Shown here: positions 1-40,263 of the stretch, one piece after another
Layout of the letters: each line of letters opens with the position of its first letter
Position numbering within the stretch: position 1 is the first letter of the stretch
DNA from: Rhodanobacter sp.
Lineage (GTDB): Bacteria > Pseudomonadota > Gammaproteobacteria > Xanthomonadales > Rhodanobacteraceae
Reading direction: 5' to 3'
Assembly (NCBI GenBank): GCA_004322005.1
Contig: SCRF01000038.1
Span: 1-40,263 of the forward strand
Length of the DNA stretch: 40,263 bases
Translations under genes and position numbers: made by a program
Notes under the pieces: model-generated
What the model saw: only the letters and a program-made list of their open reading frames with translations
The model's database searches: none
Told to the model about the DNA's origin: nothing

Positions 1-272
<272 letters not shown>

Positions 273-284
273 ACATACAGTCTA

Positions 285-359
285 GTAGGAGCGCACCCTG
301 TGCGCGAATGCTTTTGTCACGGGTGATGCAAAAACATCGCGCACAAGGTGCGCTCCTAC
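285..359. repeat. REP palindrome pair (GTAG type) between rnpB and rsmI
   Basis: Two inverted copies of a GTAGGAGCGCACCYTGTGCGCG(A)ATGC unit form the element. One starts at 285 on the plus strand; the other ends with CTAC at 356-359. They resemble the GTAG-headed REP elements mobilised by RAYT proteins in Xanthomonadales and Pseudomonas. The TAG inside the second GTAG is the stop codon of rsmI. The RNA would fold into a long hairpin and could act as a terminator or mRNA stabiliser. Confidence 0.85.
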
Positions 360-1183
360 CCCACGTAGAGCCCCTTGCGCGGTGCACCGCTGATCGCCGC
401 GGCCAGCTTGGCTGCCTTGGCCGGCGGCAGTTCCTCGCGCAGGATCGCGAAGATGCGCCGGCCTTCGGCCAGCTTCGCATCGGCCTCCTCGCCGCAGCCG
501 GCGACCAGCAGCACGCATTCGCCGCGCTGCTGGTCGGGATCGGCCGCGACCCGCGCGACCAGTTCCGCCAGCGGTTCGCCGATCACCGTCTCGAACAGCT
601 TGGTCAGTTCGCGTGCCAGCACCGCCTCGCGCTCGCCGCCGAAGACATCGCGCATGTCGGCGAGGCTCTCGGCGACCCGGTGCGAGGATTCGTAGAAAAT
701 CAGCGTACGCGGCTCGCCGGCCAGTTGCTGCAACCGGCCCCGCCGCGCCGCCGCCTTCGGCGGCAGAAACCCCTCGAACACGAAACGGTCGCTCGGCAAT
801 CCGGCCACCGACAACGCCGCGATCGCCGCACACGGGCCAGGCACCGGCACGCAGCGGATACCCGCCGCACGCGCCGCACGCACCAGGCGAAAACCCGGGT
901 CGCTGATCAGCGGCGTACCGGCGTCGGAGATCAGTGCTACGGAATCGCCTGCCGCCAGTCGCCGCACGATCGCCTCCACCGCATCGCGTTCATTGTGTTC
1001 GTGCAATGCGATCAACGGTGTATCGATACCGTGATGCAGCAGCAGCGGGCGGCTGTGGCGGGTGTCCTCGGCGGCGATCACCGCGACTGCACGCAGGCTT
1101 TCGATGGCGCGGACGGACAGATCGTCGCGATGACCGATCGGGGTAGCCACGACCCACAGGCAACCGGGCTGAACTGATGACAT
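356..1183 (-). CDS. rsmI: 16S rRNA (cytidine1402-2'-O)-methyltransferase RsmI
   Basis: RsmI 2'-O-methylates C1402 in the decoding centre of 16S rRNA using SAM. The 275-residue protein has the family's usual length and the SAM-binding tetrapyrrole-methylase fold. Landmarks are VVATPIGHRDDLS near residues 11-23, AEDTRHS near 38-44, the loop SDAGTPLISDPG near 86-97 and PGPCAAIAAL near 115. The start at 1183 precedes MSSVQPGCLWVVATPIG. The gene diverges from lpoA and reads toward rnpB. Its stop codon TAG is the TAG of the REP head at 356-359, so the REP element abuts or has replaced the original 3' end. Identification is secure; the effect of the REP is inference. Confidence 0.96.
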   Translation of the reverse strand: MSSVQPGCLWVVATPIGHRDDLSVRAIESLRAVAVIAAEDTRHSRPLLLHHGIDTPLIALHEHNERDAVEAIVRRLAAGDSVALISDAGTPLISDPGFRLVRAARAAGIRCVPVPGPCAAIAALSVAGLPSDRFVFEGFLPPKAAARRGRLQQLAGEPRTLIFYESSHRVAESLADMRDVFGGEREAVLARELTKLFETVIGEPLAELVARVAADPDQQRGECVLLVAGCGEEADAKLAEGRRIFAILREELPPAKAAKLAAAISGAPRKGLYVG

Positions 1184-1264
1184 CGGAAAACTCCTGCGCC
1201 GCGACCGGGCAATGCGATCCGCTATGATCGCGCATTGACGACCATGACGATCGAGGGAATTCCC

Positions 1265-3160
1265 ATGCGCCTCATGCGCCTCTCGCGCGCCGCCGCGATC
1301 GGACTGCTGCTTGTATTCGCGCTGACCGGTTGCATACCGACGAACGTCCAGCGCTCACCGGCCGAAATCGCGGCCGCGCGCAGTGCCGCCGCGCTGGCGC
1401 AACAAGGGCGGTACGAGCAGTCCGCGCAGGCCTATCTGGCACTGGCCGCCCAATCCACCGGCCGCCAGGACCACTATCGCCTGCTCGCCGCCGAAGCATG
1501 GCGGCAGGAAGGTCAGATCGAGCATGCCGCCGCCACGCTTGCACAGATCAGATCGCGGCGCCTGAGCGGCGACGAACCGTTGCGTCTGGACCTGCTGCAG
1601 GCCGAACTGGCGCTGTCCCGGCAGGACCCCGCCACCGCACTGCGGCTCACCAGCCAGCCAAGCACCACCGTGCCGCCGTCACTGCTGTTGCGCCTGGATG
1701 AGCTGCGCGCCCGCGCGATGGCTGCCAGCGGCGACAACTGGGGTGCCGCGCGCACCCGGATTCAGATGGACAGCCAACTGAGCGGTTTCGACCAATCGCA
1801 GAACCGCCGGCAGGCGCTCGGCCTGTTGCGCAAGGTCGGCATCGCGTCGCTCAAGCAGCGTGCCGCCGCGATGACCCCGGACGACCGCATGCTGTCCTGG
1901 GTCGATGAGGCCCTCAGTCAGCTCGGGGTGGCCGTGGCGCGACCGCAGATCACCCTGCAGCAGCCGGTCGGCACCCTCATGCCCGGGCCCGGTGCGAATG
2001 TGCGCGAAGGCTACGAGGCGCCTGCGCAGGTTGCGCTGCTGCTGCCCGGCGACGGCAACTATGCGGCAGCCAGCACATCGATCCGGGAGGGGTTTTTCGC
2101 CGCCTACATCAATGCCGGCCAGAACCATGCGCCGCGCCCGCCGGTGCGCGTGTACAACAGTCATGGCACTCCCGACGGCGCCGTCAAGGCCTACCAGCAG
2201 GCGGTCGAGGATGGCGCGAAACTGGTGGTCGGTCCGCTGACCCGCAGTGAAGTCGCCGCGGTATTCGGCCAGGCGCAGCTGCCGGTGCCGGTGCTGGCGT
2301 TGAATCATCCTGACAACCGGCAACTGCCGGCCAGCGATGCCAGCGAATTCGGTTTGCTGCCGGAAACCGAAGGTGCCCAGGCTGCCGATCACATGGTCGA
2401 ACGGGGCCTGCGGCATGCCTATGTGCTGATCTCCGGCGATGACTTCGCCCAGCGCGCCGCCAGCGCATTCAAGGCCGAACTGGCCGCGCGGGGCGGCCAG
2501 CTGGACGGCATGGCCATTCTGACGAACTTCACCAGCGTGCTCGGTGGACTGAAAACCGCCGGCATCCCGATGATTGCCAGTACCGGTACCGACACGACGC
2601 CGGACACAACGAACGCCACGGATACCGGGATCTTCATCAGCATGCGGCCGAACCAGGCGCGCATGTTGCTGCCGCAGATGCAGGTCGCGAACATCCACCT
2701 GCCGATTTTCGCCACTTCCCACGTCTTTACCGGCTCCGACAACGCCACAGCCGACCGCGATCTGGATGGCGTGGAGTTCTGCGATGCGCCATGGCTGTTC
2801 AATGCCCAGCCCGGCCTGCCCAACCATGACGACATCGCCGCCCGGCTTCCGGCCGCCCGTGACGGCGGCGCCCGACTGTTCGCGTTCGGCATGGATGCCT
2901 GGAATCTGGTGCCGTATCTCGACTGGCTGCGCGAGCACCCCGGCAGTTACCTGCCCGGTGCCAGCGGGCAGCTTGCCGCGGATCAGTTCGGCCGCGTGCG
3001 TCGCGTGCTGATCTGGGCCAGATTCCAGGATGGTCTGGCACGACCGCTCGGTGGCAGTCTGCAAATGGACGACGTTCCCTCCAGTGCGCCACCGGCAACG
3101 ACCGAGCCGGCGCCGGCAGGCTCATCGTCGACCGGCGGCAATCCGTCGACCGCGGGCTGA
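1265..3160 (+). CDS. lpoA: Penicillin-binding protein activator LpoA (outer-membrane lipoprotein)
   Basis: LpoA is an outer-membrane lipoprotein that reaches through the periplasm to activate the peptidoglycan synthase PBP1a. The protein begins with a lipoprotein signal peptide, MRLMRLSRAAAIGLLLVFALTGC, with lipobox LTGC. An N-terminal TPR-like helical half follows (roughly residues 30-230), then a PBP-like LppC domain with VALLLPGDGNYAAAS and the VVGPLTRSEVAA region. I chose ATG 1265 over an in-frame ATG at 1235 because it sits at the signal peptide and has GAGGGA 6-7 nt upstream. The tail is Pro/Ala/Ser-rich. The stop overlaps the yraN start (TGATG), and lpoA-yraN order beside rsmI is the usual one. 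Confidence 0.93.
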   Translation: MRLMRLSRAAAIGLLLVFALTGCIPTNVQRSPAEIAAARSAAALAQQGRYEQSAQAYLALAAQSTGRQDHYRLLAAEAWRQEGQIEHAAATLAQIRSRRLSGDEPLRLDLLQAELALSRQDPATALRLTSQPSTTVPPSLLLRLDELRARAMAASGDNWGAARTRIQMDSQLSGFDQSQNRRQALGLLRKVGIASLKQRAAAMTPDDRMLSWVDEALSQLGVAVARPQITLQQPVGTLMPGPGANVREGYEAPAQVALLLPGDGNYAAASTSIREGFFAAYINAGQNHAPRPPVRVYNSHGTPDGAVKAYQQAVEDGAKLVVGPLTRSEVAAVFGQAQLPVPVLALNHPDNRQLPASDASEFGLLPETEGAQAADHMVERGLRHAYVLISGDDFAQRAASAFKAELAARGGQLDGMAILTNFTSVLGGLKTAGIPMIASTGTDTTPDTTNATDTGIFISMRPNQARMLLPQMQVANIHLPIFATSHVFTGSDNATADRDLDGVEFCDAPWLFNAQPGLPNHDDIAARLPAARDGGARLFAFGMDAWNLVPYLDWLREHPGSYLPGASGQLAADQFGRVRRVLIWARFQDGLARPLGGSLQMDDVPSSAPPATTEPAPAGSSSTGGNPSTAG

Positions 3161-3525
3161 TGCGCAGCATCGGCGACCCCTTCGAACAACGCGCCTGTGC
3201 CGAACTCGAACGGGCCGGACTGAGCCTGCTCGCACGCAACTACAGCACGCGCCACGGCGAGCTGGACCTGGTGATGCGCGACGGCGACACCGTGGTGTTC
3301 GTCGAAGTGCGCTATCGCCGGAGTGCCAGTCATGGCGATGCCGCCGCCTCGGTCACGGCCAGCAAGCAGGCCAGGCTGATCCAGGCCGCCCGGCACTGGC
3401 TCGCGGCCCATCCGCAGCACGCCCGGCGCGCCTGCCGTTTCGATGTGATCAGCTATGACGGCCCGGCCGATGCGATCCGCCAGGACTGGCTGCGCGGCGC
3501 CTTCGAGGCCGCACCGGCCCCGTAG
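3160..3525 (+). CDS. yraN: YraN / UPF0102 family nuclease-fold protein
   Basis: This is a 121-residue member of the UPF0102 (YraN) family, which has a restriction-endonuclease-like fold and no settled cellular function. Motifs visible are FEQRACAELERAGLSLLARNY near residues 8-28, GELDLVMRDGDTVVFVEVRYR near 33-53 (the E-D-...-EVR nuclease-like core), and a conserved Lys in VTASKQARLIQAARHWL. The start ATG overlaps the lpoA stop, so the two are translationally coupled. The stop TAG at 3523-3525 is the TAG of a REP head (GTAGGAGCGC from 3522), so the C-terminus abuts or has been reshaped by the repeat. Confidence 0.93.
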   Translation: MRSIGDPFEQRACAELERAGLSLLARNYSTRHGELDLVMRDGDTVVFVEVRYRRSASHGDAAASVTASKQARLIQAARHWLAAHPQHARRACRFDVISYDGPADAIRQDWLRGAFEAAPAP

Positions 3526-3632
3526 GAGCGCACCCTGTGCGCGATGCTCTTCGCCGGAGGAAAGCAAAAGCATCGCCCGCAAGCGGGCTTCTACGGTACG
3601 GCGAAGAGCATCGCGCGCAAGCGCGCTCCTAC
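3522..3632. repeat. REP cluster of three GTAG units
   Basis: Three REP-like units lie between yraN and the next gene. One on the plus strand starts with GTAGGAGCGCACCCTGTGCGCGATGCTC at 3522. A degenerate minus unit spans about 3568-3594 (GCATCGCCCGCAAGCGGGCTTCTAC). A second minus unit spans about 3605-3632 (AGAGCATCGCGCGCAAGCGCGCTCCTAC). The units differ in their stem bases but keep compensating pairs. The first unit supplies the yraN stop codon. Confidence 0.85.
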
Positions 3633-3700
3633 ACGAAATCGAGGTTGCGGCGAAATCGGCGAACAGCAAATTGTTCTCGCGAGTGGATTACGCTTCACGC

Positions 3701-5071
3701 ATGCCTCTGCCCACCGAACTGCTTGCCACCCTGCGCGAAATTTTCCCCGCCGATGCGTTCGCGGCCGGCGAAGCCGAACGCATCGCCTACGCCTACGACA
3801 ACTCGCGCCTGCACACCCTGCCCGATGCAGTGGTGTTCGCCACCGGACATGCCCAGGTCGAAGCGCTGGTGCAGGCGTGCCGAAAGCATCGGGTACCGGT
3901 GATCGCACGCGGTCGCGGCAGCAACACCACCGGCGCCACGGTGCCGGTGAACGGCGGCGTGGTGGTGAGTTTCGAGCGGATGAACCGGATCCTGCGGATC
4001 GACCCGGACAACCGTCTCGCGGTAGTCGAACCGGGCGTGCTGAATGGCGACCTGCAACAGGCGCTGGCGGCGCACGGTTTCTTCTGGCCGCCCGATCCCA
4101 GTTCGGCGCCGTGGTGCAGCATCGGCGGCAACCTGGCCTGCAACTCGGCCGGCCCGCGCACGGTGAAATACGGCAGCCCGCGCGAGAACACCCTGGGCCT
4201 GCGTGCGGTTGCCGGCAACGGCGAGGGTTTCCGCTGCGGCACGTACACCAGCAAGGGCGCCACCGGCTACGACCTGACCCGGTTGCTGATCGGTTCGGAA
4301 GGCACGCTGGCGCTGATCACCGAAGCCACCCTCAAGCTCACGCCGAAACCCTCGGCGCTGCGCACGCTGCGCGCCACCTACCGCGATGTCGGCGCCGCCG
4401 CCCGCGCAGTAGCACGGATCATGGCGCAGCCGGTGACGCCGTGCGCGCTGGAGTTCATGGACGACGTGGCATTGAAACTGGCACACGACCACGGCGGCGC
4501 CGATATGCCGCTGGCCGGTGCGATGCTGCTGATCGAAGTCGATGGCGAGCCGGCCACGCTGCTTTCGGCCGTCGACGCAGTGTCGGCAGCGGCGCGCGGC
4601 GACGGGCTGGAACAACTTCGCATCGCCGAAACCGCCGAGGAAACCCGCGCCCTGTGGACGGCACGCAAGGCGCTATCGCCGGCGCAGCGCACGATCTCGC
4701 CGCACAAGATCAACGAGGACGTGGTGGTGCCGGTGAGCCATCTGCCGGCGCTGGTCGACGGCATCAAGCAACTGTCGGCAACCCATGGCGTACTGATCGT
4801 CACTTTCGGCCACGCCGGCAACGGCAACCTGCACGTCAACCTGCTGCCGCGCGACGACGCCGAGCGCGCGCGCGCGCGGGCGTGCCTGGCCGAGGTCTTC
4901 ATGTTGGTGATCGCACTCGAGGGCACGCTGTCGGGCGAGCACGGCATCGGCATGCTCAAGCGCGAATTCATGCCGCTGGCCCTGTCGCCGAGCACGCTCG
5001 GGCTGATGCGCGACATCAAGATCGCGTTCGACCCGGACGGCATCCTCAATCCGGGCAAGCTGCTTCCCTGA
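3701..5071 (+). CDS. FAD-linked 2-hydroxyacid (D-lactate/glycolate-type) dehydrogenase, GlcD family
   Basis: A 456-residue flavoprotein of the VAO/GlcD family that oxidises a 2-hydroxyacid, probably D-lactate or glycolate; the exact substrate cannot be read from sequence. The N-terminal FAD-binding domain has VPVIARGRGSNTTGATVPV (PP-loop) near residues 62-80, CSIGGNLACNSAGPRTVKYG near 138-157 and YDLTRLLIGSEGTLALI near 187-203. The C-terminal half has the FAD-oxidase lid with TFGHAGNGNLHVN and the terminal SGEHGIGMLKREF and FDPDGILNPGKLLP motifs. The frame is open upstream to 3455, but ATG 3701 gives the family's usual N-terminus. No strong Shine-Dalgarno is visible. REP clusters flank both ends. 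Confidence 0.9.
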   Translation: MPLPTELLATLREIFPADAFAAGEAERIAYAYDNSRLHTLPDAVVFATGHAQVEALVQACRKHRVPVIARGRGSNTTGATVPVNGGVVVSFERMNRILRIDPDNRLAVVEPGVLNGDLQQALAAHGFFWPPDPSSAPWCSIGGNLACNSAGPRTVKYGSPRENTLGLRAVAGNGEGFRCGTYTSKGATGYDLTRLLIGSEGTLALITEATLKLTPKPSALRTLRATYRDVGAAARAVARIMAQPVTPCALEFMDDVALKLAHDHGGADMPLAGAMLLIEVDGEPATLLSAVDAVSAAARGDGLEQLRIAETAEETRALWTARKALSPAQRTISPHKINEDVVVPVSHLPALVDGIKQLSATHGVLIVTFGHAGNGNLHVNLLPRDDAERARARACLAEVFMLVIALEGTLSGEHGIGMLKREFMPLALSPSTLGLMRDIKIAFDPDGILNPGKLLP

Positions 5072-5076
5072 TTCCT

Positions 5077-5211
5077 CACCTGTTTGTGTAGGAGCCCGCT
5101 TGCGGGCGATGCCTTTTGCTCTATCCGGACGAAAGGCATCGCCCGCAAGCGGGCTCCTACGACATCGGACAAAAGGCATCGCCCGCAGGTGGACCCCCCT
5201 ACAAACAGGTG
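5077..5211. repeat. REP cluster with an extra outer inverted repeat
   Basis: Unit 1 (plus) starts at 5088 (GTAGGAGCCCGCTTGCGGGCGATGCC). Unit 2 (minus) ends with CTAC at 5157-5160. A decayed unit 3 (minus) ends with CTAC at 5199-5202. Just outside the GTAG ends, CACCTGTTTGTG at 5077-5088 is the inverted match of CAAACAGGTG at 5202-5211, so the whole block is closed by an additional stem. It lies 6 nt after the dehydrogenase stop codon and ends just before the next gene. Confidence 0.82.
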
Positions 5212-5228
5212 GCTCGCGGTATGCCAAC

Positions 5229-5834
5229 ATGCAAGGCATGCGTTCCGCTTTCGACCGCCTGCTTGCCGAGATCCGTGCCTGCCGGATCTGCGCTTCCCAC
5301 CTGCCGCTGGGACCGCGACCGGTGCTGCAGGTATCGGCATCGGCGCGGCTGCTGATCGTCAGCCAGGCGCCCGGCCGCAAGGTGCATGACACCGGCATCC
5401 CGTTCAATGACGCCAGCGGCGAGCGTCTGCGTGACTGGCTCGGTATCGACCGCGACACGTTTTACGACGCCAGCCGCATTGCGATCGTGCCGATGGGCTT
5501 GTGCTTCCCTGGCACGGCGCGTGGCGGCGACTTGCCGCCGCGTCCGGAATGCGCACCGAACTGGCATCCGCGGCTGCTGCCCCTGCTCACCCAAGTGCGG
5601 CTGACCCTGCTGATCGGCCAGTACGCGCAGGCGGGCGTGCTCGGCCTGCCGCGCGGCACCCGCCTGACCGATACCGTGCTGACCTGGCGCGAACAACTCG
5701 CCCACGCACGTCTGCCGCTGCCGCATCCGAGCCCGCGCAACCGGTTGTGGCTGGCACGCAATCCCTGGTTCGCCGAGGAACTGCTGCCGGTACTGCGCGA
5801 GCGCGTGGCCGAAGCCCTGTCTGCAGCGGATTGA
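5229..5834 (+). CDS. Uracil-DNA-glycosylase-superfamily protein
   Basis: A 201-residue protein of the UDG superfamily (PF03167), presumably removing uracil or related bases from DNA; activity is not proven for this subgroup. Motif 1 is replaced by SQAPGRKVHDTGIPFNDASG near residues 48-67, recalling the G-E-A-P-G...G-x-P-F pattern of family 4/5 enzymes. Motif 2 is HPSPRN near residue 170. An N-terminal C-x2-C (CRICASHLP) near residues 17-20 could be half of the Fe-S cluster site of family 4, but I do not see the full four-Cys set. Start is ATG 5229 or 5238; the frame runs further 5' only through REP sequence. Confidence 0.82.
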   Translation: MQGMRSAFDRLLAEIRACRICASHLPLGPRPVLQVSASARLLIVSQAPGRKVHDTGIPFNDASGERLRDWLGIDRDTFYDASRIAIVPMGLCFPGTARGGDLPPRPECAPNWHPRLLPLLTQVRLTLLIGQYAQAGVLGLPRGTRLTDTVLTWREQLAHARLPLPHPSPRNRLWLARNPWFAEELLPVLRERVAEALSAAD

Positions 5835-5963
5835 GCCCGGCGGACTGGTTGCGCTGCATCGTGCCTTGCCGGGCGTGTAGCGGTTGTCTAACCTGCCGAG
5901 GCTTCAAGGCCAGGGGTTCGCCCCGTGGCATTGCCCGGGAACACCGACTCCGAAAATGCGCCC

Positions 5964-7244
5964 ATGAGACTCAAGCTGCGACTCGTTGCGATGAACTTCC
6001 TGCAGTTCTTCGTGTGGGGCTCATGGCTGCTCACCATCGGCGCCTACTGGTTCCAGTACCGGCACTGGTCCGGCGCCCAGTTCGGCGCGATCTTCTCGAC
6101 CATGGGCATCGCCTCGCTGTTCATGCCCTCGCTGATGGGCGTGGTCGCCGACAAGTGGATCCATGCGGAAAAACTCTACGGCCTGCTGCACATCGCTGGC
6201 GCGGTGGTGCTGTTCATCATCCCGGGCATCGACAACCCCACCACCCTGTTCTGGGTGATGCTGCTGAACATGATGTGCTACATGCCGACGATCTCGCTGG
6301 CGATCGCGGTGGCGTACAACGCGCTGAAGAGCGACGGCAGGGACGTGGTGATCAGCTATCCGCCGATCCGGGTGTGGGGCACGATCGGTTTCATCGCGGC
6401 GCTGTGGACGGTGAGCCTGTTGCATCTGGAAACCTCCGCCGGCCAGTTCTATGTGGCCTCCGGCGCGGCACTGCTGCTCGGCCTGTATGCGTTCAGCCTG
6501 CCGCCCTGCCCACCGAAACTGGGGCGCCTTCCGGATACGTCATTGCTCGACACGCTGGGCCTTACTTCGTTCAAGCTGTTCCGCAACGGCAAGATGGCGA
6601 TCTTCTTCGTCTTCGCGATGCTGCTGGGCGCCGCGCTGCAACTGACCAATGCCTATGGCGACACCTTCCTGCACGATTTCGCCACGGTCGATGCCTACAA
6701 GGGCCTGCTCGCGGTGCGCTACCCCGCGATCATCATGTCGATCTCGCAGGTTTCCGAAACGCTGTTCATCCTGGCCATCCCGTTCTTCCTGAAACGTTTC
6801 GGCATCAAGACCGTGATGCTGATCAGCATGCTGGCGTGGACCCTGCGCTTCGGCCTGTTCGCCTACGGCGATCCGGGCCCGGGCCTGTGGATGATCGTGC
6901 TGTCGTGCATCGTGTACGGCATGGCGTTCGACTTCTTCAATATCTCCGGCTCGCTGTTCGTCGAAGGCCAGAGCGACCCGGCGATCCGCGCCAGCGCGCA
7001 GGGCCTGTTCATGCTGATGACCAACGGCGTCGGCGCGGTACTGGGCAGCTCGCTGAGCGGCCTGATCATCGACACCTGGTTCACCCACGCCGACGGCAGC
7101 AAGGACTGGCACGGCATCTGGATGACATTCGCGTCGTATTCGCTGGTGGTGGCGCTGCTGTTCGTGTTCCTGTTCCGGCACAAGCACGATGCCCACGCGC
7201 TCGCCAGCACGCATCCCGGCCGCGGTGAAGTGGCCGCACCCTGA
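5964..7244 (+). CDS. NupG-like MFS nucleoside:H+ symporter
   Basis: A 426-residue inner-membrane transporter of the nucleoside:H+ symporter family (NupG/XapB, PF03825). About 12 hydrophobic segments are visible. The N-terminus MRLKLRLVAMNFLQFFVWGSWL is typical, followed by the IGFIAALW segment. A long central hydrophilic loop carries LPPCPPKLGRLPD. Late signatures include the MAFDFFNISGSLFVEGQ stretch and the loop before the last helices with ADGSKDWHGIW. ATG 5964 is preferred over 5925 because it matches the family N-terminus. It lies 43 nt upstream of dusB on the same strand. The substrate is inferred from family only. Confidence 0.88.
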   Translation: MRLKLRLVAMNFLQFFVWGSWLLTIGAYWFQYRHWSGAQFGAIFSTMGIASLFMPSLMGVVADKWIHAEKLYGLLHIAGAVVLFIIPGIDNPTTLFWVMLLNMMCYMPTISLAIAVAYNALKSDGRDVVISYPPIRVWGTIGFIAALWTVSLLHLETSAGQFYVASGAALLLGLYAFSLPPCPPKLGRLPDTSLLDTLGLTSFKLFRNGKMAIFFVFAMLLGAALQLTNAYGDTFLHDFATVDAYKGLLAVRYPAIIMSISQVSETLFILAIPFFLKRFGIKTVMLISMLAWTLRFGLFAYGDPGPGLWMIVLSCIVYGMAFDFFNISGSLFVEGQSDPAIRASAQGLFMLMTNGVGAVLGSSLSGLIIDTWFTHADGSKDWHGIWMTFASYSLVVALLFVFLFRHKHDAHALASTHPGRGEVAAP

Positions 7245-7287
7245 CCGCGGGTCGGGCGGCGATCCCCGCTGCCGCTACAATGCGCGG

Positions 7288-8274
7288 ATGAAGATCGGCC
7301 GCTACCGCATCGACCCGCCGCTGGTGCTCGCCCCGATGGCGGGCGTCACCGACAAGCCGTTCCGGCTGCTGTGCAAGCGGCTGGGCGCCGGCCTGGCGGT
7401 GTCGGAGATGACCAACGCCGACCCGCGGCTGTGGCATACGCGCAAGTCGCTGCAGCGGATGGATCACGCCGGCGAACCCGAGCCGGTCAGCGTGCAGATC
7501 GCCGGCTACGACCCCGCGATGCTGGCCGAGGCGGCGCGTTTCAATGTGGCCAATGGCGCGCAGATCATCGACATCAACATGGGCTGCCCGGCCAAGAAGG
7601 TGTGCAACGTGTGGTCCGGTTCGGCGTTGTTGCAGGACGAACCGCTGGTCGCACGCATCGTCAGGGCGGTGGTCGATGCGGTCGAGGTGCCGGTGACGCT
7701 GAAGATCCGCACCGGCTGGAATCGCGACAACCGCAATGCGTTGAACATCGCGCGGATCGCCGAGGACTGCGGCATCGCCGCGCTGGCCGTGCACGGGCGT
7801 ACCCGCGCCGACAAGTATGAAGGCGACGCCGAGTACGAAACGATCGCGGCCATAAAAGCTTCCGTGCGCATTCCGGTGCTGGCCAACGGCGACATCTGCA
7901 CGCCACAGCAGGCGAGGCACGTGCTCGACGTCACCGGCGCCGACGCCGTGATGATCGGCCGCGGTGCCCAGGGCCGGCCGTGGATCTTCCACGAGATCGC
8001 GCACTTCCTGGCCACCGGCGAGCTGCTGCCGGAACCCGGGCCGGGCGAAGTTGGTCGCATCCTGCTCGGTCACCTCGAACAGCTGTATGCGTTCTACGGC
8101 GAGCGGGCCGGCGTGCTTATCGCGCGCAAGCATCTGGGCTGGTACGCGAAGGACCGGCCCGAGAACGCCGCGTTCCGGCAAGTGATCAACCGCGCCGAAT
8201 CGGCCGACATGCAACTACGCCTGACCCGCGACTACTTTGCCGTACTCGCGGCCGGCGAGCGCCTGGCGGCTTGA
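7288..8274 (+). CDS. dusB: tRNA-dihydrouridine synthase B
   Basis: DusB reduces uridine to dihydrouridine in the tRNA D-loop using FMN and NADPH. The 328-residue TIM-barrel protein shows PLVLAPMAGVTDKPFR near residues 11-26 (FMN site), DINMGCPAKKV near 91-101 with the catalytic Cys in GCP, and LKIRTGW near 138. It also has LAVHGRTRADKY near 168-179 and IPVLANGDI...ADAVMIGRGAQGRPWIF near 196-232. ATG 7288 is chosen because upstream in-frame sequence is unlike any Dus. E. coli places dusB before fis; here it is followed by REP elements and metE. Confidence 0.94.
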   Translation: MKIGRYRIDPPLVLAPMAGVTDKPFRLLCKRLGAGLAVSEMTNADPRLWHTRKSLQRMDHAGEPEPVSVQIAGYDPAMLAEAARFNVANGAQIIDINMGCPAKKVCNVWSGSALLQDEPLVARIVRAVVDAVEVPVTLKIRTGWNRDNRNALNIARIAEDCGIAALAVHGRTRADKYEGDAEYETIAAIKASVRIPVLANGDICTPQQARHVLDVTGADAVMIGRGAQGRPWIFHEIAHFLATGELLPEPGPGEVGRILLGHLEQLYAFYGERAGVLIARKHLGWYAKDRPENAAFRQVINRAESADMQLRLTRDYFAVLAAGERLAA

Positions 8275-8283
8275 TCGGCCCCT

Positions 8284-8434
8284 CCTGCAGGAGCGCGCTT
8301 GCGCGCGATGCTCTTGCAGCAGGGTGAAGAGCATCGCGCACAAGTGCGCTCCTACCGCGCAGCCCTCCTGGAGCGACTTCAGCCGCGGCAGCTCTACGAT
8401 CTGCAAAAAACATCGCGGCCGAAGCCGCTCCCAC
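8284..8434. repeat. REP cluster of two subfamilies
   Basis: The first pair runs from GCAGGAGCGCGCTTGCGCGCGATGCTCTT at 8287 to CTAC at 8352-8355, an inverted pair in which one head is GCAG instead of GTAG. The second pair (about 8366-8434) uses a different stem: a plus half TGGAGCGACTTCAGCCGCGG and a minus half CATCGCGGCCGAAGCCGCTCCCAC. That variant is also common as a REP form in pseudomonads. The cluster separates dusB from the metE promoter. Confidence 0.8.
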
Positions 8435-8450
8435 GGAAGATCGTCGTCGT

Positions 8451-8479
8451 TTGACTTTGGACGTCCATACGGCTAACTT
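8451..8479 (+). promoter_or_regulatory. Sigma-70-type promoter of the metE riboswitch transcript
   Basis: A -35 box TTGACT (8451-8456) and a -10 box TAACTT (8474-8479) are separated by exactly 17 nt. Transcription would begin near 8486, directly before the riboswitch fold. Confidence 0.6.
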
Positions 8480-8488
8480 GCGACGCGC

Positions 8489-8668
8489 TGATGGTAGTCA
8501 TCCCTCTATGCGCATAAAGGGATGACCTCAAGGGAAGCCGGTGCGAATCCGGCGCTGCCCCGCAGCGGTATGTGGAAACGACCTCCGTTACAGGCACTGG
8601 ACGCAACACGTCCGGGAAGCGACGGACAGTAGGCCCGGCGACACGTCCACGAGCCCGAATACCTGCCT
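8489..8668 (+). promoter_or_regulatory. Cobalamin (adenosyl/methyl-B12) riboswitch aptamer
   Basis: The leader has the conserved cobalamin aptamer blocks. A P1/P2-like arm pairs TCATCCCT (8498-8505) with AGGGATGA. Then comes AAGGGAAGCCGGTGCGAATCC followed by GGCGCTGCCCCGCAGCGGT. The B12-box region GAGCCCGAATACCTGCC ends near 8667. It precedes metE, whose product is dispensable when B12 is present because MetH can substitute. Repression by B12 is the expected logic; metH is not in the window. Confidence 0.92.
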
Positions 8669-8876
8669 CAGCCGGAAGCGCACGACCGCGCTTCCGATCG
8701 ACCTGGCGTTTCCGCGGGGGAACACCGAGCCGGCGCGTCGCCGTTCCCACGACGACTGCGGCGGCTTCGTTCGCCCGTGACAGCGCCGGCTCGCCCGCGG
8801 GGGCGAAGGTCATCGGCGCAGCGATCGGGCTGGGCCTCCTTCGTTCCTCTTTGCCCTTTCTGCAAGAGGAATCTCC
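8669..8876 (+). promoter_or_regulatory. metE leader expression platform with Shine-Dalgarno-masking hairpin
   Basis: About 208 nt separate the aptamer from metE. An 8-bp stem GGAAGCGC/GCGCTTCC (8674-8681 with 8688-8695) follows the B12 box without a T-run. Directly before the gene, TTCCTCTT (8844-8851) pairs perfectly with AAGAGGAA (8864-8871). The latter contains the Shine-Dalgarno AGAGGA, 6 nt before ATG 8877. This suggests that translation rather than transcription is controlled. How the aptamer communicates with the distal hairpin is not evident. Confidence 0.6.
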
Positions 8877-11168
8877 ATGTCACTCGTTACTTTTTCAGGC
8901 TTTCCGCGCATCGGCCTCAAGCGCGAACTCAAGCGCGCGCTCGAATCGCACTGGCGCGGCGATACCGGCGCACAGGCCCTGCTCGACACCGCCGGCATGC
9001 TGCGCCGACGGCACTGGCAGCTGGCCGTGGATGCCGGCGCCGATGTGGTGCCGTGCAACGACTTCAGCCTGTATGACCAGGTGCTGGATACCGCCGTGCT
9101 GTTCGACGCGATTCCCGCGCGCTACCGGCCGGTGTTTGCCGAAAGCCCGCTGGACGGCTATTTCGCGATGGCCCGCGGGTACAAGCGCGGCGGTCACGAT
9201 CTGCCCGCGCTGGAAATGACCAAGTGGTTCGACACCAACTACCACTATCTGGTGCCCGAGCTGGAGGCGGGCCAGCGCTTCACGCTGGCCGGCGACAAGC
9301 CGCTGGCCGAATTCCGCGAAGCCCGCGCGCTCGGCCATCGCACCCGGCCGGTGCTGCTCGGCCCGGTGTCGTTCCTGCTGCTTTCCAAGAGCGTGGACGG
9401 CAGCGACCGGCTGGCCCTGCTCGACGCGCTGCTGCCGGCCTACGCGCAACTGCTCGGTGCGCTGGCCGATGCCGGCGCCGACTGGGTGCAGCTGGACGAA
9501 CCGTGCCTGGTACTCGACCTGGACGAGGATGATCGTGCCGCCTACCGTCGCGCCTACGCGGCGCTCGCCGTGGCGCGCCGGCCGCGGCTGCTGCTGGCCA
9601 GCTACTTCGGCGCGCTGGGCGACAACCTCGCGCTGGCCGCCATGCTGCCGGCCGACGGCCTGCACGTGGATCTGGTACGCGCGCCCGACCAGCTCGCTGC
9701 CGTGCTCGACGCGCTGCCGCCCGCGCACGTGCTCAGCGCCGGGGTGGTCGACGGCCGCAACGTCTGGCGCAGCCGCCCCGAACGCGTGCTGCCGCTGCTG
9801 CGCGCCGCGCAGGCGCGTATCGGCGAGGCGCGGCTGTGGCTGGCGCCATCGTGCTCGCTGCAACACGTGCCGATCGATCTGCAAGCGGAGACCGCGCTCG
9901 ATCCGCCGCGCCGCGCCGCGATGGCGTTCGCCCGGCAGAAGCTCGAGGAGCTGCGCGTGTATGCCGATGCGCTGGCCGGCCACACCGAGGCCGAGGCCGC
10001 GCTGGCCGCGCAGCAGGCCGGACTGGATGCCCAGGTCGGCGCGGCCGGCGTGGTCAACGCCGGCATCCGCGCCTGCCTGCGCGCGCTCGGTCCGCAGGCG
10101 GCGCTGCGGCGGTCGGCCTTTGCCAGCCGGCGCGCGACCCAGTCCGCGGCGATGGCGCTGCCGCCATTACCCACCACTACCATCGGCTCGTTTCCGCAGA
10201 CCGACGCGCTGCGCAAGGCGCGTGCCGCGCATCGCGCCGGCCAGCTGGACGACACCGCCTACGACGCGCTGCTGGCGGCCGAGATCGAGCGCGTGGTGCG
10301 CTTCCAGGAGCGCATCGGGCTGGACGTGCTGGTGCATGGCGAGCCCGAGCGCAACGACATGGTGGAATACTTCGGCGAGCAACTGGACGGCTATCTGTTC
10401 ACCAAACTGGGCTGGGTGCAAAGCTACGGCTCGCGTTGCGTCAAGCCGCCGGTGATCTACGGCGACATCGCCCGCCGCGCACCGATGACGGTGCGCTGGT
10501 CGAGCTACGCGCAGTCGCTCACCGACAAGCCGATGAAGGGCATGCTGACCGGTCCGGTGACGATGCTGCAGTGGTCGTTCGTGCGCGACGACCTGCCGCG
10601 CGAAACCGTGTGCCGGCAGATCGCGCTGGCCCTGCGCGACGAGGTGCATGACCTGGAGGCCGCCGGCATCGGCGTGATCCAGATCGACGAACCGGCCTTG
10701 CGCGAGGGCCTGCCGCTGCGCCGCGGCGACTGGCCGGCGTACCTGGCGTGGGCGGTGGAATGTTTCCGCATCGCCGCCGGCGGCGTGCGTGACGCCACCC
10801 AGATCCACACCCACATGTGCTACTCGGAGTTCAACGACATCATCGAGGCGGTGGCGGCGATGGACGCCGACGTGATCTCGATCGAGACCAGCCGCTCGCG
10901 GATGGAACTGCTCGATGCCTTCGTGCGCTTCCGCTACCCCAACGGCATCGGCCCGGGCGTGTACGACATCCACTCGCCACGCGTTCCCGACACGGCGGAG
11001 ATGCTCGGCCTGCTGCACAAGGCGCTCGCGGTACTGCAACCAGAGCAGCTGTGGATCAATCCCGATTGCGGCCTGAAGACCCGCGGCTGGCCCGAGGTGG
11101 AGCAGGCACTGCTGCAGATGGTGGGGGCAGCGCGCGCGCTGCGCAGCGAACTTCAGCTCTGCGCGTGA
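8877..11168 (+). CDS. metE: Cobalamin-independent methionine synthase MetE
   Basis: MetE transfers the methyl group of 5-methyltetrahydropteroyltri-L-glutamate to homocysteine, giving methionine in the cytosol. At 763 residues it is full length. The N-terminal barrel starts [20 protein letters not shown] with [21 protein letters not shown] near residues 103-123. The C-terminal catalytic barrel has [10 protein letters not shown] near residue 434 and [16 protein letters not shown] near residue 600. Zn ligands lie in [11 protein letters not shown] (His and Cys) and in [11 protein letters not shown] (Cys). The start is ATG 8877 with AGAGGA upstream. A cobalamin riboswitch governs the leader; metK follows, so methionine and SAM synthesis are adjacent. 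Confidence 0.97.
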
Positions 11169-11178
11169 AAGGCGGCAT

Positions 11179-11209
11179 CCCGGTCGCGGCGGCACTGAGC
11201 GCGACCGGG
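11179..11209 (+). terminator. Hairpin after metE (possible terminator)
   Basis: CCCGGTCGCG (11179-11188) pairs perfectly with CGCGACCGGG (11200-11209), 10 nt after the metE stop. No T-run follows, so intrinsic termination is uncertain. The right arm is reused in short imperfect direct repeats (TGCGACCGGGG, TGCGGCCGGG) to about 11231. Confidence 0.45.
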
Positions 11210-11482
11210 GTGCGACCGGGGTGCGGCCGGGTGCGCCGGCAACCGCCCGCGCGCCGCCTCGACGCAGGAAACGCGGGCCACATGGTCCAAAGGGCGGTAT
11301 CGGGGCCCTGGTGAAGCCGACCCGCGCCTGGCCGATGACTCGCCGTGCGCGGGCTGAACGGCCGTCCAAACGGCTGAACCGGCACCCCATCCCACGCGCG
11401 CATGGCTGCAAAAGCGCGGCCGGCGTTGTATCATCCCCGACTTACTGTATCTCTCTATCCGCACGAAAGGATATAAACCGCG
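11210..11482 (+). promoter_or_regulatory. metK upstream region with a short hairpin over the ribosome-binding site
   Basis: This 273-nt stretch has no convincing gene. Near its end TTGTATCAT (about 11426-11434) contains a -10-like TATCAT, then a short leader. TATCC (11456-11460) pairs with GGATA (11469-11473) across an 8-nt loop. The AAAGGA that serves as Shine-Dalgarno (11466-11471) is partly in the loop and partly in the stem, 11 nt before ATG. I could not match it to a known SAM or SAH riboswitch class. Confidence 0.4.
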
Positions 11483-12682
11483 ATGTCCAACCACCTGTTC
11501 ACCTCCGAATCGGTCTCCGAAGGCCATCCGGACAAAGTTGCCGATCAGATTTCCGACGCCGTGCTCGACGCGATCATCGCGCAGGATCCGCGTGCGCGCG
11601 TGGCCTGCGAAACGATGGTGAAGACAGGCGTGGCGATCGTCGCCGGCGAAATCACCACCAGCGCATGGATCGATCTGGAAGCGCTGACCCGCAAGGTCAT
11701 CGTCGACATCGGCTACGACTCCAGCGACGTCGGCTTCGATGGCGCCACCTGCGGCGTGCTGAATCTCATCGGCAAGCAGTCGCCGGACATCAACCAGGGC
11801 GTGGACCGCAAGAACCCGGAGGACCAGGGTGCCGGCGACCAGGGCCTGATGTTCGGCTACGCGACGAACGAGACCAGGGACATGATGCCGGCGGCGATCC
11901 ACTACGCGCACCGCCTGGTCGAGCAGCAGGCCAAGGTACGCAAGAAAAAGAACGCGCCGCTGCCGTGGCTGCGTCCGGACGCCAAGAGCCAGGTCACCCT
12001 GCGCTACGAGAACGACAAGGCGGTGGCGATCGACGCCGTGGTGCTGTCGACCCAGCACGACCCGGACGTCAAGCAGAAGGATCTGATCGAAGCCGTGCGC
12101 GAACATATCCTGAAGCCGGTGCTGCCGGCCAAATGGCTGCACAAGGGCACCAAGTTCCACATCAACCCGACCGGCAAATTCGTGATCGGCGGGCCGGTCG
12201 GCGACTGCGGCCTGACCGGGCGCAAGATCATCGTGGATACCTACGGCGGCTTTGCCCGCCATGGCGGCGGTGCGTTCTCCGGCAAGGATCCGTCCAAGGT
12301 CGATCGTTCGGCCGCCTACGCCGCGCGCTACGTGGCCAAGAACATCGTCGCCGCTGGCATCGCCGACCGCTGCGAGGTGCAGGTGAGCTACGCGATCGGC
12401 GTGGCGCATCCGACCTCGATCTCGGTCACCACCTTCGGCACCGGCAAGATCAGCGACGAAAAGATCGAGAAGCTGATCCGCAAGCATTTCGACCTGCGCC
12501 CGTACGGTATCCTGAAGATGCTCGACCTGATCCACCCGATGTACCAGCAGACCGCCAGCTATGGCCACTTCGGCCGCAGCCCGCAGCAGCTGAAGGACGC
12601 CAACGGCAACACCTTCACTGCGTTCTCGTGGGAGAAGACCGACAAGGCCGAGGCGCTGCGCGCCGACGCCCGGATCAAGTAG
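11483..12682 (+). CDS. metK: S-adenosylmethionine synthase
   Basis: MetK joins methionine and ATP to make SAM, releasing phosphate and pyrophosphate. The 399-residue protein matches the family from end to end. It has [23 protein letters not shown] near residues 8-30, [16 protein letters not shown] near 50-65, [16 protein letters not shown] near 118-133 and the P-loop-like [25 protein letters not shown] near 254-278. [19 protein letters not shown] follows near 303. The frame is open further upstream in another register, but ATG 11483 begins at the conserved [14 protein letters not shown]. It follows metE on the same strand. Confidence 0.97.
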
Positions 12683-12698
12683 GCGACACGCTCGACCC

Positions 12699-12724
12699 GA
12701 AGCCGCGGAAACGCGGCTTCTTCA
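12699..12724 (+). terminator. Rho-independent-like terminator after metK
   Basis: GAAGCCGCG (12699-12707) and CGCGGCTTC (12712-12720) form a 9-bp stem closed by a GAAA tetraloop, followed by a short TTC. A second small stem CCGGGC/GCCCGG (about 12727-12744) lies between metK and the convergent aldolase gene and could terminate the opposite strand. Confidence 0.65.
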
Positions 12725-12822
12725 TGCCGGGCGGCAGTGCCCGGCTTCACGATGATCGGCACCCCTGCCTGCGGCAAGCCTTCGCGCCGCCGGGGCGACG
12801 TGGAGACTCGCTCCGGCGGGGA

Positions 12823-13827
12823 TCAGCCGTTCCACTGCCCCAGCGCGGCCAGGCCATTGTCCCGCGCACGGGCATGCACGGTCTTCTGCGCTTCGGCGTA
12901 GTTCGCCTTCATGTCCTTCGCCCACAGCTTCAGTGCCGCCTGCTGCATGGCCCGGCCATAGGAGAACGACAGCGGCCACGGATGCGGCCCGATGCGGTTC
13001 ATCGCGTTCAGATGCGCAGTGGACTGCTCGTCGGTCTGCCCACCGGAGAGAAACACGATGCCCGGCAGCGCGGCCGGCACGGTGCTCTTGAGCACGCGCA
13101 CGGTGGCTTCGGCCACTTCCTCGACGTCCACCTGCTCGTCGCAATCCTTGCCGGGGATGACCATGCTGACCTTGAGGATGGTGCCTTCGAGCATCACGTT
13201 CTGCTCGTACAGCGCGTTGAACAGGCTGCGCAGCACGGCCTCGTGCACCTCGTAGCTGACCTCGATGCTGTGGTCGCCGTCCATGATCACCTCAGGCTCG
13301 ACCATCGGCACGATACCCGCTTCCTGGCACAGCGCTGCATAACGCGCGAGCACGTGGCAGTTCGCCTCGATCGCGGTGGAACTGGGGTTGTCCTCGCTGA
13401 TGTTGATCACCGCACGCCACTTGGCGAACTGCGCGCCGAGCCTGGCGTATTCCTGCAGCCGCTCGCGCAGACCGTCGAGCCCCTCGGTGACGACATCGCC
13501 GGGAAAACCGGCCAGCGGCTGCGGTCCCTTGTCGACCTTGATGCCGGGGATGATGCCGGCCTTCTTCATGATCTGGGTGAACGGCACGCCGCCCTGGGTC
13601 GACTGCCGGATCGTCTCGTCGTACAGGATCGCGCCGGAGATGTGCTCGTTCAGGCCCGGCGTGGTCAGCAGCAACTCGCGGTAGGCGCGACGGTTCTCCT
13701 CGGTGTTCTCGATGCCGACGGCCTCGAAGCGTTTCCTGATCGTGTTGGTCGACTCGTCGATGGCGATGATGCCCTTGCCGGGCGCGACCATCGCCAGGGC
13801 GACGCTTTCGAGATCTTCAATACTCAT
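12823..13827 (-). CDS. fba: Class I fructose-bisphosphate aldolase
   Basis: This Schiff-base aldolase reversibly cleaves fructose 1,6-bisphosphate into dihydroxyacetone phosphate and glyceraldehyde 3-phosphate. The 334-residue sequence is of the animal/plant-like class I type rather than the DhnA type. It shows APGKGIIAIDESTNTIRKRF near residues 15-34, KVDKGPQPLAGFPGD near 97-111, VEPEVIMDGDHSIEVS near 174-189, the catalytic-Lys segment EGTILKVSMVIPG near 210-222 and FLSGGQTDEQSTAHLNAMN near 255-273. ATG 13827 (MSIEDLESVAL) has CGGAGT 7 nt upstream; 18 further in-frame codons are not family-like. It is convergent with metK. Confidence 0.93.
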   Translation of the reverse strand: MSIEDLESVALAMVAPGKGIIAIDESTNTIRKRFEAVGIENTEENRRAYRELLLTTPGLNEHISGAILYDETIRQSTQGGVPFTQIMKKAGIIPGIKVDKGPQPLAGFPGDVVTEGLDGLRERLQEYARLGAQFAKWRAVINISEDNPSSTAIEANCHVLARYAALCQEAGIVPMVEPEVIMDGDHSIEVSYEVHEAVLRSLFNALYEQNVMLEGTILKVSMVIPGKDCDEQVDVEEVAEATVRVLKSTVPAALPGIVFLSGGQTDEQSTAHLNAMNRIGPHPWPLSFSYGRAMQQAALKLWAKDMKANYAEAQKTVHARARDNGLAALGQWNG

Positions 13828-13912
13828 GACGACTCCGGGTAGCAAGGGCGAGGTCCGCCCACACCAAGGTTGAGGCCGCATCGATACGGAAGCGGCATGG
13901 TTGAAAAAGGGA

Positions 13913-13918
13913 ATTATA
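13913..13918 (-). promoter_or_regulatory. -10 box (TATAAT) upstream of the aldolase gene
   Basis: The minus strand has a perfect TATAAT at 13918-13913, about 85 nt before the aldolase start, in a locally A/T-rich patch. A -35 box at 16-18 nt spacing is not recognisable. Confidence 0.4.
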
Positions 13919-13959
13919 GGCCAATTGGCGGCGTGGACGTTCCGCCCGCAAGGCCCCTG

Positions 13960-14400
13960 CTACGGGCCGTAGCCGGGCAACTTGCAGGCATCGAGCAGAT
14001 GCTGGCGCTGCGCCTTGTCCGTCGGCGCGTTGAACGGCACGACATAATAGGTCGCCACCGGCTCGCCCACGCGGTTGGTGAGCGACGGCCCGTAGCGGAA
14101 ATGGGATACCGCACTGACCGCCATCGGACCCAGGTCGCTCTTGGGCACCAGCTTGACCAGCGCCACGTTCATCGGCACGCCATCGGAACCGACCGTGTAG
14201 GTCACCGCCGCGCAGCCGGGCTTGTCCAGGTTGAATCCGCTGTTGGGCGCGTCCAGCTTGATCGAGGTATTGAGCAGGATCCAGTAACGATAAAGATCCT
14301 GCGGGTCGACCCTGCGGGTCTGCGCCATCGCCGGGGCGACGCAGCCCAGTGCGAGCACGAACAGCAACCCCAGGCGGAACGGGTGAAATGACGACTTCAT
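13960..14400 (-). CDS. Small secreted TonB-C-terminal-domain-like protein
   Basis: A 146-residue protein with a Sec signal peptide (MKSSFHPFRLGLLFVLALGCVAPAMAQ, probable cleavage after AMA or AQ). The mature part resembles the TonB C-terminal fold. GCAAVTYTVGSDGVPMNVALVKLVPKSDLG near residues 63-92 fits the family pattern of a variable strand followed by G-x-P-x-N-x-x-x-x, and AVSHFRYGPSL fits the following Ala-rich helix and strand. It lacks the transmembrane anchor and Pro-rich linker of a true TonB, so it is likely a free periplasmic protein. The strong Shine-Dalgarno AGGAGGT precedes ATG 14400. It lies between pyk and the aldolase gene on the same strand. Its function is unknown. Confidence 0.75.
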   Translation of the reverse strand: MKSSFHPFRLGLLFVLALGCVAPAMAQTRRVDPQDLYRYWILLNTSIKLDAPNSGFNLDKPGCAAVTYTVGSDGVPMNVALVKLVPKSDLGPMAVSAVSHFRYGPSLTNRVGEPVATYYVVPFNAPTDKAQRQHLLDACKLPGYGP

Positions 14401-14506
14401 GGCAACCTCCTGTGCAAGACGCGGCTCACATCCTGACACAGTGTAGCCGCCCCGGCGTTCGCCGGCGGCAAGCGCGACGGCCCGCCGCACAACCTGCCAT
14501 CAGCCA

Positions 14507-15976
14507 TCAGAGATCGCGCAGGCTCTCGACCATGCCGTCGGTACCGACCGAAAGCAGCTTCAGCGTGTTGGTGCCGCCGCCGCGACCGACGTGGTCGCCG
14601 TGGGTGAGCACCACACGGTCGCCCTCACTCAGCCGCCCCTGCGCGAACAACTGCTGTACCGCCGCACGCGCCGTGGCCGCCGAATTCTGCCCTTGATGGG
14701 CAAATGCCACCGGATGCACATCGCGCAGCATCAGCATGCGCCGACGCGCATCGGCCAGTGGCGACAGCGCATAGATCGGCACCGCCGTGCGATAGCGCGA
14801 CAGCCATTGCGCGGTAGCGCCGGACTCGGTCAGCGCCACGATGGCGCGCACCCCCAGCTCGCCAGCCAGCAGCATCGAGGCGAGTGCGATCGCCTGGTCG
14901 GTGCGATCGAGCCGGTGCCTGGCCTTGTCCAGGTCCTCCTTCGGCTCGAACTGGCGTTCGGCGCCGAGACAGATACGGCGCATCGCCGCCACCGCCTTGT
15001 CCGGATGATCGCCGGCGGCGGTTTCCTCCGACAGCATCACCGCATCGGTACCGTCGATCACGGCGTTGGCCACGTCGAGCACCTCGGCGCGGGTCGGAAT
15101 CGGCGAACGCACCATCGACTGCAGCATCTGCGTGGCGGTGATCACCGCGCGGTTGCGTTGCAGCGATTCGCGGATGATCTTCTTCTGCAGGCCGGGCAGT
15201 TCGGCATCGCCGATCTCGACGCCCAGGTCGCCGCGCGCGACCATCACCACGTCGGAGGCGTCGATGATCTCGCCCAGCACCGGGATCGCATCGGCGCGCT
15301 CGATCTTGGCCACCAGCGAGGCATTGCCGCCGGCCTCGTGCAGCAACCGGCGCGCCTGATGCATGTCCTCGGCTGAACGCACGAACGACACCGCCAGGAA
15401 ATCCGCGCCGATCTCGGCGGCCAGCCTGATGTCGGCCTTGTCCTTGTCCGACAACGCCGTCACCGAAAGCCCACCGCCCTGCCGGTTGAGACCCTTGCGA
15501 TTGGACAGCCTGCCGCCGATCAGTACCTGGCAGCGCACTTCGGCGCCGACCACTTCCCGCACCGTCAATGCCACCAGCCCGTCGTCGAGCAACAGCACAT
15601 CGCCGGCATGCACGTCCTGCGGCAAGCCGTAATAGCTGACGCCGACCCGCTGCACGTCGCCCGGCGGCGCGTCGGGACGGCAATCGAGCACGAAATGGTC
15701 GCCTTCGGCCAGCTGCACCGGCCCGTTCGCGAATGTCTCGATGCGGATCTTCGGCCCTTGCAGATCGGCCAGCACGCCGACCTCGCGCCCGGCCTCCGCC
15801 GCTGCCGCCCGCACCGCAACGGCACGTGCGCGATGGTCATCCGGCTGGCCATGCGACAGGTTCAGGCGAACCACGTCGACGCCCTCGGCAATCAGCTTGG
15901 CGAGCATGCCCGGCGCATCGGTGGCGGGGCCCAGGGTGGCAACGATCTTGGTGCGGCGAAGAGTGGTTTCAGTCAT
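14507..15976 (-). CDS. pyk: Pyruvate kinase
   Basis: Pyruvate kinase converts phosphoenolpyruvate and ADP to pyruvate and ATP. The 489-residue protein is full length. It has RRTKIVATLGPATDAPGML near residues 6-24, VVRLNLSHGQPDDH near 34-47, and the B domain with GDVLLLDDGLV. Then come DFLAVSFVRSAEDM near 200, MVARGDLGVEIG near 245, TATQMLQSM near 280 and TDAVMLSEETAAGDHP near 305. The C-terminal effector domain ends VGTDGMVESLRDL. ATG 15976 starts at MTETTLRRTKI. No Shine-Dalgarno is visible, and a TAACCT -10-like box ends 7 nt upstream, so a leaderless mRNA is possible. It forms part of a glycolytic neighbourhood with aldolase and GAPDH. Confidence 0.95.
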   Translation of the reverse strand: MTETTLRRTKIVATLGPATDAPGMLAKLIAEGVDVVRLNLSHGQPDDHRARAVAVRAAAAEAGREVGVLADLQGPKIRIETFANGPVQLAEGDHFVLDCRPDAPPGDVQRVGVSYYGLPQDVHAGDVLLLDDGLVALTVREVVGAEVRCQVLIGGRLSNRKGLNRQGGGLSVTALSDKDKADIRLAAEIGADFLAVSFVRSAEDMHQARRLLHEAGGNASLVAKIERADAIPVLGEIIDASDVVMVARGDLGVEIGDAELPGLQKKIIRESLQRNRAVITATQMLQSMVRSPIPTRAEVLDVANAVIDGTDAVMLSEETAAGDHPDKAVAAMRRICLGAERQFEPKEDLDKARHRLDRTDQAIALASMLLAGELGVRAIVALTESGATAQWLSRYRTAVPIYALSPLADARRRMLMLRDVHPVAFAHQGQNSAATARAAVQQLFAQGRLSEGDRVVLTHGDHVGRGGGTNTLKLLSVGTDGMVESLRDL

Positions 15977-16162
15977 GCCGTTCAGGTTAGCAGATGCGGG
16001 CAATCTGACCAGCATCTGCAAACGTATGCAGCATGCACCGTTCTTGCAATCGGGCGGCCATGCGGGTCAGCAGCGCCGACCGGCCGGCCCCGGAACCTGC
16101 CCCCGCGTCGATCGTCGGGTCGCGAACCCGTCGGCGGAATCACGCGCCGGGGAACCGGCGCA

Positions 16163-16972
16163 TCACCGACCCAGCGCCGTGTTCAATATCTGGGCCAGCC
16201 GTCGAGCGGCCTGGCGCAGACGCAGTTCGGCCAGCGGCAACTCGGCATCGACATAGGCCTGGCCGATCCGGTGGCCGGGCGGATAGAAACCGGGTTCCGC
16301 GGTGATCCGGCAGGACTCCTCCGCCCACTGCGCATAGGGGTTGTCGAATGGCGCGGCCGCGGGCGGCAACGGCACCGGGCCACGCGCCGCGAGCGCCTTC
16401 GCATAGGCCTGCCAGTCGAGGCCGCGGGTATCGAGCAGCCCCGAATCCCAGACCCGATGCAGGTTGCTGCCCTTGCCGTCGATCTGCACCTGAAAGGTGT
16501 TGCCGCCGCGGTCGTCGCGGTAGCCGGCGTGCAGCGGCTGATGGACGTCGGCCACCAGATGCACCACGAATTTCAACGCTTCGCGACGCGCCGCCGGCGG
16601 CTGCGCGGGGTCGCCCAGCACGGCAACGTAATGCTGCAGGCCGGCAACCACGCAAAGGCCATCCCGGCAATCGCGCGGCGGCTGGTAATCGCAACCGCTG
16701 TCGTGGAAGTTGATGTAATGCAGGCGCCGTGTCTGCTTCCACAACGCTTCTTGCGCCGGATCGTCCCGGAGCTGGTCCGGCCAGTTGGCGATGTCGGCCA
16801 GTGCGCGCGTGTGATCGGCCGCCAGCAGGCGCTCCACCTGCGCCTCGGCGGCCGGGTTCAATTGCCGCTGCGCCAGCGCCGCCACCACCCGGTGGCCGAG
16901 CGGCCCCCACGCCTGCGCGGGCGCCATGACCAGGCAGGCAAGCAAGGCGGCGAGGCGGCGCGTGACAGACAT
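16163..16972 (-). CDS. S1/P1-family zinc-dependent nuclease (secreted)
   Basis: A 269-residue exported nuclease of the S1/P1 family, which cuts single-stranded nucleic acids with a three-zinc site. After the signal peptide (MSVTRRLAALLACLVMAPAQA) the mature protein would begin WGPLGHRVV, providing the N-terminal Trp and His that bind zinc. Further ligands are in ADIANWPDQLR (Asp), LHYINFHD (His), KFVVHLVADVHQPLHAG (His, Asp, His) and DDRGGNTF. The NLHRVWDSGLL motif follows. The start at 16972 is chosen for the signal peptide; 36 upstream in-frame residues look non-coding. It diverges from gap. Confidence 0.92.
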   Translation of the reverse strand: MSVTRRLAALLACLVMAPAQAWGPLGHRVVAALAQRQLNPAAEAQVERLLAADHTRALADIANWPDQLRDDPAQEALWKQTRRLHYINFHDSGCDYQPPRDCRDGLCVVAGLQHYVAVLGDPAQPPAARREALKFVVHLVADVHQPLHAGYRDDRGGNTFQVQIDGKGSNLHRVWDSGLLDTRGLDWQAYAKALAARGPVPLPPAAAPFDNPYAQWAEESCRITAEPGFYPPGHRIGQAYVDAELPLAELRLRQAARRLAQILNTALGR

Positions 16973-17032
16973 CGCGAATGATCCGGCAGGTAGGTTCGCG
17001 AGTCTGCCACAGCCATCACTGCAGCGTGATGA

Positions 17033-18190
<1,158 letters not shown>

Positions 18191-18229
18191 AACGCCTGCC
18201 CGGAAAGCAACGCCTGGCTGGAAAGCATG

Positions 18230-18267
18230 AGCCCGCGCCGACGAGATTCGGCGCGGGCTTTTTCATT
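18230..18267 (+). terminator. Rho-independent terminator of gap
   Basis: AGCCCGCGCCGA (18230-18241) and TCGGCGCGGGCT (18248-18259) form a perfect 12-bp stem with a 6-nt loop, followed by TTTTTCATTT. This is the clearest intrinsic terminator in the window. Confidence 0.92.
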
Positions 18268-18702
18268 TCCAGCGAGCGCTTCGGTTTTTTTGCCACAGGA
18301 TCTCGTCGCTGGCCGGATCGAGCTATGGCGGGAAACCTGCCTGGAAGAACTCGACGGGGACCATCCTGCGACATTTTGTCCGGCCGCCCATTTGAACGAC
18401 GCGTCACCCGGTGAAACAGGCAAAACCGGCCAATGCCGACGCCCTCCCGCAAGCTCGCCGTCGATGCGCGAACCCCATGCAGTACGGGCGTTTCACGGCA
18501 TTGCCTGCCCGCAGGCGCCGCACGCCGCCGAAGCATGACGTCTCCAGTGGCGTGCAACCCGCCCGGTTCGTCCGAACCTGTATCGACGACAACGAGCAGG
18601 CACCTCTTGATCAAGATCAAGGCCAGCCGCAGCGATGCTGCGCAGAATTCGTCACAGGTTCCACGATCACACCCACTTACTCATCCACCGGAGAATCAGA
18701 TC
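18268..18702. other. Intergenic region upstream of azurin
   Basis: About 435 nt with no convincing gene on either strand; the open frames have no recognisable protein signature. The only clear element is the FNR/ANR box at 18607-18620. A CAGAAT at 18643-18648 lies where the -10 box of a class II FNR promoter would fall, predicting transcription from about 18655. Confidence 0.55.
18607..18620 (+). promoter_or_regulatory. Perfect FNR/ANR box upstream of azurin
   Basis: TTGATCAAGATCAA matches the FNR/ANR/DNR consensus TTGAT-N4-ATCAA at all ten defined positions. Its centre (18613.5) is about 41.5 nt before the start site predicted from CAGAAT, the classic class II activator spacing. Azurin control by ANR is known in Pseudomonas aeruginosa. 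Confidence 0.82.
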
Positions 18703-19149
18703 ATGCGTAGACTCATTGCCCTTGTCGCCCTTGCGTTGCTGTCGACCCCGCTGTGGGCCGCCCAGTGCTCGACCACCATCGAAGGCAACGACGCGATGCG
18801 TTTCGACAAGTCGTCCATCGTGGTGCCGAAGGTCTGCAAGACGTTCTCGGTGACCCTGAAGAATACCGGCTCGATGCCGAGGGACGTGATGGGCCACAAC
18901 TGGGTACTCAGCGAGAGCGCCAACGAGAGCAGCATCATTTCCGACGGCATGACCGCCGGCCTGGCAAACAATTACGTGAAGCCGAATGACCCCCAGGTCA
19001 TCGCGAGCACCAAGCTGATCGGCGGCGGCGATTCGGACACGACCAAGTTCGACGTATCCAAACTCAAGAGTGGCGAGGTGTATGCGTTCTTCTGCACCTG
19101 CCCGGGCCACGCCACCCTGATGAAGGGCACGCTGACCGTCGGTTCCTGA
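18703..19149 (+). CDS. azu: Azurin, type 1 (blue) copper protein, with Cys at position 114
   Basis: Azurin is a periplasmic electron carrier linked to denitrification and the peroxide response. The 148-residue precursor has a 19-residue signal peptide (MRRLIALVALALLSTPLWA) and a 129-residue mature domain that aligns without gaps to P. aeruginosa azurin through the copper site. Visible by that numbering are the Cys3-Cys26 disulfide, the copper ligands His46 (MGHNWV), Cys112, His117 (PGH) and Met121 (LMKG), and Asn47. Two oddities are that residue 114, normally Phe, is Cys (FFCTCPGH; codon TGC), and that His35 is Asn. Phe114 is a second-sphere residue whose mutation shifts the redox potential. 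GGAGA lies before ATG 18703. A perfect FNR/ANR box lies upstream. Confidence 0.95.
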   Translation: MRRLIALVALALLSTPLWAAQCSTTIEGNDAMRFDKSSIVVPKVCKTFSVTLKNTGSMPRDVMGHNWVLSESANESSIISDGMTAGLANNYVKPNDPQVIASTKLIGGGDSDTTKFDVSKLKSGEVYAFFCTCPGHATLMKGTLTVGS

Positions 19150-19173
19150 GCACCTCGTCCCGGCATGTCCACC

Positions 19174-19203
19174 CTGCGCCCGGCCAGCAATGGCCGGGCG
19201 CAG
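19174..19203. terminator. 13-bp GCAA-loop hairpin between azurin and tpx
   Basis: CTGCGCCCGGCCA (19174-19186) pairs perfectly with TGGCCGGGCGCAG (19191-19203) around a GCAA tetraloop. It lies between two convergent genes and can fold from either strand. No T-run follows on the plus strand. Confidence 0.65.
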
Positions 19204-19274
19204 TCGTCACGACGACGCAAAAAGCGCCGGCATGCTGCCACCCTTGCAAGGATGTGCAGCACCCGTCCGCGGCG

Positions 19275-19775
19275 TCACTTCAGCACGGACAGCGCCTTGT
19301 CGTAATCCGGTTCATGGGTGATTTCACCGACCAGCTCGGCATGGATCACCTTGTCGCGCTCATCCAGCACCAGCACGGCGCGCGCCGCCACGCCAGCCAG
19401 CGGGCCGCTGGCCAGCGCCACGCCGTAATCGCCCAGAAACCGCTGGCCGCGCATGGTCGAGAGCGTCACCACGTGATCGAGCCCCTCGGCACCGCAGAAG
19501 CGTGCCTGCGCGAACGGCAGATCGGCCGAAATGCACAGCACCACGGTGTTGTCGAGCTGCCCGGCCAGCTCGTTGAAACGACGCACCGACGCGGCACACA
19601 CGCCGGTATCGATGCTGGGGAAGATATTGAGCACCTTGCGCTGGCCGGCGAAGCTCGCCAGCGAGACATCGGCCAGATCCTTGCCGACCAGCGTGAACGC
19701 CGGCGCGGACTCGCCGCTGGCGGGGAAACGACCATCGACATTGACCGGATGGCCCTTGAGGGTGACTTGGGACAT
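19275..19775 (-). CDS. tpx: Thiol peroxidase (Tpx, atypical 2-Cys peroxiredoxin)
   Basis: Tpx reduces organic hydroperoxides and H2O2 using thioredoxin. The 166-residue protein is full length. It has the start [29 protein letters not shown], the peroxidatic Cys in [17 protein letters not shown] near residue 60, the resolving Cys in [11 protein letters not shown] near 94, and the [22 protein letters not shown] tail. ATG 19775 has GAGGTG 6 nt upstream; 21 in-frame codons further 5' are not family-like. It is convergent with azurin and divergent from the PLP decarboxylase. Confidence 0.96.
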
Positions 19776-20134
19776 GGGAGCACCTCTGTTGAGTGGAGGG
19801 TGCAAGTAAAACATGACCTCCCCTAGCTGCGCACGCACGAAGCTTCAGCGCACCTGACCCCGGTCGCAGGCCGCCGATGGCAGCCAACGGCCAACGCATC
19901 GCAACCGTGTCCCACCGCTGCGGCGAACCGCCACCGCCCCGCCGCGCCTGATTGACCTGCATCAGGGCGGCCCGTGCGCGATCCGGCCAGCATAGCCACC
20001 AGCTTCAGGAGATACATCATGTTTGCCCGCCGAAAACCGTGGCCAGGACGGATCAGCCCGAACCAGGCGGCATTTGCCGTCGGGCCATCGCTTGCCCCGG
20101 TCCAGCCGTGGCGCTGCCCGCAAGGCCTGAGGGC
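19776..20134. other. Divergent intergenic region, tpx / PLP decarboxylase
   Basis: This 359-nt region separates divergent genes and should hold both promoters. TTGACCTGCATCAG at 19952-19965 fits TTGAT-N4-ATCAA with two mismatches and may be an FNR-like site for the decarboxylase. The decarboxylase frame is open through most of it, but those 61 codons (rich in Arg, Pro and Ala) do not resemble the family N-terminus, so I treat them as untranslated. Confidence 0.4.
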
Positions 20135-22102
20135 ATGAGCGCATTGCCGCTGCCGTCGCCGGAAATGCGCGATCACGCGCTGGATGCGTGCTTCCTGGGC
20201 CCGTACGGCGAAAACGACACGCTGCTGGAAAAGCTGATGGTCGAGTTCCTGCGCGACCACGTGTACTGGCGGCGCAACTTCCACCCGGAGGATCCGCCGG
20301 CGATCGCCACGGCCTGTGCGCAGCATCCCGATTACCTCGCGTTCGAGGCGCGCATGCGCCGCGAACTGCATCAGCTGTCCGCCGCACTGAAGAAGTCGGT
20401 GCCGTTCCACAGCCCGCGCTACATCGGCCACATGGCCTCCGACCTGCTGCTGCCGGGGCTGGCGGCGCAGATCCTGACCCTGCCCTACAACCCCAACAAC
20501 GTCAGCGAAGACGCCGCGCCGGTCACCGTGGACATGGAGGTGCAGGTGGGCCTGCAGCTGGCGCGCATGCTCGGTTACCCGCACGACCCGGCACAGCCGG
20601 CGTGCGCGTTCGGCCATCTCGCCTCCGGCGGTTCGCTGGCCAATTACCAGGCATTGCGGCTGGCACTGGCGCTGAAGGCGTTCCCGGTCGCGCTGCGCGC
20701 GGCGCAGGTACCGGACCTGGCGCTGCCGGCGGACGACTGGGACGCCTTCAACCTCGCCGCGGCCGACGTCATCGTGTTGCTGGAACGCTGGCAGTCCTGG
20801 CTGGCCGCGCAATCGCCCGAGCAGCGTGCGCACTGGCACGCACGGGTGGAGGCCGAACGCATCGAGCAGCGCGGACTGGCCGGTTTCTTCGCCGCGCATC
20901 CCACGCTGCGCGTGCCGCTGGTGCTGGCGCCGGTCACCGCGCACTACTCGTGGAGCAAGGGGCTGAAGCTGCTCGGCCTCGGTCGCGATCAACTGCATCT
21001 GCTGCCGACCCGCGGCATGCGGCTGGATCCGGCGGCACTGCGCGACACGCTGCAACGCTGCGTCCGCGAACGCCAGCCGGTGCTGATGTGCGTGGCGGTG
21101 CTGGGCAGTACCGAGTACGGCACGATCGATCCGATCGACGCGGTACTCGCCGCGCGCACGCAGGCCCGCGCGCAGGGGCTGGATTTTTCCGTGCACGTGG
21201 ATGCGGCGTGGGGCGGCTATCTGGCCACCCTGTTCCGCCACGAGGACGGCAGCCTGCGCACGCGTGAGGACGTGGCGGCCGAGTACGTGCGGTTCCCCAC
21301 CCCGGCGGTGCATGCGGCCTTTGCCGCGCTGGGCGATACCGATTCGGCCACGGTCGATCCGCACAAGCTCGGTTACCTGCCGTACGGCGCTGGCGCCTTC
21401 GTCTGCCGCGACCATCGCGCGATGACGCTGCTGGCCGAGCGTGCCGACTATGTCTTTCACGGCAACACCCCGCGCGACTACCTCGCGCGCTACCGCAGCC
21501 TGGGCCAGTTCGTGCCGGAGGGCTCCAAGTCCGGCGCGGCCGCCGCGGCGGTGTACGTGACGCACAAGGTGCTGCCGCTGGATCATCGCCACTTCGGCCG
21601 GCTGCCGCGCTCCACCGTGCGCGCCGCCGAAGCGTTCCATGCCTGCGCACAGCGGTTCGCGATCGGCATCGCCGACCTGCTGCATGTGCTGGTGCCGTTC
21701 GCGCCGGACAGCAACCTGGTCTGCCTCGCGCTCAACCCCTGCGGCAACACCCGCGTGGCCGGGGCCAATGCCTATGTGAGTGCGCTGCACGACACGCTGC
21801 GCATCGATCCCAGCCAGCCGCTGCAGCTGAAGGAGTTCTTCGGCTCGGTGACCAGCCTGCGGCCGGAGATGCTCGGCCCGGCCGACACCGCGCGCATCCT
21901 CAAGGCACTGGAGCTGGACCCGCGCAGCCTGGGCACCGATGACGACAACGACCGACTGGTGATCCTGCGCCATACCCTGATGAACCCCTACCTGATCGAT
22001 CACGAGAACGGCATCAGCTACATCGAACGCTATTTCGAGTTCCTGGCCCGCCGCGTGCGCGCGCAGGCCGCTGTGGCCGGCGCGGGCAACGGCTCGACAT
22101 GA
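20135..22102 (+). CDS. PLP-dependent decarboxylase, tyrosine-decarboxylase-like
   Basis: A 655-residue group II PLP decarboxylase. Segments I compared from memory with Enterococcus tyrosine decarboxylase line up in order: YIGHMASDLLLPGLAAQIL, the HYSWSKGLKLLGLGRDQL loop, VLGSTEYGTIDPIDAVLA, HVDAAWGGYLATLF, the PLP-Lys segment SATVDPHKLGYLPYGAGAFV, and EGSKSGAAAAAVYVTHKVLPL. It would convert an aromatic amino acid, probably tyrosine, to the amine and CO2; the substrate is inference. ATG 20135 is the first family-like start; 20168 is an alternative. It lies 113 nt before the prephenate dehydrogenase gene on the same strand, so it may act on the product of that pathway. Confidence 0.85.
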   Translation: MSALPLPSPEMRDHALDACFLGPYGENDTLLEKLMVEFLRDHVYWRRNFHPEDPPAIATACAQHPDYLAFEARMRRELHQLSAALKKSVPFHSPRYIGHMASDLLLPGLAAQILTLPYNPNNVSEDAAPVTVDMEVQVGLQLARMLGYPHDPAQPACAFGHLASGGSLANYQALRLALALKAFPVALRAAQVPDLALPADDWDAFNLAAADVIVLLERWQSWLAAQSPEQRAHWHARVEAERIEQRGLAGFFAAHPTLRVPLVLAPVTAHYSWSKGLKLLGLGRDQLHLLPTRGMRLDPAALRDTLQRCVRERQPVLMCVAVLGSTEYGTIDPIDAVLAARTQARAQGLDFSVHVDAAWGGYLATLFRHEDGSLRTREDVAAEYVRFPTPAVHAAFAALGDTDSATVDPHKLGYLPYGAGAFVCRDHRAMTLLAERADYVFHGNTPRDYLARYRSLGQFVPEGSKSGAAAAAVYVTHKVLPLDHRHFGRLPRSTVRAAEAFHACAQRFAIGIADLLHVLVPFAPDSNLVCLALNPCGNTRVAGANAYVSALHDTLRIDPSQPLQLKEFFGSVTSLRPEMLGPADTARILKALELDPRSLGTDDDNDRLVILRHTLMNPYLIDHENGISYIERYFEFLARRVRAQAAVAGAGNGST

Positions 22103-22215
22103 GGCATCATCGGTGCTGCCGGAACACCGCCGCGCCACCGGACTGATCGAGCCTGTTCGGCGCGCGGCGACACGAGCCCCGGCACCACCCGACACCCCGA
22201 CCAGGAAAACCGTCC

Positions 22216-22995
22216 ATGTCATTCGCGATCCTCGGTTTTGGCCGCTTCGGCCGCGCCTTCAGCGAACTGCTGCTGCATGCCGGCGAGGACGTGCGCGCCC
22301 ACGACCCGCATGTCGCCGTGCCGACCGGGCTTGCCGCCGCCTCGGCGGTTGCCGCGGTGGATGGCGCGCAATGGATCGTGCTGGCGATGCCGGTACCGCA
22401 CATGCGCGCTGCGCTGGAGGCGATCCGCCCGCACCTGCACGCCGGGCAGACCGTGATCGACGTGGGCAGCGTGAAGCTGCATCCCTGCGCGCTGATGGAT
22501 GAGCTGCTCGGCGCGGACATTCCGCATGCCGGCACGCATCCGCTGTTCGGCCCGCTCAGCCTGGCCCGCGGCGAGCGCCCGCTGCGCGCGGTGGTGTGCG
22601 CCAGCGCGCGGCATCCCGATGCCGCCGCACGCGCACGCCGGCTGTTCGCCGAGCTCGGCTGCGAGGTGATCGAACAGGAGCCGGCCGCGCACGACCGTGC
22701 GATGGCCAGCACCCACGCACTGGCGTTTTTTATCGCCAAGGGGCTGATCGACATCGGCGTGGACGACGACCTGACGCTGGCGCCGCCATCGTTCCAGGGC
22801 CTGAAGAACATGCTGGCTGCGGTGCGCGGCGATGCCGGGCACCTGTTCGCGGCGATCCAGCAGGAAAACCCGTTCGCCGCCGAGGCGCGTACGCGGCTGA
22901 TGCAGTCGCTGGAGCTGATCCACCGCAAACTCCTCACCGAAACCGACGCCGACGGCCACCTGGCCATTCCCAACCTGCCCGAGGATGCACCTTGA
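22216..22995 (+). CDS. tyrA: Prephenate dehydrogenase (TyrA family, no mutase domain)
   Basis: This oxidises prephenate (or arogenate) toward tyrosine with NAD(P)+. The 259-residue protein has the Rossmann start [45 protein letters not shown] and the active-site segment [10 protein letters not shown], then [19 protein letters not shown] in the helical dimer domain. It is short and lacks an AroQ domain and an ACT domain, so chorismate mutase activity must come from elsewhere. AGGAAAA precedes ATG 22216. Its TGA overlaps the TTG start of ubiD (TTGA), so the two genes are translationally coupled. Substrate preference is not readable. Confidence 0.86.
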
Positions 22996-24476
22996 GCTTT
23001 CACGACCTTCGCGGTTTTCTCGCGTATCTGGAACGCGATCGGCAACTGCTGCGCGTGCGCGCACCGGTGGACCCGCACCTGGAATCCACCGCGCTCTGCC
23101 TGCGCGCGCTGCGCGAGGACGGCCCGGCGCTGCTGATGGAACACCCCGGCGACGCGGCGCACGCGCTGCTGGGCAACCTGTTCGGCCAGCGCCGGCGCAT
23201 CGAGGCGGCGCTGGCCGGACGGCCGCTGGCTTCCCTGCGCGAACTGGGCCGGCTGCTCGCCGCGATCAAGGAGCCGCGCTGGCCGTCCAGCCTGCGCGAT
23301 GCGCTGGCCACCTGGCCGGAACTGGCGCAGCTGGCGCATGTGGCGCCGCAGCGCGTGCGCGAGGCGGCGTTCGAACACGAAACCCTGCACGGCAGCGAGA
23401 TCGACCTGGCGCGCCTGCCGATCCAGCACTGCTGGCCCGGGGATGCCGGCAAGCTGATCACCTTCGGCCTGGTGGTCACCCGCGGCACGCAGAAGCCGCG
23501 GCAGAACGTGGCGATCTACCGCCAGCAGGTGATCGGCCCGAACCGGGTGATCATGCGCTGGCTGCCGCATCGCGGCGGTGCGCTGGACTACGCCGACTGG
23601 CAAGCCGCGCATCCGGACCAACCCTTCCCCGTGCTGGTCGCGATCGGCGCCGATCCGGCCACCATGCTGGCCGCCGTGGCGCCGGTGCCGGACACATTGT
23701 CCGAATACGAATTCGCCGGCCTGCTGCGCGGCCAGCGCACGCGCGTGTGGCCCAGCGAGCTGACCGGGCTGGACGCGCCGGCCGGCGCGGAGATCCTGCT
23801 GGAAGGTTTCATCCATCCCGGCGACACCGCGCTGGAAGGCCCGTTCGGCGACCACACCGGCTACTACAACGCGCAGGACCATTTCCCGGTGTTCACCATC
23901 GAGCGGATGCGCCTGCGCCGGGACGCGATCTACCACGGCAGCTACATGGGCCGCGCGCCGCACGACGAACCGTCGGTGCTGGCGATGGCGCTGAACGAGG
24001 TGTTCGTGCCGATCCTGCAGAAGGTGTTCCCGGAAATCGTGGACTTCTACCTGCCGCCGGAGGCGTGTTCGTACCGCATCGCGGTCGTCAGCATCCGCAA
24101 GCAGTACGCCGGCCACGCGCGGCGCGTGATGATGGGCGTGTGGTCGTACCTGCGCCAGTTCACCTACACCAAGTTCGTGATTGTCACCGACGACGACATC
24201 GACGTGCGCGACTGGTCGCAGGTGATCTGGGCCGTATCGACCCGGGTCGATCCGGCCCGCGACACCCTGCTGGTGGAAAACACCCCGATCGACTACCTCG
24301 ACTTCTCCAGCCCGGTGCCGAACCTCGGTTCCAAACTGGGCATCGACGCCACCAACAAATGGCCGTCCGAAACCACCCGCACCTGGAGCAAGCCGATCGT
24401 GCCCGATGCCGTGGTGGAGCGGCGCGTCGATGCGTTGTGGGCGATGCTGACCGCTGCAGCGACGGGGGAGCGATGA
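22992..24476 (+). CDS. ubiD: 4-hydroxy-3-polyprenylbenzoate decarboxylase UbiD (TTG start)
   Basis: UbiD removes the carboxyl group of 4-hydroxy-3-octaprenylbenzoate in ubiquinone synthesis with the prenylated FMN made by UbiX. The 494-residue length matches E. coli UbiD (497). It has the start [44 protein letters not shown] near residue 135, the prFMN region [45 protein letters not shown] and [16 protein letters not shown]. The start is TTG 22992, with GAGGA 6 nt upstream and a 4-nt overlap with the tyrA stop; no family-like ATG exists. It forms a chorismate-derived pathway pair with tyrA. ubiX is not in the window. Confidence 0.94.
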
Positions 24477-24556
24477 CTTGGGTGGCGAAATGGTGACCCT
24501 TACTTAAAGCACCGCATTGGCGGCATTCCTCAGGGCACCTCGGATACCCCCGATTT

Positions 24557-24636
24557 GTGTAGGAGCGCACCCTGTGCGCGAATGCTCTTCTTCACGTGCG
24601 GCAAAGAGCATTCGCGCACAGGGTGCGCTCCTACAC
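24557..24636. repeat. Perfect 33-bp REP inverted pair after ubiD
   Basis: The arm GTGTAGGAGCGCACCCTGTG... at 24557-24589 has an exact 33-nt inverted copy at 24604-24636, separated by 14 nt. The arms contain the GTAG-type REP unit. The lack of any mismatch suggests recent insertion or gene conversion. It could end transcription of ubiD and of the convergent small gene. Confidence 0.88.
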
Positions 24637-24659
24637 AGGTGCCGGGGAACGGGATTCCC

Positions 24660-24965
24660 TTAGTCGCCAGCCGGCTCGATATCGATCGGCGCCAGCGTGG
24701 CCAGCAGTTCGCGGGCGCGAGCCTGCAACGCGCGGTAGGAAGGTTCCCACTGGCCCTCGCGCGGCACCGACCATGCCAGCTGCGACAGCAGCGCATGGGC
24801 GCCGTGCAACTGACGCTGCAGGTCGCGCGCGGCGGCGAGCGCACGCTCGTAGTCGTCCTTGCCGACCATCAGGATCTTGCGATCCTGGCATACCCCGATA
24901 CACGTCTGCGGCGCCTCGATCTTGCCGCAGCCGATGCATTGCCAGGCCTGGATGTAATCGGTCAT
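24660..24965 (-). CDS. Small Cys-rich conserved-looking protein (C-x2-C / C-x3-C), unknown function
   Basis: A 101-residue protein starting MTDYIQAWQCIGCGKIEAPQTCIGVCQDRK. Four cysteines arranged C-x2-C-x8-C-x3-C within residues 10-26 suggest a zinc ribbon or other metal site. The rest is a helical segment (DDYERALAAARDLQRQLHGAHALL) with no recognised motif. The start at 24965 is chosen over 25013 because the upstream 16 codons are Arg-rich and unlike a protein N-terminus. It diverges from ubiU across a 224-nt region that contains an FNR-like half-conserved site. The frame looks coding, but I do not recognise the family. Confidence 0.7.
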   Translation of the reverse strand: MTDYIQAWQCIGCGKIEAPQTCIGVCQDRKILMVGKDDYERALAAARDLQRQLHGAHALLSQLAWSVPREGQWEPSYRALQARARELLATLAPIDIEPAGD

Positions 24966-25117
24966 GCGCCGGCTTCCGCCGACGCGCCGGCGAAGGCCGC
25001 AGCGGAACCGCATGCCGGTGCAGCGCAGTGTTTCACGGGTCTCATGCAGATGCCTCCAAGGGGTCCGCGCATACGGTGCGGATGCGCCGATTCTATGGGG
25101 CGCGGCGCCGGCCGCGT

Positions 25118-25131
25118 CTGACCCAGATCAA
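25118..25131 (+). promoter_or_regulatory. Degenerate FNR-like site upstream of ubiU
   Basis: CTGACCCAGATCAA matches TTGAT-N4-ATCAA at eight of ten positions, with the right half perfect. It ends 58 nt before the ubiU start. In E. coli ubiUV is FNR-activated, which supports but does not prove a role here. Confidence 0.4.
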
Positions 25132-25189
25132 CGACGCGGCGATTCGGGCATGCCACGATGCGCGCTGGTTTTCCTGTGCGGAGGTGCGC

Positions 25190-26188
25190 ATGCAACTGGT
25201 CTGTCCCGCCGGCAACCTGCCGGCATTGCAGGCGGCGATCGACGCCGGCGCCGATTCGGTCTACACGGGCTTGCGCGACCAGACCAACGCACGCGCCTTT
25301 CCCGGCCTCAACTTCAGCGACGACGAGCTGCGCGCCGGCATTGCGTACGCGCATGCACGCGGCCGCAAGGTCTACCTCGCGCTCAACACCTATCCGGACA
25401 GCACGCGACTGGCGCAATGGTTCGCGGCGGTGGACAAGGCGGCCGAGTTCGGCTGCGACGCCATCATCGCCGCCGAAATGGCGGTGCTCGATTACGCCGT
25501 GCGCACCCATCCGGCACTGGCGCGGCATCTGTCGGTGCAGAGTTCGGCGACCACCGCCGCGGCGCTGCGCTACATGCACGAGCGCTTCGGCATCAGCCGC
25601 GCGGTGTTGCCGCGGGTGCTGTCGATCCAGCAGGTGGAGCGATTGTGCGAGAACTCGCCGGTGCCGCTGGAAGTATTCGCGTTCGGCAGCCTGTGCATCA
25701 TGGTCGAGGGGCGCTGCCAGCTGTCCAGCTATGTCACCGGCGCCTCGCCGAACCGTCACGGCGTGTGCTCGCCGGCCAAGTTCGTGCGCTGGGAGGAACA
25801 CGACGACGGCGGCCGCAGCGTGCGCCTGAACCAGGTATTGATCGACCGCTTCGAACCGCAGGAACCGGCCGGCTACCCGACCGTGTGCAAGGGCCGCTTC
25901 GAGGTGGGTGGCGAGACCTTCCACGCACTGGAGGAGCCGACCAGCCTCAACACGCTGGAGTTGCTGCCGCGGCTGGCCCAGGCCGGCGTGGCGGCGCTGA
26001 AGATCGAAGGCCGCCAGCGCGGCGTGGCCTATGTCAGTTCGGTCACCCGCACCTGGCGCGACGCGCTGGATCGCTACCAGGCCGCACCGCAGGACTGGCA
26101 GCTGCAGCCGGGCTGGCAGCGCTCGCTGTCGGCCCATGCCGAGGGTCACCAGACCACGCTCGGCCCCTATCACCGTCGCTGGCACTGA
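25190..26188 (+). CDS. ubiU: UbiU, O2-independent ubiquinone hydroxylation protein (U32 peptidase family)
   Basis: UbiU works with UbiV to hydroxylate ubiquinone precursors without oxygen; despite the U32 peptidase name, no proteolysis is implied. The 332-residue protein starts [35 protein letters not shown]. It has [15 protein letters not shown] and the four cysteines expected to hold a [4Fe-4S] cluster: [25 protein letters not shown] and [24 protein letters not shown] is near the end. ATG 25190 has GGAGG 6 nt upstream. ubiV follows after 4 nt. UbiT is encoded about 6.4 kb away as part of a fusion. Confidence 0.94.
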
Positions 26189-26192
26189 ACCG

Positions 26193-27080
26193 ATGGACAC
26201 GATGAAGCTGAGCCTGGGACCACTGCAGTACTTCTGGCCGCGCGAACGCACGCTGGCGTTCTACCGCGAGGCGGCGCAATGGCCCGTCGACATCATCTAC
26301 CTGGGCGAGACGGTGTGCAGCAAGCGCCGCGAACTGGGCTCGCGCGACTGGATCGCGCTGGCCCGGGAAGTGGCCGCCAGCGGCAAGCAGGTGGTGCTGT
26401 CGTCGCTGGCGCTGATCGAGGCCGAATCCGAACTCGGCGCACTGCAACGCATGATCGACAACGGCGACTGCTGGATCGAGGCGAACGACCTGTCCGCGGT
26501 GCAGTTGTGCCGCGTTCGCGGGGTGCCCTTCGTGGCCGGCCCCACGCTCAACATCTACAACCAGCGCGCACTCGCGCTGCTGATCGAGGACGGCCTGCAT
26601 CGCTGGGTGCCCGGCGTGGAACAGGGCGAGACGCTGCTGCGCGAGCTGCGTGCGGCGATGCTCGCCGAAGGCCATGCGATGCCCGAGCTCGAGGTGATCG
26701 CGTTCGGCCGCCTGCCGCTGGCCTATTCGGCGCGCTGCTTCACCGCGCGCGCGCTGGACGTGGCGAAGGACGACTGCGGCTTCCGCTGCATCGAGTATCC
26801 CGACGGCCTGCCGCTGGCCACGCGCGAAGGCCGGCCGTTCCTGCGCATCAACGGCATCCAGGTGCAGGGCGAGGAGATCACCGACCTCGGCCCCGAACTG
26901 CCGACATTGCGCGAGCTGGGCGTCGACGTGCTGCGGCTGTATCCGCAGGCCGACGGCATGGCCGGCGTGGTGGCGCATTTCGACCTCGCCCGTCGCTCGC
27001 CGATCGCCCCCCCGCGCATCGGCGCACGCAACGGTTACTGGCATGGCGAACCGGGCATGCAGCCGAGCGGCACGCCCTGA
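26193..27080 (+). CDS. ubiV: UbiV, O2-independent ubiquinone hydroxylation protein (U32 peptidase family)
   Basis: UbiV is the partner of UbiU in anaerobic hydroxylation of the ubiquinone ring. The 295-residue protein aligns with E. coli UbiV through [68 protein letters not shown] and [20 protein letters not shown]. The four [4Fe-4S] cysteines are Cys in ETVCSKRR, in SARCFTAR, and the pair in [14 protein letters not shown] 26193 or ATG 26202 (MKLSLGP, the E. coli-like start) are both possible. It is 4 nt after ubiU, clearly one operon. Confidence 0.94.
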
Positions 27081-27323
27081 TCGGCTTTATTTGACCGAGG
27101 TGTCCCGAGCGGACCGGCACGGCACGCGCGGACGCGCACAGCGTCTCGGTCTGCGCGGGCGTATCGCGCTCGCCATGGGTAGTCAGATCGAGCAGGGACA
27201 ACAGGCGTGCCGCAAGGGCGCGGGGGGGAACGGGCACCGGCGGACACAAGCCAACCCACAAGTCACCTGCCAGCCAGCCTAAAGCGTCTGGACGACAGAC
27301 TCCTTGGATCTGCAGCAAACCGT

Positions 27324-27983
27324 TCAGAAGGCGTAAAGCAGCACCGCAAAGAAGTGGCAGGTGGTGCCGGCCAGCACGAACAGATGCCAGATGAAATGGC
27401 TGTAGCGGACCTTTTCGTCCAGCACGAAAAACACCACGCCCAGGGTGTAGGCCAGGCCGCCCGCCGCCAGCCAGACCAGCCCGCCGGCCCCCATGTGCAG
27501 CCACAGCGGCCGGATCGCGATCACGCCCACCCAGCCCATCGCCAGATACAGCGTGGTGGACAGGCGCGGGAACCGCAGCCCGCCCATGGCCTTGAACAGC
27601 ATCCCCGCCAGCGCCAGGCTCCAGATCAGGCCGAACAGCGTCCAGCCCCAGCCGCCGCGCAGCACGCCCAACGTAATCGGTGTGTAGGTTCCGGCGATCA
27701 GCAGATAGATGGCCGCGTGGTCCAGCGCGCGCAGGATCGCCTTGATCCGTTGCTGGGGGATCGCGTGGTACAACGTCGATGCCAGGTAGAGCAGGATCGC
27801 GCTGCCGCCGAAAATCGCCGCCCCGACCAGCGCGTATGCGCTGCCGGTGTGGTCGGCACGAACGATCAGCACCGGCAGGCCGGCAATCGCCAGCAACAGG
27901 CCCAGCCCGTGACTGAGGCTGTTGGCAACCTCCTCGCCGAGGGTTTGCTCTCGGGCGATCGTGCTGGCTGAGCTCATTGGCAT
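27324..27983 (-). CDS. Hemolysin III / YqfA-family membrane protein (PAQR-like)
   Basis: A 219-residue protein with about seven transmembrane segments, of the hemolysin III (PF03006) family. Family signatures visible are EEVANSLSHGLGLLLAIAG near residues 17-35, LYLASTLYHAI near 70-80, LDHAAIYLLIAGTYTPITLG near 90-109, and VRYSHFIWHLFVLAGTTCHFFAVLLY at the C-terminus. The conserved Ser/His/Asp/His-x3-His set would bind a metal. Cytolysin activity is not implied for the family in general. ATG 27983 has AAGG 10 nt upstream; 27977 is an alternative. It is convergent with ubiV; the 243 nt between them hold no recognisable gene. Confidence 0.9.
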   Translation of the reverse strand: MPMSSASTIAREQTLGEEVANSLSHGLGLLLAIAGLPVLIVRADHTGSAYALVGAAIFGGSAILLYLASTLYHAIPQQRIKAILRALDHAAIYLLIAGTYTPITLGVLRGGWGWTLFGLIWSLALAGMLFKAMGGLRFPRLSTTLYLAMGWVGVIAIRPLWLHMGAGGLVWLAAGGLAYTLGVVFFVLDEKVRYSHFIWHLFVLAGTTCHFFAVLLYAF

Positions 27984-28066
27984 GCGATATCGGGCCTTGC
28001 TGCACGTTTCAGAATGGAAGTCTGGATCGCGCGCGGTGCAGGTTGAGTGAACACTATGGGGAACCA

Positions 28067-28130
28067 CCAGAAACCTCGTCATTGTCGTTCCGGCGAAAGC
28101 CGGGATGACGAGCAAAATCCTGGTTTCTGG
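28067..28130. repeat. Nested intergenic palindrome between fabB and the hemolysin III gene
   Basis: An outer stem CCAGAAACC (28067-28075) pairs with GGTTTCTGG (28122-28130). Inside it CTCGTCA (28075-28081) pairs with TGACGAG (28106-28112), and a CCGGC-GAAA-GCCGG core sits at the centre. The core resembles the GTCATTCCGGCGAAAGCCGGGATGAC repeats common in proteobacterial genomes. It may act as terminator for fabA-fabB. Confidence 0.65.
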
Positions 28131-28245
28131 AAGTTCCGTTTACATTGGGTCTGGCCGCCGGCCAATCAACCGCGCTGACCCACTTCAACACATCCGATCC
28201 GCCCGAACGTGAACGTACGCCACGGTTTCGCGACTCGCGCCGCCG

Positions 28246-29454
28246 TCACACCCGCGCGAACACCAGGCTGCCATTGGTGCCGCCAAAGCCGAAGCTGTTG
28301 GACATCACCGTGGCCAGTTTCGCCGCGCGCGTCTCGCGCAGGATCGGGAAGCCCGCGGCAAGCGGATCGAGTTCGGTGATGTTGGCCGAGCCGGCCATGA
28401 AACCGCCGCGCAGCATCAGCAGGCTGTAGATCGCCTCGTGCACACTGGCCGCACCCAGCGAGTGGCCGGTCAGCGCCTTGGTCGAGGACAGCGGCGGCAC
28501 CGCATGGCCGAACACCTCGCGCACCGACTGCAGCTCCACGATGTCGCCCGCCGGCGTGGCGGTGCCGTGCGTGTTGAGGTAGTCGATCGGCGTCTTCACG
28601 TCGCGCAGCGCCATCTGCATGCAGCGCACGGCGCCCTCGCCGGTCGGCGCCACCATGTCGGCGCCGTCGGAAGTGACGCCGTAGCCGACCAGTTCGGCGT
28701 GGATGTGTGCCCCGCGCGCCTTGGCCTGTTCGTATTCCTCCAGCACCAGCATGCCACCGCCACCGGCGATGACGAAACCATCGCGATCGGTGTCGTAGGG
28801 GCGCGAGGCGGTGAGCGGGGTTGCGTTGTGGCTGCTGGACAGCGCGCCCATCGCGTCGAACTCGACGGTCATGCCCCAGTGCTCCTCTTCGCCGCCGCCG
28901 GCGAACATCACGTCCTGCAGTCCATGGCGGATCAAGTCGGCGGCGGCGCCGATGCAATGCGCCGAGGTGGCGCAGGCGGCGGAGATCGAATAGCTCAGGC
29001 CGCGAATGCCGAACGCGGTGGCCAGCGTAGCCGACACGGTGGAGCACATCGTGCGCGGCACCATGTACGGACCCACCTTGCGCACGCCCTTCTCGCGCAG
29101 CAGGTCGGCGGTCTCGATCTGCCAGCGCGGCGAACCGCCGCCGGAACCGGCGATCACGCCGCTGCGCGGGTGACGGATCTGCTCGATCGACAGGCCGGCA
29201 TCGGCAATCGCATCGCGCATCGCCACATAGGCATAGGCCGCGGCATCGCCCATGAAGCGTTTCAGCTTGCGGTCGATGACCGCGGCGAGATCGATCTGCG
29301 GCACGCCGGCGACCTGGCTGCGCAGCCCGCGCGCGGCATATTCGGGCATCGCCGAGATGCCGCTGCGCAACTCGCGCAGCGCTTCGGACACGGTGTCCAG
29401 CGCGTTGCCGAGGCAGGACACGATGCCCATGCCGGTGACTACGACTCGACGCAT
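28246..29454 (-). CDS. fabB: Beta-ketoacyl-ACP synthase I FabB
   Basis: FabB elongates acyl-ACP and is the condensing enzyme needed for the cis-unsaturated branch of fatty acid synthesis. The 402-residue thiolase-fold protein has [16 protein letters not shown] at the start, the catalytic Cys in [16 protein letters not shown] near residue 164, the two active His in [16 protein letters not shown] near 298 and [14 protein letters not shown] near 333, and the C-terminal [17 protein letters not shown] 29454 starts one nucleotide after the fabA stop. With FabA next to it, it is FabB rather than FabF. Confidence 0.95.
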
Positions 29455-29455
29455 G

Positions 29456-29971
29456 TCAAAAGCCCTCCGTGGACTGGAACAGGCCCACCCGCATGTCGTC
29501 GGCCACGTAGATCTGGCGGTCATCGACGAACATCCTGCCGTCGGCGATCACCAGCGCCAGCTTGCCGCGCATCACGCGGTGGATGTCGATCTCGTAGCGC
29601 ACCAGTTTTGCGCCCGGCAGCACCTGCCCGGAGAACTTCACCTTGCCCACGCCGAGCGCGCGGCCCAGACCGGGTTCGCCCAGCCACGGCAGGAAGAAAC
29701 CGCTGAGCTGCCACATCGCATCCAGCCCGAGGCAACCGGGCATCACCGGATCGCCCTCGAAATGGCAGGCGAAGAACCACAGGTCGGGACGGACGTCCAT
29801 CTCGGCGCGGATCACGCCCTTGCCGTAGGCGCCACCCTGGTCGTCGATATGGGTGATGCGGTCGAACATCAGCATCGGCGGCGCCGGCAGACGCGCATTG
29901 CCGGGGCCGAACAATTCGCCACGGGCACAAGCCAGCAACTGTTCGTGATCGAACGAGGAAGGTCGGGTCAT
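29456..29971 (-). CDS. fabA: 3-hydroxydecanoyl-ACP dehydratase/isomerase FabA
   Basis: FabA dehydrates 3-hydroxydecanoyl-ACP and isomerises trans-2- to cis-3-decenoyl-ACP, the O2-independent entry to unsaturated fatty acids. The 171-residue length matches E. coli (172). It has [19 protein letters not shown] near residues 29-47, the active His in [24 protein letters not shown] near 70 with the downstream catalytic Asp, and [13 protein letters not shown] near 107. It forms an operon with fabB (1-nt gap). An FNR-like palindrome lies 57 nt upstream of its start. Control by an FNR-type regulator is inference. Confidence 0.96.
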
Positions 29972-30027
29972 GGAGTCATCTGCAGAAGAGAAAGATACAA
30001 GTGTGCTGGATCGTCCATGCTACCGCT

Positions 30028-30041
30028 CTGATGCACATCAA
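30028..30041 (-). promoter_or_regulatory. FNR-like palindrome upstream of fabA
   Basis: Read on the minus strand the site is TTGATGTGCATCAG, nine of ten matches to TTGAT-N4-ATCAA. It sits between nadB and fabA, 57 nt before the fabA start. A TATCTT -10-like hexamer (29997-29992) places the centre near -49, not the ideal -41.5, so the promoter assignment is tentative. Confidence 0.5.
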
Positions 30042-30087
30042 GCCAGCCGCCCACCATACGCGTGCGTTTGTTGAAACCCTTGTGCAA

Positions 30088-31545
30088 TCAGGCTTCGACC
30101 ACCATGACGGCATCGCTGCGATGGTGTGCGCCGAGGCTGTCGCCGCGCTCGAGCGCGGCCGCCAGCAGACGCTGCGCAAGGCCGATCTGCCAGCCTTCGT
30201 CGCGCTGCGCGACGCACGTTTGCAATGCGCGGCGCAAGCTGGTCGCCTCGCGTACCGGGCCGGCCGCCTGCCACAGCAATCCGCGCAACGCACCCAGCGC
30301 TGCCGGCGGCAGGCCGGCACCGCGCTCGACCCAGCGATACGCACCACGGCCGACTGCCGGCGCATCCATGCCGGCCAGCAACGCACCGGTACGTCGGCCG
30401 CACAGCACGCCTTCCAGCAGCGAATTGCTGGCCAGCCGGTTGGCGCCGTGCACACCGTTGCAGGCCACTTCGCCCACCGCATGCAGACCGGGCACGCCGC
30501 TGCGGCCGTCGGCATCCACCGCCAGCCCGCCCATGTGGAAATGCGCCGCCGGCGTCACCGGAATCGGCTGCCGGCGCGGATCGATGCCTGCGGCCAGGCA
30601 GGCCGCCAGCACGGTGGGAAAGCGCTGGTTCCAGTCGCCGGTCACGGCGCTGGCGTCCAGCCACACGCGGCCGTCGTCGTGCCGCGCCTGCCACACGCGC
30701 CGGGCCACGATGTCGCGCGGCGCCAGATCGCCCAGCGGGTGCAGGCCGGCCATCAATGGGCGTCCGTTTGCATCGCGCAGGCGCGCGCCGGCGCCGCGCA
30801 GCGCCTCGGTGATCAACGGCAGGCACTGGGCACCCTCGATATCCAGCGCAGTGGGATGAAATTGCATGAACTCCAGATCGCGTGCCCGGGCGCCGGCGGC
30901 AAGCCCCAGCGCCAGCCCGCTGCCATCCGCACCGGGCGGGTTGCTGGTGTGCGCGAACAGCGCGCCGATGCCGCCGGTGGCGAACACCACGGCCGCGGCG
31001 TGCATTTCCTGCCGATGTCCGCTCGCATCGCTGACCCGCACACCGCAGACGGCGCCGTCGCGCAGCAGCAGCGCATCCACGTCCACGCCGCCGCGCCACT
31101 GGACATGCGGCGCCTGCTGGACGCGCTCGCGCAGCGCATGCACCAGCGCCGCGCCGCTGGCATCGCCGCCGGCATGCACGATCCGCGCAACGTGATGGCC
31201 GCCTTCGCGGCCCAACTGCAGATGGCCGGCGGCATCGCGGTCGAACACCACGCCCTGCGTCTGCAGCCACCCGATCGCCGCCGGCGCCTGTGCGCAAAGC
31301 CACTGCACCATGGCCACGTCGTTGTGCCGCGCGCCGGCGAGCAGCGTGTCGTGCGCGTGCGCGGCCGGACTGTCGGCACTGTCCAGTGCGGCCGCGATGC
31401 CGCCCTGCGCCAGCGCACTGGCGGTGCCGCTGCCGTCGTGCGCGCGACATAGCAGGCGCACCGGCACCGGCGCCAGCGCCAGCGCCGTGGCCAGCCCGGC
31501 CGCGCCGCCACCGACCACCACGACGGGCAGGCGTGCGCGCTTCAC
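30088..31545 (-). CDS. nadB: L-aspartate oxidase (GTG start)
   Basis: NadB oxidises L-aspartate to iminoaspartate, the first step of de novo NAD synthesis. It can use fumarate instead of O2 as electron acceptor. The 485-residue flavoprotein has the FAD dinucleotide motif VVVVGGGAAGLATALAL near residues 7-23, SALAQGGIAAAL near 41, the REGGHHVARIVHAGGDASG segment, FMQFHPTAL, LITEALRGAGARLRD, the arginine-containing APRDIVARRV segment and HFHMGGLAVD. GTG 31545 overlaps the nadA stop as GTGA; no better ATG is present in frame. nadA-nadB coupling implies joint production of quinolinate. Confidence 0.94.
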   Translation of the reverse strand: MKRARLPVVVVGGGAAGLATALALAPVPVRLLCRAHDGSGTASALAQGGIAAALDSADSPAAHAHDTLLAGARHNDVAMVQWLCAQAPAAIGWLQTQGVVFDRDAAGHLQLGREGGHHVARIVHAGGDASGAALVHALRERVQQAPHVQWRGGVDVDALLLRDGAVCGVRVSDASGHRQEMHAAAVVFATGGIGALFAHTSNPPGADGSGLALGLAAGARARDLEFMQFHPTALDIEGAQCLPLITEALRGAGARLRDANGRPLMAGLHPLGDLAPRDIVARRVWQARHDDGRVWLDASAVTGDWNQRFPTVLAACLAAGIDPRRQPIPVTPAAHFHMGGLAVDADGRSGVPGLHAVGEVACNGVHGANRLASNSLLEGVLCGRRTGALLAGMDAPAVGRGAYRWVERGAGLPPAALGALRGLLWQAAGPVREATSLRRALQTCVAQRDEGWQIGLAQRLLAAALERGDSLGAHHRSDAVMVVEA

Positions 31546-32567
31546 ACGCTTTCGCGCCGCCCGATCGCGAGCATGCGCTCCAGCGCGGCACGCGCACGCA
31601 CACGGATGTCCGCGGGGACCTCCACCGCGTGTTTCATGTCGCGCAGGGACGCGTAGATGTTCTGCAGCGTGATCCGCTGCATGTGCGGACACAGGTTGCA
31701 CGGCTTGATGAACTCGGTGGCCGGGAACTGTGCGCGCAGGTTGTCCGCCATCGAGCACTCGGTGATCAGCGCGACGCGCGCCGGTTTTTCGTGTTCCAGC
31801 CACTTGCCCATCGCCGTGGTGGAGCCCACGAAGTCCACCTCGGCAAGCACTTCCGGCGGGCATTCCGGATGCGCCACCAGCTTGGCATCGAACTGCTCGC
31901 GCGCATGCCGCGCCTGCTGCGCGGTGAACTTTTCGTGCACCTCGCAGCGACCATGCCACAGCACCAGCTCGACCCTGGTCTGACTGGCGACATGGCGGCC
32001 CAGGTATTCATCGGGCAGGAAGATCACCTTGCCCGTGCCCATCGACTCGACCACCTGCACGGCGTTCGCCGAGGTGCAGATCGCGTCGGACTCCGCCTTC
32101 ACCGCGGCCGAGGTGTTGGCATAGCTCACCACCGGCACGCCAGGGTGCTGCGCGCGCAGTGCTCGCACGTCGGCGGCGGTGATCGACGAAGCCAGCGAGC
32201 AGCCGGCTTGCAGGTCGGGGATCAGCACGGTCTTTTCCGGCGCCAGGATCTTCGCGCTCTCGGCCATGAAGTGCACGCCGCACAACACGATCAGGTCGGC
32301 ATCGCAATCGGCGGCGGCCTGCGCCAGGCCGAGCGAATCGCCGGTGATGTCGGCGACGCCGTGGAAGATCTCCGGCGACTGGTAGCTGTGCGCCATGATC
32401 ACGGCGCCGCGCTGCTTCTTCAGCTGGTTGATGGCGTCGATCCACGGCAGGTGCAGCGGGATCTCCAGGCAGGGCACCAGCGGTTCCAGGCGCTCGGCCA
32501 GCGCGGCGTATTCGTGTTCGAGTTCGTCACGCCAGACAGGCATGGGCAAAGTGGCGAAATCAGTCAT
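31542..32567 (-). CDS. nadA: Quinolinate synthase
   Basis: NadA condenses iminoaspartate with dihydroxyacetone phosphate to quinolinate using an O2-sensitive [4Fe-4S] cluster. The 341-residue protein shows AVIMAHSYQSPEI near residues 55-67, DADLIVLCGVHFMAESAKIL with the first cluster Cys near 95, PDLQAGCSLASS, SYANTSAAVKAESD, the second cluster Cys in WHGRCEVHEKF near 185, and the third in EFIKPCNLCPHM near 280. ATG 32567 (MTDFATLP) is chosen; MPVWRDELEHEY eight codons on is an alternative. It starts 34 nt after the chorismate-mutase/UbiT gene on the same strand, so both may be on one transcript. Confidence 0.95.
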   Translation of the reverse strand: MTDFATLPMPVWRDELEHEYAALAERLEPLVPCLEIPLHLPWIDAINQLKKQRGAVIMAHSYQSPEIFHGVADITGDSLGLAQAAADCDADLIVLCGVHFMAESAKILAPEKTVLIPDLQAGCSLASSITAADVRALRAQHPGVPVVSYANTSAAVKAESDAICTSANAVQVVESMGTGKVIFLPDEYLGRHVASQTRVELVLWHGRCEVHEKFTAQQARHAREQFDAKLVAHPECPPEVLAEVDFVGSTTAMGKWLEHEKPARVALITECSMADNLRAQFPATEFIKPCNLCPHMQRITLQNIYASLRDMKHAVEVPADIRVRARAALERMLAIGRRESV

Positions 32568-32601
32568 GTCGTTCCGTGGAGAGTGGCCGGGGCGGGGCGG
32601 C

Positions 32602-33519
32602 TCAGGCAGTTTCGCCCCGATGCGCGGCCCGTGCGGTGCGGGCAAAACGCGCACCGCGATTCAGCACGATGCGCAAGCCCAAGGGTACCGACTCCCATGG
32701 TAACCGTTCCAGCATGTTGCGTGCAGTAAGCCCCAGCTCGGTATCGCCGGTCAGCACCAGGCGGCGCTGGAAGAACAGCGTGTCGGCATCCTCGAGCCGG
32801 CCGGCCAGCAGCAACAGGTCGGTGGCGCTGCCGCGGACGCTGGCCTCGGCCTCGGCCTCGGTTACGCACAGCCGGTTGTCGCGCAGCTCCAGCACCCAGC
32901 GCAGGCGCAGGTCGCTGACCTCGATCGCCAGCCGCCGTCCGCGCATGAAGTCGAGCGCGCCCTCGCGCAGCGGCGCGTCCAGCACCCGGGCCATCGCCGC
33001 CTCCAGCAGCCGGTGCTGCCAGCGCGACGGCACCACCTGCAGCAGCGGCGCGAGCCGGCGTGGCGGTGGCAACAGGCGCAGCAGCTGCGGCGCGACGGAC
33101 GAAAGGGAAGTCGGCATGGGCATGATGGGCAGCATTGTGGCGGAAAGGGCGCCTGCATCGCCCTGACGTAAGTCAACCCGGTTCAGATCGGCCAGCAGAT
33201 CAGCCTGGCCCGGTTCCAGCCGCTCCGGCTCGACCGGCAGCCCCTGCTGGCGACAGGCATCGCCGATGGCAAGATCCAGCAGCCGCTGTGCCGTGGGTTC
33301 GGGCAGATCGAACCGGGCCGCCAGCCCCTGAGCGCGCTGGCGCACCTGTTGCTCCCGCGCCAGGTCGCGCGGCGGCACCCCGGCCTGCTGCTTCAGCGCC
33401 GCCACGGCATGCACCATGCGGCGACGCGCGGCGAGCAGCAGGATCAGGCTGTCGTCGACGCGATCGATCACGCCACGCGCCCGTGCCAGGGCGAAGCGCT
33501 CAGGGGTGGGCAGGAGCAT
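32602..33519 (-). CDS. ubiT: AroQ chorismate mutase domain fused to UbiT (SCP2) domain
   Basis: A 305-residue two-domain protein. Residues 8-95 are an AroQ-type chorismate mutase domain. Against E. coli P-protein numbering, Arg11/Arg28/Lys39/Asp48/Arg51/Glu52/Gln88 correspond at identical spacing to Arg15, Arg32, Lys43, Asp52, Arg55, Glu56 and Gln92; only Ser84 is replaced (Ala88). After a linker, residues about 137-300 are an SCP2 lipid-binding domain closely like E. coli UbiT, including DTLFFQRRLVLTGDTELGL and ARNMLERLPWESVPLGLRIVL. UbiT is the accessory factor for O2-independent ubiquinone synthesis with UbiU/UbiV. GGAGG precedes ATG 33519, which overlaps the DGC-protein gene by 20 nt. E. 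coli UbiT (174 residues) lacks the mutase half. Activity of the AroQ half is inferred from residues only. Confidence 0.9.
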   Translation of the reverse strand: MLLPTPERFALARARGVIDRVDDSLILLLAARRRMVHAVAALKQQAGVPPRDLAREQQVRQRAQGLAARFDLPEPTAQRLLDLAIGDACRQQGLPVEPERLEPGQADLLADLNRVDLRQGDAGALSATMLPIMPMPTSLSSVAPQLLRLLPPPRRLAPLLQVVPSRWQHRLLEAAMARVLDAPLREGALDFMRGRRLAIEVSDLRLRWVLELRDNRLCVTEAEAEASVRGSATDLLLLAGRLEDADTLFFQRRLVLTGDTELGLTARNMLERLPWESVPLGLRIVLNRGARFARTARAAHRGETA

Positions 33520-33931
33520 CGGCGGCCTCCGCGGGCGAAACTCGGGAAATCATGCCACTGTCCCGGGGAGCCAGCGCCCGTGCGGCCGGCAGCAGCTCGG
33601 TGTCATAGATGCGCTGCGCCTGGGCGGGATCGAAATCGGCATGCATGCGCTTCCTCACGCCATGGTCGGACAGCACCAGATGGGTATCGGCCACGACACC
33701 GGCATGGGCGAGGCAGGCGGAAACGCACTTCAACACGCAACCGTCCAGCGCAAGGATACGCCGTCCGCTGCGCGCCGTGCGCACCAGACCGGTGACGCCG
33801 CCGCCGACGCCGGCAATGCAGGACATTTCGGCCAGCCCATCGCGGTCGAGCTTCACGGCCAGGTGATTGGCCATCTGCGCCGCGCTGGAACAGCCGGAGC
33901 ACGAGTAAACGAGCGGCGACTTGGCGCTCAT
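33500..33931 (-). CDS. DGC-domain putative zinc-binding protein
   Basis: A 143-residue protein of the DGC-domain family (PF08859), of unknown biochemical role. Conserved features are the N-terminal VYSCSGCSSAAQMANHLAVKLDR, EMSCIAGVGGG near residue 40, and the name-giving LDGCVLKCVSACLAHAGV near residue 70, giving six or more cysteines for metal binding. ATG 33931 overlaps the stop of the upstream membrane-protein gene (ATGA), and its own end overlaps the start of the mutase-UbiT gene by 20 nt. Together with DUF2249 and the NnrS-like protein this forms a set seen near denitrification genes. Confidence 0.88.
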   Translation of the reverse strand: MSAKSPLVYSCSGCSSAAQMANHLAVKLDRDGLAEMSCIAGVGGGVTGLVRTARSGRRILALDGCVLKCVSACLAHAGVVADTHLVLSDHGVRKRMHADFDPAQAQRIYDTELLPAARALAPRDSGMISRVSPAEAADAPAHP

Positions 33932-35184
33932 GGGCGGGACTCCATCGTCAAACGGAAACGTTTCGTGCGCCGGGACACGCCCAGGCACGCCAGCCACACG
34001 CCCAGCCAGGCCAGCAGCATCGCCAGCCCGGCCGAGCGCGCCAGCCACGGGCTCGGCCACAGCACGGCGGCCGGCAGCAGCAGTGCCAGCAGCAGTTGCG
34101 CCAGCAGCACCCGGATCTTGTCGGTGGCCGGCAGCAGCCGCTGCACACCGGGCAGTTGCACCCCGCGACCGATGTGACGGTGCAGCCCGATCCAGCCGAG
34201 AAAGCCGACAATTTCCAGCAGCATGCCGTTGACCATCAGCGGCAGGGCGATACCCAGCCCCAGTACGGCGGCCAGCCGCCCGCCGCGGGTGCCCGCCAGC
34301 AGGGTCGCTGCGGCCAGCGCCAGTAGGGTCCACCCGACCATCCAGCTCAGCCGCAGCGGGCCACGGCGCGGTCGCGGCGCCTGCCGCTGCAACCATAGCC
34401 CGGCGCCGGCGAACGACAACGCATAGATCGCCAGCACCAGCCGCAGCACCGAGGCGTCGTCGTACCCCAGCCGCTGCCAGGCACCGGCGCCCAACGCCAG
34501 CGGCAAACTGCCCAGCCAGATGGCCTGCGCCACCGCCGGTACCGTCCGCGTGCCTTGAAACATCGGCATCACCACCCGGCCCACGCTGGCCATGAGAACC
34601 ATCACCCAGCCCAGAATGCCCCAGCTGGCATGGACGTCGGTCAGTGCCGGCAGGGCCATGCCGAGCCAGCCGCCCGCGCCGAGCGCGAGACAGCCACCGA
34701 ACAGTGCCGCCAGCAACGCAGATCCCAGTGCCGTGACGAAACCCGCGTGCAACAGGCGCTGCCCGCCCGCCATGACAAGGCCCGGCAGCGTCATTGCTGC
34801 CAACAGCATGAACGCCAGCGGCAGCACGATGCCGCCAGCCAGAACGCCGGCACGCCAACCGGCGAGCCACCCCGCTACCAGCAGGATCGCGCCGAGATTG
34901 AACGATGCATGCAACCAGGGCCCGAATCGCGCAGTGCCGCGCACGCGCACACCGGCCGCCGTCGGCAGGAACTGCAGCGTGCTGCCGAACATCGCATTGC
35001 CGAGCACGCCGAGCGTGAACGCATGCACCAGCGCAAGGGTGGCCGGCAGCCAGCGCGAGCGCAGCAGCAGGTCGCCATCGGCGATCAGCAGCAGGCCGGC
35101 GAACATCCCCCACAGCGGCGCGCTGAGCAGGAAGCGGCGCGGCAGCGACGACGCCGGCGACTGTTCAAGCGCCAGTCGGGCCAT
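33928..35184 (-). CDS. NnrS-like / haem-copper-oxidase-subunit-I-like polytopic membrane protein
   Basis: A 418-residue inner-membrane protein with about 12 hydrophobic segments. Three helices carry histidines in contexts like haem-ligating helices of the oxidase subunit I superfamily: LVHAFTLGVLGNAMFGSTLQFLP near residues 52-75, WLHASFNLGAILLVAGW near 90-106, and LTDVHASWGILGWVMVLMASVGRVVMPMFQ near 180-210. This pattern is shared with NnrS, a nitric-oxide-stress protein. A catalytic copper site is not evident. The gene overlaps the DUF2249 gene by 20 nt upstream and the DGC gene by 4 nt downstream. The NnrS assignment is by resemblance and context, not certainty. Confidence 0.75.
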   Translation of the reverse strand: MARLALEQSPASSLPRRFLLSAPLWGMFAGLLLIADGDLLLRSRWLPATLALVHAFTLGVLGNAMFGSTLQFLPTAAGVRVRGTARFGPWLHASFNLGAILLVAGWLAGWRAGVLAGGIVLPLAFMLLAAMTLPGLVMAGGQRLLHAGFVTALGSALLAALFGGCLALGAGGWLGMALPALTDVHASWGILGWVMVLMASVGRVVMPMFQGTRTVPAVAQAIWLGSLPLALGAGAWQRLGYDDASVLRLVLAIYALSFAGAGLWLQRQAPRPRRGPLRLSWMVGWTLLALAAATLLAGTRGGRLAAVLGLGIALPLMVNGMLLEIVGFLGWIGLHRHIGRGVQLPGVQRLLPATDKIRVLLAQLLLALLLPAAVLWPSPWLARSAGLAMLLAWLGVWLACLGVSRRTKRFRLTMESRP

Positions 35185-35449
35185 CGTGATCGGGGCAACG
35201 AATCAGCACGCACACGCCACCGTCCGGCAGCGCCGACACGCAGGTCTGCAGACCACGTGCCTGCAGCACGTCGAGCAGCGGCAGCGGCTTTTGCGGAGTG
35301 AGCACCTGCACCGCCTGCCCCGCTGCGAGCGCGCCGGCAACCGCAAGCGCACGCTGCATCGGTTCGGGACAAGGCAACTGGCGCAGATCGTATTCGGGCC
35401 ACGCCGCATCGACGGCCCGCAGATCGTGAAACGTCTGGTTCGCTGACAT
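35165..35449 (-). CDS. DUF2249 (TusA-like fold) protein
   Basis: A 94-residue protein with one DUF2249 domain, related to the TusA/SirA sulfur-carrier fold. The signature LRQLPCPEPMQRALAVAGALAAGQAVQVLTP holds the conserved Cys-Pro near residue 27, followed by PLPLLDVLQARGLQTCVSALPDGGVCVLIRC. Such proteins are recurrent in nitrate/nitrite/NO-related operons; the exact role is unknown. It is the first gene of a tightly overlapping minus-strand operon. The FNR-like box centred 42 nt before the ATG predicts a transcript starting at or next to the ATG, and no Shine-Dalgarno is visible, so the mRNA may be leaderless. Confidence 0.88.
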   Translation of the reverse strand: MSANQTFHDLRAVDAAWPEYDLRQLPCPEPMQRALAVAGALAAGQAVQVLTPQKPLPLLDVLQARGLQTCVSALPDGGVCVLIRCPDHDGPTGA

Positions 35450-35484
35450 GGCCGCTATCGCAACACGTCCACCCCTTCGGCGCG

Positions 35485-35498
35485 CTGATCTGGATCAA
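35485..35498 (-). promoter_or_regulatory. FNR/ANR-like box of the DUF2249-NnrS-DGC-UbiT operon
   Basis: The minus strand reads TTGATCCAGATCAG, nine of ten matches to TTGAT-N4-ATCAA. It sits in the 95-nt gap between the porin stop and the DUF2249 start, 36 nt before the ATG. Confidence 0.68.
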
Positions 35499-35544
35499 TC
35501 CGGATCAGGCCGATGGCGCGTATCGCCATCGCCCCGGGTACTGC

Positions 35545-36789
35545 CTACAACGCCTGCCGGCCGTGCCATTCGAACTGCAGCCACAGCTTGGTGTCGTCGT
35601 GGCCGAATCCATCCGCGCGATAGTCGGCCACCTTGAGCAGCCCCTGGATGCCGGCCACCACCGGAAACGCGAGCGAGGCGTCCCATTCGCCGCCGTAACG
35701 GCCGCCGCGATCGGCATGAAAATCGTGGTAGCCCACGACCCAGCCGAGCTTGCCGGCGAAACCGCTGCGGCCGAGCTTGCCGCCGAGATTCAGGTAGCGG
35801 TCGTCCAGCCCGCCGGCCGGCGTGACCAGGAACTGGTCGTCCCAGCCATTGAACGCGTGCAGCGTGGCCAGCGGGGTCTGCAAGGCGTGGCTGCCGTCGC
35901 TGCCCAGATGCTCCCAACCCAGCTTCGCGGTGAGGCCGTGCTGCGTCCACGACGGCTCCAGCAGCCAGTAGTTCACGCTGTAGCTGGCCGGGTTGTTGGT
36001 GTAGTCGGACTGGCGCGCATATTCCACCGTCCAGCCCGGGCCGTTGCCCTGCTGCAACAGCCTGCCGAGCCAGCGCACGCCATAGGTCGCCGTCGAAGCC
36101 GCGGGCACATCGCGGTCCTCGTGCAGATAGGCATAGCCCACCCAGGTCTGGGCGCCGTGCATGTAGGCCACGTTGAGCAGGTTCGTGTCCAGCTTGCGCT
36201 CACGCAGCAGCGGATTGACGGCATCGGGGCCGGAGACCCGGTGCACACGATCCAGCCAGGCGTAGTTGACCGTCCAGTCGGCGGCCGGCTTCCATTTCAG
36301 CGCGATGCCGTCGTAGGTCTGCTCGAACTGACGCCAGCCCACAGTGCCCACCCAGCGCTGGTTGTCCAGCACCAGCTCCTGGCGCCCCACGGTGGCGCCG
36401 AACTGGCCGCCCTGAAAGTGCACCCAGGCCTGGTTGAGCTGGCTGCCCCGGGGATCGGTGATGCCTGGATACTGGGTCTGGCCATTCGCGCCGCTGTTGT
36501 AACGATTGCCGGCACTGGCCAGCCCCACGCCCTCCAGCATGCCGCTCCAGTGCTCGCTGAAGCGGGCCTGCACGCCTAGCCGCAGGCGCAGCGTGTCGGC
36601 CCGTGCGTCCCTGGCGAAGGCTGCATCGTCGACCGATTCGTCGCGCAGCCGCGCATTCCACAGCAACTGCACCGGCGCTGCTTGCGACGTCCTGGGGGCA
36701 GCCGCGCTGGGCGGGGCATCGGCCCATGCCGGTGCCGCCAGCGCTGCGGCCATCGCCGCGACAAGCAGGTTTCTCTGGAACGTTTTCAT
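35545..36789 (-). CDS. Outer-membrane porin, alginate-export (AlgE)-like family
   Basis: A 414-residue exported beta-barrel protein. A signal peptide MKTFQRNLLVAAMAAALAAPAWA is followed by a short Ala/Pro linker and then alternating amphipathic strands ending in an aromatic-rich terminus (LWLQFEWHGRQAL). RLRLGVQARFSEHWSGMLEGVG, the QLNQAWVHFQGGQFGATVGRQELVLDNQRWVG segment and QTYDGIALKW resemble the alginate-export family, members of which occur widely and need not handle alginate. GGGAGAA precedes ATG 36789. An FNR-like palindrome lies 56 nt upstream. The substrate is unknown. Confidence 0.83.
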   Translation of the reverse strand: MKTFQRNLLVAAMAAALAAPAWADAPPSAAAPRTSQAAPVQLLWNARLRDESVDDAAFARDARADTLRLRLGVQARFSEHWSGMLEGVGLASAGNRYNSGANGQTQYPGITDPRGSQLNQAWVHFQGGQFGATVGRQELVLDNQRWVGTVGWRQFEQTYDGIALKWKPAADWTVNYAWLDRVHRVSGPDAVNPLLRERKLDTNLLNVAYMHGAQTWVGYAYLHEDRDVPAASTATYGVRWLGRLLQQGNGPGWTVEYARQSDYTNNPASYSVNYWLLEPSWTQHGLTAKLGWEHLGSDGSHALQTPLATLHAFNGWDDQFLVTPAGGLDDRYLNLGGKLGRSGFAGKLGWVVGYHDFHADRGGRYGGEWDASLAFPVVAGIQGLLKVADYRADGFGHDDTKLWLQFEWHGRQAL

Positions 36790-37195
36790 TGCGGTTCTCC
36801 CTGTTGATTGCCGCGCAGTCTCCGGCGCGACAGGGGGCGCAATCCTGATGTGCATCAGGAGGTGACGCGAAGTGCAGCCGCCGTGACAACTTGCCGCGCC
36901 TGCTGCTTTCAGCGACGCCTCGGCGCACGCACCCGGCACCCACCAAGTACCCGCCGCTGCCGTCGCGCAGACGTTGCCTTCACGCGCCAAACGCGCGACT
37001 CGCTAAGGACGCGAAACAGCCACCGGGGGGCGCGACGTGCAAGAAGCTCGCGTGGCGTCCCGCACGCAACCGCAACGGGCGGTCGGGAATTGCAGTTGCA
37101 GGTTCGAGAGCGGGCCGACAAGCTGCGAGACACGGGTCTCGACCCGAAGCGAACATCAACCAGCGAATGGACGTTCTGGGCCGGTGGAGACTGCC
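36790..37195. other. Intergenic region upstream of the porin
   Basis: This 406-nt region lies between the divergent porin and small-protein genes. It contains the palindrome CTGATGTGCATCAG (36845-36858). I see no RNA gene or recognisable protein remnant in the rest. Confidence 0.4.
36845..36858 (-). promoter_or_regulatory. FNR-like palindrome upstream of the porin
   Basis: CTGATGTGCATCAG is a perfect hyphenated palindrome except for the central bases, and matches TTGAT-N4-ATCAA at eight of ten positions. Its 12-nt core TGATGTGCATCA is identical to the core of the site upstream of fabA. Confidence 0.45.
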
Positions 37196-37468
37196 TTGCA
37201 CACGAGGAAGACAACCATCGAACAAGAACGGCGCCGCGAAGATCGCCACCCCGTTATCCCGTTCTGCATCACCACCGATCCGGACGAGGCCGACAACGTC
37301 GCCGAGGTGCTGCGCAACGCCCACGGCGACAACGTCGTGCATTACCGGCCGGCGTTCGGCGTGCATGGCGCATCGACCCTGGTGCAGGCGCGCGACCCGC
37401 GCGGCTACCAGGCCAACCTGGCGAGCTTCACGGCGTTTCTGCGGCGCGTCGCCAGCTCGCACGACTGA
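37196..37468 (+). CDS. Small hypothetical protein (TTG start)
   Basis: An uncertain 90-residue gene. The TTG at 37196 has GGTGGAG six nt upstream, a good ribosome-binding site. The product reads RREDRHPVIPFCITTDPDEADNVAEVLRNAHGDNVVHYRP, then FGVHGASTLVQARDPRGYQANLASFTAFLRR, with balanced composition unlike the Arg/Pro-rich non-coding frames nearby. I do not recognise the family. It is convergent with the ThDP-lyase gene, with stops 30 nt apart. Confidence 0.5.
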   Translation: MHTRKTTIEQERRREDRHPVIPFCITTDPDEADNVAEVLRNAHGDNVVHYRPAFGVHGASTLVQARDPRGYQANLASFTAFLRRVASSHD

Positions 37469-37498
37469 GCACCGCGGCTATATCGAAAGCGCCGCGGC

Positions 37499-39256
37499 CT
37501 ACATCGAGATCGACCCTTCGCGGAAACCGCTGGGGTCGAGCCAGATGTTGACCAGCACCGGGCGTCCGGAACGGGCCAGCGTCTGCGCCCGCGCCAGGGC
37601 GCCGGGCATCTCGTGCATGTGGCGCACCAGGATGCCTTCGGCGCCGAGCGCCACGGCGACCTGGTCGTAGTCGCTGCGCGCCAGCGTGGTGCCCACCGCA
37701 TCGCCCAGCAGCTTGACCTGCTCGCGTGCGATCTGGCTCCAGCCGGCATCGTTGCCCACCACGGCGATCAGCGGGATGCCATGGCGCACGAAGCTGTCGA
37801 ACTCGATCAGGCTGAAGCCGCACGCGCCATCGCCCCAGATCAGCCAGAGCTCGGCGCCGGGCCGGTTGGCGCTTGCGCCGAGCGCGAAACCGGCGCCCAC
37901 GCCCAGCGTGCCGAACACGCCCGGATCGAGCCAGCGCAGCGGTCCGCGCGGGCGGAGGGTATACGCGGCGGTCGCCACGAAGTCGCCGCCGTCGGCCACG
38001 AAGATCGCCTCGTCGCTGGCGATGCGGTCGATCTCGCGGAACAGCGCCAGCGGGTTCACGTACTCGCCGGACACGTCGGCGTCGCGCACGATCTCTACTT
38101 CGCGCCCGGCGTCGCGTCCGTGCAGCACCGCCTGCCACTCGCCGCGCTCGGCGTTCTGTGCCAGCTTGCCGGCGAGGGCATCGAGAAACAGGCCGGCATC
38201 GCCGAGCGCGGTGATGGTCGGCGTGCGGTTGAGGCGTGCCTCGCGCCGGCTGCGGTTGGCGACGATCAGGCTGGCGCTGCGGCGCACGTGGCGCCCGTAG
38301 TCGAGACGGAAATCGCACGGCACGCCGGCCAGCACCACGCAATCGGCCTCGCGCAGGGCCTGCCGTCGCTGGTGGAAAAGCTGCCGCGGATGCGCCCGCC
38401 CGAGCAGCCCGCGCGCCATGCCGGACAGATAGAACGGCAGCTGCAGCGCGGAAATGGCGGCGGCGACCCGATCCACGTTCGCCGCGTCGATCACCGCCTG
38501 GCTGCCCACCAGCAGCAAGGGCCGCTTGGCCCGCGCCAGCGCCGCGGCCGCACGCTCGACGGCGGCCTGAGCTGGCCGCTGAAGGCGCACCTCGCGCACC
38601 GGCGGTGCCGTGCCCGGACGCCGGCCCGCGAACATGCGCGCGACGTGCCGCTGCAGATACCAGCGCTGCAGGCGTTCCGCCAGCGACTTGCCGCGCGCGC
38701 CGGCATCGGCGTACCAGCCGCGGATCATCGCCTCGTCGTACAGCAGATCCACCGGACATTCGATGAAGACCGGGCCGGGCACGCCCTCGCGGGCCACGGC
38801 GAAAGCCTCCGCGATCGCCGTGGCCAGATCCGCCACCCGGCGCACCCGGCGCAGCCACTTGACCTGCCCGGTCACTAATTGCGTCTGGTCGATATCCTGC
38901 AGCGCGCCGCGCTTCTGCAGCACCGTGGGCGCGGCACCGCCGATCAGCACCAGCGGCGATTGGGCGAGCTGCGCATTCTTCAGCGCGGTGAGCGTGTTGC
39001 TGACGCCGGGACCGGCGGTAACCACGGCCACGCCCGGCACGCCGGTCAGGCGCGCGGCGGCATCGGCGGCAAACACCGCGGTGGCCTCGTGGCGCACATC
39101 CAGCACACGGATCCCGTGGGCGCGGGCCGCCGCCAGGATCGGCGAGATATGGCCGCCGCACAGAGTGTAGAGGCTGCTCACGCCTTGTGCCTGCAGCGCT
39201 TCGGCTATGCGCTCGCCGCCGGACAGAGTGCCGGACGTGGAAGTTGACTGGCTCAT
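37499..39256 (-). CDS. ThDP-dependent lyase of the ILVBL/HACL2 type (2-hydroxyacyl-CoA lyase-like)
   Basis: A 585-residue thiamine-diphosphate enzyme of the acetolactate-synthase superfamily, unusually close to human ILVBL (HACL2), which cleaves 2-hydroxyacyl-CoA. Shared segments include [30 protein letters not shown] (with the ThDP-activating Glu), [63 protein letters not shown] and the ThDP/Mg motif [32 protein letters not shown]. True acetolactate synthase is unlikely, given these segments and the lack of an ilvN neighbour. ATG 39256 overlaps the stop of a decayed acyl-CoA ligase gene as ATGA, consistent with an ancestral ligase-lyase pair acting on fatty acyl chains. The substrate is inference. 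Confidence 0.88.
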
Positions 39257-39644
39257 TTCGATGCTTGCTCCCGGTCGATGTATGCCTGCCGCAAGGCGCG
39301 GTAATCGATCTTGCCCACCAGGGTTTTCGGCAACCCGCTACGAAACGCGATCTCGCGTGGGCACGACCATTTGATCAGGTGTTCGCGGCAATGGTCATGG
39401 TGGGCAGGGCGATCAGCAGCCGATCGCCCTGCCCCAGGCCCAATGCGTGCAGCGCGTCGGCACAGCGGTCGATCGACGCCAGCAACGCGCGGTAGCTCGC
39501 CGTGGTGTCGAAGAAATCCCGGGCCGGCGCATCGGGAGTCCGCCGCGCGGTGGCGGCGATCATCCGGTACAGGCTGCACTCGGGGTAGTCGAGGCGATCC
39601 GGCACCTTGCCGTCGAAACGCAACCACGGCGGCGCTGCGCTCAC
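39253..39644 (-). pseudogene. Acyl-CoA ligase (AMP-forming) remnant with large internal deletion
   Basis: Only the two ends of an AMP-binding acyl-CoA synthetase remain. From a probable GTG at 39644 the N-terminal part reads PPWLRFDGKVPDRLDYPECSLYRMI then DALHALGLGQGDRLLIALPTMT, stopping at TGA 39377-39375. In a different frame, joined near 39375-39400, the C-terminal part reads CREHLIKWSCPREIAFRS followed by GLPKTLVGKIDYRALRQ, the characteristic end of the family with its catalytic Lys. Roughly 390 residues, including the whole AMP-binding core, are missing and the junction is frameshifted. The 3' end still overlaps the ThDP-lyase start by ATGA. Confidence 0.82.
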
Positions 39645-39794
39645 GGCACCCACCGCCGCGAACGCGCCGCGCGAGGAAGGCCGATCCTCCGCTGCGTTTG
39701 GATATGCCCGTCTCCCTTGAAACCCATGCACAACGACGTGCCTGCCGAGGCCTCGCATCGGCGCACAGCATCCCGCAGATTCGGGCTGGGTGGT

Positions 39795-39808
39795 TTGATC
39801 CGGGTCAA
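39795..39808 (-). promoter_or_regulatory. FNR/ANR-like box upstream of the ligase remnant / ThDP-lyase operon
   Basis: The minus strand reads TTGACCCGGATCAA, nine of ten matches to TTGAT-N4-ATCAA, 150 nt before the ligase remnant start. With class II spacing, transcription would start near 39760. Confidence 0.5.
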
Positions 39809-39855
39809 GGCCCCACCCTGCCAAACCAAACCGTGCGCGCAGCGCACGCTTTCGC

Positions 39856-39890
39856 CTCCTCCCTCTTGGGGGAGGATTGAGGAGGGGAGG
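39856..39890. repeat. Pyrimidine/purine intergenic palindrome
   Basis: CCTCCTCCCTCTTGGGGGAGG is followed by ATTGAGGAGGGGAG. It forms a short C-rich/G-rich hairpin resembling the CCCTC-loop-GAGGG intergenic repeats frequent in Xanthomonadales. Confidence 0.4.
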
Positions 39891-40039
39891 TCAAATTGCC
39901 ACCATGCCCCCCCGACAGCCGCTCTTGATCTGGGCTGCATGGCGCGGATTTTTGGCAGCCCGGCGCCCGCCCCGTACAATCACCGGTTCACCCCCATGAC
40001 CCAAGCGCACGCCCCCGCGCGCCAGCGAGCCCAATCCCG

Positions 40040-40263
40040 ATGGAAAAGAGTTTCGAGCCAGCCCAGATCGAGTCGAAGTGGTACGCGCGCTGGGAAGCCG
40101 GCGGCGCGTTCCGGCCATCGGGCCGGGGCGCGCCGTATTGCATCCTGCTGCCGCCGCCGAACGTCACCGGCACGCTGCACATGGGGCATGCGTTCCAGCA
40201 GACGGTGATGGACATGCTGGTGCGCTACCAGCGCATGCGCGGCATGAACACGCTGTGGCAGGT
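40040..40263 (+). CDS. valS: Valyl-tRNA synthetase, N-terminal part (cut by the window end)
   Basis: Valine-tRNA ligase charges tRNA-Val. Only the first 74 codons are inside the window: [22 protein letters not shown], then the class I signature region [26 protein letters not shown], with the HIGH-equivalent HMGH near residue 47. It continues [19 protein letters not shown] 40040 matches the usual ValS N-terminus. An ATG at 39996 is in another frame. The reading frame is open to the end of the window. Confidence 0.95.

Follow-up and report, generated by a model that had tools for sequence, protein, structure and literature searches.

Gene content and domain organization of the locus

The window, i.e. 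the whole stretch of 40,263 nucleotides of Rhodanobacter sp. DNA that was analysed, carries a gene in which an AroQ chorismate mutase (CM) is joined to UbiT (Table 1). The coordinates given to this gene in the first-pass annotation were right and its strand is the minus strand. The Pfam model CM_2 (PF01817) covers residues 15-91 of the protein (E 1.4e-13, 51.3 bits for a cut-off of 27), and an AlphaFold2 model places the three helices of the AroQ fold at residues 6-46, 53-69 and 74-91. The C-terminal half is matched by Pfam SCP2 (residues 182-270) and by the NCBIfam UbiT model NF047962 (residues 160-276, 127.7 bits for a cut-off of 46.9). The SCP2 fold is separate from the AroQ part in the AlphaFold2 model (mean pLDDT 86.6). 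Both initial assignments, AroQ for the N-terminal half and UbiT/SCP2 for the C-terminal half, are borne out by these matches. None of the listed NCBIfam CM models reached its own cut-off with the CM-UbiT protein, and for the fused domain they scored above the 'CM-like' model TIGR01803, presumably of the PchB type (48.2 versus 17.3 bits). Among relatives, the linker between the two domains measures 17-53 codons between fixed columns.

Table 1. Position of the CM-UbiT gene, its parts, neighbouring genes and predicted regulatory elements in the window
Feature	Position	Strand	Remarks
CM-UbiT fusion gene	32602..33519	-	305 aa; AroQ CM joined to UbiT
AroQ CM domain	33238..33489	-	residues 11-94; R15, R32, K43, D52, R55, E56, Q92
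Linker	33100..33222	-	residues 100-140, poorly conserved; residues 118-135 pLDDT <50
UbiT/SCP2 domain	32620..33087	-	residues 145-300
Intragenic FNR-type box	33163..33176	-	TTGACTTACGTCAG, 9/10
-10-like hexamer	33134..33139	-	CACAAT, 4/6 to TATAAT; 23 nt after the box
Predicted internal start	33121..33123	-	ATG (M133); short UbiT of 173 aa
DGC-domain protein	33500..33931	-	PF08859, 115.7 bits; overlaps the CM-UbiT start by 20 nt
Hydrophobic, membrane-protein-like frame	33928..35184	-	no Pfam or NCBIfam match
DUF2249 protein	35165..35449	-	head of the presumed operon
FNR-type box	35485..35498	-	9/10; 35 nt before the DUF2249 start
FNR-type box	25118..25131	+	9/10; 58 nt before ubiU
ubiU	25190..26188	+	332 aa; NF047963, 532.6 bits, cut-off 440
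ubiV	26193..27080	+	295 aa; NF047965, 354.4 bits, cut-off 275
TyrA (prephenate dehydrogenase) frame	22216..22995	+	PDH_N match 22336-22554; no CM_2 match

The hydrophobic frame of the presumed operon is one that we take to be NnrS-like. In the flanks of 80 relatives, many of them short, the genes for the hydrophobic protein (44), the DUF2249 protein (43) and the DGC protein (35) recur, as do ubiV (42), ubiU (34), nadA (54), nadB (51), fabA (40) and fabB (40). The ubiVU genes are oriented toward CM-ubiT from downstream in the relatives, with the exception of locus L068. Among the matches listed, UbiV occurs in 78 of the 299 genomes searched in the order, including 41 of the 42 that carry the fusion; the one fusion genome without it (G069) is 86% complete.

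Only two CM_2 matches were found in the genome, in CM-UbiT and in PheA (CM, PDT and ACT), so that the TyrA of the window is without a recognisable mutase domain, as had been annotated. No match to UbiC was found in this genome, which is 96.3% complete. A match of the FkbO/Hyg5 chorismatase type is encoded in the genome (G000:C10:32683-33498) with 193.8 bits, below the cut-off of 325, and this chorismatase-like protein may be what supplies hydroxybenzoate instead of UbiC. The first-pass annotation had tied the fusion to oxygen-independent ubiquinone synthesis and had given the synthesis of the quinone from chorismate through UbiC as the reason. The tie itself is supported by ubiU and ubiV in the window and by the company of UbiV in the fusion genomes. 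UbiC as the link between CM and UbiT was dropped.

Distribution of the fusion and its losses

When a single genome was scanned for each species, 353 stretches encoding a relative came up, the best 80 of which were kept. CM and UbiT lie in one open frame in 79 of these 80 loci. They belong to Rhodanobacter, Dyella, Frateuria, Dokdonella, Lysobacter, Thermomonas, Arenimonas, Stenotrophomonas, Xanthomonas, Luteimonas, Pseudoxanthomonas and other genera, and many are MAGs. In one locus (L083, Arenimonas daejeonensis) CM and UbiT are in different frames around position 5150, an offset that may be genuine or due to a sequencing error. Of the 299 genomes searched in the order, 42, from families f1-f4, have CM and UbiT together among the matches listed, which answers positively the search for this architecture that had been proposed; here and in the other tallies of the order, 14 fusions matched in two pieces were accepted on equal open-frame lengths. 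A frameshift or an assembly artefact could be ruled out, since 79 of 80 loci are one open frame and the fusion recurs over the order. Moreover, no in-frame stop was found in the linker of 80 sequences while its other two frames carry stops in 62 and 68 of the 80 (L083 being left out), as expected if the linker is translated through.

Other genomes of the order encode UbiT without an adjoining CM, namely 38 of 299 among the matches listed. UbiV accompanies 35 of them in the same matches, the exceptions being G184, G201 and G213; conversely, UbiV is listed without fusion or UbiT in G033 and G217. These 38 genomes belong, as listed, to families f8, f9, f10 and f12 except for G184, G255 and G291, which are of family f1. 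Across the phylum, UbiT scored above its cut-off in 193 of 398 sampled genomes, and no CM fused to or beside UbiT was seen by eye outside the order among the matches listed for these 398. The fusion was found on a MAG contig labelled Erythrobacter (L064). Its sequence is near those of L051 and L060, so mis-binning is the likely explanation.

The UbiT tree has many open forks and five label changes, and a single origin of the fusion is not shown by it. Twelve of the 13 free-standing UbiT of families f8, f9 and f10 group together (96/90), the thirteenth (L102) forming a separate long branch, and the UbiT of f12, G291 and G184 fall among fused ones. In G255, no CM match was found and UbiT, UbiU and UbiV are retained; at this locus (L142) the hydrophobic protein keeps only its N-terminal part, which continues in frame into the linker and UbiT, and neither the DGC gene nor the CM is present. 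Nearly all of the CM is gone in G184, which keeps the linker box described below and UbiT and has no UbiV match. In G291, a free-standing CM precedes fabA in a similar gene order, and UbiT lies with ubiUV about 35 kb away. The f12 genomes G030 and G066 encode UbiT alone with ubiUV, their CM matches elsewhere being only in frames of PheA size. As judged from gene content, the CM is thus an aid to the anaerobic ubiquinone pathway and not a necessity, given that G255 keeps UbiTUV without CM and that f12 has UbiT without CM. The UbiT matches of the phylum point the same way, as no CM was seen next to them among those listed outside the fusion families.

Free-standing CMs related to the fused one were observed, in a similar gene order before fabA-fabB, at L086 (G291, 5179-5511) and L087 and at L088 (G012). 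In G012, a relative of G291 for which neither a UbiV match nor a close UbiT match was found, the related CM carries Arg in place of the catalytic Lys. G291, with UbiTUV, keeps this Lys, a contrast drawn by eye from one genome each.

Conservation of the chorismate mutase active site

The catalytic set of the E. coli AroQ enzyme is Arg11, Arg28, Lys39, Asp48, Arg51, Glu52 and Gln88, whose Ser84 position varies from one AroQ enzyme to another and is not a defining trait. The residue numbers of the first-pass annotation were those of E. coli CM; they designate the same alignment columns as R15, R32, K43, D52, R55, E56 and Q92 of the fusion protein, in which A88 stands at the Ser84 position. Seven of the eight E. 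coli catalytic positions were said to be present at exact spacing with Ala in place of Ser84, and this was confirmed in the alignment columns of 80 sequences, which comprise the protein of the window and those of all fetched loci but the out-of-frame L083. R15, R32, K43, R55 and E56 are invariant in all 80 sequences. Position 52 is Asp in 75 and Asn in five, and position 92 is Gln in 79 and His in one. Position 88 is Ala in 73, Gly in six and Ser in a single sequence.

The rest of the domain varies more freely. The mean share of the majority residue is 64% over CM residues 10-99 versus 78% over SCP2 residues 145-286 (n=80). When 53 sequences of less than 75% identity were compared, the sole invariant columns among 85 were 15, 18, 22, 32, 43, 55 and 56, five of them catalytic. 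Judged on the alignment, the domain drifts around a fixed set of positions as an enzyme would, or at the least a site that binds chorismate. Because the five catalytic residues are invariant while the remainder of the CM domain drifts, the CM half is likely an active mutase.

A predicted FNR-type promoter nested in the linker

In class II FNR promoters, a box of the type TTGAT-N4-ATCAA is centred near -41.5 and the -10 element follows about 22-23 nt later. Boxes were scored by simple match counts to the consensus TTGAY-N4-RTCAA, with at least 9 of 10 matches required. The box and the hexamer in the linker of the window gene have class II spacing. The predicted internal start has two other in-frame ATGs near it, M129 and M135. 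The genome encodes four HTH_Crp_2 matches over the cut-off.

A linker box is found in 59 of 80 genes and is absent in 21. When synonymous codons were shuffled within each gene, 5.8 genes on average and at most 12 had such a box (200 shuffles), and 5.95 and 13 in a repeat with 300. After dereplication, 35 of 53 linkers carry it (shuffle mean 3.06, maximum 7). Boxes elsewhere in the gene were found in 6 of 80 CM parts and in none of the 80 SCP2 parts. A box followed by a -10 element occurs in 46 of 80 genes versus a shuffle mean of 4.2 and a maximum of 10. The best -10-like hexamer starts 23 nt from the box in 43 of 47 dereplicated contexts. At this fixed offset its second base is A and its sixth base T in all 47, though the -10 signal follows in part from a Met-Ile pair of the encoded protein. 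An in-frame ATG follows 36 or 39 nt past the box in 45 of the 47 contexts. Box, -10 and ATG at fixed spacing above the shuffle expectation lead us to predict a nested promoter, and the class II spacing a transcript starting almost at the ATG. This nested anaerobic promoter probably makes UbiT alone, besides the full-length protein. No earlier description of an internal regulatory signal in a CM-UbiT gene was seen.

The box region is kept where the CM was deleted (9/10 in G184, 8/10 in G255), and by eye the linker of G255 also has the -10-like hexamer and the ATG at the usual spacing. Upstream of free-standing UbiT, boxes are perfect in all three f8 loci and match 9/10 in both f12 loci, G291 and G184, suggesting that the linker promoter may be an old ubiT promoter swallowed by the fusion. 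In the five f9 and five f10 loci, the upstream box is of 8 or 9/10 or there is none, so that this origin would hold for f8 and f12 at best.

The window contains eight FNR-type boxes for 1.25 expected. Of the 43 relatives with a DUF2249 neighbour, 25 have a box of at least 9/10 before this gene, within 200 nt (mean of 0.4 and maximum of 3 in 100 base shuffles). As raw counts, boxes were also found in the 400 nt upstream of the CM in 12 of the 21 loci that lack a linker box and in 16 of 58 with one. Two further boxes of the window are perfect. One lies at 18607-18620 inside a cupredoxin-domain frame (18433-19149), the other at 39795-39808, 23 nt before a 172-aa frame of the minus strand (39253-39771) without Pfam match.

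Proposed role of the CM-UbiT protein

According to passages of a 2024 review, the oxygen source of anaerobic ubiquinone is prephenate, direct evidence for the U32 enzymes being still to come (PMC11574389, citing PNAS 2024 e2321242121). The U32 relative TrhP is described as requiring prephenate, and a PheA reduced to its CM restores the TrhP reaction (passages of PMC6599085). UbiT is considered in parts of another paper as likely binding ubiquinone intermediates and providing them to UbiUV (PMC10470549). In E. coli, ubiT and ubiUV are under FNR according to the literature. If prephenate is the oxygen source as reported, the diversion of chorismate to prephenate is the point of the fusion and not a side effect. 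The link between aromatic supply and quinone synthesis is thereby redirected, in the best reading, from 4-hydroxybenzoate supply to oxygen-donor supply.

The reading that we favour, with somewhat better than even confidence, is that CM-UbiT is a dedicated source of prephenate placed on the lipid carrier of UbiUV, with a nested promoter for UbiT. The AroQ domain, which has no ACT (feedback) domain, would convert chorismate to prephenate beside UbiT. UbiT, as an SCP2 lipid carrier, would present ubiquinone intermediates to the UbiU-UbiV hydroxylase, which would take prephenate as oxygen donor. A single protein would thus supply the lipid substrate as well as the oxygen donor. At low oxygen, the nested FNR-type promoter would yield a short, nearly leaderless UbiT transcript in most sampled lineages, and full-length CM-UbiT and UbiT alone would coexist. 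The computations show the fusion, its conserved active site, the company of ubiUV, the signal of box, -10 and ATG above chance and the open linker, whereas mutase activity, prephenate hand-over, internal transcription, the leaderless start and a physiological need are inferred. There is room for a second CM, as the only other one found in the genome is PheA, which has an ACT domain; without such a domain, the fused CM would presumably stay active in the presence of abundant phenylalanine. A broader formulation, in which the protein is a helper that brings a U32 hydroxylase both the acceptor on UbiT and a CM-made donor, and in which the nested promoter adjusts to oxygen how much of the carrier makes donor and how much is donor-free, is put forward more tentatively, at slightly less than even confidence.

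One point goes against donor supply: the predicted nested promoter would make UbiT without CM at low oxygen, the opposite of the simple story. The full-length form may also come from the operon promoter, with its box before the DUF2249 gene, which would ease this conflict. The dispensability of the CM, its separation from UbiT in G291, the 21 genes without a linker box and the share of the -10 signal that comes with the Met-Ile pair also speak against the favoured reading. Another point is that the conservation also fits a sensor of chorismate or prephenate. The AroQ half would then bind one or the other and tune UbiT, catalysis being incidental, in a regulatory role of the kind that an AroQ domain has in DAHP synthases of the B. 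subtilis type. This alternative appears unlikely: the UbiT half is a lipid carrier without a known catalytic step to regulate, a low-confidence linker of such variable length does not suggest allosteric coupling, and the donor role of prephenate gives the product a direct use. AroQ folds are dimers, and the domain could serve only as a scaffold dimerising UbiT; such a role would not hold catalytic residues invariant amid drift elsewhere and is quite improbable. Equally improbable is a housekeeping CM for Phe and Tyr fused to UbiT by chance. The TyrA without CM and the seemingly active domain speak for it, and the first-pass annotation had considered the protein as a possible cellular source of mutase activity. 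This suggestion is weakened by PheA, which already combines CM, PDT and ACT, and by six genomes of the same genus without a match among those listed; the fusion goes with UbiV instead. Two genes merely sharing an open frame, with UbiT made only from the internal promoter, would agree with the nested promoter and start signals and with the separate CM and UbiT of G291, but are very improbable with a linker that has no in-frame stop in any of the 80 sequences, while most of them have stops in each of the other two frames.

If donor supply on the UbiT carrier is right, this natural gene fusion would be independent support for the view that UbiUV takes its oxygen from prephenate in the cell. That hydroxylation can draw on an organic oxygen donor has been proposed only very recently, and a CM-UbiT fusion with an intact active site across families is evolutionary evidence for prephenate-donor chemistry. 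As a pathway protein that seemingly brings along the source of its donor, it also offers a tool for testing this chemistry. The nested promoter is predicted to be a testable case of one frame that encodes a fusion and, at low oxygen, one of its halves. Among the papers searched, none joining chorismate mutase and ubiT was found, although the PNAS 2024 prephenate paper, outside that search, may mention the fusion. A word search of PMC11707229 gave nothing on fusions or intragenic elements, and no CM-UbiT fusion appears in passages of PMC10470549. UbiT and prephenate both occur in PMC10470549, PMC8854274 and PMC13106123.

Comparison with known systems

The UbiT half resembles E. coli UbiT (YhbT) and its UbiTUV pathway by an SCP2 domain above the UbiT cut-off, by ubiU and ubiV in the window and by FNR-type boxes. 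The short UbiT predicted here (173 aa) compares with the 174 aa of E. coli UbiT (passages of PMC6747719). The CM half has the same fold as the CM domain of E. coli PheA (1ecm), and of the eight residues of that active site seven recur in it with the same spacing. It differs from the PheA domain by Ala in place of Ser84 and by its partner, which is UbiT here and prephenate dehydratase with ACT in PheA. The two best NCBIfam CM models for the fused domain are those of monofunctional proteobacterial CMs (PRK09239 and CM_mono_cladeE), and the best PDB sequence match of CM-UbiT is such an enzyme, 3rmi. In contrast with these families, the fused CM is not free-standing and stays below their cut-offs (48.2 of 120 and 38.1 of 107.55 bits).

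Other fusions offer partial parallels. The ubiT-ubiU fusion of Zymomonas mobilis also joins UbiT to another protein in a way that hints at a shared function (passages of PMC6747719), but its partner is UbiU and not, as here, an enzyme of aromatic biosynthesis. In the exported CM-cyclohexadienyl dehydratase fusions, a CM is likewise fused to the user of its product, as described in parts of PMC10520331. These proteins are exported and serve phenylalanine synthesis, whereas CM-UbiT is presumably cytosolic and linked to quinones.
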